From the NCBI RefSeq assembly GCF_024666525.1, contig NZ_CP088294.1:1860001-1924000 (forward strand): a stretch of DNA of 64,000 nt, given 5' to 3'. Positions within the stretch are counted from its first letter, which is position 1. Every line of letters starts with the position of its first letter. The notes below the pieces were generated by a model. The model was not told the origin of the DNA. It ran no database searches and was given only the letters and a program-made list of their open reading frames with translations. Source of the stretch: Pseudomonas sp. J452 (lineage in GTDB: Bacteria; Pseudomonadota; Gammaproteobacteria; Pseudomonadales; Pseudomonadaceae). Below are positions 1 to 64,000 of this stretch, in pieces. A program made the translations under genes and the position numbers.

Positions 1-931
1 CCGCGCCCGGGTCTTCGGTGACGTAGAGGCCGGGGATGCCGATCTTGCCGGCGACCCGCACCACGCCCATCAGCGAGTTGAGCACAGTGGCCGGAGCCTC
101 GTGCTGGGCGCCGTGGTGGCCGTGGCCGCGGGCCTCGAAGCCGACCGCATCGACCGCGCAATCGACTTCCGGCTCGCCGAGCAGGTCGGCGATCTGCTCA
201 TGCAGCGGGGTGTCTTTGGACAGGTCGGCGATCTCGAAGCCCTGGGCCTTGGCATGGGCCAGGCGCACCGGGTTGACGTCGCCGACTATGACCACCGCGG
301 CGCCGAGCAGGCGTGCCGAAGCGGCGGCGGCCAGGCCGACCGGGCCGGCGCCGGCGATATACACGGTGCTGCCCGGGCCGACGCCGGCGGTGACCGCGCC
401 GTGGTAGCCGGTGGGCAGGATGTCGGACAGGCAGGTCAGGTCGCGGATCTTCTCCATGGCCCGGTCGCGGTCCGGCAGCTTGAGCAGGTTGAAGTCGGCG
501 TAGGGCACCAGCACGTATTCGGCCTGGCCGCCGGTCCAGTCGCCCATGTCGACGTAGCCGTAGGCGCCGCCGGCACGCGCCGGGTTGACCGTCAGGCACA
601 CCCCGGTGTGCATTTCCTTGCAGCTGCGGCAGCGGCCGCAGGCGACGTTGAACGGCACCGAGACCAGGTCGCCGATCTTCAGATTCTCCACGTCGCTGCC
701 TTTCTCGATCACCTCGCCGGTGATCTCGTGGCCCAGCACCAGGCCGGTCTGCGCGGTGGTACGGCCGCGCACCATGTGCTGGTCGGAGCCGCAGATATTG
801 GTGGATACCACACGCAGGATGACCCCGTGCTCGATCTTCTTGTCGCGTGGGTCCTGCATTTTCGGATAGTCGATCTTCTGTACTTCGACCTTGCCGGCGC
901 CTAGGTAGACGACACCACGATTACCAGTCAT
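1..931 (-). CDS. fdhA: Glutathione-independent formaldehyde dehydrogenase, 3' end cut by window edge
   Basis: This is a zinc- and NAD-dependent medium-chain dehydrogenase that oxidises formaldehyde to formate. I translated it by hand from an ATG at 931, preceded by AAGGAGA; about 310 codons are visible and the C-terminus lies beyond base 1. NICGSDQHM near residue 45 holds the catalytic zinc Cys. CGRCRSC with a following Cys near residues 98-112 forms the structural zinc lobe. GAGPVG is the Rossmann motif. It is the last visible gene of a block that releases formaldehyde from sarcosine, which fits a detoxifying role. Family assignment is firm; the missing end is about a quarter of the usual 399 residues. 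Confidence 0.93.
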   Translation of the reverse strand, partial: MTGNRGVVYLGAGKVEVQKIDYPKMQDPRDKKIEHGVILRVVSTNICGSDQHMVRGRTTAQTGLVLGHEITGEVIEKGSDVENLKIGDLVSVPFNVACGRCRSCKEMHTGVCLTVNPARAGGAYGYVDMGDWTGGQAEYVLVPYADFNLLKLPDRDRAMEKIRDLTCLSDILPTGYHGAVTAGVGPGSTVYIAGAGPVGLAAAASARLLGAAVVIVGDVNPVRLAHAKAQGFEIADLSKDTPLHEQIADLLGEPEVDCAVDAVGFEARGHGHHGAQHEAPATVLNSLMGVVRVAGKIGIPGLYVTEDPGA

Positions 932-1132
932 GCGTAGTTCTCCTTTGTTGTTGTGGATACAAGGCGCGACCGGCGGCCGCGCGGCCTTGTAGTGGAGCGT
1001 TCATGCGTTGTCGGGCGCCGCCGGTGAAGCAGGCAAGGTGGCGCCACGGTTGTGCAGCCCGGACTGCGTCCGGTTTTCCCGGTAAAGCCTCCCCGCACCG
1101 GCAGCCAGGGAGCCGGCGAAGGGGCAGGTTGT

Positions 1133-1192
1133 GTAGCCCGGACTTCAGTCCGGGAGTTTGTCGACACCGCCCCGGACTGAAGTCCGGGCTAC
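1133..1192. repeat. Palindromic GTAGCCCGGACT repeat, copy 1
   Basis: Inverted arms at 1133-1154 and 1171-1192 both read GTAGCCCGGACTTCAGTCCGGG when each is taken outward-in, and each arm is itself nearly palindromic. Related copies are at 9547-9607 and 59156-59218, and a decayed fragment lies at 1050-1080. It sits between fdhA and purU, so it could act as a terminator or mRNA 3'-end stabiliser within the operon. No coding function. Confidence 0.85.
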
Positions 1193-1224
1193 GCGCTGTT
1201 CAAGCTCCTGCGGGGCTCCAGCCC

Positions 1225-2082
1225 TCAGAGCACCACGGTGCGGTTGGCGTGGAGGAACACACGGCGTTCCAGGTAGTAGCCGATGGCCTTGGCCAGGGTC
1301 AGGCACTCGATGTCGCGGCCCTTGGCGATCAGGTCCTCGGGGTAGTGCGAGTGGTCCACCGGCTCCACGCCCTGGGCGATGATCGGGCCCTCGTCAAGGT
1401 CGTTGTTGATGAAGTGGGCAGTGGCGCCGACCAGCTTGACGCCCTTCTGATAGGCCTGGTGGTAGGGCTTGGCACCCTTGAAGCCGGGCAGCAGCGAGTG
1501 GTGGATATTGATCGCGCGGCCGTCCAGGCGGCGGCACAGGTCGGGCGAGAGCACCTGCATGTAGCGGGCGAGGATCACCAGTTCGGCGCCGCTTTCCTCC
1601 ACCACCTGCAGCACCTGGCGCTCCTGCGCCGGCTTGTCCTGCGGGTCGAGCGGGAAGTGCCGGTAGGGAATGTCGTGCCAGCGCGCCAGCGGCTCCAGGT
1701 CCGGGTGGTTGGAGACCACCGCGACTATGTCCATCGGCAACTGGCCGATGCGCTGGCGATACAGCAGGTCGTTCAGGCAGTGGTCGGCCTTGGACACCAT
1801 GATCACCACCTTGGGCCGGTAGCCCGGCGGGGTCAGCTCGGTGACCATCTCGAACGGCGCCACCCGCTCGGCCAGGCCGCTGCGGAAAGCGGTCTCGGCG
1901 AAGCCCGCCGGCGCGCGGAACTCGATGCGGATGAAGAAGCGCCCGGCCTGGCGGTCGTCGAAGCTGTGGTGCTCGGTGACGTAGCAGCCTTGCTCGAACA
2001 GGTAGCGCGTCACCACGTCGACGGTGCCGAGAATGCTCGGGCTGTGCGCGGTGAGAATCCAGGTGTCGGGGGTGCGGCTCAT
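1225..2082 (-). CDS. purU: Formyltetrahydrofolate deformylase
   Basis: PurU hydrolyses 10-formyl-THF to formate and THF. The 285-residue product has an N-terminal ACT regulatory domain (about residues 5-85) and a C-terminal formyltransferase fold. The active-site region is seen as NIHHSLLPGF, and a conserved Asp follows in the NDLDEGPII segment. The start at 2082 (MSRTPDTWIL) was chosen over an upstream in-frame extension that runs through a CTCTCCC repeat and looks like non-coding sequence. It lies between soxG and fdhA. Its place suggests that it recycles the folate used by sarcosine oxidase and supplies formate. Assignment is secure. Confidence 0.95.
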   Translation of the reverse strand: MSRTPDTWILTAHSPSILGTVDVVTRYLFEQGCYVTEHHSFDDRQAGRFFIRIEFRAPAGFAETAFRSGLAERVAPFEMVTELTPPGYRPKVVIMVSKADHCLNDLLYRQRIGQLPMDIVAVVSNHPDLEPLARWHDIPYRHFPLDPQDKPAQERQVLQVVEESGAELVILARYMQVLSPDLCRRLDGRAINIHHSLLPGFKGAKPYHQAYQKGVKLVGATAHFINNDLDEGPIIAQGVEPVDHSHYPEDLIAKGRDIECLTLAKAIGYYLERRVFLHANRTVVL

Positions 2083-2100
2083 GGTTTGTTTACTCCGCGT

Positions 2101-2214
2101 GGTGGCTCCGTCTCCCATCCTCCGTTTATGCAGAGCGGGAGAGGTGATGGGGAGCAAGCCACAAAGCAGCCCTCTCCCTAGCCCTCTCCCGCAAGCGGGA
2201 GAGGGGACGGTCCG
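2101..2214. repeat. CTCTCCC/GGGAGAG palindromic repeats between soxG and purU
   Basis: The purU-soxG gap holds imperfect hairpins built from CTCTCCC and GGGAGAGG. The clearest is CCCTCTCCCGCAAGCGGGAG at 2177-2207. The same family recurs at 6341-6490, 7783-7882 and 57512-57557. The motif reaches almost to the soxG stop codon, so it may fold in the 3' untranslated part of the soxG message. Confidence 0.75.
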
Positions 2215-2219
2215 TGTCG

Positions 2220-2849
2220 TTACGCCTCGATGGCCAGGCCGTACTCGGCGGCGGCATCCTGCAGCCACAGCCAGATGTAGTCGGCGAAGCTGCGGCGTAC
2301 CACCAGTTCCCAGCTGTGCTCGGCGGTGTGGCGGATCACCAGCTGGCTCTTGGCGAAGTTGCTACCGACCGCCTTGCCCACCGGGAAGTTGTCCGGGTGC
2401 ACGTCGTAGGAGGTGGACTTCATCAGCAGCTCGCGCACCTTGGGCCCGCTCAGCTCGACCAGGGTCTGCCCGCCGCTGACATTGACCACCGAGATGTGCT
2501 GCCCTTGCAGGGCGGTGCGCAGTTTCTGCTCGACCGCGAACTCTTCACCGCGCGGCACGATCAGCAGCCACTCATCGGGCGCCAGCCACTGCAGCGAGCT
2601 GTCGCCCTTGGCCACCAGGGTCAGGGCGGTCGGCAGTTCCATGCCCAGGGCCTGGTGCACGCCGCCGGCGAAGGCCGGGTCCTTGGCGTCGCCGCGCAGG
2701 ACCAGGTGGCCGAGCAGTTGCTTCTCGCGCAGGCGGATGCCGGCGTTGCCCTTGCCCTTGCCGGCCAGCTGGTCGAGGCCGGCGTGGAACAGCGGCGACT
2801 CGGCGCGGGCATTGGCGGGGCGTTGGTTGTAGACGTTGATTGCGCTCAT
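2220..2849 (-). CDS. soxG: Sarcosine oxidase gamma subunit
   Basis: This is the small gamma subunit of heterotetrameric sarcosine oxidase, 209 residues, with an aminomethyltransferase (GcvT)-like fold that packs against the alpha subunit. The C-terminal part (SYDVHPDNFPVGKAVG and IWLWLQDAAAEYG) is typical of SoxG. It follows soxA after a 114-base gap occupied by a large hairpin repeat, and precedes purU. The start ATG at 2849 has a weak AAGAAA ribosome site. The gamma subunit has no cofactor motif of its own, as expected. Identity rests on family sequence features and on the sox gene order. Confidence 0.93.
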   Translation of the reverse strand: MSAINVYNQRPANARAESPLFHAGLDQLAGKGKGNAGIRLREKQLLGHLVLRGDAKDPAFAGGVHQALGMELPTALTLVAKGDSSLQWLAPDEWLLIVPRGEEFAVEQKLRTALQGQHISVVNVSGGQTLVELSGPKVRELLMKSTSYDVHPDNFPVGKAVGSNFAKSQLVIRHTAEHSWELVVRRSFADYIWLWLQDAAAEYGLAIEA

Positions 2850-2880
2850 TTTCTTAACCTGCAGATGTTGTCTGGTTGAC

Positions 2881-2948
2881 CTGTAGGAGCCAGCTTGCTG
2901 GCGATCCGCGGCTAGGCGGATAAATCGCCAGCAAGCTGGCTCCTACAG
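2881..2948. repeat. REP-like hairpin TGTAGGAGCCAGCTTGCTGG, copy 1
   Basis: A 25-base arm at 2881-2905 is perfectly inverted at 2924-2948, with an 18-base loop. An identical-arm copy with a different loop lies at 41401-41467. This is a common class of Pseudomonas extragenic palindrome (family knowledge). Here it separates soxA from soxG inside an operon, where it could cause partial termination or protect the soxA transcript from exonucleases. Confidence 0.9.
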
Positions 2949-2963
2949 TTGCGCGCTGACTCT

Positions 2964-5900
2964 TCAGATGTTCTGCCGCTCGCCTTTGGGGTCGTAGAAC
3001 ACCGAGCTGACGATTTCCGCCTCGATCAGGCTGCCGTCCGCCAGCGGTGCGAAGACCCGCTCGCCCATGCGCTTGAGACCGCCCTTGACCACCGCCATGG
3101 CGAAGCTGTGGCCCATGGCCGCGCTCATGTAGCTGGAGGTGACGTGGCCGACCATCTTCGCCGGGATGCTCTGCTTGGGCTCGAACACCAGCTGGGCGCC
3201 TTCCGGCAGCACCTTGAGCGGGTCGATCGGCTTGAGGCCGACCAGCTGCTTGCGCTCTTCGCGCAGGCAGTCCTCGCGGTTCATGCCGCGCCAGCCGATC
3301 CAGGAGAAAGGTTTAGTGCGGCCGACGCACCAGCCCATGTTGAGGTCGTCCGGGGTCACCGAGGCATCGGTGTCCTGGCCGACGATGATGAAACCCTTCT
3401 CGGCGCGCAGCACGTGCATGGTCTCGGTGCCGTAGGGGGTCAGGCCGTACTTCTGGCCGGCGGCGATCAGCTGCTCCCAGACGCCCAGGGCGTAGTCGGC
3501 CTGCACGTTGACTTCGTAGCTCAGCTCGCCGGTGAAGGAGATGCGGAACACCCGCGCCGGTACGCCGCCGACCAGGCCTTCCTTCCAGGTCATGAAGGGG
3601 AAGCCGTCCTTGTCCAGATCGATGTCGGTGACCTCGGCCAGCAGCTTGCGGCTGTTCGGGCCGGACAGGGTCATGGTCGCCCAGTGGTCGGTGACCGAGG
3701 TGAAGTACACCTTCAGCTCCGGCCATTCGGTCTGGTGGTACAGCTCCAGCCACTGCAGCACGCGGGCGGCGCCGCCGGTGGTGGTGGTCATCAGGAAGTG
3801 GTTGTCGGCCAGGCAGGCGGTCACGCCGTCGTCGAAGACCATGCCGTCTTCCTTGCACATCAGGCCGTAGCGCGCCTTGCCCACGTCGAGCTTGGTCCAG
3901 GCGTTGCTGTACACGCGGTTGAGGAACTCGCGCGCGTCCGGGCCCTGGATGTCGATCTTGCCCAGGGTCGAGGCATCGAGGATGCCGACGCTGTTGCGCA
4001 CCGCCAGGCACTCGCGGGCCACGGCGGCGTGCAGGTCTTCACCGGCCTTGGGGAAGTACCAGGGGCGTTTCCACTGGCCGACGTCCTCGAACTCGGCGCC
4101 ACTTTTCAGGTGCCAGCTGTGCATGGCGGTGTAGCGCTTGGCATCGAACAGCGGGCCGACGCTGCGCCCGGCCACGGCGCCGAAGGTCACCGGGGTGTAG
4201 TTGGGGCGGAACATGGTGGTGCCCATCTCGGAGATACCGATGCCCAGCGAGCGGGCGGCGATGGCCAGACCGTTGATGTTGCCCAGCTTGCCCTGGTCGG
4301 TGCCGAAGCCGAGGGCGGTGTAGCGCTTGATGTGCTCGACCGACTCGAAGCCCTCGCGGGTGGCCAGCTCGATGCCGGCCGCGGTGACGTCGTTCTGCAG
4401 GTCGACGAACTGCTTGGGTGCACGCGCCGTGGGCTTGTCGTGGGGCACCTGGAACAGCGCCAGGGTGGCTTCCTCGACGCGTTTCTCGGCGCGCGGCAGT
4501 TCGCCGTCGATGGCCTTGAAGCCCAGTTCGCTGACCGCCTTGCTGCCGGCGGCAGCGCCATCGGCGAGCACCTCGGCGAGCTTGAACACTCCGTTCACCG
4601 CACCGGCGCAGTGGCGCTTCTGGAAGCCGCCTTCGCCGGGCACGAAGGCCAGGATGTCGGCGCGCCAGGTCGGCTTGCCGCCCAGGTGCGAGGCCAGGTG
4701 CACCACCGGGCTGTAGCCGCCGGAGCTGGCGATCAGGTCGCAGTCCAGCCATTCGCCGGGGCTGCTCAGCTTGCCGGCGAGCGGGTCGATGGCGGCGACC
4801 CGCGCCGCTTCCACGCGCTTGCTGCCACGCACGTCGATCACCGAACTGCCGGTGAGGATGCGCACGCCACGTGCGCGGGCTTCCTCGACCCAGCTGCCGC
4901 GCGGGTTGTTGCGCGCATCGGCGACGGCCACCACGTGCAGGCCGGCATCCAGCCAGTCGAGCACCAGGCGGTAGGCGTAGTCGTTGTTGGTGGCCAGCAC
5001 CAGTTTCTTGCCCGGGGCCACGCCGTAGCGGCGTACATAGGTGGACACGGCGCCGGCCAGCATGTTGCCCGGCACGTCGTTGTTGGCGTACACCAGCGGC
5101 CGCTCGTGGGCGCCGGCGGCCAGCACCACGCGGCCGGCACGCACGCGGTGCATGCGCTGGCGCGGCTGCAGCTGGGCGAAGGCGCCGAGCGGGGCGCGCT
5201 CGCCGAGGTGGTCGGTGAGGCGCTGGTGGATGGTGAGGAAGTTGTGGTCGTGGTAGCCGTTGACCGTGGCGCGCGGCAGCAGGGTCACGTTGGCCAGTTT
5301 GGCCAGCTCGGCGATGACTTTGCCGGCCCAGTCGGCGGCCGGTTTGCCGTCGAGGGTCTCGCGGGTCTCCAGCAGGCTGCCGCCGAACTCTTCCTGCTCG
5401 TCGGCGAGGATCACCCGTGCTCCGCTGCGTGCGGCGGCGAGGGCGGCGGCCAGGCCGGCCGGGCCGGCGCCGATCACCAGCACGTCGCAGTGCTGGTTGA
5501 CGTGGTCATAGATGTCCGGATCGTTCTCGGTAGGCGCGCGGCCCAGGCCGGCGGCCTTGCGGATGTACTTCTCGTAGGTCATCCACAGCGAGGAGGGGTA
5601 CATGAAGGTCTTGTAGTAGAAGCCGGGCGGCATCATCTGCCCGCCGACCTTGCCGAGAATGCCCATCAGGTCGGTGTTGACGCTCGGCCAGCCGTTGCAG
5701 CTGTTGGCCACCAGGCCGTTGTACAGGGCCTGCTGGGTGGCGCGCACGTTGGGGATCTGGGTCTGTTCGCTGGCGCCGATCTGCAGCACCGCGTTGGGCT
5801 CCTCGGCGCCGGCGGCGACGATGCCGCGCGGGCGCGAGTACTTGAAGCTACGCCCGACGATTTCCACGCCGTTGGCCAGCAGGGCGGCGGCCAGGCTGTC

Positions 5901-5999
5901 ACCGGCATAACCCTGGTAGGTCTGGCCGTTGAAGGTGAAGTTGAGCAGCTGGCTGCGATCGATGCGGCCGCCGCGGGACAAGCGATTGACCTGGCTCAT
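2964..5999 (-). CDS. soxA: Sarcosine oxidase alpha subunit
   Basis: This is the large subunit of the four-subunit sarcosine oxidase, which demethylates sarcosine to glycine and passes the methylene group to tetrahydrofolate. At 1011 residues it matches the family. The N-terminal ferredoxin-like part is followed by an NAD-binding domain (DVLVIGAGPAGLAAALAAAR near residue 175). The C-terminal third is a GcvT-like folate-binding domain with the aminomethyltransferase signature (TLSGPNSRKLL). The start overlaps the soxD stop by ATGA at 5996-5999, indicating translational coupling. It sits in the order soxB-soxD-soxA-soxG. Confidence 0.97.
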   Translation of the reverse strand: MSQVNRLSRGGRIDRSQLLNFTFNGQTYQGYAGDSLAAALLANGVEIVGRSFKYSRPRGIVAAGAEEPNAVLQIGASEQTQIPNVRATQQALYNGLVANSCNGWPSVNTDLMGILGKVGGQMMPPGFYYKTFMYPSSLWMTYEKYIRKAAGLGRAPTENDPDIYDHVNQHCDVLVIGAGPAGLAAALAAARSGARVILADEQEEFGGSLLETRETLDGKPAADWAGKVIAELAKLANVTLLPRATVNGYHDHNFLTIHQRLTDHLGERAPLGAFAQLQPRQRMHRVRAGRVVLAAGAHERPLVYANNDVPGNMLAGAVSTYVRRYGVAPGKKLVLATNNDYAYRLVLDWLDAGLHVVAVADARNNPRGSWVEEARARGVRILTGSSVIDVRGSKRVEAARVAAIDPLAGKLSSPGEWLDCDLIASSGGYSPVVHLASHLGGKPTWRADILAFVPGEGGFQKRHCAGAVNGVFKLAEVLADGAAAGSKAVSELGFKAIDGELPRAEKRVEEATLALFQVPHDKPTARAPKQFVDLQNDVTAAGIELATREGFESVEHIKRYTALGFGTDQGKLGNINGLAIAARSLGIGISEMGTTMFRPNYTPVTFGAVAGRSVGPLFDAKRYTAMHSWHLKSGAEFEDVGQWKRPWYFPKAGEDLHAAVARECLAVRNSVGILDASTLGKIDIQGPDAREFLNRVYSNAWTKLDVGKARYGLMCKEDGMVFDDGVTACLADNHFLMTTTTGGAARVLQWLELYHQTEWPELKVYFTSVTDHWATMTLSGPNSRKLLAEVTDIDLDKDGFPFMTWKEGLVGGVPARVFRISFTGELSYEVNVQADYALGVWEQLIAAGQKYGLTPYGTETMHVLRAEKGFIIVGQDTDASVTPDDLNMGWCVGRTKPFSWIGWRGMNREDCLREERKQLVGLKPIDPLKVLPEGAQLVFEPKQSIPAKMVGHVTSSYMSAAMGHSFAMAVVKGGLKRMGERVFAPLADGSLIEAEIVSSVFYDPKGERQNI

Positions 6000-6322
6000 G
6001 CCGTGACTCCTTGGGCGACGGATTTCTTCTCGCTACCGGCGGCCTCGGTGACGCTGGGCCGTTCGCCGATCTTGTAGGTCTCGACAATCTCGTAGCTGAT
6101 GGTGTGGCGGGTGGCGTTGAAGTACTTGCGGCAGCCGGCCGCGTGCAGCCACAGCTCGTGGTGCAGGCCGCGCGGGTTGTCGCGGAAGAACAGGTAGTCG
6201 CCCCATTCCTCGTCGCTGCAGGCATTCGGGTCGAGCGGCCGGGGAATGTGCGCCTGGCCGGCGGCATGGAATTCCTCTTCGGAGCGCAGTTCGCCACAGT
6301 GGGGGCAGAAGATGTGCAGCAT
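5996..6322 (-). CDS. soxD: Sarcosine oxidase delta subunit
   Basis: This is the small zinc-binding delta subunit of heterotetrameric sarcosine oxidase, 108 residues. The N-terminal CPHC pair and the later HAAGC segment supply the Cys/His zinc ligands known for SoxD. NACSDEEWGDYLFFRDNPRG is the usual central motif. I chose ATG at 6322 (MLHIFCPHC) over an upstream extension that translates repeat sequence. Its stop overlaps the soxA start by four bases. A 150-base stretch of palindromic repeats separates it from soxB. Confidence 0.95.
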   Translation of the reverse strand: MLHIFCPHCGELRSEEEFHAAGQAHIPRPLDPNACSDEEWGDYLFFRDNPRGLHHELWLHAAGCRKYFNATRHTISYEIVETYKIGERPSVTEAAGSEKKSVAQGVTA

Positions 6323-6340
6323 GTTCGGAGCCTCCGTTTT

Positions 6341-6490
6341 GCTCCCCTCGCCCATTCATGGGAGAGGGGTTGGGGGAGAGGGTGCGCTTGGCACCGACAC
6401 TCCCGGATTCAGTTAGTGGGAGCGGTTGTGCTGTTCGCACGGCCCTCTCCCGCCCTTCGGGCACCCTCGCCCATTCATGGGAGAGGGTCA
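6341..6490. repeat. CTCTCCC/GGGAGAG palindromic repeats between soxB and soxD
   Basis: Two related units, CCCATTCATGGGAGAGG near 6350-6367 and again near 6471-6487, with CTCTCCCGCCCTTCGGGCAC at 6444-6463 between them. They resemble the unit at 7783-7882 closely, as if duplicated. They lie within the sox operon and carry no gene. Confidence 0.75.
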
Positions 6491-6513
6491 TCAGATTTGC
6501 GCTACGCGCGCTG

Positions 6514-7764
6514 TTAGTGAGCCACGGCAGCGGCGCCGTGCTCGTCGATCAGTGCGCCGGTGTGGAAACGTTCGATGGCGAAGGGCTTGGCCAGCGGGTG
6601 CATCTCGCCCTTGGCCAGGCTGGCGGCGAACACGTGGCCGGAGCCGGGGGTGGCCTTGAAGCCGCCGGTGCCCCAGCCGCAGTTGAAGAACAGGTTCTTC
6701 ACCGGGGTCTTGGAAATGATCGGGCAGGCGTCCGGGCTGGTGTCGACGATGCCGCCCCACTGGCGGTTCATGCGGACCCGCGAGAGCACCGGGAACATCT
6801 CGACGATGGCCTGCAGGGTGTGCTCGATGGTGCCGTAGGAGCCGCGCTGGCCGTAGCCGTTGTAGCCGTCGATACCGGCACCGATGACCAGGTCGCCCTT
6901 GTCCGACTGGCTGATGTAGCCGTGCACGGCGTTGGACATGATCACGCTGTCGATGATCGGCTTGATCGGCTCGGAGACCAGCGCCTGCAGCGGGTGCGAT
7001 TCGATCGGCAGGCGGAAGCCGGCGAGCTTGGCCATGTGCCCGGAGTTGCCGGCGGTGACCACGCCGACGCGCTTGGCGCCGATAAAGCCGCGGTTGGTTT
7101 CCACGCCGATGACCACGCCGTCCTGCTTGCGGAAGCCGATCACTTCGGTGTTCTGCAGCAGGTCGACACCCAGGGCGTCGGCGCCGCGGGCATAGCCCCA
7201 GGCCACGGCGTCATGCCGGGCCACGCCGCCGCGGCGCTGGATGGTCGCGCCCATGATCGGGTAGCGGGTGTTCTTGCTGCAGTCGAGGTAGGGGATTTCC
7301 GCCTCGACCTGTTTGGTATCGAGCAGCTCGCCATCGATGCCGTTGAGGCGGTTGGCGCTGACCCGGCGCTCGGCGTCGCGCATGTCCTGCAGGGTGTGGC
7401 AGAGGTTGTAGACCCCGCGCGGCGAGTACATGACGTTGTAGTTGAGGTCCTGGGACAGGCCTTCCCACAGCTTCATGGCGTGTTCGTAGAGCTGCGCCGA
7501 CTCGTCCCACAGGTAGTTGGAGCGCACGATGGTGGTGTTGCGCGCGGTGTTGCCGCCGCCCAGCCAGCCCTTCTCGACCACCGCCACGTTGGTCACGCCG
7601 AACTCCTTGGCCAGGTAGTAGGCGGTGGCCAGGCCGTGGCCGCCACCGCCGACGATGATCACGTCGTACAGCGGCTTGGGCGTCGGCGTGCGCCACATGC
7701 GCTGCCAGTTCTCGTGGTGGCTGAGGGAGTGCTTGAACAGGCCGAAGCCGGAATAACGTTGCAT
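6514..7764 (-). CDS. soxB: Sarcosine oxidase beta subunit
   Basis: This is the FAD- and FMN-carrying catalytic beta subunit of sarcosine oxidase, 416 residues, of the DAO/GlyOx oxidase family. The dinucleotide fold is [19 protein letters not shown] near residue 33, followed by [31 protein letters not shown] near the end closes the FAD site. The ATG at 7764 ([13 protein letters not shown]) is the usual SoxB start; the upstream extension lies in repeat DNA. It is the first sox gene after glyA. Confidence 0.97.
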
Positions 7765-7782
7765 GTGGATGCTCCTGGTTCT

Positions 7783-7882
7783 ACTCCCCTCTCCCACTTG
7801 TGGGAGAGGGGCTGGGGGAGAGGGCGCCGTTCACCGACCCTCTCCCGCCCTTCGGGCACCCTCTCCCATGAATGGGAGAGGG
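7783..7882. repeat. CTCTCCC/GGGAGAG palindromic repeats between glyA and soxB
   Basis: The glyA-soxB gap holds three hairpin units: CCCCTCTCCCACTTGTGGGA near 7785, CTCTCCCGCCCTTCGGGCAC near 7841, and CTCTCCCATGAATGGGAGAG near 7861. The middle and last units match those at 6440-6490. They may form a 3' stabiliser for glyA or an attenuator before soxB. Confidence 0.75.
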
Positions 7883-7892
7883 GAAATTCGCG

Positions 7893-9146
<1,254 letters not shown>

Positions 9147-9272
9147 CGCGAATCTCCCAGCGGCGGTGGCGCGCCTGTCATATCGGTAAGGTAGGCAAAT
9201 AGCCCTTGTCAGCGATGGTAGGGACGGGGGCACTAGCCCAGATGCCTATGCACGCCTCGGCGGAGCGTGTTT

Positions 9273-9305
9273 GCGACATGCCGGTGTCGCCTCTGCGCAT
9301 GTCGC
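9273..9305. promoter_or_regulatory. Candidate operator: GCGACA inverted repeat upstream of glyA
   Basis: A perfect 6-6-6 inverted repeat, GCGACA-TGCCGG-TGTCGC, lies at 9273-9290, with a further TGTCGC half-site at 9300-9305, about 130 bases upstream of glyA. Related GCGAC half-sites occur upstream of gbcA (12965-12990). Regulation of this pathway by GbdR and SouR is known in P. aeruginosa. That this repeat is their site is inference only. Confidence 0.35.
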
Positions 9306-9546
9306 GGCGAGTTACCCCCGCAAAGCGTGGATGGAGCTGTGGATAAGCTGTCGGCAAGCGAGGCCAGCCCAGGCCGCCCGCGGGCTCCCGGGCTTAGCTT
9401 AAAAAACGAGCAGATTCAGCTACTTGGCTGCAGGGTTGAACACAGAAACTGTGGGCCAGTCTGTGGATAAGTTGTGCGCCCCCGGCGCCGGGGCAGGCCG
9501 GGCGAGGGCCGCCCGCAATTGCTGGTTTTTTGTACGGCGGACTCCT
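9306..9546. other. Intergenic stretch upstream of glyA and of the EF-G-like gene
   Basis: Between the candidate operator and the palindromic repeat I see no supported gene. The sequence includes a GTGGATAAG-type motif twice (near 9342 and 9463) and a run of A residues near 9399. The glyA and EF-G-like genes diverge here, so promoters for both are expected, but I cannot place them with confidence. Confidence 0.4.
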
Positions 9547-9607
9547 GTAGCCCGGACTTCAGTCCGGGGGCAAGGCCATGTCGTTCCCGGACTGACGTCC
9601 GGGCTAC
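9547..9607. repeat. Palindromic GTAGCCCGGACT repeat, copy 2
   Basis: The inverted arms are 9547-9569 and 9586-9607. The left arm matches the copy at 1133-1154. The right arm has one change (GACGTCC for GAAGTCC). It lies about 90 bases upstream of the EF-G-like gene. Confidence 0.85.
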
Positions 9608-9696
9608 GTCGTTGACCTGCGGGCTATAACGGCCGTCACGCTGGGCGGCTGCGGGGGGCTGCCTATACTGCAAAAAACCGCCACGTGGAGGTGGGC

Positions 9697-11742
9697 ATGG
9701 CCAGTTATTCGGTGCAAGACATTCGCACGGTCGCCCTGGTCGGGCAGGGCGACAGCGGCAAGACCAGCCTGGTCGAGGCGCTGCTGCAGCGCAGCGGCGC
9801 GATCGCCGTCCAGGGCACCTTGGAGCGCGGCGACACGGTCTGCGACTTCGACCCGCTGGAGCGCGAATACCGCCACTCCCTGGCCTCGGCGCTGGCCCAT
9901 TGCAGCCATGCCGGCGCCGAGCTCAACCTGATCGACACCCCCGGCTACCCCGACTTCATCGGCCAGGCCATCGCCGCCCTGGCGGCAGTGGAGACCGCGC
10001 TGGTGGTGGTCAACGCGCAGAACGGCATCGAGCTGAGCACCCGACGGATGATGGCCCTGGCCGGCGAGCGCGGGCTGTGCCGGCTGCTGGTGGTGAACAA
10101 GATCGATGCCGAGCGGATCGACCTGCCCGGCCTGCTCGCCGACCTGCGCGAGGCTTTCGGCAAGGAGGTGCTGCCGCTCAACCTGCCGGCCGCGGGCGCC
10201 AGCCAGGTGGTGGACTGCTTCTTCGAACCGGCCGGGGAGGCCGACTTCTCCTCGGTGGAGGCGGCGCACCAGGCGCTGGTCGACCAGGTGGTGGAGGTCG
10301 ACGAGGAGCTGATGGCGCGCTACCTGGAGCAGGGCGAGATCAGCCCGCAAGAGCTGCACGCACCCTTCGAACGGGCCCTGCGCGAGGGCCATCTGATCCC
10401 CCTGTGCTTTGTCTCGGCGCGCAGCGGCGCCGGCGTCGGCGAGCTGCTCGACATCCTCGCCCGGCTCGCGCCCAACCCCACGGAAGGCAACCCGCCGCTG
10501 TTCCTCAAGGGCGAGGGCGCCGCGGCCAAGCCCTTTCGTGCGCAGCCCGACCCGCAGCAACATGTGCTGGCCCACGTGTTCAAGGTGGTGCTGGACCCCT
10601 TCGTCGGCAAGCTCGGCATCTTCCGCGTGTACCAGGGCACCCTGCTGCGCGACATGCAGCTGTTCATCGGCGATGGCCGCAAGCCGTTCAAACTCGGCCA
10701 CCTGCTGCGTCTGCAGGGCAAACGCTACGAGGAGGTGAACCGGCTGGTTCCCGGCGATTTCGGCGCCCTGAGCAAGGTCGACGACGTCGAGTTCGACGCG
10801 GTGCTGCACGACTCCCATGACGAGGACCAGATCCACCTCAAGCCGTTGGACTTCCCCGCGCCGATGCAGGGCCTGGCCATCGAGGCCCGGCGCCGCGGCG
10901 ACGAGCAGCGCATCGCCGAAGTGCTTGGCCGCCTGCAGGCCGAAGACCCCTGCGTCAAGCTCGACTACCACCCGGCCACCCAGGAAACGGTGCTGCGCGG
11001 CATGGGTGAACTGCACCTGCGCTACCTGCTCGATCGCCTGGCCGGCACCTACAAGCTGGAGGTGGCGACGCGCCCGCCGCGCGTACCCTACCGGGAAACC
11101 ATCAGCCACGCTGCCGAAGGCCATAGCCGGCACAAGAAGCAGAGTGGCGGCGCGGGCCAGTTCGGCGAGGTGTTCCTGCGTGTCGAGCCGTTGCCGCGCG
11201 GCGCCGGCTTCGAGTTCGTCGATGCGGTGAAGGGCGGGGTGATCCCCGGGCAATTCATCCCCTCGGTGGAGAAGGGCGTGCGCTCGGTGCTGGAAAGCGG
11301 CCCGCTGGCCGGCTACCCGGTGGCGGACGTGAAAGTCACCGTGCACGACGGCAAGAGCCACGCGGTGGACTCCAAGGACATCGCCTTCCAGGCCGCCGGG
11401 CGCAAGGCCATGCTCGATGCCCTGCGCGCAGGTGGCTGCCTGGTACTGGAGCCGATCGTGGCGATCGAGGTGAGCGCCCCCGAGGCCCGCCTCGGCGACA
11501 TCACCACCGACCTGATCGGCCGGCGCGGCCAGGTGCTCGGCACTGACTCGCTGTCCCAGGGCCTGGCTCTGATCCGCGGCCAGGTGCCGCTGGCCGAACT
11601 GGAAGGCTATGCCGGCCGGCTCAAGTCGATCACCGCCGGGCAGGGCGCCTACAGCATCCTGCTCAGCCACTACAGCAACGTGCCGCACGAGGTGCAGCAG
11701 CGCCTGGCCGGGGCCTACAAGGCGGTGCAGGAAGAAGACTGA
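9697..11742 (+). CDS. Elongation factor G-like translational GTPase
   Basis: This 681-residue member of the EF-G/TetM GTPase superfamily is not the canonical fusA product. The P-loop reads GQGDSGKTS instead of AHIDAGKTT. DTPGYPD (G3) and NKID (G4) are intact. Domain II (residues about 285-370, with FVGKLGIFRVYQGTL), domain III and domain IV (SGGAGQFGEV, VKGGVIPGQFIPSVEKG) follow in EF-G order. ATG at 9697 is preceded by GGAGGTGG; an upstream GTG at 9685 is less likely. It converges on gbcB with only 7 bases between stop codons. Role unknown; it may be a ribosome-associated or stress GTPase. Confidence 0.85.
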   Translation: MASYSVQDIRTVALVGQGDSGKTSLVEALLQRSGAIAVQGTLERGDTVCDFDPLEREYRHSLASALAHCSHAGAELNLIDTPGYPDFIGQAIAALAAVETALVVVNAQNGIELSTRRMMALAGERGLCRLLVVNKIDAERIDLPGLLADLREAFGKEVLPLNLPAAGASQVVDCFFEPAGEADFSSVEAAHQALVDQVVEVDEELMARYLEQGEISPQELHAPFERALREGHLIPLCFVSARSGAGVGELLDILARLAPNPTEGNPPLFLKGEGAAAKPFRAQPDPQQHVLAHVFKVVLDPFVGKLGIFRVYQGTLLRDMQLFIGDGRKPFKLGHLLRLQGKRYEEVNRLVPGDFGALSKVDDVEFDAVLHDSHDEDQIHLKPLDFPAPMQGLAIEARRRGDEQRIAEVLGRLQAEDPCVKLDYHPATQETVLRGMGELHLRYLLDRLAGTYKLEVATRPPRVPYRETISHAAEGHSRHKKQSGGAGQFGEVFLRVEPLPRGAGFEFVDAVKGGVIPGQFIPSVEKGVRSVLESGPLAGYPVADVKVTVHDGKSHAVDSKDIAFQAAGRKAMLDALRAGGCLVLEPIVAIEVSAPEARLGDITTDLIGRRGQVLGTDSLSQGLALIRGQVPLAELEGYAGRLKSITAGQGAYSILLSHYSNVPHEVQQRLAGAYKAVQEED

Positions 11743-11749
11743 GTCGGAC

Positions 11750-12847
11750 TCAGTAGTCGATGGCCACGTCGCTTTGCGGCACGCTGCAGCAGGACAGGAT
11801 GTAGCCTTCGGCGACGTCTTCGTCGGTGATCCCGCCGTTGTGCTCCATGCTCACTTCGCCGCTGGTCTTGAGCACCTTGCAGGTGCCGCAGATTCCCATG
11901 CCGCAGGCCTTGGGGATGTGCAGGCCGAGCTTGGCGGCGGCGGCGTGCACGGTCTCGCCGGCGCCGACGCGGATGCTCTTGCCGGTGCCGGTGAAGTCCA
12001 CCAGCTTGAGCGAGCCGGCCGGTGCTTCGGCGGCCTCGATTGCTTGCGCCGCGTGCTCCTGGGCTTCCTCGCGGATCGCCTGCGGGGTGGGGCCGAAGGC
12101 CTCCTCGTGGTAGCGGCGCATGTCGAAGCCGTTGCCCTCCAGCAGGCGCTTGATCGCCGCCATGTAGGGCGTCGGCCCGCAGCAGAAGATCTCCCGCTCC
12201 ATGAAGTCCGGCGCGATCAGCTGCAGCATCGGCTGGTTGAGGTAGCCGCGGTAGCCGGACCAGGTCTCGCCGATCTCGTACTTCTCGCAGATCAGGTGCA
12301 GCTTGAAGTTGTCGATGCGCGAGGCCATGTGGCGCAGTTCGCGGTGGTAGATGATGTCCTTCGGCGCCCGCGCGCTGTGCACGAAGACCATGTCGACGGC
12401 GCCGTTGGTGTCGAAGAACCAGCGCGCCATGGACATCACCGGGGTGATACCGACGCCGCCAGAGAGGAACAGCACCTTGTCCGCCGGGAAGTCGATGGCG
12501 TTGAACAGTCCGACCGGGCCGTGCACCGGCAGCACGTCACCCTCCTTGAGGTTGTCGTGCAGCCAGTTGGAAACCTTGCCGCCGGGCACGCGCTTGATGG
12601 TCAGGGAGAAGCTGTAGGGCACCGAGGGCGAGCTGGAGATGGTGTAGGAGCGCATGGTCGGCACGCCGTCGATCTGCAGTTCCAGGGTGACGAACTGCCC
12701 CGGCTTGAAGAAGAACACCATCGGCTGGTCGGCCATGAAGCAGAAGGTGCGTACATCCGAGGTTTCCTGGATGGCCTTGACGCAGCGCACCAGGTGGCGG
12801 CCATTGCTCCAGGTCTGGGTGGTCACCGGATTGAGGAAATTGGTCAT
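11750..12847 (-). CDS. gbcB: Glycine betaine demethylase reductase subunit
   Basis: GbcB passes electrons from NAD(P)H to the Rieske oxygenase GbcA, which removes one methyl from glycine betaine to give dimethylglycine and formaldehyde. The 365-residue protein has an FAD domain (RSYTISSSPS near residue 67), an NAD domain (SGGVGITPVMSM), and a C-terminal plant-type 2Fe-2S domain (CGMGICGTC plus a distal Cys in ILSCCSV). ATG at 12847 has GAGGTG just upstream; a GTG two codons earlier lacks its own site. It is divergent from gbcA. Confidence 0.95.
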   Translation of the reverse strand: MTNFLNPVTTQTWSNGRHLVRCVKAIQETSDVRTFCFMADQPMVFFFKPGQFVTLELQIDGVPTMRSYTISSSPSVPYSFSLTIKRVPGGKVSNWLHDNLKEGDVLPVHGPVGLFNAIDFPADKVLFLSGGVGITPVMSMARWFFDTNGAVDMVFVHSARAPKDIIYHRELRHMASRIDNFKLHLICEKYEIGETWSGYRGYLNQPMLQLIAPDFMEREIFCCGPTPYMAAIKRLLEGNGFDMRRYHEEAFGPTPQAIREEAQEHAAQAIEAAEAPAGSLKLVDFTGTGKSIRVGAGETVHAAAAKLGLHIPKACGMGICGTCKVLKTSGEVSMEHNGGITDEDVAEGYILSCCSVPQSDVAIDY

Positions 12848-13148
12848 GCTCACCTCTGTGTCGCGCTCTGGCCGCTGTCTGGTTGTGGCCCCGCCCAGGC
12901 ATGGGTTACGGGGCTCTCTGGCGACCGATTGTGCGCAACGGGCGGCGCGCTTATTTATCCATCCGCGACATTCGTGTGCTCATCGCGACCTGCCAGCGCG
13001 GCGCGGCCTGACGGCGTCGGAATCGGACGTGGTCGTGTCGTCCACGGATACGGATCGCCGGCAGCCGCGCGACACACTCGCTGCGAGCCGAGCGATAAGG
13101 TTTTCCCAGCGTATCGGCTCTCCTTTACCGCTTAAGACATTGATGAGG
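12848..13148. promoter_or_regulatory. Divergent gbcB-gbcA control region
   Basis: About 300 bases without a gene separate gbcB from the repeat tract before gbcA. GCGACA at 12965-12970 and GCGACC at 12985-12990 are direct-repeat half-sites like those upstream of glyA, and GCGACA recurs near 13069. Promoters for both genes should lie here. Binding by GbdR would be expected from P. aeruginosa, but the exact sites are inferred. Confidence 0.4.
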
Positions 13149-13282
13149 ATCTTTTGAGCTAGAGCTAGAGCTAGAGCTAGAGCCAGGCAAGGCGAGATGG
13201 GGCGAGGGCGCGGAGTTTACAAGCCGTAAATGAGCAGCCCGAGCCCCATCTCAACGCAGCATGGCCGACGATCAAGAGATCC
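13149..13282. repeat. Large foldback repeat with (GAGCTA)n tract, copy A
   Basis: An outer stem GATCTTTTGA (13149-13158) pairs with TCAAGAGATC (13273-13282), with one mismatch. A middle stem GAGATGGGGC pairs with GCCCCATCTC. The core GCGGAGTTTAC with GTAAATGAGC forms the tip. The left side is lengthened by almost five tandem GAGCTA units (13156-13184). The central 83 bases (13186-13268) align with a second copy at 38951-39032, in which the middle stem has different but again complementary sequence. It lies about 120 bases before gbcA. Confidence 0.85.
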
Positions 13283-13398
13283 GCTGGCGGGGCCTGGATT
13301 CGGCAGGCCGGAGAGACCAGGCACGCGGCCTTGCGTAGCAACCGTATCAGCCACTTTCGTTTGCCGGCCAGCCACTGGGCCGGCCTGAGGAGCCACCG

Positions 13399-14685
13399 AT
13401 GGATAGCACCACCCTGAGCCTGGGCGACCCACTGGAGCCTGCACGCAAGGCCACCGCCGAGATGCTGCAAAGCCGCGAACGCACCTTCTCCCTGCCGCAG
13501 CCGTTCTACAACGACGAGCGCCTGTTCCAGATCGACATGCAGGAGATCTTCCACAAGGAATGGCTGATCGCCGGCATGACCTGCGAGATCCCCGGCAAGG
13601 GCAACTACCTGACCCTGCAGATCGGCGCCAACCCGATCATCGTCATCCGCGGCGCCGAAGGCACCGTGCACGCCTTCCACAACGTCTGCCGCCATCGCGG
13701 CTCGCGCCTGTGCACCAGCGACAAGGGCAAGGTGGCCAAGCTGGTCTGCCCCTACCACCAGTGGACCTACGAGATCGACGGCCGCCTGCTGTTCGCTGGC
13801 ACCGAGATGGGTGCCGACTTCGACCTCAAGGACTACAGCCTGAAGCCGGTCAACTGCAAGACCGCCGGTGGCTACATCTTCATCAGCCTGGCCGAGAACC
13901 CGCCGGCGATCGACGACTTCCTCGCCACCCTGGGCCATTACATGGAGCCCTACGACATGGAGAACACCAAGGTGGCGGTGCAGACCACCTTGATGGAGAA
14001 GGCCAACTGGAAACTGGTGCTGGAGAACAACCGTGAGTGCTACCACTGCAACGGTTCGCACCCGGAACTGCTGAATACCCTGCTGGAGTGGGACGACGTC
14101 ACCGACCCGCGCGCGACCCAGGCCTTCAAGGACCAGGTGGCCGAGTGCACCTCGCGCTGGGACCGCGACAACATTCCCTACGCCCATGCCAGCTTCGGCC
14201 TGCGCAACCGCATCGTGCGCATGCCGCTGCTCAAGGGCACCGTGTCCATGACCATGGACGGTAAACAGGGCAGCAAGAAGCTGATGGGCCGGATCACCGA
14301 CCCGGACCTCGGTTCGATGCGCATCCTGCACCTGCCGCATTCGTGGAACCACTGCATGGGCGATCACCTGATCGTGTTCACCGTGTGGCCGATCAGCGCC
14401 CAGGAAACCATGGTCACCACCAAGTGGCTGGTGCACAAGGACGCGGTGGAAGGCGTGGACTACGACATCGCCCGCCTGCGCGAAGTGTGGGATGCGACCA
14501 ACGACCAGGATCGGCGCCTGGCCGAGGAAAACCAGCGCGGTATCAACTCCACCGCCTACCAGCCGGGCCCCTACTCGAAGACCTACGAGTTCGGCGTGGT
14601 CAACTTCATCGACTGGTACAGCGAGCGCCTGCTGAACAACCTCGGCGCCGAGTCGGCAACCCATCTGCGCCAGGTCAACGATTGA
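13399..14685 (+). CDS. gbcA: Glycine betaine demethylase Rieske oxygenase subunit
   Basis: GbcA is the oxygenase that N-demethylates glycine betaine. The 428-residue product carries the Rieske 2Fe-2S ligands CRHRG and CPYHQW around residues 95-120. The mononuclear iron site is in the NRECYHCNGSHPE segment near residue 215. The ATG at 13399 follows GGAGCCACCG. It is transcribed divergently from gbcB and ends in a strong terminator. The remaining steps from dimethylglycine to sarcosine (DgcAB) are not in this window. Confidence 0.96.
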   Translation: MDSTTLSLGDPLEPARKATAEMLQSRERTFSLPQPFYNDERLFQIDMQEIFHKEWLIAGMTCEIPGKGNYLTLQIGANPIIVIRGAEGTVHAFHNVCRHRGSRLCTSDKGKVAKLVCPYHQWTYEIDGRLLFAGTEMGADFDLKDYSLKPVNCKTAGGYIFISLAENPPAIDDFLATLGHYMEPYDMENTKVAVQTTLMEKANWKLVLENNRECYHCNGSHPELLNTLLEWDDVTDPRATQAFKDQVAECTSRWDRDNIPYAHASFGLRNRIVRMPLLKGTVSMTMDGKQGSKKLMGRITDPDLGSMRILHLPHSWNHCMGDHLIVFTVWPISAQETMVTTKWLVHKDAVEGVDYDIARLREVWDATNDQDRRLAEENQRGINSTAYQPGPYSKTYEFGVVNFIDWYSERLLNNLGAESATHLRQVND

Positions 14686-14693
14686 CCCCCTGG

Positions 14694-14727
14694 CCGGCCC
14701 GCCACCCGAGGCGGGCCGGTCTTTTTT
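14694..14727 (+). terminator. Rho-independent terminator of gbcA
   Basis: A perfect 10-bp stem, CCGGCCCGCC with GGCGGGCCGG and a 6-base loop, is followed by TCTTTTTT. It lies 8 bases after the gbcA stop. Confidence 0.92.
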
Positions 14728-14741
14728 AGCGAGTCTCGCGC

Positions 14742-14813
14742 ATGTCGCTCAACCTCTGCCTGCTGCTCCTGTTTCTGGTCTACAGCGCTTGGAACTGTCG
14801 TCGCTCGACCTAG
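14742..14813 (+). CDS. Possible 23-residue hydrophobic small protein
   Basis: An ATG-TAG frame encodes a 23-residue peptide with a Leu-rich hydrophobic core (LNLCLLLLFLVYSAW) and a basic C-terminus (RRS). This is the look of a single-span small membrane protein. It sits just after the gbcA terminator and ends where similarity to the right-hand island junction begins (AGGCTTTTCTC). There is no clear ribosome site (GAGTCTCGCGC upstream). It may be chance. Confidence 0.25.
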   Translation: MSLNLCLLLLFLVYSAWNCRRST

Positions 14814-14826
14814 GCTTTTCTCCAGG

Positions 14827-14991
14827 CAATAAAAAGGCCGGCTTGTGGCCGGCCTTCAGGGGGTGGTATTGGCTTATTTTTGGTAAGCCGCAACCGCCTT
14901 CAGAATTGCAGCACGGGCTTCGTCAGCGTTGCCCCAGCCTTCAACCTTGACCCACTTGCCCTTCTCGAGATCCTTGTAGTTCTCGAAGAAG
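14827..14991. repeat. Left direct repeat of the ppa island (165 bp)
   Basis: By eye, every base of 14827-14991 equals 21706-21870 (offset 6879). It contains a copy of the ppa terminator and of the final 39 codons of ppa, in the same orientation. A weaker match continues outward to 14812/21690. It marks the left end of a 6.7-kb insertion. No integrase is present. Confidence 0.95.
14870..14991 (-). pseudogene. Duplicated 3' fragment of ppa
   Basis: This is the last 39 codons and stop of inorganic pyrophosphatase, identical to the end of the intact gene at 21753-21870. It breaks off at 14991 into unrelated sequence, so it cannot be expressed as a functional protein. It is the footprint of the duplication that flanks the island. 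Confidence 0.9.
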
Positions 14992-15213
14992 CCGGACATG
15001 AAGACCGGGGCTATGAGGGGCCAACCTCACGCACCGAAGGTCAAGACTCGTTTGCAGCATCGCAGTTATACTCGCTCGCGCTTTGAGAGTCGGAGTATGC
15101 GATTTTCATTGCACTTCTCGTGCTGACGCGACAGAACCAAACTTATCCATTGCCCCGTCGACCCTTGAGATGGCGCGACAATCTACCTTTTCTAGACAGT
15201 GCTTCGGAGTCGT
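14992..15213. other. Left end of island, no gene
   Basis: Two hundred and twenty bases between the ppa fragment and the first island gene hold no frame I can support. The composition is visibly less GC-rich than its surroundings (for example TTATACTCGCTCGCGCTTTG). A promoter for the five-gene island operon should lie here, but none stands out. Confidence 0.5.
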
Positions 15214-18200
15214 ATGCAGGCCAGTAAGGTCGCCCCTGGGAAGTGGCGGGCACGGTTTTCGGGTTCGGGAACCTCATCGAGCTCCTTTCGTGATCCGTGG
15301 CGTTGGGACCTTGCGGTCTGCCTGCTACTCGGGCTGGCCGTCTTCCTGATCTACAACGCCAATCTGAGATCCATCGGCGCCGTCGATACCTATCCGGCGC
15401 GCTACCTGCCACTGTCGATCTTGAAACACCACAGTCTGGCGCTGGATCCGATCGCATCGCTCGTGGCACAGGGCAAGGAGGTTCCGACCGAGCCAGGAAA
15501 ATCGACCAGCGCGTTCTGGATGATCAAGAGCCACACGGGCAGCGTCGTCTCGCTATATCCCATCGTGACACCCGTGGTTGTCGCACCCTTGTACCTGCCG
15601 GCGGTTGCCTATCTCGATGCCAAGGGCTGGGATCTGCCGCGAGTCGATTATGTCGCCCGGATCATGGAGAAATTCTGCGCGTCGCTCATGGCATCGTTGT
15701 CGGCGATGCTTCTCTATCTGTTGCTGCGACGGCGCAGCCCGCCGACAACCGCAGTGCTGCTCACGATCGCATACGCGCTGGGAACGACGGCCTGGGTGAT
15801 CAGCAGCCAGGCCCTGTGGATGCATGGGCTCGCCGGGCTGCTGGTGGTCGCGCTGCTGTACCTGCTCACCGGGCCCTGCACACCGCTGCGTGCCCTCGGG
15901 GCCGGTCTTTTTTGTGCGCTCCTGGCTTGCAATCGCCAGCCCGACACAATTCTGGCCGCGGGCTTCGCGCTCTACGCGATCCGCTGGGCGGGGGGGCGCT
16001 TCCCATGGTTTCTCGGCGCTGCCTTAGTGCCGGTCGGGCTGGTGCTGGCTTATAACCTGCTCGTTGTGGGGCATATAGTCGGCGGCTACGGGCTGCTACC
16101 TCTGGAGAACGAGACCGCGCAGTTCGGCGAAGACCCGCTCTTCGGCCTCGGCGTGCTGCTGTTCAGTCCGGTCTACGGGCTTTTCGTCTTTTCGCCGTTC
16201 CTGCTGTTCGTGCCGTTCTTCCTGGTGTCAGTGCTGCGCGAGCGAAGTTCGCGCGCATTCACCCTGGTAGTTGGTGGCGCTCTGCTGTTGCAGTGGCTCT
16301 TCTACGGCGCGACGCATTGGGAGCAGGGCCTGAGCTGGGGGCCTCGCTACCTTACCGAGTCGATCCCCATCCTGGTGTGGATGCTGTCTCCGGTTTTCGA
16401 GCGTTTACGCATGATCGGCCGCGTCGTATTTTGCTTAGCGTGCCTTGTCGCGGTGGTCATCCAGGGAGTTGGCGCCTTCTACTACACGGGTAAGGCCTTC
16501 GGGGCGGCGATGTTTGCCAATGGGCCGGTCGTGACTCGTTCAACATGGGAGCAGCTGGTCTGGGACGTCGCCAATACGCCCTTTATCACTGAGCTTAAGC
16601 ATGAGCGAATTGCCCCCGACATCGGCGAGCTTCGGGGCCATATCAACGTGGCCGGAGCGCGTGACGAGGGTGATGGCCGGCGCCTAGTAGTCGCCGGCTG
16701 GGCGCTCATGGACGGCCGCACTCCGTCGGGTGTTGCGCTGATGGTGGATGGCCGGGTTGTGGTCGGCGGTACAGAGACCTTCTTCGAGCGTCCCGATGTA
16801 GTGAATGCGCTCGGCGAATCGGCTCCAAGCGGTTGGAGCGTGACGTTTCCTGCTGACACACTGGCGCCTGGGGAGCATGTGGTGACTGCGCTGGTGCGCG
16901 CTCATCCCTACGGCCAGCAACGCATGCTGGAGGCGCGCGGATTCACGGTTGCGAAGAGCGACCCCGCGCGCGTGAAACTTCGAGGCCAGATCGACGTGGC
17001 TGGGGCGCTCGACGAGAACGATAACCGGCGCATGGTGGTCAGCGGGTGGGCGCTTACGAACAACCACACGCCAGCGGACGTTGCGGTGATCGTGGATGGC
17101 CAGGTTGTGGGCAGCACTGAAGCTTTCATCGAGCGTCCCGACGTTGTGAGTGCGCTCGGCAAGTCAGCTCCAAGCGGTTGGCGCGTGACGTTTCCCGCTG
17201 ACGCATTGACGCCTGGGGAGCATGTGGTGACCGCGCTGGTGCGCGCTCATCCCGGCGGCCAGCAACGCATGCTGGAGGAACGCGGATTCACGGTCGCGAA
17301 GCGCGACCCCGAACGACTGGAACTTCAGGGTCAGATCGACGTGGCTGGAGCGCTCGACGAGAACGATAGCCAGCGCAGGGTGGTCATCGGGTGGGCGCTT
17401 GCGAACGACCACACGCCAGCGGACGTTGCGGTGATCGTGGATGGCCAGGTGGTGGGCAGCACTGAAGCTTTCTTCGAGCGCCCCGATGTTGTGAGTGCGC
17501 TCGGCAAGTCGGCTCCAAGCGGTTGGCGAGTGACGTTTCCCGCTGATGCATTGACGCCTGGGGAGCATGTGGTGACCGCGCAGGTGCGCGCTCAGCCCGG
17601 CGGCCCGCAACGCATGCTGGCAGCGCGCGGATTTACGGTCGCGAAGCGCGATCCCGCTCTTGTGGAGGCCGCCAGGCGTGCAGCGGCGATCCTCGCCGAG
17701 CGCCAGGATCGCCTTGGTTATTGGCTCAGCGAGTTCTCCAAGGCAACGCAATTCGTGCTGCAAGGGCAAGAGCTGAACATCTTCACCAACGCCGCTCTGA
17801 TCGATGTGGTTGCACCGGTTGCGCAGCAGAGTGGTCTCTCCGGCAGCATGGTACGGGCGCGCCAGTTTCTGACCAATCAGATCGAAGATAGTGGTTTGGT
17901 GCGCTACCACGGCCGCCCCGACCTGAAGACGATGGGTGTGCTGGGCTGCGTTATCACTCCCGATGCCGACGACACGGCTCTCGCGTGGCGCATCGCGCCA
18001 AGTGCTCGCTCGGAGCTGCTGCCGCGGGCACTGTCCACGCTCAAGCAGTTCCGCACGCCGGATGGACTCTATCAGACCTGGCTCGCGCCAAGGGACCGCT
18101 TCAGGTGCATCGATCCGGGCAAGAATCCGAATCCCCCCGACATTGGCATCCAGCTCCACGTCTACCTGTTGCTGGCGCAGGAGGACCCGCCTGCGGCTCG

Positions 18201-18678
18201 TGCGCTCTGCACGTCGTTGCAGCAACGCTCGGCCGACGAGTCGCTGTGGGTCTACTATCGCCTGGCGCCGCCCATCGTTCTCTTGCGTCTGAATGAAGTG
18301 AGCAAGGCGGGTTGCCCGTTGCAGCTGCCTGCGTCCCGGCTGCAAACCACGGTTGCGGGCCAGGACATATGGCTCGAACTCCTCGACCATCTGCGCCACT
18401 TCGAGACTGCGGACGATCTCTCCGCAGACCGTTCGGAGGCAGTAAGGCTGTTGCTGGGCAAGCTTGCCGTCGACAACTTCGCGTCCCTCAAAGGTAATCC
18501 GCCGCTGCTCTATCACAACGACCTGAGCGCGAGCGTGAGTCGCTACTACTGGTCCGAGGCGTTTGGCTATGCTCTCTGGCTCCGGCTCTATTACGAGAAT
18601 GAGCGCGCGCAATCTACAGTGGCGCACGGTGCCGGGGGCGGCGGGCAAGACTCCGAGAAAGGCAGCGCCAGGCCATGA
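15214..18678 (+). CDS. Giant membrane protein: GT-C-like domain, three tandem repeats, DxDDTA alpha-toroid domain
   Basis: I do not recognise a named gene. The 1154-residue product has three parts. Residues about 30-440 hold ten or more membrane spans with the look of a GT-C glycosyltransferase (VDTYPARYLPLSIL after the first span, GPRYLTESIP later). Residues about 473-818 are three repeats of 115-116 residues starting at 473, 589 and 704 (each with GWAL, VDG, ERPDVV and APSGW); repeats 2 and 3 are nearly identical. Residues about 825-1140 look like a terpenoid-cyclase-type alpha toroid with PDADDTA (D917, D919, D920). ATG at 15214 has GGAG five bases upstream. It overlaps the next gene by ATGA. 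Polymer or glycan modification is inference. Confidence 0.7.
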   Translation: MQASKVAPGKWRARFSGSGTSSSSFRDPWRWDLAVCLLLGLAVFLIYNANLRSIGAVDTYPARYLPLSILKHHSLALDPIASLVAQGKEVPTEPGKSTSAFWMIKSHTGSVVSLYPIVTPVVVAPLYLPAVAYLDAKGWDLPRVDYVARIMEKFCASLMASLSAMLLYLLLRRRSPPTTAVLLTIAYALGTTAWVISSQALWMHGLAGLLVVALLYLLTGPCTPLRALGAGLFCALLACNRQPDTILAAGFALYAIRWAGGRFPWFLGAALVPVGLVLAYNLLVVGHIVGGYGLLPLENETAQFGEDPLFGLGVLLFSPVYGLFVFSPFLLFVPFFLVSVLRERSSRAFTLVVGGALLLQWLFYGATHWEQGLSWGPRYLTESIPILVWMLSPVFERLRMIGRVVFCLACLVAVVIQGVGAFYYTGKAFGAAMFANGPVVTRSTWEQLVWDVANTPFITELKHERIAPDIGELRGHINVAGARDEGDGRRLVVAGWALMDGRTPSGVALMVDGRVVVGGTETFFERPDVVNALGESAPSGWSVTFPADTLAPGEHVVTALVRAHPYGQQRMLEARGFTVAKSDPARVKLRGQIDVAGALDENDNRRMVVSGWALTNNHTPADVAVIVDGQVVGSTEAFIERPDVVSALGKSAPSGWRVTFPADALTPGEHVVTALVRAHPGGQQRMLEERGFTVAKRDPERLELQGQIDVAGALDENDSQRRVVIGWALANDHTPADVAVIVDGQVVGSTEAFFERPDVVSALGKSAPSGWRVTFPADALTPGEHVVTAQVRAQPGGPQRMLAARGFTVAKRDPALVEAARRAAAILAERQDRLGYWLSEFSKATQFVLQGQELNIFTNAALIDVVAPVAQQSGLSGSMVRARQFLTNQIEDSGLVRYHGRPDLKTMGVLGCVITPDADDTALAWRIAPSARSELLPRALSTLKQFRTPDGLYQTWLAPRDRFRCIDPGKNPNPPDIGIQLHVYLLLAQEDPPAARALCTSLQQRSADESLWVYYRLAPPIVLLRLNEVSKAGCPLQLPASRLQTTVAGQDIWLELLDHLRHFETADDLSADRSEAVRLLLGKLAVDNFASLKGNPPLLYHNDLSASVSRYYWSEAFGYALWLRLYYENERAQSTVAHGAGGGGQDSEKGSARP

Positions 18679-19589
18679 CCGACACCGCTACGACGAATCT
18701 CCGTCTGCCGTTGGTGCGACAGTGGCTGCGCCTGCTGTCTTCCATCCGCTTCGACGAAGTCCTGGTGCTGCAAGGGACGCCGGCGATTGGGGCAATCCTG
18801 GCACTCGGCGCCCTGTCTGCTCACGACTGCCTCAGGGCTGTCGTCTTCGCCGCCGGCAGTCTGTGCCTGGTGGGGCATGTGTTCGTGATGAATGATTGGG
18901 CGGGCATCGATGGCGACCTCCGGGATCCGCACCGTGCTGCGCAGACGTTTGCGTCGAAAGGTGTGAGCCGCGGCGCCATCGGATTTCTTGCGGTCGTGCT
19001 CCTGGGGCTGACGCTGCTCCTGTTCGCCCTGCTGGGGCCGGTCTCGTTTGCCCTGGCGATTGCCATCCTGGGGCTGAGCACGCTCTATTCTGCCCCCTCG
19101 ATCCATATGAAGGGGCGTCCGGTTCTGGGCTCCAGCCTTCACCTCATGGGCGGCACGCTGCACTTCCTGCTCGGCTACGCGACCTTTTCCGCAGTCGACA
19201 CGCGCAGCATCGTCATTGGCTGCTTCTTCGGACTGATCTTCGCTGCCGGTCACCTCATGCACGAAACCCGCGGCTACGAGGGTGATCGGCTCAACGCTAT
19301 CCGCACCAATGCGGTCGCCTTCGGTAAGGCGCACAGCTTCATCGCGGGCATGGTCCTGTTCACTGCGGCTTATGCGCTGTTGATCGTGCTTGCTCTGCTC
19401 GGCCTGCTGCCGCGCCTGCTCATGCTCGCAGCCGTGCTTTACCCGGTGCATCTATATGCATCCTGGCGAGCCGTGCGTGCCGGCCTCAGTTTCGAGAGTC
19501 TGCTCCAGTACCAGAAATGCTATAGAGTGCTGTATGCCCTCATTGGCAGCATGCTGGTCGGGTCAGTCTTGTTTGCTTGGGTGAGCTAG
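18675..19589 (+). CDS. UbiA-family prenyltransferase
   Basis: This is a 304-residue polytopic protein with both UbiA Asp-rich motifs: NDWAGIDGDLRD (N73 to D84) and ETRGYEGDRLNAIRTNAVAFG-type sequence (E197 to D204). Such enzymes move a polyprenyl chain from its diphosphate to an aromatic or sugar-phosphate acceptor at the membrane. It is translationally coupled to the giant protein upstream (ATGA at 18675-18678) and followed by a polyprenyl-sugar type glycosyltransferase and GtrA. A role like decaprenyl-phosphate phosphoribose synthase is therefore possible. An aromatic acceptor cannot be excluded. It is clearly not the ubiquinone ubiA, which pairs with ubiC. Confidence 0.85.
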   Translation: MTDTATTNLRLPLVRQWLRLLSSIRFDEVLVLQGTPAIGAILALGALSAHDCLRAVVFAAGSLCLVGHVFVMNDWAGIDGDLRDPHRAAQTFASKGVSRGAIGFLAVVLLGLTLLLFALLGPVSFALAIAILGLSTLYSAPSIHMKGRPVLGSSLHLMGGTLHFLLGYATFSAVDTRSIVIGCFFGLIFAAGHLMHETRGYEGDRLNAIRTNAVAFGKAHSFIAGMVLFTAAYALLIVLALLGLLPRLLMLAAVLYPVHLYASWRAVRAGLSFESLLQYQKCYRVLYALIGSMLVGSVLFAWVS

Positions 19590-19676
19590 CCCCGCCCGCC
19601 AGGTCTGCCGTGGCTTCAGCCGCCCAGCCATCGACATCCATGCAGCATATTCTGAACCCTCAATATCTCTGAACCA

Positions 19677-20648
19677 ATGAGCGCCACTTTCCCCAGCCTT
19701 GTCGTAGTCACCCCGGTCTTCGAGGATGCCGAAGCCTCTGCCCGCCTATTCGATGAGTTGGCTGCGGCTTTCGGCAAGCAGGTCTACGTGGTGGCGGTCG
19801 ACGACGGTTCGGTGCACCAACCGGTCGATCTCGCGAAGATGAATGCGGTCGGGCTCCACGGCACAGTTATCCGACTGCGCCGCAATGTCGGCCACCAGCG
19901 CGCCATTGCGATCGGCATCGGCTACGTGGCGGAGCATCTGGGCACGGCGCAGGTCGTGGTCATGGATTCTGACGGAGAGGATCTGCCCGGTTCGATTCCA
20001 GAGTTGCTGAGGGTGCTGAGCACACCTGATGTGGATCTGGTCGTTGCTCAGCGCAAGACGCGTGTTGAGACGCTTCGCTTCAAGGCTTTCTATTTTCTCT
20101 ACAAGCGGCTGTTCAAGGTATTGACCGGGCGAGAGATCAGCTTCGGCAACTTCATGGCGCTCAAGCCCGCAGCCGTCAAGCGTCTCGCCGCCATGCAGGA
20201 ACTCTGGATCCACGTCGCCAGTTGCGTGCTGGGGTCGAAGCTACGGATCCGTACCTGTGCACTCGATCGCGGCCCCCGCTACGCCGGTCAGAGCAAGATG
20301 AACTTTGCAGGCCTGGCGCTGCACGGGTTCCGCGGTGTAATGGTGTTCGCCGAAGACGTGCTGGTGCGTGTCGTGATCGCCTCGGCGCTGATCGGTGCGC
20401 TGGCGGTGGTCGCAGGTCTGGCAACCATTGTTCTCAAAGTGTCGGGTTTCGCTACCCCAGGCTGGTTCTCGGTGGCGCTAGGTATCCTGTCGCTGGTCTT
20501 CCTGCAAACCGGATCCCTGGCGCTGATCAGCCTCATGCTCGCCGGTGTCGGTAAATCTGGCGCGCTTGCGCATGCGCCCTATGCGCAGTTCATCGAGTAC
20601 GTCGAACACAGTGCCCCGTCGCCGACATGCAGCTCCGACAACCGATGA
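19677..20648 (+). CDS. GT2 glycosyltransferase with C-terminal membrane anchor (GtrB/DPM1-like)
   Basis: This inverting family 2 glycosyltransferase is likely to load a sugar onto polyprenyl phosphate. The 323-residue protein shows VVAVDDGS near residue 40, RRNVGHQRAIAIGIGY near residue 68, and the metal-binding segment VMDSDGEDLP near residue 97. Two C-terminal membrane spans (about 225-290) give the GtrB layout. It is preceded by an 88-base gap after the UbiA gene and overlaps the gtrA-type gene by ATGA. The nucleotide sugar it uses cannot be told from the sequence. Confidence 0.87.
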   Translation: MSATFPSLVVVTPVFEDAEASARLFDELAAAFGKQVYVVAVDDGSVHQPVDLAKMNAVGLHGTVIRLRRNVGHQRAIAIGIGYVAEHLGTAQVVVMDSDGEDLPGSIPELLRVLSTPDVDLVVAQRKTRVETLRFKAFYFLYKRLFKVLTGREISFGNFMALKPAAVKRLAAMQELWIHVASCVLGSKLRIRTCALDRGPRYAGQSKMNFAGLALHGFRGVMVFAEDVLVRVVIASALIGALAVVAGLATIVLKVSGFATPGWFSVALGILSLVFLQTGSLALISLMLAGVGKSGALAHAPYAQFIEYVEHSAPSPTCSSDNR

Positions 20649-21040
20649 GTCTGGATTCGCGCGCCGCGGAGGTCGGGCGTTTCGTCATCAACGGCCTGTT
20701 TGCCACGGCGGTGCACTATGCCGCCCTGATCTTCAATCTCCGGGTGCTCGAACTCCCGTCGGCAGGCCTGGCCAATTTTTTCGCTGCCTGGTGTGGCATT
20801 GCTGCCTCTTTCATCGGTAGCCGCTTCTTCGTCTTTCGGAGCCGGGAGGCGCCGCTGGCGCGCCAGGCCACGCGCTTTCTCGCGTCCTATGCCGCGATTG
20901 CCTGTCTGCACGGGCTTTTGCTCTACGTCTGGACGGATCAGCTGCAGCGGGACTACGCCGTGGGGCTCGTCCTGGCCGCGATGATGCAGGCCGTGTTGAG
21001 CTACCTGGGCAACAAGTTATTGGTGTTCAGAACAGCATGA
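20645..21040 (+). CDS. GtrA-family polyprenyl-phosphate-sugar flippase
   Basis: This 131-residue protein with four predicted membrane spans has the GtrA pattern: EVGRFVINGLFATAVHY at the N-terminus, FIGSRFFVFRS in the middle and YLGNKLLVF at the end. GtrA proteins are thought to flip lipid-linked monosaccharides to the outer face. The ATG at 20645 overlaps the GT2 stop; another ATG at 20627 lies inside that gene. Together with the GT2 it forms the usual GtrA/GtrB pair, and the giant GT-C-like protein may be the final transferase. Confidence 0.88.
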   Translation: MSLDSRAAEVGRFVINGLFATAVHYAALIFNLRVLELPSAGLANFFAAWCGIAASFIGSRFFVFRSREAPLARQATRFLASYAAIACLHGLLLYVWTDQLQRDYAVGLVLAAMMQAVLSYLGNKLLVFRTA

Positions 21041-21633
21041 AGACAGGGAAATTCCTCACCGCTTCTATATTCTTCGTGGCGCTTACCGGCCTGATCTACT
21101 GGGCTCATGTCGCTTTCTTCCGGGTCGACGTGGTTTTTTACAGCGCGCTCCTCGATGGCGTTCTGGCCGCTTTGATCGCCGGTGTAGTCATTTGGCGTAT
21201 GCACACCTTCGCCGTCTTTGGGCCCTTCGAGAAACTGCAGATGGTGCTGATCTGGCTGCTGACGGCCTACATACTCGCCATCTCGGTGCCGACCGTGGTC
21301 GATCGTTCGCTGTCCTTCTATATCCTTGAGAAACTGCAGCAGCGCGGTGGCGCGATTCAGCAAAGCCGCTTCGCCGAGGTCTTCACCCAGGAGTACCTCA
21401 AGGAGCATCGACTGGTCGACGTGCGCCTGACCGAGCAGCTCCAGTCGGGCACCATTCGCATCGTGAATGGCTGTGTCCACCTGACGCCCAGGGGCGACCA
21501 TCTGGCGAGTTTCAGCCGCTTTTTCCGCACTCATCTGCTGCCCAAGCAGCGACTGTTGCTCGGCAGTTACAGCGACGATTTGACCGACCCGTTCCGGCAC
21601 AGCGCTACGCAGGCCGATTACTTCTGCCAGTAA
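21037..21633 (+). CDS. Unknown membrane protein of the island
   Basis: I do not recognise this 198-residue protein. It has about three hydrophobic segments in the first half (ASIFFVALTGLIYWAHVAFF, then ALLDGVLAALIAGVVIW, then MVLIWLLTAYILAISV). A soluble C-terminal half of about 100 residues contains FTQEYLKEHRLVDVRLTEQL and a HLTPRGDHLASFSRFF stretch. It overlaps the gtrA-type gene by ATGA, so it belongs to the same operon, and it is the last gene before the right repeat. It may be an accessory subunit of the glycosylation machinery. Confidence 0.7.
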   Translation: MKTGKFLTASIFFVALTGLIYWAHVAFFRVDVVFYSALLDGVLAALIAGVVIWRMHTFAVFGPFEKLQMVLIWLLTAYILAISVPTVVDRSLSFYILEKLQQRGGAIQQSRFAEVFTQEYLKEHRLVDVRLTEQLQSGTIRIVNGCVHLTPRGDHLASFSRFFRTHLLPKQRLLLGSYSDDLTDPFRHSATQADYFCQ

Positions 21634-21705
21634 GTCATGCCAGGTATGCCTGTACGAGATTGACGGCAGGGGAGAGTTTGAGGGCTTGCAGGCTTTTCTC
21701 ACCGG

Positions 21706-21736
21706 CAATAAAAAGGCCGGCTTGTGGCCGGCCTTC
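21706..21736 (-). terminator. Terminator of ppa (bidirectional)
   Basis: Stem AAGGCCGGC with GCCGGCCTT around a short loop, at 21713-21735, is followed on the minus strand by TTTTATT. It also lies 70 bases after the last island gene and could stop island transcription. The left repeat holds an identical copy. Confidence 0.9.
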
Positions 21737-21870
21737 AGGGGGTGGTATTGGCTTATTTTTGGTAAGCCGCAACCGCCTTCAGAATTGCAGCACGGGCTTC
21801 GTCAGCGTTGCCCCAGCCTTCAACCTTGACCCACTTGCCCTTCTCGAGATCCTTGTAGTTCTCGAAGAAG
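21706..21870. repeat. Right direct repeat of the ppa island (165 bp)
   Basis: Identical to 14827-14991. It contains the terminator and the last 39 codons of the intact ppa gene, so the island inserted at, or was bracketed by duplication of, the ppa 3' end without harming the gene. Confidence 0.95.
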
Positions 21871-22280
21871 TGCTTGATCTGCTCGATCAGCAGCGGAGGC
21901 AGGTCGGTGTATTCCTGTACGTCTTTGTAGATGACGCTCAGCTTGTCGTGCGGCACGGCGATCAGCTTGGCGTCACCGCCAGCTTCGTCGGTCATGTTCA
22001 GCACGCCAACCGGACGGCAGCGGATGACCGAGCCCGGGGCGACCGGATACGGGGTCACGACCAGCACGTCGAGCGGGTCGCCGTCGTCGGCCAGGGTGTG
22101 CGGGATGAAGCCGTAGTTGGCCGGGTAGAACATCGGGGTGGCCATGAAACGATCGACGAACAGGCAGTCGGTATCGTGATCGATTTCGTATTTGATCGGC
22201 GCGTGGTTGGCCGGAATCTCGATGGCGACGTAGATGTCGTTCGGCACGTCTTTGCCGGCCGGGACTTTGCTGTAGCTCAT
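21753..22280 (-). CDS. ppa: Inorganic pyrophosphatase
   Basis: This family I soluble pyrophosphatase hydrolyses PPi to drive biosynthesis. The product is 175 residues, the usual length. The active-site signature is [10 protein letters not shown] near residue 65, with [15 protein letters not shown] near residue 30. ATG at 22280 ([11 protein letters not shown]) has GGGGTG upstream; the in-frame GTG at 22289 gives an unneeded three-residue extension. Its last 39 codons are duplicated at the far end of the neighbouring island. Confidence 0.97.
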
Positions 22281-22358
22281 GGTGGACACCCCAGGGTTGG
22301 GCCAAAAAAAGTGGCGGGATTATAGGCAGATTCTCCCGGCGTTACTACGCCCAGTTGC

Positions 22359-23186
22359 TCAGCCTTTGGTCGGGGATTGGTTTTCCCGGTAGTCCGGGTG
22401 GCCGGTCTGCAGCCGCTGCAGGCGGGTCAGCGGATCCTGACGGTAGAAGGCCTGGAGCTGCGCGTAGACCGCTGGGAAGGCCTCGGCCAGCAGATCCGGG
22501 GCGCTGAAGAAGTATTCGCTGGTGACGGCGAAGAACTCCGCTGGATTTTCCGCGGCATAGGGGTCGATGGCGGTTGGCGCGTCCGGATCGGCATCGAGAA
22601 TGGCGTTCATCTGCGCGTAGGCGGCCTGCATGGTGGCGGCCCAGGCGTCGACGCGCATGCTGCGGTGCAGCGGTGGCAGGCCGTTGGCGTCGCCGTTGAG
22701 CATGTCCAACTTGTGCGCCAGTTCGTGGATCACCAGGTTGTAGCCGTCCCAACCGCCGCTGGCTTGCACGCCCGGCCAGGCGAGGATCACCGGGCCGCGG
22801 TGCCAGGCCTCGCCGCTGTGTTCGGCCTCCCATTCATGTTCCACGCCGCTGGCGTCGCGGTGGCGCTGCGGGCTGACGAAGTCGTCCGGGTACAGCACGA
22901 TCTCGTGGAAACCCTGGTACCAGTCGAGGTCAGCCAGGTGCAGCAGCGGCAGTTCGGCCAGGGCGGCGAGGGTCAGGCGATCCGCCAGACTCAGCTCGAC
23001 GCCGGGCAGGGCGCTGAGGTGCTTGTGGTGGAGGAACAGTACGGCGCGGCGGAACAGGCGCTGTTCCTCGGCTTCGCTGAGCCCGTCGAGCAGCGCCAGG
23101 CGCTGGCGTACCTGCTGCCAGTGCTGGGTGGTGTAGGGCGCGCGGGCGAGGATGCGTCGCTGGCGCCAGGCACGAAATGACCACAT
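22359..23186 (-). CDS. mtfA: Zinc-dependent peptidase of the MtfA family
   Basis: In enterobacteria MtfA is a cytoplasmic zinc aminopeptidase that binds the repressor Mlc. The 275-residue product carries the metallopeptidase motif HELAHKLD near residue 160, and a downstream Glu in NPAEFFAVTSEYFF as the third ligand. GFHEIVLYPDDFV and ILAWPGVQASGGWDGYN are family blocks. ATG at 23186 (MWSFRAWRQRR) is the expected start. In Pseudomonas the Mlc partner may be absent, so the physiological role is open. It is divergent from the pseudoenzyme gene. Confidence 0.92.
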   Translation of the reverse strand: MWSFRAWRQRRILARAPYTTQHWQQVRQRLALLDGLSEAEEQRLFRRAVLFLHHKHLSALPGVELSLADRLTLAALAELPLLHLADLDWYQGFHEIVLYPDDFVSPQRHRDASGVEHEWEAEHSGEAWHRGPVILAWPGVQASGGWDGYNLVIHELAHKLDMLNGDANGLPPLHRSMRVDAWAATMQAAYAQMNAILDADPDAPTAIDPYAAENPAEFFAVTSEYFFSAPDLLAEAFPAVYAQLQAFYRQDPLTRLQRLQTGHPDYRENQSPTKG

Positions 23187-23303
23187 GGATAAGGCTTCGT
23201 AGGCAGGGGCGACCACCTTATGCAGCCTGCACGGCAGCTGCAAGTCGGCGCTCGGCACAAAGGCTGCAGAGCCGCAGTATCAGCCTGGCGGTGGAGCGGC
23301 GCG

Positions 23304-24854
23304 ATGTCGTTGCAATGGATAGAACAGCCAATCGCTGGCCTGGCGCTGGGCCAGGGCCTCGATCTGCCCGGGCAGGCCGCGCGCAGCCGGGCGGCCTGGA
23401 TCGGCGCGCGGCAGGGTGATGCGCCGCTGTTGCTGGTTGCACTGCTCTGGGCACGCCAGTGCGCGGATGTGGTGCAGATTCTCGATGAACAGCTCGACGC
23501 GTTGTTCGCCGACTTCCTCTGCACCCCGCAGGGCTGGAGTGATACCCAGGCCGCCCGCCAGGTGCTGTCCGCGCTGAACCTGCGCCTGTTTCGCCAGCGC
23601 CAGGCGAGTGCGTCGCCCGCCGAGCTGAGCGCCGGGCTATTGCTGGTGCGGGCGGGCGAGGTGCACTTTCTGCAGGCCGGCAATATCGGCCTGTTGCGTT
23701 ATCAGCAGGGCGTCTTGCAGAGCCTGGCTGGGCGTGCGGAACAGTATCTCGGGGTGCAGGCCGAGCTGGCGTTGGTGCAGCATCATTTGCCGGGCGAGGC
23801 GGGTACGGCTTTGCTCCTGGCGCCGCAGCCGCTGTTCGAGGTGGCGGACCTGCAGGCTTTCCGCTCCGCCTGTGGTGACTTGCCCGGCAGCGCTGTAAGC
23901 GCGGCGCTGACACCGCTGTTGCAGGCACCGGGGGCTGCGGTGTTGCTGCTGCCGGAAGCCCTGTCCGCAGCAAGGTCGTATGAGGACTGGCAGCCACTGC
24001 CGTGCGTGGCGCAGGCGCAGGTTGGCATGCGCCTGGATGGCTGGCTGCTACAAGCCGAATGCCCCTATGGCCCAGTCGGACGAGTGTTTCAGGCATGCGC
24101 CGAGGATGGCCGTGAGGCGCTGCTGTGGTTGGCGGCGGGTGCCGCCGACGAGGCCTTCTGGCAGCGTGAGTGGGTGTTGCGCCGCTGCAGTCTGGCGGCA
24201 CTGCCACAGGTTGTTTCGCCCCGTCAGCCGCGCCGTTCTGCCTATCTGTTGTTAGAGCCGCCGGCCGCGGACATGTGCAGCCTGAGCCAGTGGCGGAGCG
24301 CGCGGGGCAACCTGGAGGCGGCCACACTGCTGCCCCTGCTCGGGCAACTGATCGATGCCGTGCGCGCTTTGCAGCGCCGCGGCATGCAGGGCTTGTGGTT
24401 GAACCCGCGGCAGATTCTGCTCAACGAGCAGGGGCGCTTGCTGCTCTTGCCGGAGCTGGCGGCGATCCTGCCGGGCGTTCCGTGCCAGCGGCTGCCAGCC
24501 GAGGCCTTGCCCCTGGCCCCGGAAGTGCGCGCGGCGCAGGCGGTGGATGGACGGGCCGAGCAGTTCGCCGTGGCGGCGCTGGCCTATTGGCTGCTCTGTG
24601 GGCAATGGCCGGAAGCGGCGCGTTCGGTGGTTAATGGCAGCGGTCGCTATGTGCCGCTGGCGCGACTGGTCGAGGGTGTGCCGCTGGGCTGGGATGGCGT
24701 GCTGGCCCGCGCGCTGGCGCCCCAGGCCGGGCAGCGTTACGAGGCGTTGTCGGAATTGCAGTTCAACCTGCAGCAGTTGTTCGAGCAGGATGCGGTTGCA
24801 CGCAGTTCAACTGGCTGGCTGGGGCGCTGGCGGCGCTTGTGGCGCCCGCGCTGA
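23304..24854 (+). CDS. Degenerate PP2C phosphatase / protein kinase-like fusion (double pseudoenzyme)
   Basis: The 516-residue protein has the layout of bacterial fused PP2C phosphatase and Ser/Thr kinase proteins. An N-terminal half (to about 220) keeps PP2C-like strands (VHFLQAGNIGLLRYQQGVL). The C-terminal half (about 245-490) is kinase-like (CPYGPVGRVFQACAEDGREA as a glycine-loop region). The catalytic residues appear lost. The HRD loop reads LWLNPRQILLNEQG, DFG reads LPE, and the PP2C metal Asp-Gly motifs are not seen. ATG at 23304 has GGAG upstream. A binding or scaffold role is likelier than catalysis. Confidence in the fold is moderate. Confidence 0.6.
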   Translation: MSLQWIEQPIAGLALGQGLDLPGQAARSRAAWIGARQGDAPLLLVALLWARQCADVVQILDEQLDALFADFLCTPQGWSDTQAARQVLSALNLRLFRQRQASASPAELSAGLLLVRAGEVHFLQAGNIGLLRYQQGVLQSLAGRAEQYLGVQAELALVQHHLPGEAGTALLLAPQPLFEVADLQAFRSACGDLPGSAVSAALTPLLQAPGAAVLLLPEALSAARSYEDWQPLPCVAQAQVGMRLDGWLLQAECPYGPVGRVFQACAEDGREALLWLAAGAADEAFWQREWVLRRCSLAALPQVVSPRQPRRSAYLLLEPPAADMCSLSQWRSARGNLEAATLLPLLGQLIDAVRALQRRGMQGLWLNPRQILLNEQGRLLLLPELAAILPGVPCQRLPAEALPLAPEVRAAQAVDGRAEQFAVAALAYWLLCGQWPEAARSVVNGSGRYVPLARLVEGVPLGWDGVLARALAPQAGQRYEALSELQFNLQQLFEQDAVARSSTGWLGRWRRLWRPR

Positions 24855-24893
24855 GTGAAGCGGCCCCCAGCTTTGCGCTGGGGGCTGTGCGGC

Positions 24894-25349
24894 TCAGTCT
24901 TCGTCGAGGGGCAGGACGAAATTCTTGAACTCGGTGTCCTCGCGGAAACCGATCGACTGGTAGGTCTTGTGCGCAGTATCGAAGTTGACGCTGGAGGCGA
25001 CACGCATGCGCACGGCGTTGGTGCTCTTGGCCATCTGCTTGGCGGTCTGCAGCAGGCGGTCGGCGACTAGCATGCGGCGGGCGTCTTCGGCGACGAAGAT
25101 GTCGTTGAGGATCCACACGCGCTTGAGCGACAGCGAAGAGAAGCTGGGGAACAGCTGGCAGTAGCCGAGCGCCTTGTCCTCGTCGTCGGCCAGGGCCAGG
25201 TAGATCACCGATTCCTTGCGGCTGAGGCGGTTCTCCAGGAACTTGCGCGACGAGTCCGGCAGTGGCAGCTCGCCATAGAACTCACGGTACTTGATGAACA
25301 GCGGAGTCAGCAGGTCCAGATGCTCCAGGGTGGCTTGGACGATGCGCAT
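24894..25349 (-). CDS. GNAT-family N-acetyltransferase
   Basis: This is a 151-residue acetyl-CoA-dependent N-acetyltransferase of unknown substrate. The fold is seen as IYLALADDEDKALGYCQLFP (strands 2-4). The acetyl-CoA loop segment is DARRMLVADRLLQTAKQMAK, where the usual Q/RxxGxG is replaced by RRMLVA, which is a little unusual. The C-terminal NFDTAHKTYQSIGFREDTEF is typical. It converges with the pseudoenzyme gene. It stands alone; nothing nearby names a substrate. Confidence 0.88.
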   Translation of the reverse strand: MRIVQATLEHLDLLTPLFIKYREFYGELPLPDSSRKFLENRLSRKESVIYLALADDEDKALGYCQLFPSFSSLSLKRVWILNDIFVAEDARRMLVADRLLQTAKQMAKSTNAVRMRVASSVNFDTAHKTYQSIGFREDTEFKNFVLPLDED

Positions 25350-26107
25350 AGCGGGCCTCGGCTTTTATGGAGTGGTGTGGCTGGCAATGCAGATGCTGTG
25401 CCAGTGGTCAGGCTTGATCCTGCCTAATGCAACTGGAAAGCGCAATCCAAGCAAGCGTTTGATTTAACTCGGCTCGCCGAGCAAGGCCGTCGGCGGTTCT
25501 AAGTGTGCCGCTTCCAGGCGGGCCAGTTCAGGCAGCTGGCGTCATCCGGTACGGCTCGCGGTGGGCCACCACGCTCTGGTTCAGGCCCTCCAGGCGCACG
25601 TTGACGCAGCAGACGCGGTCTTCGCCCAGGGAGCGTAGGTGAAATATGCGCCATAGCCCCAACCGGCTGTGCGCTGGCGCCGCTGAAGGCGCGGCAGCAA
25701 TTGCCATGCTCGGGGCCGCCGCTCATGCGTTCAGAGCTGCCTTGGCTGATATGAACCGACGAGCGGCCCCTTGCCGGGATGGCCTTGAGTGGCAGGGCGC
25801 GATCGAAAAAATCGCGCAGAAATGCTGGCAGATTGCCATTTTGCTAATGGCTTTTGCTTTTGCCGAGGGGTAGGCTCGGGTGAAAGATTTCTGGCGCCAG
25901 TTTTGGCGTCGTGCCATGTCGCCGTTCAAGTTTGTCTGCCCATGGCAGATATCTAACGGTAGAGATGCCAGCCAGACCCCGTTGCGGCAAGCACGTTGAA
26001 CCAGCGTTCAGGGTGCAGGACACAGGTGGTACAGGGGCGATGTCAGGCTGGGGTGGTCGGCGGTTGCTTGCGCCGAACGTGACTGAATGCATTTGTCGAG
26101 ATCATCT
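25350..26107. other. Long intergenic region before the chemosensory operon
   Basis: About 750 bases have no intact gene. The left part contains the remnant described separately. The right part (25700-26107) is mixed in composition, with an AT-richer patch near 25810-25870. It should hold the promoter of the MCP-like operon, but I cannot place a convincing sigma-70, sigma-54 or FliA site. Confidence 0.5.
25464..25665 (-). pseudogene. Frameshifted 3' gene remnant, unknown product
   Basis: Three frames joined in order give a protein-like C-terminus: GYGAYFTYA, then LGEDRVCCVNVRLEGLNQSV with HREPYRMT, then LPELARLEAAHLEPP and TALLGEPS before TAA at 25464. Two shifts are needed and no start remains. 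I do not recognise the family. Its position beside the chemosensory operon suggests a former gene lost by decay. Confidence 0.35.
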
Positions 26108-26974
26108 ATGTCGTTGTCGCTCAGCGCTCCCTGCTTCTGCCTCCAGCCATTGCACAACATGGTTGGCACCCTGGCCGTTACCGGCACCAGCGTCACGGGG
26201 GAGAGCTCCCCGTTCGGTGTGATCACCCTGGTTTTGTTATTGCTGGTCGCTGGCGTCGGCTTCTGGCTGCTGCAGGCCAAGCATGCTCGAGCGCTGGAGG
26301 CCGTGCAGCGGGCCCTGGCCGATAGCGAAGCGCAGCGCCGCAACATGCTGTTGCCTGAGGTGCTTGAGCAGCATCAGCAGCAGAGCCGTGAAGAACTCGA
26401 TGCACTCCGGCAAAGCCTGGCGCAGAGCCAGCAGCAGGCCCAGCAGGAGCTCTATGCCCTGCAACAGGAGTCCGAGCAGACCCGCCAGTCCCTGGAACAG
26501 GAAATTGGCCATCTGCAGCGCGCACGTCAGAGCGTCCTGCAGGAAATGGCCGGCAAGATGGTGCAGATTGAAACCTCGGTGCAGGAGTTGCTGGATATAA
26601 CCGCGACCATCGATCGCTGGCATGAAGGCATGAACGGCATCATGGTGCACAACAAGATCATGCAGAAGCAGATCGGCGACTTTAAGGGCATCGTCGGCCA
26701 GATCGCCATTCTGTCGCTCAATGCGGCGATCGAGGCGGCACGCGCGGGTGAGTCCGGGCGCGGCTTTGCGGTGGTGGCCGACGAGGTGCGCAAGCTCTCG
26801 ACCAGCGCCGAAACGCTGAACGAGGACTACCGCACCAACCTGAACAAGAACGCCCTGATCGCCACCCTGGCGTTTCAGGATGTGCAGGCTGGCGGCAACA
26901 TGATCGTGACTGCCATCCATGGCGTGCAGAGCCGGATCAGCAGCCTCGGGCAGACCCTGGAAGGTGCCAACTAA
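26108..26974 (+). CDS. Minimal methyl-accepting chemotaxis-like receptor
   Basis: A 288-residue receptor with one membrane span near the N-terminus ([19 protein letters not shown], about residues 38-56), no periplasmic sensor domain, a long Gln/Glu-rich coiled coil (about 60-165), and an MCP signalling tip ([33 protein letters not shown]). The C-terminal return helix is short (only about 60 residues after the tip) and there is no methylation-site pentapeptide that I can name. ATG at 26108 is preferred; 26159 is an alternative. It heads a five-gene set with CheX-like, CheY and CheA-like products. Confidence 0.8.
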
Positions 26975-26977
26975 GCC

Positions 26978-27568
26978 ATGCGCACAGCCAATTACGAGCT
27001 CGATGCGACGCTGTACAAGTTGCTGCAGGTGGCATTGGAACAAACCCTGAAGGCCTGCGCGCCCTCTATGCCTTGGGTAACCAGCAAGGTCGAAGCGCTG
27101 GGTGAGCTGCGCCATGAGCACTGCCTCGTCCTGACCATTTCCTCATTCAAGTTCAAGATCATGTGCCTGCTGCATCACTCCATGGATGCGGCCAATCGCA
27201 CTTTCGTGGCGCAGGCGACCGCCACCAAGCTCGAAGACCTCGAGGACTCGGTGTACACCGACTACCTGATGGAAATGAGCAACAGCTTCTGCGGCAACCT
27301 CAAGCGTCTTTTGCAAGGCAGTTGCCCGCCGCTGGGGATGTCCACGCCGAATTTCCTGGAGCGCGCCAGCCTCAACTTCGACAACCTCAAGCTTGCGCAC
27401 TGCGTGCATGTGCGAGCGCAGGAAGCCGTCGGCGCCCCTTCACTCTTCGCGGCCAGTGCTCTGGTCATCGCCAGGCACGAAGGGGATTTCACCCTGCAGC
27501 CGTATCAGGATTATGTCAGCGAAATGGACAGCGCCGCCGACAGTTCAGGAGAACTGGAACTGTTTTAA
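26978..27568 (+). CDS. CheX-like chemotaxis phosphatase-fold protein
   Basis: A 196-residue soluble protein. The segment DYLMEMSNSFCGNLKRLL (around residues 88-106) resembles the E-x-x-N helix of the CheC/CheX/FliY phosphatases that dephosphorylate CheY, which suggests a CheX fold. The rest is not diagnostic. It starts 3 bases after the MCP-like stop, so it is co-translated with it. The CheY-like protein two genes downstream is the obvious partner. Function is inferred from one motif and context. Confidence 0.55.
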   Translation: MRTANYELDATLYKLLQVALEQTLKACAPSMPWVTSKVEALGELRHEHCLVLTISSFKFKIMCLLHHSMDAANRTFVAQATATKLEDLEDSVYTDYLMEMSNSFCGNLKRLLQGSCPPLGMSTPNFLERASLNFDNLKLAHCVHVRAQEAVGAPSLFAASALVIARHEGDFTLQPYQDYVSEMDSAADSSGELELF

Positions 27569-27603
27569 AAGCCCCGAATTCCAGTACAGAGGGTCGCGTC
27601 CAT

Positions 27604-28596
27604 ATGATCGGTTTTGACAAGCAACTCGTCAGCAAAGTGTTGATCTTCGAGGATGCCGCCGTCGCCCAGGGTCAGTTGAAGGCATTTTGCAGCGAGCACG
27701 GCCTGATTGGCCTCAAGCAGGCCAATCAATCGGCCATGAAGATGCTGGCAGCCAATATCGATCTGGGGGCGGTGCTGATTTCAGAAGGCAGCACCGACAT
27801 CGTCGCAGGGATTGCCAACGGCTTCGAGCTGGCCAGGCGGGTTCATCAGTTGCGCCGGGAGCTGCCGATTTTCATTCGCCGTGAAGGCCGTGCCGACCTG
27901 GACGATCTGGCGCCTGAGCAACGGGCCGGGATTGCCGGTGCCTACGATATCGAGCGCCCGGAAACTCTCAAGCTGCTGCTCGACCAGTACCTGGCCGACA
28001 CCGAATACCCCATCTCGCTGATTCGGCGCATTGAAGAAGTCACCCACAGCTCCCTGACGGCGCTATTTCGTGACATCGAGGTGAGCAACGAGCTGCCTTA
28101 CCTGGTCAAGGACAAGCTCACCTATGGCGATATCCTCAGCCTACTGCCGGTGGAATCGCCCTGGTTCAGCGGCTACATGATGGTGCAGAGCGAAGAGCAG
28201 CCGATGATCGAGCTGATCAAGGCTGGCCGCACCGCCATCGATGGCCGGGCCGTGGATTTTCGTGACGTCATGGGCATGCTTAGCGAAATCACCAACCTGG
28301 CCTGGGGTGGCTTGAGAACCCGCTTGCTCGCACTGCACCCGCCGACTGTGGACGACAGCACGCGAATCAGCGTGCCGATCACGGTCAACCAGTACAAGGA
28401 ATACATTTCCTTTGGCACCGATCGTTCGCAGCTGTGCTTCAAGTACACGCTGCGTGACGTGCATGGCCAGTTGGCGCCGGTCACCCTGTTCCAGAAATTC
28501 ATTTTCAATATTCGCTGGTCGCCTGAGGAGTACCTGCAGGCCGACGAAAACAAAGTGGAAGACTTGGTTGAAAGTGGTTGCCTCGAATTGTTCTGA
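27604..28596 (+). CDS. Pseudo-receiver plus CheX-like fusion
   Basis: A 330-residue protein. The first 125 residues have a receiver-like rhythm (SKVLIFEDAAVAQGQLKAFC at the start), but the phosphorylated Asp position reads AVLISEG and the conserved Lys region reads PIFIRREG. It should therefore not accept phosphate. The C-terminal half has DVMGMLSEITNLAWGGLRTR, again the E-x-x-N helix of CheX-type proteins. ATG at 27604 is the first in-frame start with protein-like sequence after it. It ends in CLELF, like the end ELELF of the previous product, which hints at a shared C-terminal motif. Confidence 0.55.
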   Translation: MIGFDKQLVSKVLIFEDAAVAQGQLKAFCSEHGLIGLKQANQSAMKMLAANIDLGAVLISEGSTDIVAGIANGFELARRVHQLRRELPIFIRREGRADLDDLAPEQRAGIAGAYDIERPETLKLLLDQYLADTEYPISLIRRIEEVTHSSLTALFRDIEVSNELPYLVKDKLTYGDILSLLPVESPWFSGYMMVQSEEQPMIELIKAGRTAIDGRAVDFRDVMGMLSEITNLAWGGLRTRLLALHPPTVDDSTRISVPITVNQYKEYISFGTDRSQLCFKYTLRDVHGQLAPVTLFQKFIFNIRWSPEEYLQADENKVEDLVESGCLELF

Positions 28597-28668
28597 GTCA
28601 ACTGCCGTACTGCCAACAAGATGATTAATAGCAGTTTGGGCTGCATAGAAAAGGTAAGGCTGAATCCA

Positions 28669-29037
28669 ATGGCACAAATACTCGTAGTAGATGACAGCGC
28701 CGCGATCCGTAACGAAGTCGCCGCGTTCCTCAAAGCCAATAACTTCACGGTGGAAACCGCAGTCGACGGCAAGGATGGGCTGGTCAAGCTCAAGGCCGAT
28801 CGAGCCATCAAACTGGTCATTTCGGACGTCAACATGCCGAACATGGACGGCCTGACCATGGCCGAGAAAGTGCGCAGCGAGCTGGGCAACCAGACCGTCA
28901 ACATCATCATGCTGACCACCGAGAATGACCCCAACATGAAAAACCGTGGCAAAGCGGCGGGTGTCAAGGGCTGGATCGTCAAACCATTCAACGGCGCCAA
29001 TGCACTGGGCGCGATCCAGAAACTGGTGGCCGGCTAA
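28669..29037 (+). CDS. CheY-like single-domain response regulator
   Basis: A 122-residue stand-alone receiver. The acidic pair D8-D9 (ILVVDDS), the phospho-acceptor D53 (LVISDVNMPNMDG), Thr in IIMLTTEND and Lys in GWIVKPF are all intact, so it should be phosphorylated. ATG at 28669 (MAQILVVDD) is the standard start; the longer frame from 28621 adds non-family sequence. It lies between the pseudo-receiver and the CheA-like kinase, its probable phosphodonor. Confidence 0.92.
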   Translation: MAQILVVDDSAAIRNEVAAFLKANNFTVETAVDGKDGLVKLKADRAIKLVISDVNMPNMDGLTMAEKVRSELGNQTVNIIMLTTENDPNMKNRGKAAGVKGWIVKPFNGANALGAIQKLVAG

Positions 29038-29144
29038 GGCGCAACGCCTGCCGTTGTAAGTAACTGATCGGTCATAGGCTGCCGATAAGGATGCCTAGCT
29101 TCATCGCTGGAATATAAAAATAAAGAGTCCACTATGGTGATTGC

Positions 29145-32100
29145 ATGCCAACGCTCAAGCTCAGTTTCAATCAAAAGGTAGCCCTTGGGTTCGCCGTCAT
29201 CCTGCTGTTGTTGACCATCTCTGGCGCAATGTCCCTGTGGACTCTTAGCGACATCAGCAGCTCCAACGAGCGCGTTCACGAAACGGCCGTTCCGGTGGTC
29301 AGCGAGGTCAACAAGGTGCAGATTCGCCTGTTGAAGCTGGCCAACCTCAGTGCGCTGGGTTTCAACGCGCTGAGCGAAGAAGACATCCGTCCCTATCGCG
29401 ATGACTTCGAAAAAGGCGCCACCGAGTTCGCCGAGGGCTTCAAGACCCTTGAGACCCTGGCCCAGGCCGACCCGCAGCGGGCGGCCCTGGTCGCCGACAT
29501 CAAGAGTAACTACGAAACCTACGCCGTCGCCGTGCGCAAGATGTTCGACGCCAAGCTGGCCGTGTTGATCGCCAAGCAGCAGGTCGAGGATGAAGTCGGC
29601 GTAGTCATGGAACGCTCCGACGACGTCGGCTTCGCCTTCCTGGAGATCGTCAACTTCCGCGCCCCGAGCCGGGCGCTGGAAAAGGATCTGAGCCTGGCCC
29701 AGGGCTTCGCCAACCAGGCCGATGCCCTGATGGCGGGCGTGGCCAAGGCGGCCCAGGAAATTCAGAACGGCGAGGATCTCGAGCGCCTGGATAGCGCCCA
29801 GGACGACTTCGAATTCATCATCAATGGCGCGATGTTCTGGTTCGACAAAGCCATTCCCTTGTTCCAGCCGATGGACGACGCCGACATCATCGCTACCGCC
29901 CAGAGCAGTGTCGAAGCCCTGCGTGCGCGCCTCAAGGCCACGCCGAATCTGGTCGACTTCAAGCGCGAGCAACTGACCCAGGCGCAAACCGCCCGGGAAC
30001 AACTGAGTGCTTCCAAGGCAGCGGTAGAGAAGTCGGTAGCGGGGCTGGACGAGGTTCTGGTGTCCGCAGACGCCCAGTTCAATCGCCTGCAAGCCGAGCT
30101 GGGCGACAGCGTCAGCTTCGGTTTCAAAAGCACTATCGTGATCCTGATCATCCTGCTGGGCCTGGCGACGCAGAACTTCAACTCCATGCGCTTGGCCATC
30201 CGCAAGAAGATGATCGACCTGGCCAAGCTCAACGGCATCGGCGGCACCCTGGCCGCCGCGCGTGATCAGGACACGGCGCTCGAGCTAGTGCTGCACGCCA
30301 TGTACGAGAAGATCGGCATCGAGCGCGGTTCGGTCTACCTGTTCAACAAGGATAACGAACTGGAGGCGAAAGCCTTCCTGCCGCCCAAGCAGATGGACGG
30401 CGCACCGTCGGCGATCACCTTCACCATGGGTGAAGGCGTGATCGGTCGGGCGGCGGCTTCCAAGCAAGCACTGTTCGTGCCGGATACCAGCCGTGACCAG
30501 TCCTATGTCGGCGGTGAGGGCGAGAAGGCCAAGGCCCTGCTCTGCGTACCGCTGGTCGACAAGGACATCCTGATCGGCGTGATGAACTTCTCCGGCGAAG
30601 TGAACAAGGTGGCCTTCGCCGACAGCGACTACGAGTTCGTCGCCTCGGTGGCGCGTTCCCTGGTCACCACCATCAAGAACATCCGCATGGTCGAAGTGAT
30701 CGAGGAACATAACCGCACCCTGGAGCGCAAGGTCGAGGAGCGTACTGCGGCGCTGAAGCAGAAGAACGAAGACATCGCCAACATGTTCTCCAACATGCAC
30801 CAGGGCCTGTTCACCATTGTCGATGGCGGCCTGATCCATCCCGAGTATGCGGCGTACCTGGAGACCATCTTCGAGACCAAGGAAATCGCCAACCGCAACT
30901 TCGTCGACTTCATGTTCAGGCGCTCGACCCTGAGCGCCGATGTCATCGATGCGGCCTCCACTGCCGTGGCCTCTATCGTCGGCGAAGACGCGATGATGTA
31001 TGAGTTCAACTCGCACCTGCTGGTGACCGAGCTGGCCCTGGAGTTCAGTGACAAACCCAACAAGCTGATCGAGCTCGATTGGGACCCGATCATCGATGAC
31101 CAGGATGTGATCACCAAGCTGATGGTGACCGTGCGCGATGTCACCGCGCTGAAGGAGCTGCAGGCCGAGGCCGAGGGGCAGAAGCAGGAGCTGATGATGA
31201 TCGGCGAGATCCTCTCGGTGGATGCCGACAAGTTCAGCGACTTCATCGAAGGCTCGGCTTCCTTCGTCGACAAGTGCCGGACCATCATCGAGGAAACCGA
31301 GCAGAAGGATCTCGGCAAGCTGGCCGAACTGTTCCGCAACATCCACACGGTCAAGGGCAATGCCCGCACCTATGGCCTCAAGCACATCACCGATACGGTG
31401 CACCGCATCGAAAATACCTACGATCAGCTGCGCAAGAACGAGGACATGCAGTGGCAGCCCCAGGAGCTGCTGAGCGAGCTGGCTTTCGCCGAGCAGGCGA
31501 TCAAGGTCTATAGCGGCATCTTCAAGGATAAGCTGGGGCGTGATGGCAAGCAGGGGATTGCCGGGGCACGGGTCGACCGAGAGCAGATCAGCCGCCTGCT
31601 GGAGAGCATTGCCGCGCTGTCCGATACCGAGCTGCCGGCCAATGTGATCAGCATCGTGCGTGATACCTACCACTCCCTGGCAGCCATCGATGCCGAGCCG
31701 CTGGAGTCGGTGATTGCCGATGTGCTCAAGTCGGTGCAGTCGCTGGCGGAGGAGCTGGACAAGCCGGCACCGCTGGTGGTGATCGAGGATCACGATATAT
31801 ACACGCGCAAGGCCGCACACGGCATGCTCAACAACATCTTCATGCATGTGCTGCGCAATGCCGTGGACCATGGTATCGAGGCACCGGCCGAGCGCCGCGA
31901 GAAGGGCAAGGCCGAGCAGGGCAGTATCCGCATCGACGCGGTGGAAGACGACGGTGCGGTCAGCTTCGCCGTGCGTGACGATGGCCGCGGCATCGCGTTG
32001 GGCAAGATATTCGCCAAGGCCGTCGACATGGGACTGTACCCGGCCGATGCGCCGCGCCCGGCGGCCAGCGAGATCGCCAACCTGATCTTCACCTCCGGTT

Positions 32101-32306
32101 TCTCCACGGCCGATGAGGTCACTGAGGTGTCGGGGCGTGGCGTCGGCATGGATGCGGTGCGCGAGTTCCTCGAGTCCGAAGGTGGCAGCATCGAGATCAA
32201 GCTGGATGCCGGTGACGAGGGCGCGGACTACCGTGGCTTCACCACACTGATCCACCTGCCGGCCTCGCTCTGCGTGATTCCGCCGGAGTTCGCCCGGGCC
32301 AGTTGA
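29145..32306 (+). CDS. Membrane-bound CheA-like histidine kinase with GAF and HPt domains
   Basis: A 1053-residue hybrid. A membrane span at about 13-33, a helical extracytoplasmic sensor to about 325, a second span near 328-345, a GAF domain at about 370-520 and a coiled coil near 525-550 are followed by a region with NMHQGLFTIVDGG. The HPt domain has H734 in IHTVKGNART. The ATPase has N905 (LRNAVDHGIE), D945-DGRG and SGRGVGMD near 996. The phosphorylated His is in an HPt and the N-box is CheA-like, but the protein stops after the ATPase with no CheW-like domain. It lies 107 bases downstream of the CheY gene and ends in a terminator. Confidence 0.85.
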   Translation: MPTLKLSFNQKVALGFAVILLLLTISGAMSLWTLSDISSSNERVHETAVPVVSEVNKVQIRLLKLANLSALGFNALSEEDIRPYRDDFEKGATEFAEGFKTLETLAQADPQRAALVADIKSNYETYAVAVRKMFDAKLAVLIAKQQVEDEVGVVMERSDDVGFAFLEIVNFRAPSRALEKDLSLAQGFANQADALMAGVAKAAQEIQNGEDLERLDSAQDDFEFIINGAMFWFDKAIPLFQPMDDADIIATAQSSVEALRARLKATPNLVDFKREQLTQAQTAREQLSASKAAVEKSVAGLDEVLVSADAQFNRLQAELGDSVSFGFKSTIVILIILLGLATQNFNSMRLAIRKKMIDLAKLNGIGGTLAAARDQDTALELVLHAMYEKIGIERGSVYLFNKDNELEAKAFLPPKQMDGAPSAITFTMGEGVIGRAAASKQALFVPDTSRDQSYVGGEGEKAKALLCVPLVDKDILIGVMNFSGEVNKVAFADSDYEFVASVARSLVTTIKNIRMVEVIEEHNRTLERKVEERTAALKQKNEDIANMFSNMHQGLFTIVDGGLIHPEYAAYLETIFETKEIANRNFVDFMFRRSTLSADVIDAASTAVASIVGEDAMMYEFNSHLLVTELALEFSDKPNKLIELDWDPIIDDQDVITKLMVTVRDVTALKELQAEAEGQKQELMMIGEILSVDADKFSDFIEGSASFVDKCRTIIEETEQKDLGKLAELFRNIHTVKGNARTYGLKHITDTVHRIENTYDQLRKNEDMQWQPQELLSELAFAEQAIKVYSGIFKDKLGRDGKQGIAGARVDREQISRLLESIAALSDTELPANVISIVRDTYHSLAAIDAEPLESVIADVLKSVQSLAEELDKPAPLVVIEDHDIYTRKAAHGMLNNIFMHVLRNAVDHGIEAPAERREKGKAEQGSIRIDAVEDDGAVSFAVRDDGRGIALGKIFAKAVDMGLYPADAPRPAASEIANLIFTSGFSTADEVTEVSGRGVGMDAVREFLESEGGSIEIKLDAGDEGADYRGFTTLIHLPASLCVIPPEFARAS

Positions 32307-32354
32307 GTTGTTTGCGGGCGCTCACTGTCTGCCGGTGAGTGACCCCGCAGCGCC

Positions 32355-32384
32355 TGGCAGGGCATCTACCTGCCAAGTGTTTTT
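32355..32384 (+). terminator. Terminator after the CheA-like kinase gene
   Basis: TGGCAGG pairs with CCTGCCA around a 7-base loop and is followed by AGTGTTTTTA. It is the likely end of the chemosensory operon. Confidence 0.7.
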
Positions 32385-32617
32385 ATCCTGCCGATCTGTG
32401 CCCGCACCGTTGTAGGTGCGGCGCACGCTCTGCCGCTAGCCGCTGTGCTAACCTGCGGCAAATTCTTCCAGGCCTTTATCCGGCCATGTGAGCGCCTCCT
32501 CTTCGGCGCTGTCGTGCAGATATCTGCTCGACTGCAGCCGTTGCTGCGATCGGGCAGTCCGTCGTCAGTCATGCGGCGTATTCACAGGGCGGGTGAGGGT
32601 CGTTCTTGGGGTTATCC
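32385..32617. other. Intergenic region upstream of mpl
   Basis: No gene is seen between the terminator and mpl. A short inverted repeat, CCGCACC-GTTGTA-GGTGCGG, lies at about 32402-32421. An mpl promoter is expected but not located. Confidence 0.45.
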
Positions 32618-33970
32618 ATGCATATCCATATTCTCGGCATCTGCGGCACTTTCATGGGCTCCCTGGCGGTCCTGGCGAAAGAGCTGGGCCATCGCGTCAC
32701 CGGTTCCGATGCCAACGTCTACCCACCGATGAGCACCCAGCTCGAAGCCCAGGGCATCGAGCTGATGCAGGGCTATGAACCGGCCCACCTGCAGCCGGCA
32801 CCTGACCTGGTAGTAGTCGGCAATGCCTTGAGCCGTGGTAACCCGGCGGTGGAATACGTGCTCAATCAGGGCCTGCCTTATGTTTCCGGCCCGCAGTGGC
32901 TGGCCGATCATGTGCTGCAGGGGCGCTGGGTGCTGGCCGCTGCTGGTACCCACGGCAAGACCACCACCAGCAGCATGCTGGCCTGGGTGCTGGAGCACGC
33001 CGGCATGAGCCCGGGCTTTTTGATCGGTGGCGTGCCGCAGAACTTTGGCGTGTCCGCGCGGCTGGGCGGCACGCCGTTCTTCGTGGTCGAGGCCGACGAG
33101 TACGACAGCGCCTTCTTCGACAAGCGCAGCAAGTTCGTCCACTACCGCCCGCGCACCGCGATCCTGAATAACCTGGAATTCGATCACGCGGATATCTTCC
33201 CGGATCTGGCGGCCATCGAGCGGCAGTTCCACCACCTGGTGCGCACCGTGCCGGGCGAGGGGCTGATCATCCATCCGCAGGCTGAGCAGGCGCTGCAGCG
33301 GGTCATCCAGATGGGCTGCTGGACTCCGGTGCAGACCACCGGTGACGGCGGCCAGTGGCAGGCCAAGCTGCTCCGCGCCGACGGCTCGCGCTTCGAGGTG
33401 TGGTTCGACGAGGCGCTGATGGGCGTGGTCGAGTGGGCGCTGACCGGCCAGCACAACGTCGCCAACGCCCTGGCTACTCTAGCTGCGGCGCGGCATGTCG
33501 GCGTGGTGCCGGAACTGGGCATCGCCGGCCTGTCCAGCTTCAAGAGCGTCAAACGGCGCATGGAGAAGGTCGCTGAGGTCAACGGCGTGACCATCTATGA
33601 CGACTTCGCCCACCACCCGACCGCCATCGCCACCACGCTGGACGGCCTGCGCAAGCAGATCGGCGATGCGCCGCTGATCGCGGTGATCGAACCGCGCTCC
33701 AACTCGATGAAGCTCGGCGCCCACCGCGACGGCTTGCCAGGTTCGGTCACCCAGGCCGACCGCGTCTACTGGTACGCGCCGGCCAACCTGGGCTGGGATC
33801 TGGCCGCTACCGTGGCCTCGTCCAGCGTGCCGACCGAGGTCTGCGACTCGCTGGAGGCGATCATCGCCGGGGTCAAGGCCCACGCCGCGCCCGGCACCCA
33901 GGTGGTGGTGATGAGTAACGGCGGCTTTGGCGGCCTGCATGGCAAGCTGGCCAAGGCGCTGGAGGAGTAA
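32618..33970 (+). CDS. mpl: UDP-N-acetylmuramate:L-Ala-gamma-D-Glu-meso-DAP ligase
   Basis: Mpl recycles the cell-wall tripeptide by joining it to UDP-MurNAc in the cytoplasm. The 450-residue Mur ligase has the N-terminal Rossmann start [16 protein letters not shown] (Mpl-specific, compare MurC), the ATP loop [13 protein letters not shown] near residue 110, and the central [22 protein letters not shown] at 32618 is the first start with family sequence. It is followed after 2 bases by ubiX. Confidence 0.97.
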
Positions 33971-33972
33971 GC

Positions 33973-34602
33973 ATGTCTGGTCCCGAGCGCATCACCCTGG
34001 CCATGACCGGCGCTTCCGGCGCCCAGTACGGTCTGCGCCTGCTCGACTGCCTGGTGCAGGAAGAGCGCGAAGTGCATTTCCTGATTTCCAAGGCCGCGCA
34101 GCTGGTGATGGCCACCGAAACCGACGTGACCCTACCGGCCAAGCCACAGGCCATGCAGGCGTTCTTGAGCGAATACACCGGCGCCGCGCCGGGGCAGATT
34201 CGTGTGTACGGCAAGGAAGACTGGATGGCCCCGGTGGCCTCCGGCTCCGGCGCGCCGGCGGCCATGGTGGTAGTGCCGTGCTCGACCGGTACCCTCTCGG
34301 CTATCGCCACGGGGGCCTGCAACAACCTGATCGAGCGTGCCGCCGACGTGGCCTTGAAGGAGCGTCGCCAACTGATCCTGGTGCCGCGCGAGGCGCCGTA
34401 CTCCAGTATCCACCTGGAAAACATGCTCAAGCTGTCCAACCTCGGAGCGGTGATCGTGCCCGCTTCGCCGGGCTTCTATCACCAGCCGCAGACCATCGAC
34501 GACCTGATCGACTTTGTTGTCGCGCGCATCCTAAACCTGCTGAATATTCCTCAGGATATGTTGCCGCGTTGGGGCGAGCATCATCTGAGCAGCGATGATT
34601 AA
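33973..34602 (+). CDS. ubiX: Flavin prenyltransferase
   Basis: UbiX makes prenylated FMN from dimethylallyl phosphate and FMN for the decarboxylase UbiD in ubiquinone synthesis. At 209 residues it has the family start [20 protein letters not shown] and the FMN/prenyl site [40 protein letters not shown] gives the conserved Arg and Glu. It lies directly after mpl and overlaps the start of a small lipoprotein gene by 8 bases. Confidence 0.97.
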
Positions 34603-34891
34603 GTTCTCGGGATTAAGCCTGGCGCTGCTACTGATCGGGCTGCTGCCTGGCTGCGCCAGCGTACGCACCCTGGATGCGGCCAAGCCTGGGGCACCGATCA
34701 TCTACTCGGGAACGCGGCTGGACTGGTATGCGCTGCAGGGTGGTTGCTGCCCACTGGACCGCTTCGGTGCCGAGGCGCCCAAATACGCGGGAGTCGATTT
34801 GCCCGCCAGTGCCCTGCTGGACACTCTGTTGCTGCCATTCGCCGTGGCCGCCGAGCTGGGTGTCGGGCTTGGGGTCAGCGGCGGTAACTGA
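34595..34891 (+). CDS. YceK/YidQ-family small lipoprotein
   Basis: A 98-residue predicted outer-membrane or periplasmic lipoprotein. The signal sequence ends in the lipobox LLPGC (Cys 20). The mature part has [13 protein letters not shown], the conserved Y-S-G-T/D block of the DUF1375 family, and a hydrophobic [10 protein letters not shown]. It overlaps the ubiX stop by 8 bases, indicating coupling. No function is known for the family. Confidence 0.85.
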
Positions 34892-34930
34892 GTCGGCGCG
34901 GGCCTTGCGCCCGCGTCGACGTTCTTTCTG

Positions 34931-36112
<1,182 letters not shown>

Positions 36113-36408
36113 AGGTTCTCCGGTGTCTGGCAGTGAGTGTGGCCCTGCGTGTGGGCAGGGTGGGCCTGTACGTGGATAAGCGCGGACAGGCCAGGGAGGG
36201 CCGAGTTTAAAGCGCCGGCAAGGCAGTGAACAGCGCGGCGGTTTGCCAGCGAGGGTTAGCTTGCCTGTTGCGAGTTGCACCCATGGTGGATAAGCCCTGC
36301 GTTATCCACCTGCAAAGCTTGCCAGTGCGTATGGACTGAGAAGCGGCGCCGCATTTTCCACCGATAAGCCAAGACCGGAGCCGGTCTCGTGAGGGGTTGA
36401 GCGGCGGC
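36113..36408. other. Intergenic region upstream of the thiolase gene
   Basis: About 300 bases without a supported gene between the thiolase start and the end of the NAD(P)-binding protein gene. The thiolase promoter is expected here. I see no clear hairpin or operator. Confidence 0.45.
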
Positions 36409-37050
36409 TTAGCGGCCGAGGCGGCGCAGCTCGTCGGATTCGACGATGCGCACGCCATCCCCTTCTTCCAAGGCCAGGCGCCACAGCGCGCGTGCCAGGG
36501 CGGCGGCCTGGATGCCGCGGTACTTGCCGGGCAGCCAGCGCATGAAGGGCGCGGCCAGTTGTTCGCCGAGACGGAACTCACTACGTGCGCCGAGCAGCAG
36601 CGAGGGCCGGACGATGGTCAGTTGCGGCCAGTCCTGGGCGATCAGCGCCTGCTCCATCTCGCCTTTGACGCGGTTGTAGAACACCCCGGATTTGGCGTCG
36701 GCACCCAGGGCGCTGATCACCAGCAGATGCCGCGCACCCAGTTCGCGAGCGCGTCGGGCGAAGGCCAGTACCAGGTCGTGGTCGATGGTGCGGAAGGCCT
36801 CCTGCGAGCCAGCCTGCTTGAGGGTGCTGCCCAGGCAGCAGAAGGCGACATCGATGCGGCCTTGCAGCTGTGGCAGCAGGTCGGTCAGTTCGCCGACCGG
36901 GTTGTCCAGGTGCGCATGTTCGGCCAGCAGGCGGCGGCTGGGGGCCAGCACGCGGTTGATGGTCGGCTCGCTGAGCAGGCGGTCGAGCAGGTGTTCACCG
37001 GTGAGTCCGGTGGCTCCGGCGAGCAGGATGTGCTGGGGCGTCAGGTACAT
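36409..37050 (-). CDS. NAD(P)-binding atypical short-chain dehydrogenase-like protein
   Basis: A 213-residue Rossmann protein. [19 protein letters not shown] at the N-terminus is the TGxxGxxG dinucleotide motif of atypical SDRs. [20 protein letters not shown] with VKGEMEQAL places S, Y and K in the catalytic order. The family includes HTATIP2/TIP30-like oxidoreductases. It is a single gene between the MORN lipoprotein gene and the thiolase. Substrate unknown. Confidence 0.88.
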
Positions 37051-37119
37051 GCTGGGTTACTCCACTGATACAACCAGCTTAGAAGTTTTTGCTCGTTCAG
37101 GTATGCGTGCTATGCCGCT

Positions 37120-38829
37120 TTATTCAGCTTTCTTCACAGTGGCGCTCTCCAGTGCCAGCTTGGCCTGGCTTTCGCGCAGGGCCTTCCACTGCTTGAGTAC
37201 GGCGGGCGGCGCCCATAGCTGGGGCTCGGAGGCCTGGAAGTCTTCGGCCTTCTCCCGTTCGGCAACTTTTGCCTTGGCCAGTTCGAAGGCGCGCTGCAGA
37301 TCGTCGGTTTCGTTGAGAGCATCGGCGAACAGGGCGCGGCCGAAGTAGGTGAAGTCGTTCTCCTCGGAGCAGCCGAAGGACACCCGGTCGGCACGGGCGG
37401 CGGTCATCACCAGGGTCTTGGCGTCTTTCAGCAGCGGGATGAAGCCGCCGGAGTAGCAGGCCGAGATCACCACCACCTTGTGCCGCTCGCGCAAGGGTTG
37501 TAGCAGGGCCGCCAGCTCGCTGGCCGGCAGGCTTTCCAGCTGCAGGCGCGGCTGGTCGATGCTCAGTTGGTGGTCACGCGAGCCGTGGCTGGTCAGGTAG
37601 ATGAACACCAGGTCTTCCGGCCCGCTGCGCTCGGCCAGGGCGCGCACGGCACGGGTCAGGCTCTCGCGGGTGGCCAGCGGGCGGTCGGCGAGGTGGTCGC
37701 GGTGGTTGATCAGGCTGATGTTGCCGCGCGCATTGAAGCGCTCGCCGAGCAGTTTGCTGACGTAGTCGGCCTCGCGCAGGAATACGCTCTGCTTGCCGTC
37801 GCCAGCCAGGGTCAGGCTGTACAGCTCGGTGCTCGGGGTGGAGGCGGGCAGGGCGGCGATGGCCTGGTCGAGCAGTTTGCCCTGCTCCAGCAGGCCCAGC
37901 TCCAGTGCGTCTGGCAAGGCGGCGCCTTGGGCGTCGCGGATCAGTTTGCCATTTTGCCAGGTGCCGCTGCGCTGCTGGCCATCGGCGAGTGTCAGGGTGC
38001 CCTCGCTGGCGTACTCGTTGTTGGCGAAGCGGCCACGGTAAACGCTGCCGTCGGTGAGGGTCAGCTCACCCTCGCCGTGGAAGCGCCAGTAACGGAACTC
38101 TCCGAGGTAGTGACGGCCATCGGCGCCTTTGAATTCGCCCTTTCCCTCCAGTGAACCGTCTTTGAAGCGGCCCAGCCAGACATCGCCATCGGCATTCTGG
38201 AAACGTCCCTGGCCATGGAAGCTGTCGTCGCGGAAGCCGCCGCTGTAGCGCTCACCGTCCACACCCTGGTAGCTGCCTTCGCCATTCAGCACGCCATCCT
38301 TGAAGATGCCGCTGTATTGGTTGCCGCCTTCGCTGCGGGTGCCCGGGCCATTCAGCTCGCCGCGGGTGAAGCGCCCCTGGTGGCGGGTGCCGTCCGGCCA
38401 TTCGAGCAGGCCGAGGCCGTGGTACTTGTCCTTGCGAAAGCCGCCGCGGTAGCTCATCTCGCCCTGCTGCAGGTGACCTTCACCCTGCAGGCGGCCCTGC
38501 TTGAAACCGCCGGTGTAGCTGCTGCCGTCGGCGTAGGTCAGCGTGCCCTGGCCATCGAACAGACCCTGGCGGAACTGGCCGACATAGCGCTCGCCGCTGG
38601 CGCCGCGCCATTCGCCCTGGCCGTCGCTCTGGCCGTCCTTGAAGTTGCCGGCGTACCAGCTGCCGTTGGCGTAGTCGAGGCGCCCTTCGCCTTGCAGCAG
38701 GCCATTGATGACCTCGCCGCGATAGCGCCCGCCATCGGGCAGTACGGCATCGGGTGGCAGCAGGGGTTCACCGTCACCGCAGGCGGCGAGCAGCAGGGCG
38801 AGGGTCAGCGGAGCAAGGAGGCGGGGCAT
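37120..38829 (-). CDS. MORN-repeat lipoprotein with caspase-fold C13 peptidase domain
   Basis: A 569-residue predicted lipoprotein (lipobox LLAAC, Cys 17). Residues about 25-305 are roughly eleven MORN repeats (units such as YAGNFKDGQSDGQGEW). Residues about 340-520 are a legumain-type C13 peptidase domain with the catalytic pair His in YLTSHGSRD and Cys in ISACYSGGF. The tail is Lys/Glu-rich. MORN arrays usually bind lipids or form rigid stalks, so the peptidase may be held near a membrane in the periplasm. It is a single gene. The substrate is unknown. Confidence 0.88.
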   Translation of the reverse strand: MPRLLAPLTLALLLAACGDGEPLLPPDAVLPDGGRYRGEVINGLLQGEGRLDYANGSWYAGNFKDGQSDGQGEWRGASGERYVGQFRQGLFDGQGTLTYADGSSYTGGFKQGRLQGEGHLQQGEMSYRGGFRKDKYHGLGLLEWPDGTRHQGRFTRGELNGPGTRSEGGNQYSGIFKDGVLNGEGSYQGVDGERYSGGFRDDSFHGQGRFQNADGDVWLGRFKDGSLEGKGEFKGADGRHYLGEFRYWRFHGEGELTLTDGSVYRGRFANNEYASEGTLTLADGQQRSGTWQNGKLIRDAQGAALPDALELGLLEQGKLLDQAIAALPASTPSTELYSLTLAGDGKQSVFLREADYVSKLLGERFNARGNISLINHRDHLADRPLATRESLTRAVRALAERSGPEDLVFIYLTSHGSRDHQLSIDQPRLQLESLPASELAALLQPLRERHKVVVISACYSGGFIPLLKDAKTLVMTAARADRVSFGCSEENDFTYFGRALFADALNETDDLQRAFELAKAKVAEREKAEDFQASEPQLWAPPAVLKQWKALRESQAKLALESATVKKAE

Positions 38830-38924
38830 GGTGGACGTCCTGGTCGGTGCATGCTTGAAGTATGCCGCAGTGGGCCTGCGGCACCAATGCGAACGGGGCG
38901 CCCAAGCGCCCCGTTAAAATTTAG

Positions 38925-39041
38925 GTTTTGACCGTCACGAGCGAAGGTGAGGCAAGGCGAAAGCAGGCGAGGAAGCGGAGTTTACGTATGTAAATGAGCA
39001 TTCCGAGCCTGCTTTCAACACAGCATCGCCGAGTGCAGTAG
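38925..39041. repeat. Large foldback repeat, copy B
   Basis: The outer arms TTTTGACC (near 38927) and GGTCAAAA (near 39041) enclose a middle stem GAAAGCAGGC / GCCTGCTTTC and the tip GCGGAGTTTAC ... GTAAATGAGC. The core 38951-39032 aligns with 13186-13268. The stem sequences differ between the two copies but are fully paired within each copy. It begins just downstream of the maoC-like gene. Confidence 0.85.
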
Positions 39042-39049
39042 GTCAAAAT

Positions 39050-39505
39050 TCAGACGAAGCACAGGCTCAGTTGCTCAGCGATGTAAGCTGGTTTCTCTTC
39101 GCCTTCGATCTCCAGGGTCGCCTGGGCCTTGATCAGCCACTGGCCGGCACGCTTCTCGGTAATCTCGAGGACGCTCATGGCCAGGCGCACACGCGAGTTG
39201 ACCTTGACCGGCTGGATGAAGCGCACGCTGTCGAGGCCGTAGTTGACGGCCATCTTCAGGCCTTCGGGCATGATCATCAGGCTTTCCATCAGCTTGGGCA
39301 CGAGCGACAGGGTGAGGAAGCCGTGGGCGATGGTGCAGCCGAAGGGGGTGTGCTTGGCCTTGACCGGGTCAACGTGGATGAATTGGTGGTCGCCGGTGCA
39401 TTCGGCGAACTGGTTGATGCGTTCCTGGTCGATGGTTATCCATTCCGAGCGTCCAAGCTCTTTGCCTACATAGTCTTGCAGTTGCGATACGGGTACGAAC
39501 GGCAT
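39050..39505 (-). CDS. MaoC-family enoyl-CoA hydratase/dehydratase
   Basis: A 151-residue hot-dog fold protein. The hydratase site motif is FAECTGDHQFIHVDP (Asp and His, near residues 31-45), followed by TIAHGFLTLSLVP, typical of R-specific enoyl-CoA hydratases. It may act in fatty-acid or polyhydroxyalkanoate metabolism. It stands alone. The start ATG at 39505 follows AAGGAGG, a strong ribosome site. Confidence 0.92.
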   Translation of the reverse strand: MPFVPVSQLQDYVGKELGRSEWITIDQERINQFAECTGDHQFIHVDPVKAKHTPFGCTIAHGFLTLSLVPKLMESLMIMPEGLKMAVNYGLDSVRFIQPVKVNSRVRLAMSVLEITEKRAGQWLIKAQATLEIEGEEKPAYIAEQLSLCFV

Positions 39506-39668
39506 AGATCCTCCTTGAAGGATGCTGGTTACTTGTTGTTTTTTCTGATGAACCTAGCTGGCCCTAGATCATCATGACTCGGCACGAGGGTCAAGCCGAA
39601 AGTCGCGGTATATAGCGTTGCTGTGGGCGTGTTTATAATGGCCGCGCCATCCCGTCGGAGACTTCCCC

Positions 39669-40031
39669 ATGCTGCTGCGCGGCCTGACCTGGCTGGTGCT
39701 GTTCCAGCTGCTCGGCACTGCCCTCAATGTGCTGTTCCTGCCCATGCTGCCGGGGCCGATCATCGGCATGCTGCTGCTGTTCGTGTTCCTCCTGCTGCGG
39801 GGTGAAGTGGGTGAGCCGCTCAGCCAGGCCGCCAGCGGCTTGCTGCGTTACCTGCCGTTGCTGCTGGTGCCGCCGGCGGTAGGCGTGATGGTCTATGCCG
39901 AACAGATCGCCGCCGACTTCTGGGCGCTGGCCGGGGCGCTGGGGCTGTCGTTGCTGCTGTCGCTGCTGTTTGCCGGCTGGCTGATGCAGAAGCTGATCGA
40001 GCGCCAGGCGCACCGCGAGGATCAGGCATGA
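39669..40031 (+). CDS. LrgA/CidA-family membrane protein
   Basis: A 120-residue protein with four predicted membrane spans. LPMLPGPIIGMLLLFVFLLL and RYLPLLLVPPAVGVMVY are the family blocks. LrgA/CidA proteins are holin-like and tied to control of murein hydrolase activity or to transport of small acids. It overlaps the LrgB-type gene by ATGA, so the pair is made together. Confidence 0.93.
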   Translation: MLLRGLTWLVLFQLLGTALNVLFLPMLPGPIIGMLLLFVFLLLRGEVGEPLSQAASGLLRYLPLLLVPPAVGVMVYAEQIAADFWALAGALGLSLLLSLLFAGWLMQKLIERQAHREDQA

Positions 40032-40744
40032 CGCTGGATTGGCAGGGCGCGCTGCAGGCAGTCATTCATCACCCGCTGTTCGGTGTCGGTATCACCCTGG
40101 CGGTGTACCAGCTGTCCCTGGCCGCCTATGAAAAGACCCGCTGGGTGTTCCTGCAGCCGGTACTGGTGTCGATGACCGTGCTGATCGGCGTGCTGCTGGC
40201 CTGCGGCCTGAGTTACACCGAGTACCGCGACAGCACCTTCCTTCTCAGTGTGCTGCTGGGGCCGACCACCGTGGCCCTGGCCGTACCCTTGTTCCTCAAT
40301 CTGCGGCGGATTCGCCAGCTGTTCTGGCCGGTGCTGATCACCCTGCTGGTCGCTGGTGTGGTGGCAACCGCGCTGGGTGTGGCGCTGGCCTGGCTGTTCG
40401 GCGCCGAGCGCATGATGCTAATGACTCTGGCGCCGAAGTCGGTGACCTCGCCGATCGCCATGCTGGTGGCCGAACAGATCGGTGGCGTGGCCGCGTTGGC
40501 GGCGGTCTTCGTGCTGATCACCGGGGTGCTGGGCGCCATGTGCGGACCGGAGTTGCTGCGCCGCATCGGCGTGCATCATCCGGCGGCGCAGGGCATGGCC
40601 CTTGGTCTGACCGCTCATGCGGTGGGCACGGCGCGGGCGCTGCAGGAGGGCGAGGAAAGCGGTGCCTTCGCCGCGCTGGCCATGAGCCTGATGGGCGTAG
40701 TCACTGCAATTGCCCTACCGTTGGTGGTAGCGCTGATCGCCTGA
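40028..40744 (+). CDS. LrgB-family membrane protein
   Basis: A 238-residue polytopic partner of the LrgA-type protein. LLGPTTVALAVPLFLNLRRI and LAPKSVTSPIAMLVAEQIGG are the LrgB signatures, and GLTAHAVGTARALQEGEESG closes the protein. The pair is thought to form an antiholin-like or glycolate/pyruvate transport complex in the inner membrane. It is followed after 10 bases by a Lon N-domain protein. Confidence 0.94.
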   Translation: MTLDWQGALQAVIHHPLFGVGITLAVYQLSLAAYEKTRWVFLQPVLVSMTVLIGVLLACGLSYTEYRDSTFLLSVLLGPTTVALAVPLFLNLRRIRQLFWPVLITLLVAGVVATALGVALAWLFGAERMMLMTLAPKSVTSPIAMLVAEQIGGVAALAAVFVLITGVLGAMCGPELLRRIGVHHPAAQGMALGLTAHAVGTARALQEGEESGAFAALAMSLMGVVTAIALPLVVALIA

Positions 40745-40754
40745 GGATGGCTGC

Positions 40755-41345
40755 ATGAATTTTCCGCTGTTCCCGTTGAATACCGTGCTGTTCCCCGGCT
40801 GCATGCTCGACTTGCAGATCTTCGAGGCGCGCTACCTGGACATGGTCAGTGCCTGCATGCGCCGTGGCGAAGGTTTCGGCGTGGTCGGTATTTTCGCGGG
40901 GCGCGAGGTCGGTGTGGCGGCCGAGCGCTTTGCGGCGGTAGGTTGCGAGGCGCTGATTCGCGACTTCCAGCAGCGCCCCAATGGCCTGCTGGGGATTCGG
41001 GTCGAGGGCGTGCGGCGCTTTCATGTCGAGCAGATCGAGGTGCAGGCAGACCAGCTGACCCTTGCCGAGGTCACCTGGCTGGATGAGACGGCGGATGCGC
41101 CGTTGTTAGCCGAGCATGCCGACCTCGCCGCGCTGCTCAATGCACTGGTCGAGCACCCGCTGGTTGCCGGGCTGGGCATGGGTGGGGCGGTCGCCAGCCA
41201 GCAGGCGTTGGCCAATCAATTGGCCTACCTGCTGCCTTTCAGTGTCGAGCAGAAGCTGCAGGCGCTGCAGCTGGCTGATCCGGGGCAGCGCCTGGCTTAT
41301 ATCCAGAGTCTGCTGGATCAGTTGCAGGGCGAGATGATCGCCTGA
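40755..41345 (+). CDS. Lon substrate-binding (N-terminal) domain protein
   Basis: A 196-residue stand-alone Lon N-domain. FPLFPLNTVLFPGCMLDLQI with FEARY at the N-terminus is the family start, and a helical C-terminal part includes LANQLAYLLPFSVEQKLQAL. There is no AAA or protease domain. Such proteins may bind misfolded substrates. It is closely linked to lrgAB but has no evident functional tie. Confidence 0.9.
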   Translation: MNFPLFPLNTVLFPGCMLDLQIFEARYLDMVSACMRRGEGFGVVGIFAGREVGVAAERFAAVGCEALIRDFQQRPNGLLGIRVEGVRRFHVEQIEVQADQLTLAEVTWLDETADAPLLAEHADLAALLNALVEHPLVAGLGMGGAVASQQALANQLAYLLPFSVEQKLQALQLADPGQRLAYIQSLLDQLQGEMIA

Positions 41346-41400
41346 GCTTTGTATAGGAGATTGCCGCCGTCTTCGATGGAGCGCTGTCGCGCAGCAAACT

Positions 41401-41467
41401 CTGTAGGAGCCAGCTTGCTGGCGATGCTTTTTACCTGCCAGGATCGCCAGCAAGCTGGCTCCTACAG
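41401..41467. repeat. REP-like hairpin TGTAGGAGCCAGCTTGCTGG, copy 2
   Basis: The arms at 41401-41425 and 41443-41467 are perfect inverted repeats and equal those at 2881-2948. The loop differs. It lies between two convergent genes, where it can act as a terminator for both. Confidence 0.9.
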
Positions 41468-41472
41468 GGCGC

Positions 41473-42789
41473 TCAATAACGATATTGCTGCAGCGCCTCT
41501 GGTAACGCCCAAGCACTGACTGCGCCGAGCAGAGCCAGGCTGGTGGGCAGTACCAGCCACCAGGCCTTGGCGCTGAGTGGCGCGAGCGTGGTGCGACGCT
41601 GCAGGACGGCCAGGCAGGCGGCGCAGACCGCGCCCGCCAGCAGGGCGCCGGCCAGGATGTCGGTCGGCCAGTGCACGCCCAGGTACACCCGCGACAGGGC
41701 GATGGCTATGGCCGGCAGACAGGCCAGCAGCAGCCAGGTCAGGCGTGTGCGCGCCGGTGCGCCACGGCCGGCAAGAATGCCGATGGCGAGGAAGAAGGCG
41801 AAGGCGGCCGAGCTGTGCCCGCTGGGCAGGCTGAAGGTATCCAGTGGCTGCAGCAGCACATCCGGACGCGCGCGAGCGAACAGGTGCTTGAGACCGGTAT
41901 TGGCCAGCGCGGTGAACAGCATGCAGCTGGCGACCAGCAAGGCAGCGTCGAGGCGCCGGCAGGCCAGCAGCAGGCCTGTCAGCAACACCCCGGCGGCGGC
42001 CTGGGTGGCGAAGTTGCCGAGCCCGGTGATCAGCAGGGCGATGCTGTCCATGGCGCTGCTGCGCTGTTCCTGCATCAGTGCCATCAGGCCCTGGTCAAGG
42101 GTGCTCAGGTGCGGTATTCCCAGCAGCAGGGCCGCTAGCAGGGCGGCGCTCAGTCCGGCGGACAGGGCCGTAGCCCAGCGCTGTTCACGCAGGCTGCTGT
42201 GGATCACCAGCAGCAGCATCAGGGCGATGGCGGCGGCGACTATCCCGGCGGCGCTCCAGAAGCCTTCCGGCAGGGGCAGGCGCAGGGCGGCGCCGGTGGC
42301 CCAGCCTGGCAGCATGTAGGCCACTGCCCAGCCGGCGGCGGCCAGCATGCTGACCAGCATGAAGCGCACGAACGGCATGTCGAGCATGCCGGCTACCAGC
42401 GGCAGCATGGGGCGCAGCGGGCCGATATAGCGGCCGACCAGCAGGCTGACCACGCCATAGCGCTGGAAGTAGTTTTCCGCACTGCCCAGCCATTCGGGGT
42501 GGTCGCGCAGTACCGGCAGGCGGCGGATGCCCTGGTGGAAGCGGCGGCCCAGGCCGTAGGAAATCGCATCGCCAAGCAGGCCGCCGGCGTAGGCCAGGAG
42601 CACGGTTTCCCACAGCGTCAGGGCGCCACTGCCGGCCAGCACGGCCAGGGTGAACAGCACCACGGTGCCCGGAATCAGGATGCCGGCTACGGCCAGGCAC
42701 TCCAGGCAGGCGATTAAGAAGATGGTCAGGCCCAACCACTCCGGGTTGGTTTCCAGCCAGAGAGTCATGGTGTCGAACCATTGGCTCAT
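41473..42789 (-). CDS. DedA-family / PAP2 phosphatase fusion membrane protein
   Basis: A 438-residue two-domain membrane protein. The N-terminal 200 residues are DedA-like (ECLAVAGILIPGTVVLFTLA, GLLGDAISYGLGRRF, RYIGPLRPMLPLVAGM). The C-terminal part is a PAP2 phosphatase with all three motifs: KHLFARARPD, PSGHSSA, and SRVYLGVHWPTD. DedA proteins are lipid flippases and PAP2 enzymes dephosphorylate undecaprenyl pyrophosphate or phosphatidate, so a lipid-carrier recycling role is likely. ATG at 42789 overlaps the upstream glycosylase stop by ATGA. Confidence 0.93.
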   Translation of the reverse strand: MSQWFDTMTLWLETNPEWLGLTIFLIACLECLAVAGILIPGTVVLFTLAVLAGSGALTLWETVLLAYAGGLLGDAISYGLGRRFHQGIRRLPVLRDHPEWLGSAENYFQRYGVVSLLVGRYIGPLRPMLPLVAGMLDMPFVRFMLVSMLAAAGWAVAYMLPGWATGAALRLPLPEGFWSAAGIVAAAIALMLLLVIHSSLREQRWATALSAGLSAALLAALLLGIPHLSTLDQGLMALMQEQRSSAMDSIALLITGLGNFATQAAAGVLLTGLLLACRRLDAALLVASCMLFTALANTGLKHLFARARPDVLLQPLDTFSLPSGHSSAAFAFFLAIGILAGRGAPARTRLTWLLLACLPAIAIALSRVYLGVHWPTDILAGALLAGAVCAACLAVLQRRTTLAPLSAKAWWLVLPTSLALLGAVSAWALPEALQQYRY

Positions 42790-43535
42790 GGGTACAGCTC
42801 CTGTGGTGGTAGCAAATGATAATCCTGGCCCTCGCGCTGGCCGCGGCGCAGCGGGTTGCGCGTGCACTGGCGGGCGAAGGTGGCGTCGACGAAGCGGTAC
42901 GGCAGGTGTTCGTCGCGCCCGCTGGGGATGCCCAGGCGGGTAGTCTGAACGATCTGCGCCGGTATTTCGCCGACATCCTCGACAAACAATCGCTGCGCAT
43001 CGAAACGCTGGGCGTCCCAGTCCGGCACCTTGAGGCCCAGGCTACGGCACAGCAGGGTCTGGCCGGCGCACAGCCTGGTTGCCGGGCGTGGGCTGCCATC
43101 GGCGGCCGGATTGTTGGCCTGCATGCGCGCCAGGGCGTCGGCAGCGCAGTGCCGATCCAGCCAGGGCGCGGCGGACTTGATCAGCACGGCATTGCCTGGC
43201 CCCTGGGCGCTGAAGTTCAGCGAGTCGCCGCCGCGGGCGTAGTACATGTAGATGTGCCCGCCGTCGAGGAACAGCGCGCGGCGTTTCTCGGTGTAGCCGA
43301 GCGAGGCATGGCTGCCCTTTTCGGCGGCGTAGTAGGCCTCGGTCTCGATGATCCGGGCGGCCAGCCAGTGGCCCTGATGACGATGGCGAATGACTTTGCC
43401 CAGCAGGGCGCGGGCCAGGGTCTGCGCGTCGCGATCGAAGAACGCGGCGGACAGCGGGCGGGCTTCCGCCCAGGGCGGTGGCGCTGGGGTGGCGGGCATC
43501 GGGGTGCCTGTGGCTAGGGTGACGGGCGCGATCAT
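42786..43535 (-). CDS. DNA-3-methyladenine glycosylase (AAG/Mpg type)
   Basis: An alkyladenine glycosylase of the mammalian AAG fold that removes alkylated purines. The 249-residue protein has the catalytic Glu in ARIIETEAYYAAEKGSHA and the intercalating region YMYYARGGDSLNFS. A start at 43535 or 43499 is possible; the first 25 residues are Pro/Ala-rich and may not be translated. The gene overlaps the DedA-PAP2 gene. A second, unrelated 3-methyladenine glycosylase (AlkA) lies 14 kb away. Confidence 0.93.
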   Translation of the reverse strand: MIAPVTLATGTPMPATPAPPPWAEARPLSAAFFDRDAQTLARALLGKVIRHRHQGHWLAARIIETEAYYAAEKGSHASLGYTEKRRALFLDGGHIYMYYARGGDSLNFSAQGPGNAVLIKSAAPWLDRHCAADALARMQANNPAADGSPRPATRLCAGQTLLCRSLGLKVPDWDAQRFDAQRLFVEDVGEIPAQIVQTTRLGIPSGRDEHLPYRFVDATFARQCTRNPLRRGQREGQDYHLLPPQELYP

Positions 43536-43645
43536 AACAACAAGCTGCGCCGGCTAAAGTGACCATCCGCCCGACGCTGCTGGGCTTGAGGGCGTGCTCT
43601 CGCTATAATCGGCCCCTTTTTCCAATTGCCAGACATTCCGAGACC

Positions 43646-44911
43646 ATGACCGAGTCCGTGCTCGACTACATGACCCGCCTGGGCCGCGCCGCGCGTGCTG
43701 CCTCGCGGGTGCTCGCCCGTGCCAGCACCGCGCAGAAGAATCGCGCCCTGCAGGCCGCCGCCAATGCCCTCGACGCCGCCCGCGTCGAACTGACCGCCGC
43801 CAACGAGCTGGACCTGGCCGCCGCCCGCGCCAGTGGCCTGGAACCGGCCATGGTCGACCGCCTGGCGCTGACCCCTGCGGTGATCGACGGCATGATCGAA
43901 GGCCTGCGCCAGGTCGCCACCCTGCCGGATCCGATCGGCGAGATCCAGGGCATGCGCTATATGCCGTCCGGTATCCAGGTCGGCAAGATGCGCGTGCCGC
44001 TGGGCGTGATCGGCATCATCTACGAGTCGCGGCCGAACGTGACCATCGACGCCGCCAGCCTGTGCCTGAAGTCCGGCAACGCCACCATCCTGCGTGGCGG
44101 CTCGGAAGCCATTCATTCCAATCAGGCGATTGCCCGCTGCATCCAGCTCGGCCTGGCCGAAGCCGGCCTGCCCGCCAGTGCCGTGCAGGTGGTGGAAACC
44201 ACCGACCGCGCGGCCGTCGGCGCGCTGATCAGCATGCCGGAGTTCGTCGACGTGATCGTGCCGCGCGGCGGTAAGGGCCTGATCGAGCGCATCAGCCGCG
44301 ACGCCAAGGTGCCGGTGATCAAGCACCTGGACGGCGTGTGCCACGTCTATATCGACGTCGCCGCCGACCTCGACAAGGCCATCCGCGTTGCCGACAACGC
44401 CAAGACCCAGCGCTATTCGCCGTGCAACGCCATGGAAACCCTGCTGGTGCATACCGCTGTGGCCGCCCAGGTGCTGCCGCCGCTGGCTGCCATCTACCGC
44501 GACAAGGGCGTCGAGCTGCGTGGCGATGTCGCGACCCGTGCGCTGCTGGGCAGTGATGTGCTGGAGGCGAGCGAGGAAGACTGGTTCGCCGAATACAACG
44601 CGCCGATCCTGGCGATTCGCATCGTCGATTCGCTGGAAGCAGCCATCGAGCACATCAATAAATATGGCTCGCAGCACACCGACGCGATCATCACCGAGAA
44701 CTTCAGCGATGCGCGGCGCTTCCTCACCGAGGTGGATTCCGCTTCGGTGATGGTCAATGCCTCGACCCGTTTCGCCGACGGCTTCGAGTACGGCCTGGGT
44801 GCGGAGATCGGTATTTCCACCGACAAGCTGCACGCCCGTGGCCCGGTCGGCCTGGAAGGCCTGACCAGCGAGAAGTACGTGGTGTTCGGCGACGGGCACA
44901 TTCGTACCTGA
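43646..44911 (+). CDS. proA: Gamma-glutamyl phosphate reductase
   Basis: ProA reduces gamma-glutamyl phosphate to glutamate semialdehyde in proline synthesis. It has 421 residues, the family length. The catalytic Cys is in [14 protein letters not shown] near residue 257, and the NADPH site region is [17 protein letters not shown] at 43646 was chosen because [14 protein letters not shown] is the usual start. It is followed by nadD after a 13-base gap. Confidence 0.97.
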
Positions 44912-44924
44912 TGGGGCGTACCTG

Positions 44925-45575
44925 ATGGCGCGGCGTATCGGGATTCTGGGGGGCACCTTCAATCCCGTGCATATCGCCCATCTGCGCGGCGCCCTCGAGG
45001 TGGCCGAGCAGATGGCGCTGGACGAGCTGCGGCTGGTGCCCAGCGCGCGGCCGCCGCACCGCGCGGCACCGCAGGCGACTGCCGAGCAGCGCCTGGCCAT
45101 GGTGCAACTGGCGGTAGAGGGTGAGCCACGGCTGGCGGTCGATGACCGCGAGCTGCGGCGCGACAAACCGTCGTTCACTTACGACACCCTGGAGTCGCTG
45201 CGGGGTGAGCTGGCGGCGGATGATCTGCTGTTTCTCCTGCTGGGCTGGGATGCCTTCTGCGGGTTGCCGACCTGGCATCGCTGGCAGGAACTGCTGCAGC
45301 ACTGCCATATCCTGGTGCTGCAGCGGCCGGATGCCGACAGTGAGGCGCCGGAAGCGCTGCGTGACCTGCTCGCGGCGCGCAGTGTGAATGACCCGCAAGG
45401 CCTGGTCGGGCCGAGCGGACAAATTGCTTTTGTCTGGCAGACGCCTCTGGCAGTGTCTGCCACACAGATTCGCCATTTGCTGGCAGAAGGGCGTTCGGTA
45501 CGTTTTCTGGTACCCGACGCCGTGCTGGCCTATATCCAAACCCACGGGCTGTACCGTGGGCAAACCGATTCATGA
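44925..45575 (+). CDS. nadD: Nicotinate-nucleotide adenylyltransferase
   Basis: NadD adenylates nicotinate mononucleotide in NAD synthesis. The 216-residue protein has the nucleotidyltransferase motif [12 protein letters not shown] near residue 9 and the second motif [12 protein letters not shown] near residue 178. An ATG at 44911 runs into a stop after four codons, so 44925 is the start. It is part of the conserved proA-nadD-rsfS-rlmH run. Confidence 0.97.
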
Positions 45576-45582
45576 GGTAACG

Positions 45583-45942
45583 ATGCAAAACGAACAACTG
45601 GTCAAGGTCGCCATTGCGGCCCTGGAAGACATGAAAGCCACCGATATCACCACCATCGATGTGCGCGGCAAGACCAGCGTCACCGACTTCATGGTGATCG
45701 CCAGCGGTACCTCCAGCCGTCACGTCAAGTCGATGGCCAACGAGGTGCTGGACAAGGTTCGCGAGCAGGGCGTGCGCCCGCTCGGCAGCGAAGGCCTGGA
45801 CGGCGGCGAGTGGGCTCTGCTCGACCTCGGCGACGTGGTGGTGCACGTGATGCAGGTTGCCACCCGCCAGTTCTATGACCTCGAGCGTCTGTGGCAGGGC
45901 GCCGAGCAGAGCCGCGCGCAGCACCAAGACCTGCCTGAGTAA
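45583..45942 (+). CDS. rsfS: Ribosome silencing factor
   Basis: RsfS binds L14 of the large ribosomal subunit and blocks subunit joining under starvation. The 119-residue protein has the typical [20 protein letters not shown] and [14 protein letters not shown] blocks. ATG at 45583 has GAGGTAAC just upstream. It lies between nadD and rlmH with short gaps. Confidence 0.96.
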
Positions 45943-45951
45943 GTTCGCTCC

Positions 45952-46419
45952 GTGCGGATCAAGCTGATCGCCGTCGGCTCGCGCATGCCGCGCTGGGTGG
46001 AGGATGGCTGGCAGGAATATGCCAAGCGTCTGCCGCCCGAGCTGGGGCTCGACCTGGTCGAGATTCCGCTGACCACCCGCGGCAAGAATGCCGACGTGGC
46101 GCGGATGATCCGTCAGGAAGGCGAGGCCATGCTGAGCAAGGTGCAGCCGGGGGAACGCATCGTCACCCTGGAGGTCCATGGCAAGCCGTGGAGCACCGAG
46201 CAGCTGGCCGCCGAGCTGGAGCGCTGGCGCCTGGATGCGCGCACCGTCAATCTGATGGTCGGCGGCCCAGAGGGGCTGGCGCCGGAGGTCTGTGCGCGCA
46301 GCGAGCAACGCTGGTCGCTGTCACCGTTGACCCTGCCGCATCCGCTGGTACGCATCCTGATTGGCGAGCAGATCTATCGGGCCTGGACCGTACTGTCCGG
46401 GCACCCGTACCACAAATAA
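45952..46419 (+). CDS. rlmH: 23S rRNA pseudouridine-1915 N3-methyltransferase
   Basis: RlmH is a SPOUT methyltransferase acting on helix 69 of 23S rRNA. At exactly 155 residues with a GTG start at 45952 it matches the family. The SAM knot region is [14 protein letters not shown] with [20 protein letters not shown]. It starts 9 bases after rsfS and precedes mrdA by 38 bases. Confidence 0.97.
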
Positions 46420-46457
46420 CGCCACCTATAAAAAGCCGCCCATTTAAGTAGTCGCAG

Positions 46458-48380
46458 ATGCCGCAACCGATCCGCCTCAAGGACCACGAAAAAGACGCCC
46501 GTCTGGTACGCCGGCGTGTGGTGGTCGGCGCTGTGACGGTGTTGCTGCTGACCTCTGTGCTGATCGCGCGGCTGTACTACCTGCAGGTGATCCAGTACGA
46601 GCACCACACCACCCTGGCGGAAAACAACCGCATCCATGTGCAGCCGATCCCGCCGACCCGCGGGCTGATCTTCGACCGCAACGGGGTGATCATCGCCGAC
46701 AACCGGCCCAGCTTCAGCCTGACCGTGACCCGCGAGCGCGCCGGTGACTGGCAGCAGGTGCTGGATGTGGTGGTCGAGGCGCTGCAGCTGACGGCAGAAG
46801 ACCGCGCCCTGTTCGAGAAGCGCATGCGCCAGGGGCGCCGACCCTTTGAGCCGGTGCCGATCCTGTTCGAGCTGTCCGAGGAGCAGATCGCCCGTATCGC
46901 AGTGAATCAGTTCCGCCTGCCTGGCGTCGACGTGGTGGCCCAGCTGGTGCGCCACTATCCGCAGAAAGGCCACTTCGCCCACTCGGTCGGCTATGTCGGG
47001 CGGATCAACGAGAAAGAGCTGAAAGAGCTGGATCCGGTCAACTACAGTGGCACCCACCATATCGGCAAGACCGGCGTCGAGCGTTTCTACGAAGACCTGC
47101 TGCATGGCGAGGTGGGCTACGAAGAAGTTGAGACCAATGCCCGTGGTCGGGTGTTGCGCGTGCTCAAACGCACCGATCCGAAGCCGGGCGCCGACCTGAT
47201 ACTGAGCCTCGATGTACGCCTGCAGGAAGCTGCTGAACAGGCCCTGGGCGGCCGCCGTGGTGCGGTGGTGGCGATCCAACCGAGCACCGGCGAGGTGTTG
47301 GCGATGGTCAGTCAGCCGAGCTTCGACCCCAACCCCTTCGTCACCGGTATCGGCTTCAAAGCCTACGCCGAGCTGCGTGATTCGATCGATCGGCCACTGT
47401 ACAACCGCGTGCTGCGTGGGTTGTATCCGCCAGGCTCGACGATCAAGCCGATGGTAGCGGTGGCGGGGCTGGACGCCGGCGTGGTGACCCCGCAGACCCG
47501 CGTGTTCGATCCCGGGTTCTACCAGTTGCCTGGGCATAGTCACAAATACCGCAACTGGAACCGCACGGGTGACGGTTCGGTGAACCTGGAATACGCGATC
47601 ATGCGTTCCAACGACACCTATTTTTACGACCTCGCGCACAAGATGGGCGTGGACCGCATGCACCACTACATGAGCCTGTTTGGCCTGGGGCAGAAGGTTT
47701 CCCTGGACATGTTCGAGGAAACCGCTGGGCTGATGCCTTCCCGCGAGTGGAAGCGTGCGCGCTACCGTCAGCCCTGGTATCCCGGCGAGACGCTGATCCT
47801 CGGTATCGGCCAGGGCTATATGCAGACCACGCCGTTGCAGCTGGCCCAGGCGACCGCGCTGATGGCGACCCGTGGCAAGTGGATTCGTCCGCACCTGCTG
47901 CGCACCGCCGAAGGCAAGACCCCGCAGCAACTGATGGCCGAAGAAGTCATCGAAGCGATGGAGACACCGGCGGATATTGTTTTGCGCGATCCCAAGTTCT
48001 GGGACTACGGCCGCTTTGGCATGGAACAAGTGATGCACGGCCCCCGTGGCACGGCGCGCAAGGTGGGTGATGCGGCGCTGTATCGGATTGCCGGCAAGAG
48101 CGGTACGGCCCAGGTGGTGGCGATCAAGCAGGGCGAGAAGTACGACCGCTCCAAGGTGCAGGAACGTCATCGCGACCATGCCCTGTTCGTCGCCTTCGCC
48201 CCGGCCGCCGATCCGCAGATCGCCGTGGCCGTGATGGTGGAAAACGGCGAGTCGGGCTCCGGTGTGGCCGCGCCGGTGGTCAAGCAGGTAATGGACGCCT
48301 GGCTGCTTGGCGAAGACGGTCAACTCAAGCCCGAATACCGCCCGCCCGTGCCGGTGGAACCCGTGAGCAGCACGCCATGA
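46458..48380 (+). CDS. mrdA: Penicillin-binding protein 2, elongation transpeptidase
   Basis: PBP2 is the transpeptidase of the rod-elongation complex. The 640-residue class B PBP has a membrane anchor at about residues 20-40 and the active-site Ser in PPGSTIKPM (SxxK). SND in MRSNDTYFYD and KSGT in GKSGTAQVVA are also present. It overlaps rodA by ATGA (48377-48380), giving the usual PBP2-RodA coupling. Confidence 0.97.
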   Translation: MPQPIRLKDHEKDARLVRRRVVVGAVTVLLLTSVLIARLYYLQVIQYEHHTTLAENNRIHVQPIPPTRGLIFDRNGVIIADNRPSFSLTVTRERAGDWQQVLDVVVEALQLTAEDRALFEKRMRQGRRPFEPVPILFELSEEQIARIAVNQFRLPGVDVVAQLVRHYPQKGHFAHSVGYVGRINEKELKELDPVNYSGTHHIGKTGVERFYEDLLHGEVGYEEVETNARGRVLRVLKRTDPKPGADLILSLDVRLQEAAEQALGGRRGAVVAIQPSTGEVLAMVSQPSFDPNPFVTGIGFKAYAELRDSIDRPLYNRVLRGLYPPGSTIKPMVAVAGLDAGVVTPQTRVFDPGFYQLPGHSHKYRNWNRTGDGSVNLEYAIMRSNDTYFYDLAHKMGVDRMHHYMSLFGLGQKVSLDMFEETAGLMPSREWKRARYRQPWYPGETLILGIGQGYMQTTPLQLAQATALMATRGKWIRPHLLRTAEGKTPQQLMAEEVIEAMETPADIVLRDPKFWDYGRFGMEQVMHGPRGTARKVGDAALYRIAGKSGTAQVVAIKQGEKYDRSKVQERHRDHALFVAFAPAADPQIAVAVMVENGESGSGVAAPVVKQVMDAWLLGEDGQLKPEYRPPVPVEPVSSTP

Positions 48381-49522
48381 ACAGCAATTTCGACCGCAGT
48401 ATTTCCGACAAGGACGTGTTCAAGCGCCGGGCAACCTTGTTGCAGCGCTTGCACATCGACGGCTGGCTGCTGCTGATTCTCCTGGCGCTGGCGGCCGGCA
48501 GCCTGTTCGTCCTGTATTCGGCCAGCGGCAAGAACTGGGACCTGCTGATCAAGCAGGGTTCCTCCTTCGCCCTGGGCATGGTCGGCATGCTGGTGATTGC
48601 CCAGTTCGAGCCACGCTTCATGGCCCGCTGGGTGCCGCTGGCCTACATATTCGGTGTTGGTTTGCTGGTGGCAGTCGAGGTGATGGGCCATACGGCCATG
48701 GGCGCCACGCGCTGGATCAACATTCCCGGGGTGATCCGCTTCCAGCCCTCCGAGTTCATGAAGATCATCATGCCGGCGACCATTGCCTGGTACCTGGCCC
48801 GGCACAACCTGCCGCCCAAGCTCAGGCATATCGTGGTCAGCCTGGTGCTGATCCTGGTGCCCTTCGTGCTGATCCTCAAACAGCCGGACCTGGGCACCGC
48901 GTTGCTGATCCTCGCTTCCGGTGCCTTTGTGCTGTTCATGGCCGGACTGCAGTGGCGCTGGATTATCGGCGCGGTGGCGGCGGTGGTGCCGATTGCGGTG
49001 GCCATGTGGTTCTTCGTCCTGCGCGAGTATCAGAAGCAGCGCGTGCTGACCTTCCTCGACCCGGAAAGCGATCCGCTGGGCACCGGCTGGAACATCATCC
49101 AGTCCAAGGCGGCTATCGGTTCCGGCGGCGTGCTGGGCAAGGGCTGGCTGCTGGGCACCCAGTCGCACCTGGATTTTTTGCCGGAAAGCCACACGGACTT
49201 TATCATTGCGGTCCTGAGCGAAGAGTTCGGCCTGGTCGGAGTGTGTATCCTGCTGCTGGTCTACCTGTTGCTGATCGGTCGCGGCCTGTTCATCACGGCG
49301 CAGGCGCAGACCCTGTTCGGCAAGTTGCTGGCAGGGAGCCTGACGATGACCTTCTTCGTCTACGTATTCGTTAACATCGGCATGGTCAGTGGCCTGCTGC
49401 CGGTGGTGGGGGTGCCACTGCCCTTCATTAGTTACGGCGGAACTCACTTGGTGACGCTGTTGTCAGGGTTTGGGATTTTGATGGCGATTCAGACCCATCG
49501 AAAATGGATCGCACAGGTTTGA
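48377..49522 (+). CDS. rodA: Rod-shape SEDS peptidoglycan glycosyltransferase
   Basis: RodA polymerises glycan strands with PBP2 in the lateral wall. The 381-residue SEDS protein has about ten spans. QPSEFMKIIMP and QPDLGTALLI (with the catalytic Asp in the later loop) and PLPFISYGGTHL are the family signatures. The start overlaps mrdA, and the end overlaps the sltB1 frame by 19 bases if that gene starts at 49504. Confidence 0.96.
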   Translation: MNSNFDRSISDKDVFKRRATLLQRLHIDGWLLLILLALAAGSLFVLYSASGKNWDLLIKQGSSFALGMVGMLVIAQFEPRFMARWVPLAYIFGVGLLVAVEVMGHTAMGATRWINIPGVIRFQPSEFMKIIMPATIAWYLARHNLPPKLRHIVVSLVLILVPFVLILKQPDLGTALLILASGAFVLFMAGLQWRWIIGAVAAVVPIAVAMWFFVLREYQKQRVLTFLDPESDPLGTGWNIIQSKAAIGSGGVLGKGWLLGTQSHLDFLPESHTDFIIAVLSEEFGLVGVCILLLVYLLLIGRGLFITAQAQTLFGKLLAGSLTMTFFVYVFVNIGMVSGLLPVVGVPLPFISYGGTHLVTLLSGFGILMAIQTHRKWIAQV

Positions 49523-50547
49523 TAAGAGTGAAGAATTTGAAACAGGCATGGCGTGACTGGATGGTTCGCGGCACTCATTGGCTCGGTCTGGCGGCGTTCG
49601 CCATGAGTGGCACGGCACTGGCTGGTGACTACGACGGCTCGCCGCAGGTGGCCGAATTCATCGCCGAGATGACCCGCGACCATGGCTTCGCCGGTGAGCA
49701 ACTGGTCAGCCTGTTCAGCCAGGCCGAGCGCAAGCAGGCGATTCTCGATGCCATCTCGCGCCCGGCCGAGAAGGTCAAGCCGTGGAAAGACTACCGGCCG
49801 ATCTTCATTACCGAAGCGCGGATCAGCAAAGGCGTGGACTTCTGGAGCCAGAATGCCGAGGCCCTGGCCCGTGCCGAAAAGGAATACGGGGTGCCGGCCC
49901 AGGTGATCGTGGCGATCATCGGTGTGGAAACCTTCTATGGTGGTAACACCGGCAGCTGGCGCGGTATCGATGCATTGTCCACACTGTGCTTCGATTACCC
50001 GCCACGCGCCGAGTTCTTCTGCCAGCAGCTCCGTGAGCTGCTCCTGCTGAGCCGTGAGGAGCAGATCGACCCGATTACGCTGACCGGCTCCTATGCCGGC
50101 GCCATGGGTCTGCCACAGTTCATGCCGGGCAGCTTTCGCGCTTACGCGGTGGACTTCGATGGCGATAGCCACATCAATATCTGGAGCAACCCGGTGGATG
50201 CGATTGGCAGCGTTGCCAGCTACTTCAAACGCCATGGCTGGGTCGCCGGTGAGCCAGTGGTCAGTCGCGCCCAGGTCAAGGGTGAGCTGGTCGACAGCGG
50301 CCTGACCGCGGGGCTCGACCCGGTGAAGAGCGTCGGTGAGCTGCGTGCCCTGGGCTGGTCCAGCGCCGATGTGCTGCGCGACGATGTCCCGGTAACCGCT
50401 TTCCGTTTTGACGGTGCCGAGGGTGAGGAGTACTGGATGGGTCTGCCCAACTTCTATGTGATCACCCGTTACAACCGCAGCACCATGTACTCCATGGCCG
50501 TGCATCAGCTCTCCGAGCAGTTGCTGGCTCGGCGGAGCGGCCAATGA
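49504..50547 (+). CDS. sltB1: Soluble lytic transglycosylase B (MltB family)
   Basis: This family 3 lytic transglycosylase cleaves murein to 1,6-anhydro products. The catalytic Glu is in AIIGVETFYGGNTG near residue 140. GSYAGAMGLPQFMPGSFRAY and DFDGDSHINIW follow. There is a signal peptide ending near TALAGDY but no lipobox Cys, so it should be periplasmic and soluble. The start is uncertain: 49504 lies inside rodA, while GTG 49528 and ATG 49561 are alternatives. Gene order matches P. aeruginosa sltB1. Confidence 0.9.
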   Translation: MDRTGLIRVKNLKQAWRDWMVRGTHWLGLAAFAMSGTALAGDYDGSPQVAEFIAEMTRDHGFAGEQLVSLFSQAERKQAILDAISRPAEKVKPWKDYRPIFITEARISKGVDFWSQNAEALARAEKEYGVPAQVIVAIIGVETFYGGNTGSWRGIDALSTLCFDYPPRAEFFCQQLRELLLLSREEQIDPITLTGSYAGAMGLPQFMPGSFRAYAVDFDGDSHINIWSNPVDAIGSVASYFKRHGWVAGEPVVSRAQVKGELVDSGLTAGLDPVKSVGELRALGWSSADVLRDDVPVTAFRFDGAEGEEYWMGLPNFYVITRYNRSTMYSMAVHQLSEQLLARRSGQ

Positions 50548-51555
50548 ATCATCTGCTGGCGTTCTCCCTGCGCGGCCTGGCCTTCGCGGCCTTGGGTGTG
50601 GCCCTGGCCAGTTGCTCGAACAGCAAACCGGTGCAGCCGGTACCGGCCGGTGGGCCGGTCTCCGGGCCGATCGACTACAGCCGTCCGCATCGCGATGGCG
50701 CGCCCTGGTGGGATGTCGACGTATCGCGCATTCCCGATGCCGTGCCGATGCCGCACTACGGGCGCTTCAAGGCCAACCCCTATACGGTGATGGGGCAGAC
50801 CTACTACCCGATCAATGATGCCCGGCGTTACCGCGCCACTGGCACCGCATCCTGGTACGGCACCAAGTTCCACGGTCAGGCCACTGCCAACGGTGAGGCC
50901 TATGACCTGTACGGCATGACCGCCGCGCACAAGACCCTGCCGTTGCCCAGCTACGTGCGGGTGACCAACCTGGATAACGGACGCACGGTGATTCTGCGGG
51001 TCAACGACCGCGGCCCGTTCTATTCCGATCGCATCATCGACCTGTCCTTCGCCGCGGCGAAGAAGCTCGGCTATGCCGAGAGCGGTACCGCGCGGGTCAA
51101 GGTCGAGGGTATCGATCCGCACGAGTGGTGGGCCCAGCAGGGCCGCCCGGTGCCGATGGTGCTGGCGCAGCCGAAGATGGCGACTACCGGTAGTGCGCCG
51201 GTGGCCGTGGCCCAACCGGTCAGCCAGCCGATCGAGCAATACAGTCCGCCACCGCAGCAGCATGCCGCGGCCGTGCTGCCGGTGCAGATCGACGCAAAAA
51301 AACGATTCAGTCGCAGCCTCTGGCCTGTATCTCCAGGTGGCCGCCTTCGCCAATCCGGACGCTGCGGAGCTCCTCAAGGCGAAGCTGAGCGAGACGGTGC
51401 CTGCCAAGGTGTTTATCAGCTCGGTGGTGCGCAACCAGCAGATGTTCCACCGCGTGCGCCTGGGGCCGATCGAAACGCAGGGTGAGGTACAGCAGCTGCA
51501 GGACAGCGTGCGCCTGGCCAACCTCGGACAACCCACGCTGGTACGCCCCGACTAG
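50544..51555 (+). CDS. rlpA: RlpA septal lytic transglycosylase, frameshifted at an A7 run
   Basis: RlpA cleaves naked glycan strands at the septum. The first frame (from ATG 50544) encodes a lipoprotein (lipobox LASC), then the double-psi barrel domain (TASWYGTKFHGQATANGEAY, RVNDRGPFYSDRIIDLS). At 51295-51301, GCAAAAAAACG shifts the frame. The SPOR domain (ASGLYLQVAAFANPD to TLVRPD at 51555) is in the next frame and would be restored by removing one A. As written, the first frame continues to 51485 with unrelated sequence. Sequencing error, slippage or a true mutation are all possible. It overlaps sltB1 by ATGA. Confidence 0.88.
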
Positions 51556-51657
51556 AACTTTTTCGTCCATTACCCGTGCAGTTTCAGGGGAATGGGGAAT
51601 GCAGGCGAGCCTCCGGCTCGTCTGTGCCATTGTTGAATAGCCATTTTAGAGAGACGG

Positions 51658-52836
51658 ATGAATATCTCCCGCTTTGCCCGCTGCCTTTCCCTGTTCACCC
51701 TGCTGCTCGGCGCGCCGCTCACCCAGGCCGCCCAGGACAGCGCCATCCCTTCGCCACCGCAACTGGCGGCCAAGTCCTACGTGCTGCTGGACGCCGCCAG
51801 CGGCAAGGTACTGGTGGAGAACAATGGCGACCAGCGCCTGCCGCCGGCCAGCCTGACCAAGCTGATGACCGCCTACATCGCCACCGTGGAAATCCGCAAG
51901 GGCAAGATCGGTGAGCAGGATCTGGTTCACGTCAGCGAGCATGCCTGGCGTATCGGTGGCGCCGCATCCGGCGGTTCCACCATGTTCCTGCCGCTGAATA
52001 GCCAGGTGAAGGTGGACGACCTGCTGCACGGCATCATTATCCAGTCCGGTAACGACGCCAGCATCGCCCTGGCCGAGTACATCGCCGGCAGCGAAGACGC
52101 CTTCGCCGACATGATGAACGAAACCGCCGAGCGCCTGGGCATGAAGAACTCGCACTTCATGAACGCCACTGGCCTGCCGCACCCGGAGCACTACTCCAGT
52201 GCCCATGACATGGCCATCCTGGCCCGCGCCATCATCAACGAAGACCAGCAGCACTATGCGATCTACTCACAGAAGGAGTTCCACTGGAACAACATCAAGC
52301 AGGGCAACCGCAACCTGCTGCTGTGGCGCGACAGCACCGTGGACGGCCTGAAGACCGGTCACACCGAAGAAGCCGGTTACTGCCTGGTCGCCTCTGCCGT
52401 GCGCGAAGGCGCACGCATGATCACCTCGGTATTCGGTACCGACAGTGAGAAGGTCCGTGCCGCCGAAACCCAGAAGCTGCTGACCTATGGCTTCCGTTTC
52501 TTCGAAAGCCAGACGTTCTACAAGAAGGGTGAGCAACTGGCCGAGGCCCAGGTCTGGAAAGGTCTCACTCGCCAGGTCAAGGCCGGTCTGGCCGAGGATC
52601 TGACCATGACCCTGCCGAAAGGCCAGGTGAAGAAACTGCAGGCCAGCATGATTCTTGAACCGCAGCTGCAGGCGCCGCTCAAGCAGGGCGACGTGATCGG
52701 CAAGGTCGAGGTCAAGCTGGGCGAGGAAGTGCTGCACGCTGCCGACCTGATTGCCCTCGAGGCCGTAGAGGAGGGTGGTTTCTTCCGTCGCCTGTGGGAT
52801 GGTATCCGTCTGTTCTTTTACGGACTGTTCAACTAA
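51658..52836 (+). CDS. dacC: D-alanyl-D-alanine carboxypeptidase (PBP5/6 type)
   Basis: This enzyme trims the terminal D-Ala from peptidoglycan stem peptides. The 392-residue protein has a signal peptide (cleavage near TQAAQDS), SLTK (PASLTKLMT, SxxK), SGN (IQSGNDAS) and KTG (LKTGHTEEAG). A C-terminal amphipathic helix (FFRRLWDGIRLFFYGLF) anchors it to the membrane. ATG at 51658 follows GAGAGACGG. A strong terminator lies 60 bases downstream. dacA is an equally common name. Confidence 0.95.
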   Translation: MNISRFARCLSLFTLLLGAPLTQAAQDSAIPSPPQLAAKSYVLLDAASGKVLVENNGDQRLPPASLTKLMTAYIATVEIRKGKIGEQDLVHVSEHAWRIGGAASGGSTMFLPLNSQVKVDDLLHGIIIQSGNDASIALAEYIAGSEDAFADMMNETAERLGMKNSHFMNATGLPHPEHYSSAHDMAILARAIINEDQQHYAIYSQKEFHWNNIKQGNRNLLLWRDSTVDGLKTGHTEEAGYCLVASAVREGARMITSVFGTDSEKVRAAETQKLLTYGFRFFESQTFYKKGEQLAEAQVWKGLTRQVKAGLAEDLTMTLPKGQVKKLQASMILEPQLQAPLKQGDVIGKVEVKLGEEVLHAADLIALEAVEEGGFFRRLWDGIRLFFYGLFN

Positions 52837-52899
52837 AGAGTCGCCAGGCGGCCTTGAAAGGCTGCCGTTCGGGCCCAAAATTAGGGTTATGACTCACAA

Positions 52900-52923
52900 G
52901 GACGCCCCGTAATCGGGGCGTCC
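52900..52923 (+). terminator. Terminator-like hairpin after dacC
   Basis: GGACGCCCC pairs with GGGGCGTCC around a short AT-rich loop, followed by TGCATTT. It separates dacC from ybeD. Confidence 0.75.
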
Positions 52924-52958
52924 TGCATTTCACGGGCGACAAGCCCGGAGTGGCCACG

Positions 52959-53237
52959 ATGACCGATAGCGAAGTTCAAGCCCCGAAAATCGAATTCCCC
53001 TGCGAGCGCTACCCGATCAAGGTGATCGGCGAGGCGGGCGACGGCTTCACCGATCTGGTGATCGAAGTGATGCAGCGCCATGCGCCAGGTTTCGACGCCA
53101 CCAGCCTGGTGGTGCGCGACAGCCGCAACGGCCGCTTCCTGTCCGTGCAGGTGCATATCACCGCTACCGGCGTGGAGCAGCTGCAGGCGATCCACCTCGA
53201 CCTGAAAGCCACCGGCCGCGTGCACATGGTGCTCTAG
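52959..53237 (+). CDS. ybeD: DUF493 (YbeD) family protein
   Basis: A 92-residue soluble alpha/beta protein. [20 protein letters not shown] and [20 protein letters not shown] are the family blocks, a fold resembling ACT domains. It always sits next to lipB in gammaproteobacteria, but its function is not settled. The ATG at 52959 is used; an in-frame ATG three codons earlier lacks a better site. Its stop overlaps the lipB GTG by one base. Confidence 0.95.
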
Positions 53238-53854
53238 TGGCAGCGCTCGTCGTGCGTCACCTGGGGTTGGTGGAGTACCTGCCGACCCTGGAAGCCATGC
53301 GCAGCTTCACCGCCGAGCGCAATGAGTCGACCCCCGACGAAATCTGGCTGCTGCAGCACCCACAGGTATTCACCCAGGGCCAGGCCGGCAAGGCCGAGCA
53401 CCTGTTGGCGCCTGGGGATATTCCGGTGATCCAGGTCGAGCGCGGTGGCCAGGTTACCTACCATGGTCCCGGCCAACTGGTGGCCTACCTGATGCTAAAC
53501 CTGCGTCGACAGAAGCTGGGCGTGCGCGAGCTGGTCACCGCCATGGAGCGGGCGCTGGTCGATGTGCTGGCCAGCTATGGCGTCGAGGCGGCGCCGAAGG
53601 CCGACGCTCCGGGGGTCTACGTCAAGGGCGAGAAGATCGCCTCGTTGGGCCTGCGGGTGCGCAATGGCTGCTCATTCCACGGCCTGGCGCTGAATGTCGA
53701 CATGGATATGTCGCCGTTCCAGCGCATCAATCCTTGCGGCTACAGCGGTTTGCAGATGATCCAGCTCAGGGAGCTGCTCGACACGTCGCCTGCGCTCGAC
53801 GAAGTGGCGCAACGCCTGGAGCGCGCTCTGCGCGAGCACCTGGGTTACGTCTGA
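53237..53854 (+). CDS. lipB: Octanoyl-(acyl carrier protein) transferase
   Basis: LipB moves octanoate from ACP to lipoyl domains. The 205-residue protein has the [19 protein letters not shown] motif, the catalytic Lys in [13 protein letters not shown] and the catalytic Cys in RINPCGYSG. It begins with GTG at 53237, overlapping the ybeD stop. It converges with lipA, the next step of the pathway. Confidence 0.97.
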
Positions 53855-53861
53855 AGAAGCG

Positions 53862-53889
53862 CCCGAGCCAAGCAGGCTCGGGTAGTTTT
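53862..53889. terminator. Bidirectional terminator between lipB and lipA
   Basis: CCCGAGCC pairs with GGCTCGGG around AAGCA, then TAGTTTT on the plus strand. It lies between the convergent lipB and lipA stops. Confidence 0.8.
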
Positions 53890-53907
53890 CAGCTTTCCAG
53901 CTTCGAA

Positions 53908-54960
53908 TCAGTTCAGATTGAGCGTCGGAATCAGGCTGTCGTTCTGCTGCTGACCAGGCACCTGCACAGGTGCGGCCAGGCCCAGGTTGTTCTTCTCGAA
54001 CACCCGGTCGGCACGGTAGCTGGAGCGCACCAGTGGGCCGGCGGCGACTTCCATGAAGCCTTTTTCCAGGCCGATATCACGCAAGCGGTTGAACTCCTCG
54101 GGGCTGACCCAGCGCTGCACCTTCAGGTGATTGCGGGTGGGTTGCAGGTATTGACCGAGGGTGAGGATGTCGACGCCGATGGCACGCAGGTCATCCATGG
54201 TCTGCAGGATTTCCTCGTCGGTCTCGCCCAGGCCCAGCATCAGGCTGGTCTTGGTGATGACCGTGGGGCGATGGCGCTTGGCGTGCTCCAGCACCTTCAG
54301 CGTCTTCTCGTAACCGGCGCGTGGATCACGTACCTCATAGGTCAGGCGCTTGACCGTCTCGACGTTCTGCGCGAACACCTCCAGGCCGGAGTCCACCACG
54401 CGGGCGATGGCCGCGTGATCGCCATCGAAGTCCGGAGTCAGGGCCTCCACCACCACCTGCGGCGTATTGGCCTTGATCGCCTGCACGCAGGCGGCGTAGT
54501 GGGCGGCGCCGCCATCGGGCAGATCATCGCGGTCTACCGAAGTCAGGACGATGTAGCGCAGGCCCATCAGTTCCACCGACTTGGCAGTGTTCTGCGGTTC
54601 TTCCTGGTCCAGCCAGCCATTCGGGTTGCCGGTGTCGACCGCACAGAAGCGGCAGGCGCGGGTGCAGACCGAGCCCATCAACATGATGGTGGCGGTGCCG
54701 TTGGACCAGCATTCACCGATGTTCGGGCAGTGGGATTCCTGGCAGACGGTGCTCAGGCGATGCTCGCTGACGTTGCGTTTGACCGCATCGAAGCGGCTGC
54801 CGCTTGGCACCTTGACCCGCAACCAGCTCGGCTTGGGTTCGACGATATGGGGCTCGGCCGAAGCGCGACGCTTCTGGCCGTCCTTGATCGCGGTAATTCC
54901 CTGTGGGTTACGAAATTTTTCGCCGCTGGATACGGGCTTGGGCGGGGCAGTGTCGGACAT
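53908..54960 (-). CDS. lipA: Lipoyl synthase
   Basis: LipA is a radical SAM enzyme that inserts two sulfurs into octanoyl-lipoyl domains. The 350-residue protein has the radical SAM cluster CTRACRFC near residue 107 and the auxiliary cluster Cys set in [12 protein letters not shown] near residue 72. The C-terminal RSSYRAD supplies the Ser ligand of the auxiliary cluster. It is convergent with lipB. Confidence 0.97.
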
Positions 54961-55122
54961 CGAAATCTCGGCTCCGGTAGGAGGCTGCGGTAGCGGGGCT
55001 TTTGGCCGGTGGGCAGTCTACCATAGAGGGCTTACGGCGACTGCCAACGGCTGTCGGCGCAACGGGCGACAGCTGCCGTGCCCGCCGTTGTTGCGTCCCT
55101 GCGTTTCCGGCGGCGTGCGCTG

Positions 55123-56439
55123 TCAGGTCTTGAGCTGGCTGGCGAATTGTTCAACCGCTTTGACCACCTGCTTGGCACCTTCCTGAATTTCCACTATCAC
55201 TTGACCTGCCTCGCTGGCCAGGTCCAGCCCCTGCGCGGCCTGCTGGCTGCTGCTGGCCATGCTGGCCACCGCGCTCTGCGCCAGGCTCTGGTTCTTCTGC
55301 ACCACCTCGACGATTTCCTCGGTGGCCTGGCTGGTACGCCCGGCCAGTTGGCGAACCTCGTCGGCCACCACGGCGAAGCCGCGGCCCTGCTCGCCCGCGC
55401 GTGCGGCTTCGATGGCGGCATTGAGTGCCAGCAGGTTGGTCTGGTCGGCGATGCCGCGAATGGTCTGCATGATGGTGCTGATCAGTTGCGACTGCTTGTC
55501 CAGAGCCTCGATGCCGTCGCTCGCCTCCTGCACCTGGCGGGCGATGCGCTGCATCACTTCGACCGTCTGGCGCACCACGGCGGCGCCCTTGTTGGCGCTG
55601 CCGTCGGTCTGCTGGGAGATGCTGTAGGCGATGTTCGCCGCTTCCGCCACGGCCTGTTCCTGGTTGACCTGCTCGGTGATCACGGTGGCGAACTTGACCA
55701 CCTTGTACAGGCGCTCGTGGTGGTCGCGCACCGGGTTGTAGGAGGCTTCCAGCCAGACCGTGCGGCCATAGCTGTCGACGCGCTTGAAGCGCCCGGCGAC
55801 AAACTCGCCACGATTGAGGCGGGCCCAGAAGTCGCGGTAAGCCTGCGAGTTGTACTCCTCCGCCTCGCAGAACATGCGGTGGTGTTTGCCCTGGATCTGC
55901 TCCAGGCGATAGCCCATGCCGCCGAGGAAGCGCTCATTAGCGGTCAGCACTTCGCCGGCCAGGTTGAACTCGATCACCGCCGTGGAGCGCAGCAGGGCGC
56001 CGATCAGTCCCTCGTGCTCCTTGGACGTGCTGATGGTGCGGGTCAGGTCGTTGGCGCAGAGGGTGAAATAGGCCAACTCTGCCCGGCTGTTCATCACCGG
56101 CTGCCAGATCGCACGCAGCCAGGCCTCTTCGCCATTGCCGCGTAGCAGGCGGAAGGCACCGCTGAGGTGCTCACGGGTGCGCAGGGCCTGCTGCAGCCTC
56201 GTGTAGTTGGCTTCGTGGCGAAAGGAGTCGGGAATCAGTGAGTCCAACTGGCGCCCGAGCAGGGCATCCGCTTGGTAGAGCATCTCGCTGAGAAAGTTGT
56301 CGTTGGCGTAGCGGATGCGGCCATCGGGCTCGATCTCCAGTACCAGCATTTCGCTGTAGAACGAGTCCTTGATCTGGCGCATGCTGGTCAGCTCGTTGCG
56401 TAAGCGGGCCAGTTCCTCTTTCAGTTTGTTGTTGAACAT
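55123..56439 (-). CDS. Soluble PAS-PAS methyl-accepting chemotaxis protein (BdlA/Aer-like)
   Basis: A 438-residue receptor without membrane spans. Two PAS domains (about 25-140, with [16 protein letters not shown], and about 145-260, with [16 protein letters not shown]) precede an MCP signalling domain. The tip reads [20 protein letters not shown] with [17 protein letters not shown]. Such cytoplasmic double-PAS MCPs include BdlA of P. aeruginosa, which links redox or nutrient cues to biofilm dispersal. ATG at 56439 ([10 protein letters not shown]) is chosen. It is not next to a che operon. Confidence 0.9.
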
Positions 56440-56617
56440 CGGCAAGGCCACCCTAGGGATTGAATGCAAGGCAATCCATGGCTCGTCTGAGGTGTGGCTT
56501 CCTTGCTCGTCTACTGGCCATATCGGCCGCTGTCGCTATAGCTGCAGTTCATCCAGTGTAGTCTTCGTCTAGAGACCGCCCAGGCGGATTTTTCATCAGC
56601 TGTGTGTAGATATTTCC

Positions 56618-57508
56618 ATGCGTCGCCTCGACTATTCCCTTGAACTGCCCACGGATTTCCGGGTGGTCGATCTATTGGCATTCCACCGTCGCGATGGGCA
56701 AGCCCTGGCCGAGCGGGTACTGGCCGATGGCCTGGACAAGGGCGTGCTCTGGCAGGGGCTGCCGGCCTGCCTGAGCATCCGTTTCGAAGCGCCCCGCGTC
56801 ACTGCTCATCTCGTGGTGGACGGCCCGGTGGCGGAGGATGCCGACCCGCTGCGGGCGTTGGTCGCTCACATGCTGGGCCTGACCCAGCCGGTGCGGGACT
56901 TCGAGACGGCATACGCCGGGCATCAGCAGTTGGGGCCTTTGCTCGCTCGTCACGCCGGCCTGCGCGTGCCGCAGGCGGCCACGCCGTTCGAGGCGCTGAG
57001 CTGGGCGATCAGTGGCCAGCAGATCAGCCTGCCGGTGGCCATCAGCCTGCGCCGCAAGCTGATCCAGCTGGCTGGCCGACAACATTCCAGTGGCTTGCTC
57101 TGCTATCCGGACGCCCAGGCAGTCGCCGTGCTGGATGAGGCGCAGCTGCGCGCTGCCGGGTTCTCCCAGGCCAAGGCGCAGACCCTGCTCTTGCTCAGTC
57201 GCGAGATCGTGGCCGGTAATCTGCCGCTGGATACCTGGCTGGCCGATGCACCGGCCGAGGCCATCGCTGAGCGCCTGCTGGCGCTGCGCGGCATCGGGCC
57301 GTGGACGGTGGATTACGCCTTGCTGCGCGGTTTCGCTCGCCTGGATGGCTCGCTGCATGGCGATGCTGCGGTGCGCCGGCAGTTGCAGCGTCTGCTCGGC
57401 AGCGCGGACAAGCTCAGCCAGTCCTTCACCCGCGACTGGCTGGCGCCGTTCTCGCCCTGGCGCGCGCTGGTTGCTGCCCATCTGTGGGCCCTGCCGAGCG
57501 CGGACTAG
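56618..57508 (+). CDS. alkA: DNA-3-methyladenine glycosylase II
   Basis: AlkA removes alkylated bases by helix-hairpin-helix chemistry. The 296-residue protein has an N-terminal AlkA domain and the HhH motif LLALRGIGPWTVDYALL near residue 222. The catalytic Asp lies in SLHGDAAVRR. The ISGQQISLPVAISLRRKL block is also typical. It starts with ATG at 56618, divergent from the PAS-MCP gene. No Ada-type regulator is nearby. Confidence 0.93.
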   Translation: MRRLDYSLELPTDFRVVDLLAFHRRDGQALAERVLADGLDKGVLWQGLPACLSIRFEAPRVTAHLVVDGPVAEDADPLRALVAHMLGLTQPVRDFETAYAGHQQLGPLLARHAGLRVPQAATPFEALSWAISGQQISLPVAISLRRKLIQLAGRQHSSGLLCYPDAQAVAVLDEAQLRAAGFSQAKAQTLLLLSREIVAGNLPLDTWLADAPAEAIAERLLALRGIGPWTVDYALLRGFARLDGSLHGDAAVRRQLQRLLGSADKLSQSFTRDWLAPFSPWRALVAAHLWALPSAD

Positions 57509-57511
57509 TCT

Positions 57512-57557
57512 TGCTCCCTCTCCCGTTTACGGGAGAGGGCCGGGGAGAGGGGCTCTT
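57512..57557. repeat. CTCTCCC/GGGAGAG palindromic repeat after alkA
   Basis: CCCTCTCCCGTTTACGGGAG with a partner GGAGAGGGGC forms a hairpin. It is the same family as the units in the sox operon and lies between the convergent alkA and lytic transglycosylase genes. Confidence 0.75.
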
Positions 57558-57570
57558 GATGCTTGAGCTA

Positions 57571-58863
57571 TTAGCGCAAGCGTTGCAGTAGCGCCGGAGT
57601 CGGGTAGCCGTCGGCGGGCAGGCCCAGGCTCTGCTGGTAGGCGCGAATCGCCTTACGCGTATTGGCGCCGATGATGCCGTCGGCCGGGCCCGGGTTGTAA
57701 CCCTGAGTCGCCAGGCCTTCCTGCAGCTCGATACGCTCGCTGCGGCTCAATGGACGGTCGCTGCGCGGCCAGTCGGCGAGGATCTGTCCGCCACCGCCGA
57801 AGCGCTGGCCGAGCAGGCCCACGGCCAGGGCGTAGGACGAGGAGTTGTTGTACTTGAGGATGGCGTTGAAGTTGCGGAACACCAGGAAGGCCGGGCCGCG
57901 GTGGCCGGCCGGCAGCAGCAGGTAACCGGTTTGCTGCGGATCCAGGTTGCCGGGCTGGCCTTTGACGCCGTACTCGTACCACTGCGCGTAGGTCTTGCGG
58001 ATCTCGCTGTCGGCCAGGGCGTAATCGAAGTCGCTGGGCAGGGCGACTTCCATGCCCCAGGGCTGGCCGAACTGCCAACCGGAGGCCTGCAGATAGTGCG
58101 CGGCCGAGGCCAGGGCGTCGGCGCTGGAGTTCCAGATATCGCGGCGGCCGTCGCCGTCGAAGTCCACGGCGTGGGTCAGGTAGGTGGTGGGGATGAACTG
58201 GGTCTGGCCCATGGCCCCGGCCCAGGAGCCGCGCATGCTGCCAGGCTGGATATCACCGTTGTGCAGAATCTGCAGGGCAGCCAGCAGCTGCTCCTCGGCC
58301 CACTGCGGGCGGCGGCCTTCGTAGGCCAGGGTGGCCAGCGAGCGGATCACCGACTGTTCACCCATGAACTGGCCGAAGCTGCTTTCCATGCCCCAGATCG
58401 CCACCAGGGTTTCCCGGTCGACGCCGTAGCGCTGTTCGATGGCGGCCAGGGTCCCGGCGTGTTCGGTGAGCAGGGTCTGGCCTTTGCGCAGGCGAATCGG
58501 CGAGGTGGCGCCTTCGATGTATTCCCACACCGGGCGGGTGAATTCGGGTTGGCTGTGGTCGGCGCGGACCACACTCATGTCCGGAGCGATCCCGTTGAAG
58601 GCGCGGTCGAACAGCTCGGCAGGGATGCCGGCACGCAGGGCCTTGATGCGGAACTGTCCGCGCCAAGCGCTGAAGTTGATGGCTGGCGCCGGTGCGACCT
58701 GCGCGTTGACCTGGGGCGCTGCGGCGGGGACTGCGGGTGAGCTGGTGGTGGGGCTGGCTACGGCGGGTTGGGCGTCGCGGGTGGGCGACTCGACGCAGGC
58801 ACTGAGCAGCAGGGTGGTGCCGGCGAGCAGGCAGCACAGGCGGCCGGTGGCGAGGTGGGGCAT
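57571..58863 (-). CDS. Lytic murein transglycosylase lipoprotein with C-terminal peptidoglycan-binding domain
   Basis: A family 3 lytic transglycosylase (MltB type), 430 residues. Lipobox LLSAC gives an outer-membrane lipoprotein. The catalytic Glu is in AIWGMESSFGQFMGEQ, and GSWAGAMGQTQFIPTTYLTH and DFDGDGRRDIWNS follow. The last 60 residues (LQEGLATQGYNPGPADGIIG, NTRKAIRAYQ) are a PG-binding-1 domain. It is a paralogue of the sltB1 product 8 kb upstream but longer and lipidated. Confidence 0.93.
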   Translation of the reverse strand: MPHLATGRLCCLLAGTTLLLSACVESPTRDAQPAVASPTTSSPAVPAAAPQVNAQVAPAPAINFSAWRGQFRIKALRAGIPAELFDRAFNGIAPDMSVVRADHSQPEFTRPVWEYIEGATSPIRLRKGQTLLTEHAGTLAAIEQRYGVDRETLVAIWGMESSFGQFMGEQSVIRSLATLAYEGRRPQWAEEQLLAALQILHNGDIQPGSMRGSWAGAMGQTQFIPTTYLTHAVDFDGDGRRDIWNSSADALASAAHYLQASGWQFGQPWGMEVALPSDFDYALADSEIRKTYAQWYEYGVKGQPGNLDPQQTGYLLLPAGHRGPAFLVFRNFNAILKYNNSSSYALAVGLLGQRFGGGGQILADWPRSDRPLSRSERIELQEGLATQGYNPGPADGIIGANTRKAIRAYQQSLGLPADGYPTPALLQRLR

Positions 58864-58908
58864 TGCACAAATCTCGGGGCTGGGCGAACGAAGCGCGACC
58901 TTAACATT

Positions 58909-59064
58909 TCATGCCGCCATAAAGCACGAAGCCTCCCAGTTTTGCTGGGAGGCTTCGCGGCGGTAGCTGCCTTTGCCTTTCTTTGCCTGTTCCTGGCGGC
59001 AGCGGAACAGGGGTTGGGCGACTAGGGATTTGGCCTTGTTCGGCCGCTTGGCATTCTTCGCCAT
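58909..59064 (-). CDS. arfA: Alternative ribosome-rescue factor A
   Basis: ArfA recruits RF2 to ribosomes stalled on messages without stop codons. The 51-residue frame starts at ATG 59064 (MAKNAKRPNKAKS) and has the ArfA motifs VAQPLFRCRQE and KKGKGSYRR. The 3' part of the coding region contains a strong hairpin (58929-58960). This matches the known design in which the arfA message is cut or terminated inside the frame, so the protein is made only when tmRNA fails. It is easily missed because it is small. Confidence 0.88.
   Translation of the reverse strand: MAKNAKRPNKAKSLVAQPLFRCRQEQAKKGKGSYRREASQQNWEASCFMAA
58929..58960 (-). terminator. Hairpin inside arfA coding region
   Basis: GAAGCCTCCCAG pairs perfectly with CTGGGAGGCTTC around a 4-base CAAA-type loop. 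It lies about 20-50 bases before the arfA stop codon. In E. coli the equivalent hairpin is an RNase III site and terminator, yielding a nonstop mRNA. Confidence 0.85.
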
Positions 59065-59155
59065 GGCATGTCCTCGGTAATGGCCCGCGGGGTGCGAGCG
59101 CGCGGAGAATGCGCCGTTGTACAGAAAATGTCCAGATGGGTGCGGCAGGGCCTGT

Positions 59156-59218
59156 CCCCGGATTGCATCCGGGCTACGGATGCGGTGCGTAGGTGTGTAG
59201 CCCGGATGCAATCCGGGG
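59156..59218. repeat. Palindromic GTAGCCCGGAT repeat, copy 3
   Basis: The arms 59156-59177 and 59197-59218 are inverted copies of CCCCGGATTGCATCCGGGCT. The family core CCCGGA-N-TCCGGGCTAC matches copies at 1133 and 9547, but the centre is TTGCA instead of CTTCA. It separates arfA from holA. Confidence 0.85.
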
Positions 59219-59220
59219 CG

Positions 59221-60255
59221 TTACTCGCTGAGCGGCAGGCGCTGGCCGGCCATCAGCAGCACCAGGCGGCCGAGGCTGCTCCAGGCATCGCCAGGGGCTT
59301 GGCCCTTGACCTGGGCGTCGATGCGCTGGGCGTCGATCAACAACTGGTTCCAGCGCGCGGCGGAGTGGCGTTGCAGGGCTTTGCTGACCAGCGGGCGGCG
59401 TTTGTCCCAGATCGGTGGGCGGGCAGATGCGAAGGCTTTGTCCTGGGGCACGCCCTGGCTGATCTGCTGGGCCAGGCCGGCCAGTTGGCGCAGTTCGCGG
59501 GCCAGCATGACCAGGATGAACAGCGCTTCCTGGCCTTCGCCACGCAGCCCTTCGAGCATGCGCAGGGCGTGTGTGGCGTCGCCGCCGAGCACGGCTTCGA
59601 TCAGGCCGAACACGTCATAGCGGGCGCTGTCGGCCACCGCCGCCTGCACGGTGCTGGCGTCGATCTGGTTGCCGTCGGCGAGCAGCTTGAGTTTCTCGAT
59701 TTCCTGGGCAGCTGCCAGCAGGTTGCCTTCCACGCGGGCGGCGATCAGCTCCAGGGCTTCCTGGCTGGCGCTCATGCCGCTTTGCGCCAGGCGCTGGCGA
59801 ATCCACTGCGGCAGCTGGCTGGCTTCCACCGGCCAGATTTGCAGGAACTGGCTATTCGGCCCCTCGATCAGCGCCTTGGCCCACTTGGTCTTCTGCGTGC
59901 TGCCGTCGAGCTTGGGCAGGCTGATCAGCAGCAGGGTGTCTTCCGGCGGGCGGCCGAGGTATTCGAGGATCGCCGCGGTGCCCTTGTCGCCGGGCTTGCC
60001 GTTGGCGATGCGCAGCTCAATCACGCGCTTTTCGGCGAACAACGACATGCTGGCGCCGGCTTCATAGAGCAGGCCCCAGTCGAAGTTGGCTTCGGCGTGG
60101 AACACCTCGCGCTCGCTGAAACCCTGGGCGCGGGTGGCGGCGCGAATGGCGTCGGCGGCTTCCTGGCACAGCAGCGGTTCGTCACCACTGATCACGTAGA
60201 CCGGGGCGAGGCTGCCTTGCAGGTGTTTGCCGAGTTGCGCGGGGTTGAGCTTCAT
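59221..60255 (-). CDS. holA: DNA polymerase III delta subunit
   Basis: HolA opens the beta clamp as part of the clamp loader. The 344-residue protein has the delta-subunit start KLNPAQLGKHLQGSLAPVYV with ISGDEPLLCQEA and the RVIELRIANGKPG block. GLRGEGQEALFILVMLAREL is the family C-terminal helix. It follows lptE after a hairpin, in the conserved leuS-lptE-holA order. Confidence 0.96.
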   Translation of the reverse strand: MKLNPAQLGKHLQGSLAPVYVISGDEPLLCQEAADAIRAATRAQGFSEREVFHAEANFDWGLLYEAGASMSLFAEKRVIELRIANGKPGDKGTAAILEYLGRPPEDTLLLISLPKLDGSTQKTKWAKALIEGPNSQFLQIWPVEASQLPQWIRQRLAQSGMSASQEALELIAARVEGNLLAAAQEIEKLKLLADGNQIDASTVQAAVADSARYDVFGLIEAVLGGDATHALRMLEGLRGEGQEALFILVMLARELRQLAGLAQQISQGVPQDKAFASARPPIWDKRRPLVSKALQRHSAARWNQLLIDAQRIDAQVKGQAPGDAWSSLGRLVLLMAGQRLPLSE

Positions 60256-60280
60256 GGCGGAACGAGCTTCGTCAGGAGTG

Positions 60281-60304
60281 AAAAGGGCCGGTAAACCGGC
60301 CCTT
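60281..60304 (-). terminator. Hairpin with T-run between lptE and holA
   Basis: On the minus strand AAGGGCCGGT pairs with ACCGGCCCTT and is followed by TTCACTCC (with TTTT at the stem end). It lies between the lptE stop and the holA start and may be an attenuator. Confidence 0.7.
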
Positions 60305-60310
60305 GTCTGC

Positions 60311-60922
60311 TTACTGGCTGATCGGCAGCTGGATCGGCGACTGCAGCGGTGCCGACTCCTGCTCCGCGCGGCGCGCTGCGGCGGCTGCTTCCGCTTCGGC
60401 CTGGGCCTTGGCTTCGGCTTCCTGCTGCAGTTGCTCGAGTCGGGCCGGGGTGACCAGCTGCAGGCGCAGGACCATCTGCTGCACCAGTTCGCGGCGCATT
60501 TCCTGACGCAGCTGGGCGGATTCCTGGTCGGAACCGATCAGGTTGTTCTCGTCATGCACGAAGGTGCTCTGCACTTCCAGCTGGTCGCTGAGCAGCAGCA
60601 GGTTCTTCTGCCCACGGATCTCGTAGTCGAGGGTGGTGGTCAGCTCGTACTCGGCGCTGCGCGCGTTGCCGGTGTAGCTGGCGGTGCGCTGGGTTTCTTT
60701 TTCGTTGGCCAGGCTCAGCTTGTAAGGCGCGCCGGTGTGCACCTTGACGCCGCTGTTGTCGAGCACCTGGCGCACTTGCTTGACCGTTTCGCCATAGGCG
60801 TTGCGCGCCTGCAGGTCGATTTCCTTGAGGGCGAAGTCGGCGCTACCGGTGCCACGCAGCTGGAAGCCGCAGGCGCTGAGCAGAACAGCCAGGCCGATTA
60901 CCATCAGATTCCGTTTCATCAT
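60311..60922 (-). CDS. lptE: LPS-assembly lipoprotein LptE
   Basis: LptE plugs the LptD barrel that inserts LPS into the outer membrane. The 203-residue protein has lipobox LLSAC (Cys 18) followed by GFQLRGT, and the [20 protein letters not shown] block. The C-terminus is an Ala/Glu-rich helix ([20 protein letters not shown]), as in Pseudomonas LptE. It lies between leuS and holA. Confidence 0.96.
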
Positions 60923-60995
60923 TCTCTTCTATCCCCTTGGAGAGTCACGGTGCCATGCAGGCATGGCGCCGAGCTTAATCAGTTGGCAGCCGTTT

Positions 60996-63761
<2,766 letters not shown>

Positions 63762-63798
63762 TTAGGGGCGAGACGCTAGCGCCCGGCAGAGGTGATGG

Positions 63799-64000
63799 AT
63801 GGCAGAGATGCGGCGGGCTGAGGCGGGAGGAGGGCTTTACGAGCGCTTGCTGCAACGGCTTGCGCTGGCTCTGGATGAGGCCGACACCGCGGGTCGCCTG
63901 CGTGATGCGCCGCCTTCCGAGCTGGAGTTGCGCGGCCTGACGCCGGCCGAGCTGGAGTTGATTCGTGCTTATCTGGATCGTGACCTCAACTGGCTGCGCG
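63799..64000 (+). CDS. YbeL-like zinc-ribbon family protein, 5' part only
   Basis: A frame starting at ATG 63799 with AGAGGTG upstream runs off the window end. The 67 visible residues (GLYERLLQRLALALDEADTA, ELELRGLTPAELELIRAYLD) look like the helical N-terminus of YbeL/DUF1451 proteins, which lie next to leuS in other gammaproteobacteria. The zinc-binding part would be beyond the window. It is in another frame from the upstream ATG 63795, which stops early. Confidence 0.6.
   Translation, partial: MAEMRRAEAGGGLYERLLQRLALALDEADTAGRLRDAPPSELELRGLTPAELELIRAYLDRDLNWLR

Follow-up and report, generated by a model that had tools for sequence, protein, structure and literature searches.

The window analysed here, the whole stretch of DNA, comprises 64,000 nt of the Pseudomonas sp. 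J452 genome. A gene for a fused membrane protein, consisting of a GT-C half, three Ig-like repeats and an alpha toroid, occupies positions 15214..18678 of its plus strand, and an alternative GTG start at 15199 gives an open frame of 15199-18678 encoding 1159 aa. The ATG at 15214 is the likelier start, since in an alignment of 121 sequences most have gaps at residues 1-4 of the GTG version; residue numbers of the fused protein are counted from the GTG at 15199 throughout. The next gene encodes a UbiA-superfamily protein (18675..19589; Pfam PF01040, E 8.7e-22, 78 bits against a cut-off of 34.2), and its start at 18675 overlaps the stop codon of the fused gene as ATGA. It is followed by a GT2 gene of the polyprenyl-phosphate-sugar-synthase-like (GtrB-like) type found in Pfam and NCBIfam scans (19677..20648), by a GtrA-like flippase candidate (20627..21040; PF04138, E 3.5e-18) that overlaps the GT2 gene, and by a gene for a 198-aa membrane protein (21037..21633) that overlaps the GtrA gene as ATGA. 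The fused gene and these four genes, up to 21633, all lie on the plus strand. Neither Pfam nor NCBIfam gave a match to the 198-aa protein at E <= 1, and relatives of its gene were present in 7 of the 73 loci described below. The promoter scan gave 0 sites, and the 8 terminator-like sites were close to the shuffled mean of 6.5. In the J452 genome the fused protein is present once, together with two UbiA genes besides the locus copy.

The only Pfam match of the fused protein above cut-off was the Ig-like repeat Big_7, and its N-terminal half matched an NCBIfam LA_3751/LA_3752-type putative glycosyltransferase far below the cut-off (56.9 of 200 bits). Fold comparison revealed the GT-C membrane fold in residues 31-470 (15289..16608, plus strand), as a preliminary description of this DNA had supposed. 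D63 (15385-15387, plus strand), which is kept in at least 97% of 121 aligned sequences, probably lies in the first periplasmic loop and would be the acidic residue that is a hallmark of GT-C enzymes. The fold and an Asp in this loop are shared with the GT-C glycosyltransferases ALG12, STT3/PglB/AglB, ArnT and AftB, and we know of none of these with a terpene-cyclase-type toroid. The tandem repeats that had been noted behind this half were found to be three Ig-like repeats, all on the plus strand: repeat 1 comprises residues 478-589 (16630..16965), repeat 2 residues 594-704 (16978..17310; best match Big_7, PF17957) and repeat 3 residues 709-816 (17323..17646). Their pairwise DNA identity is 83% (1-2), 81% (1-3) and 92% (2-3).

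Residues 819-1140 (17653..18618, plus strand) were predicted as an alpha toroid with a mean pLDDT of 92.4 and a pTM of 0.90, and fold comparison agreed with the class II terpene-cyclase-type toroid proposed earlier. The fold is of the terpene-cyclase beta type found in class II cyclases, and the best matches were AsDMS and related HAD-TCbeta drimenol synthases (9m7d/e/f, 9mhs). The PDADDTA sequence that had first drawn attention to this region comprises residues 921-927, and within its DxDD motif (D922-D925; 17962..17973, plus strand) D924 is the candidate general acid by analogy with AsDMS D333. DxDDT is present in at least 235 of the 240 homologues listed in two protein searches, which is more than chance, and it corresponds to the general-acid motif of class II cyclases. 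D922, D924, D925 and T926 were found in 70/70 locus rows, a count that is partly by construction because one of the two patterns used to fetch the loci was ITPD[AST]DDT; the protein-search count given above makes up for this. We rejected the motif alone as proof of a cyclase, as the unrelated isochorismatase 2fq1 holds TPDADDTVLV.

A second conserved segment is WVYY, residues 1017-1020 (18247..18258, plus strand), of which W1017, Y1019 and Y1020 are present in 70/70 locus rows, the tyrosine count not being by construction. The distance from D924 to Y1019/Y1020 is 95-96 residues, compared with 94 from AsDMS D333 to Y427, and by this spacing Y1019/Y1020 are candidate counterparts of AsDMS Y426/Y427. 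The acid motif of AsDMS is DxDTT331-335 (PMC9128629), D333 is the acid and is activated by Y427, all activity is lost without D331, D333, Y426 or Y427, and Y319, Y373 and R378 are also needed (PMC12365925). By analogy, Y1019/Y1020 are candidate acid-activating residues of the J452 toroid. The conserved residues of the toroid include Trp and Tyr, yet many are polar (E896, R902, D981, D1108). Of the 43 invariant residues, 13 are positioned at N-termini of inner helices (expected 6.6, p 0.006) and 2 at those of outer helices (expected 7.1), where helices were judged inner or outer from their order and both labels and window were chosen after the pattern was seen.

The AsDMS enzymes resemble the J452 protein in having a single TCbeta toroid fused to another enzyme domain, and in their acid motif and Tyr spacing. 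However, identity in the structural alignment is 12%, and their partner is a HAD phosphatase and their motif DxDTT, whereas the J452 protein has a GT-C membrane half as partner and a toroid that is probably periplasmic. MstE merosterolic acid synthase and squalene-hopene-type cyclases of about 345 residues (6sbb-6sbg, 8paj, 8pak) likewise have one toroid, and according to the PDB titles MstE was crystallised with prenylated dihydroxybenzoates; unlike the J452 protein, to which they are about 15% identical, their chains have 342-352 residues and no membrane half. At the sequence level, no Pfam terpene or prenyl family (SQHop_cyclase, Prenyltrans) matched the J452 protein or 61 members of set A1 at E <= 1, PDB profile searches with the toroid missed known terpene cyclases, and hhalign of the toroid against three SHC-type genes gave a probability of 3.8%, covering the N-terminal part only. 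The equivalence with AsDMS residues thus comes from fold, motif and spacing, as profile searches and hhalign gave no supporting alignment. Since no such Pfam family matched, the toroid may work like a class II cyclase but is not filed under a known subfamily. The J452 genome contained no PF13243 cyclase match, and among the matches listed in the literature on AprG nothing on an SHC-like fold was found.

The profile of 28 members of the UbiA family matched the prenyltransferases AfUbiA (4tq3, E 3.4e-8) and DGGGP synthase (6m31, E 1.4e-7) in a PDB profile search, and both of their acidic motifs, the first in altered form, can be recognised in the locus UbiA. N73, D74, D81, E197 and D204 were found in 68/68 rows. 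Unlike in these enzymes, position 77, the second Asp of NDxxDxxxD, is Gly in 65/68 rows, and the gene sits beside the toroid; based on this replacement, the chemistry, donor or acceptor may be unusual.

The whole-protein search gave 1190 homologues among 7996 scored candidates and the toroid-only search 546 among 7999, with 120 listed from each. Occurrence of the fused family is patchy. It was found in 2/57 relatives, the J452 genome counted in, in 6/297 genomes of the phylum of genome G058, in 13/148 of its class and in 6/197 of the family of genome G067; these frequencies are not unbiased, because some genomes were known carriers used as search centres. A motif scan of genome contigs gave 73 named loci in seven phyla (Pseudomonadota, Acidobacteriota, Chloroflexota, Verrucomicrobiota, Planctomycetota, Actinomycetota and Thermodesulfobacteriota), although many of the loci are from metagenome-assembled genomes and phylum labels may err. 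The downstream coupling of UbiA to the fused gene, which the preliminary description had pointed out in J452, turned out to be part of a far more general link: UbiA is present in 69/73 loci, in 67 of them downstream on the same strand, in L036 adjacent on the other strand and in L074 upstream. Among the other four, no UbiA was detected beside the full toroid of L025 in 8.5 kb of room, the toroid frame leaves the contig in L066 and L075, and L073 has 1.6 kb left.

While UbiA stays with the toroid, the membrane half is exchanged. The membrane halves of six loci (L023, L042, L048, L059, L062 and L064) showed no tblastn match to the J452 GT-C half, and that of L074 is a third kind, with DUF6077. 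L048 gave a sub-threshold PMT_2 match; L023, L059 and L062 gave no Pfam match, and their membrane halves are likely GT-C in nature. In a quick tree of the toroids the six loci make up a single clade with an SH-aLRT of 100, outside of which L074 falls. When we compared distances by the Mantel method, those of the toroid correlated with those of UbiA (r 0.82, 67 rows) and with those of the GT half (r 0.89, 57 rows). Both correlations are expected because the genes are inherited together, and as toroid and GT half correlate no less strongly, the co-divergence is not specific to UbiA. The 70 toroid and 68 UbiA rows comprise J452 and the loci with a tblastn match over more than 75% of the query, which left out 4/73 and 6/73 loci, respectively.

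The preliminary description had also placed GtrA and GtrB in the system, and this part was not supported. We rejected them as a family-wide component, as GT2 genes were matched in 7/73 and GtrA genes in 3/73 named loci, within flanks of 10 kb at most. The 100 neighbour genes that were scanned, of 161 picked from 32 loci, included 13 GT2, 6 methyltransferase-domain, 4 ABC-ATPase and 4 GT1 genes, and no terpene family ranked in the top 25 of 126 by frequency. An ABC-ATPase group is present in 14 loci, its example having the look of a polysaccharide exporter as judged by eye. Neighbours were clustered with a home-made gene caller, and the largest group (47 loci), a single-linkage cluster, was not interpreted. 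The neighbour genes lean towards a surface glycan or glycolipid destination.

For the topology, hydropathy and charge were averaged over the J452 protein and 120 listed homologues and laid on the model helices. The profile fits 11 membrane helices, the loops on the cytoplasmic side being basic and those outside being conserved, and the helix near residues 123-142 was judged non-spanning. This arrangement of loops indicates an N-in, C-out orientation, and the toroid is probably on the periplasmic side. In the toroid-only search, 50 of the 120 listed proteins start within 75 residues of the toroid GYW motif, and in 28 of these a crude measure showed the N-terminus to be strongly hydrophobic; several of these N-termini end in AxA-like sites. 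Many of the short toroid-only proteins are encoded on short metagenome contigs, and the genomes searched (phylum and class of genome G058, family of G067) yielded no free-standing signal-peptide toroid. The toroid frames have at least 888 aa in all matching genomes of the phylum and family searches and in 11/13 of the class search, where the remaining two are a 724-aa frame and an 87-aa fragment. For these reasons the hydrophobic N-termini support the outside location but do not prove it.

Terpene cyclisation is treated as cytoplasmic chemistry, and we know of no class II cyclase outside the cytoplasm. In the open-licence literature we found nothing on a periplasmic or secreted terpene cyclase, and in the portions available of the matches listed there, none describes a toroid/GT-C fusion, its periplasmic side or the tie to UbiA. 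The parts are of known kinds, and what seems to be new is their combination, the probable periplasmic side and the tight tie to UbiA. UbiA and the class II cyclase-type toroid both carry the mark of prenyl chemistry, and they remain paired even where the membrane half is of another kind. In the most economical account, UbiA would produce a prenylated membrane molecule, which the toroid would cyclise from the periplasmic side and to which the GT-C half would add a sugar.

Based on these observations, we suggest as the best explanation, and one with about an even chance of being right, that the fused protein is a membrane-tethered, periplasm-facing two-enzyme fusion, in which GT-C sugar transfer and a class II cyclase-type toroid act with UbiA to yield a glycosylated cyclised terpenoid or meroterpenoid. 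UbiA would make or further process a prenylated membrane substrate, and the toroid would act as a single-toroid class II cyclase-type catalyst, where D924 would protonate a prenyl double bond with the help of Y1019/Y1020 and conserved Trp/Tyr presumably line the pocket. The GT-C half would work on the periplasmic side, transferring sugar from a polyprenyl-phosphate donor, so that the cyclised product might be glycosylated at the envelope; in J452 the products of the GtrB-like and GtrA-like genes downstream probably provide this donor. Computation shows the order of the domains, the two folds, the conserved acid motif, the close linkage of toroid with UbiA and the swapping of membrane halves, whereas the periplasmic side, the roles of single residues, the lining of the pocket and the sequence of reactions are inferred. 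Against a cyclase stand the lack of sequence kinship with known cyclases, the conserved polar residues and the glycan-rich surroundings. Also counting against this explanation are the further residues that AsDMS needs (Y319, Y373 and R378), the Gly in the first UbiA motif, the L025 toroid for which no UbiA was detected, the correlation of the toroid with the GT half, and the lack of free-standing signal-peptide toroids in the genomes searched and of a class II cyclase known to us outside the cytoplasm. More tentatively, and with somewhat less than an even chance, these may be widespread modular extracytoplasmic terpene cyclases, in which a toroid carried on exchangeable glycosyltransferases cyclises a UbiA-prenylated lipid periplasmically and GT-C glycosylates it to undescribed envelope glyco-terpenoids. 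A probably periplasmic cyclase-type toroid that accompanies UbiA and, in loci assigned to seven phyla, is fused to membrane halves of three kinds would hint at an as yet unknown class of surface terpenoid glycoconjugates. The fusion and its near-constant UbiA neighbour suggest an undescribed route to terpene-and-sugar molecules at the cell surface, and toroid and UbiA form a compact, testable two-gene system.

The chief rival, which we regard as possible but rather unlikely, is that the toroid performs carbohydrate chemistry as a hydrolase, epimerase or other enzyme, trimming or remodelling a glycan of the GT-C half, and that UbiA only supplies the lipid carrier. In the toroid fold search, however, the first carbohydrate entry came after 30 others, all of them terpene-cyclase-type by title except 6ij1, which is without a name. 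Both the DxDD motif and the distance from it to YY agree with class II cyclases, and a sugar-acting toroid leaves its pairing with a prenyltransferase-type UbiA unexplained.

It is improbable that UbiA is a polyprenyl-phosphate phosphoribosyltransferase, the locus being a pentofuranose side-chain system of UbiA donor synthase and GT-C with the toroid as an accessory. The GtrA/GtrB/GT-C and UbiA-based three-component systems (PMC11127046) do resemble the J452 system in lipid-linked sugar synthesis, flipping and periplasmic transfer, but J452 has a toroid and a UbiA of the prenyltransferase type instead of the phosphoribosyltransferase type. When this reading was tested, two prenyltransferase models matched 28/28 UbiA members, whereas phosphoribosyltransferase models matched 4/28 and 2/28, and the PDB profile search brought up prenyltransferases, with not one phosphoribosyltransferase among the matches as far as E 10. 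The NDxxDxxxD of DPPRS/PPPRS with all its Asp is lacking in UbiA, and the position corresponding to ORF15 D251, an Asp whose Ala mutant was reportedly inactive in vitro (PMC11127046), is Gly in 65/68 rows. GT-C relatives without a toroid exist, and no UbiA was found near ten of them (33-66% identity to the family), hand-picked from a longer list and including L159 and L161 close to contig ends and L158, which carries a toroid-like fragment of 34 residues.

It is very improbable that the toroid serves only for binding or docking, without catalysis, and that the Ig repeats form a spacer in an arrangement like that of complement/TEP proteins. In Foldseek the whole model matches TEP1s best (E 5.9e-6), probably because a toroid together with Ig-like domains recurs there, but complement-type rows have TM-scores of at most 0.16 over the query (0.15-0.16 for TEP1s), the acid motif and many polar and aromatic residues are conserved across the family, and metagenome proteins include free toroids without Ig or GT-C parts. 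The least probable reading is a reversed order, in which a cyclised prenyl intermediate comes from the toroid first and UbiA then acts as a UbiA-type terpene cyclase, as the locus UbiA resembles prenyltransferases of known type, and UbiA active sites face the cytoplasm, whereas the toroid is probably periplasmic.

The three Ig-like repeats of the fused protein are encoded at 16630-17646, and repeats 2 and 3 are 92% identical at the DNA level, which points to a recent tandem duplication. When we tallied the repeats in the 120 listed homologues (best of a longer list) by a crude marker count, one repeat was found in 92 and two in 9, while three were found in a single homologue and none by marker in 18. 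The Ig-like domains together with the C-terminal toroid (residues 478-1140; 16630-18618) are probably the reason why complement-type proteins (TEP1s, C3) stand near the top of the whole-model Foldseek list, yet with low TM-scores.

The pairing of toroid and UbiA has one clear exception, L025, where a complete fused protein is encoded (4752-7388) and no UbiA gene was detected in the 8.5 kb examined downstream. At L036, UbiA (10974-11945) lies on the opposite strand. Since this locus is labelled Betaproteobacteria and its toroid falls within an Acidobacteriota clade, the contig is perhaps mis-binned. In addition, a toroid-like fragment of 34 residues (74% identity) at L158 (9378-9479), close to a GT-C relative without the toroid, is possibly a remnant.

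The 198-aa membrane protein (21037-21633) had no match in Pfam and NCBIfam scans, and related genes occur at 7 of the 73 toroid loci, the same seven that have a GT2 match. Upstream of the fused gene, a ferredoxin-reductase-type gene (11750-12853, minus strand) and a Rieske ring-hydroxylase-type gene (13399-14685, plus strand) form an oxygenase pair by Pfam, which looks unrelated.
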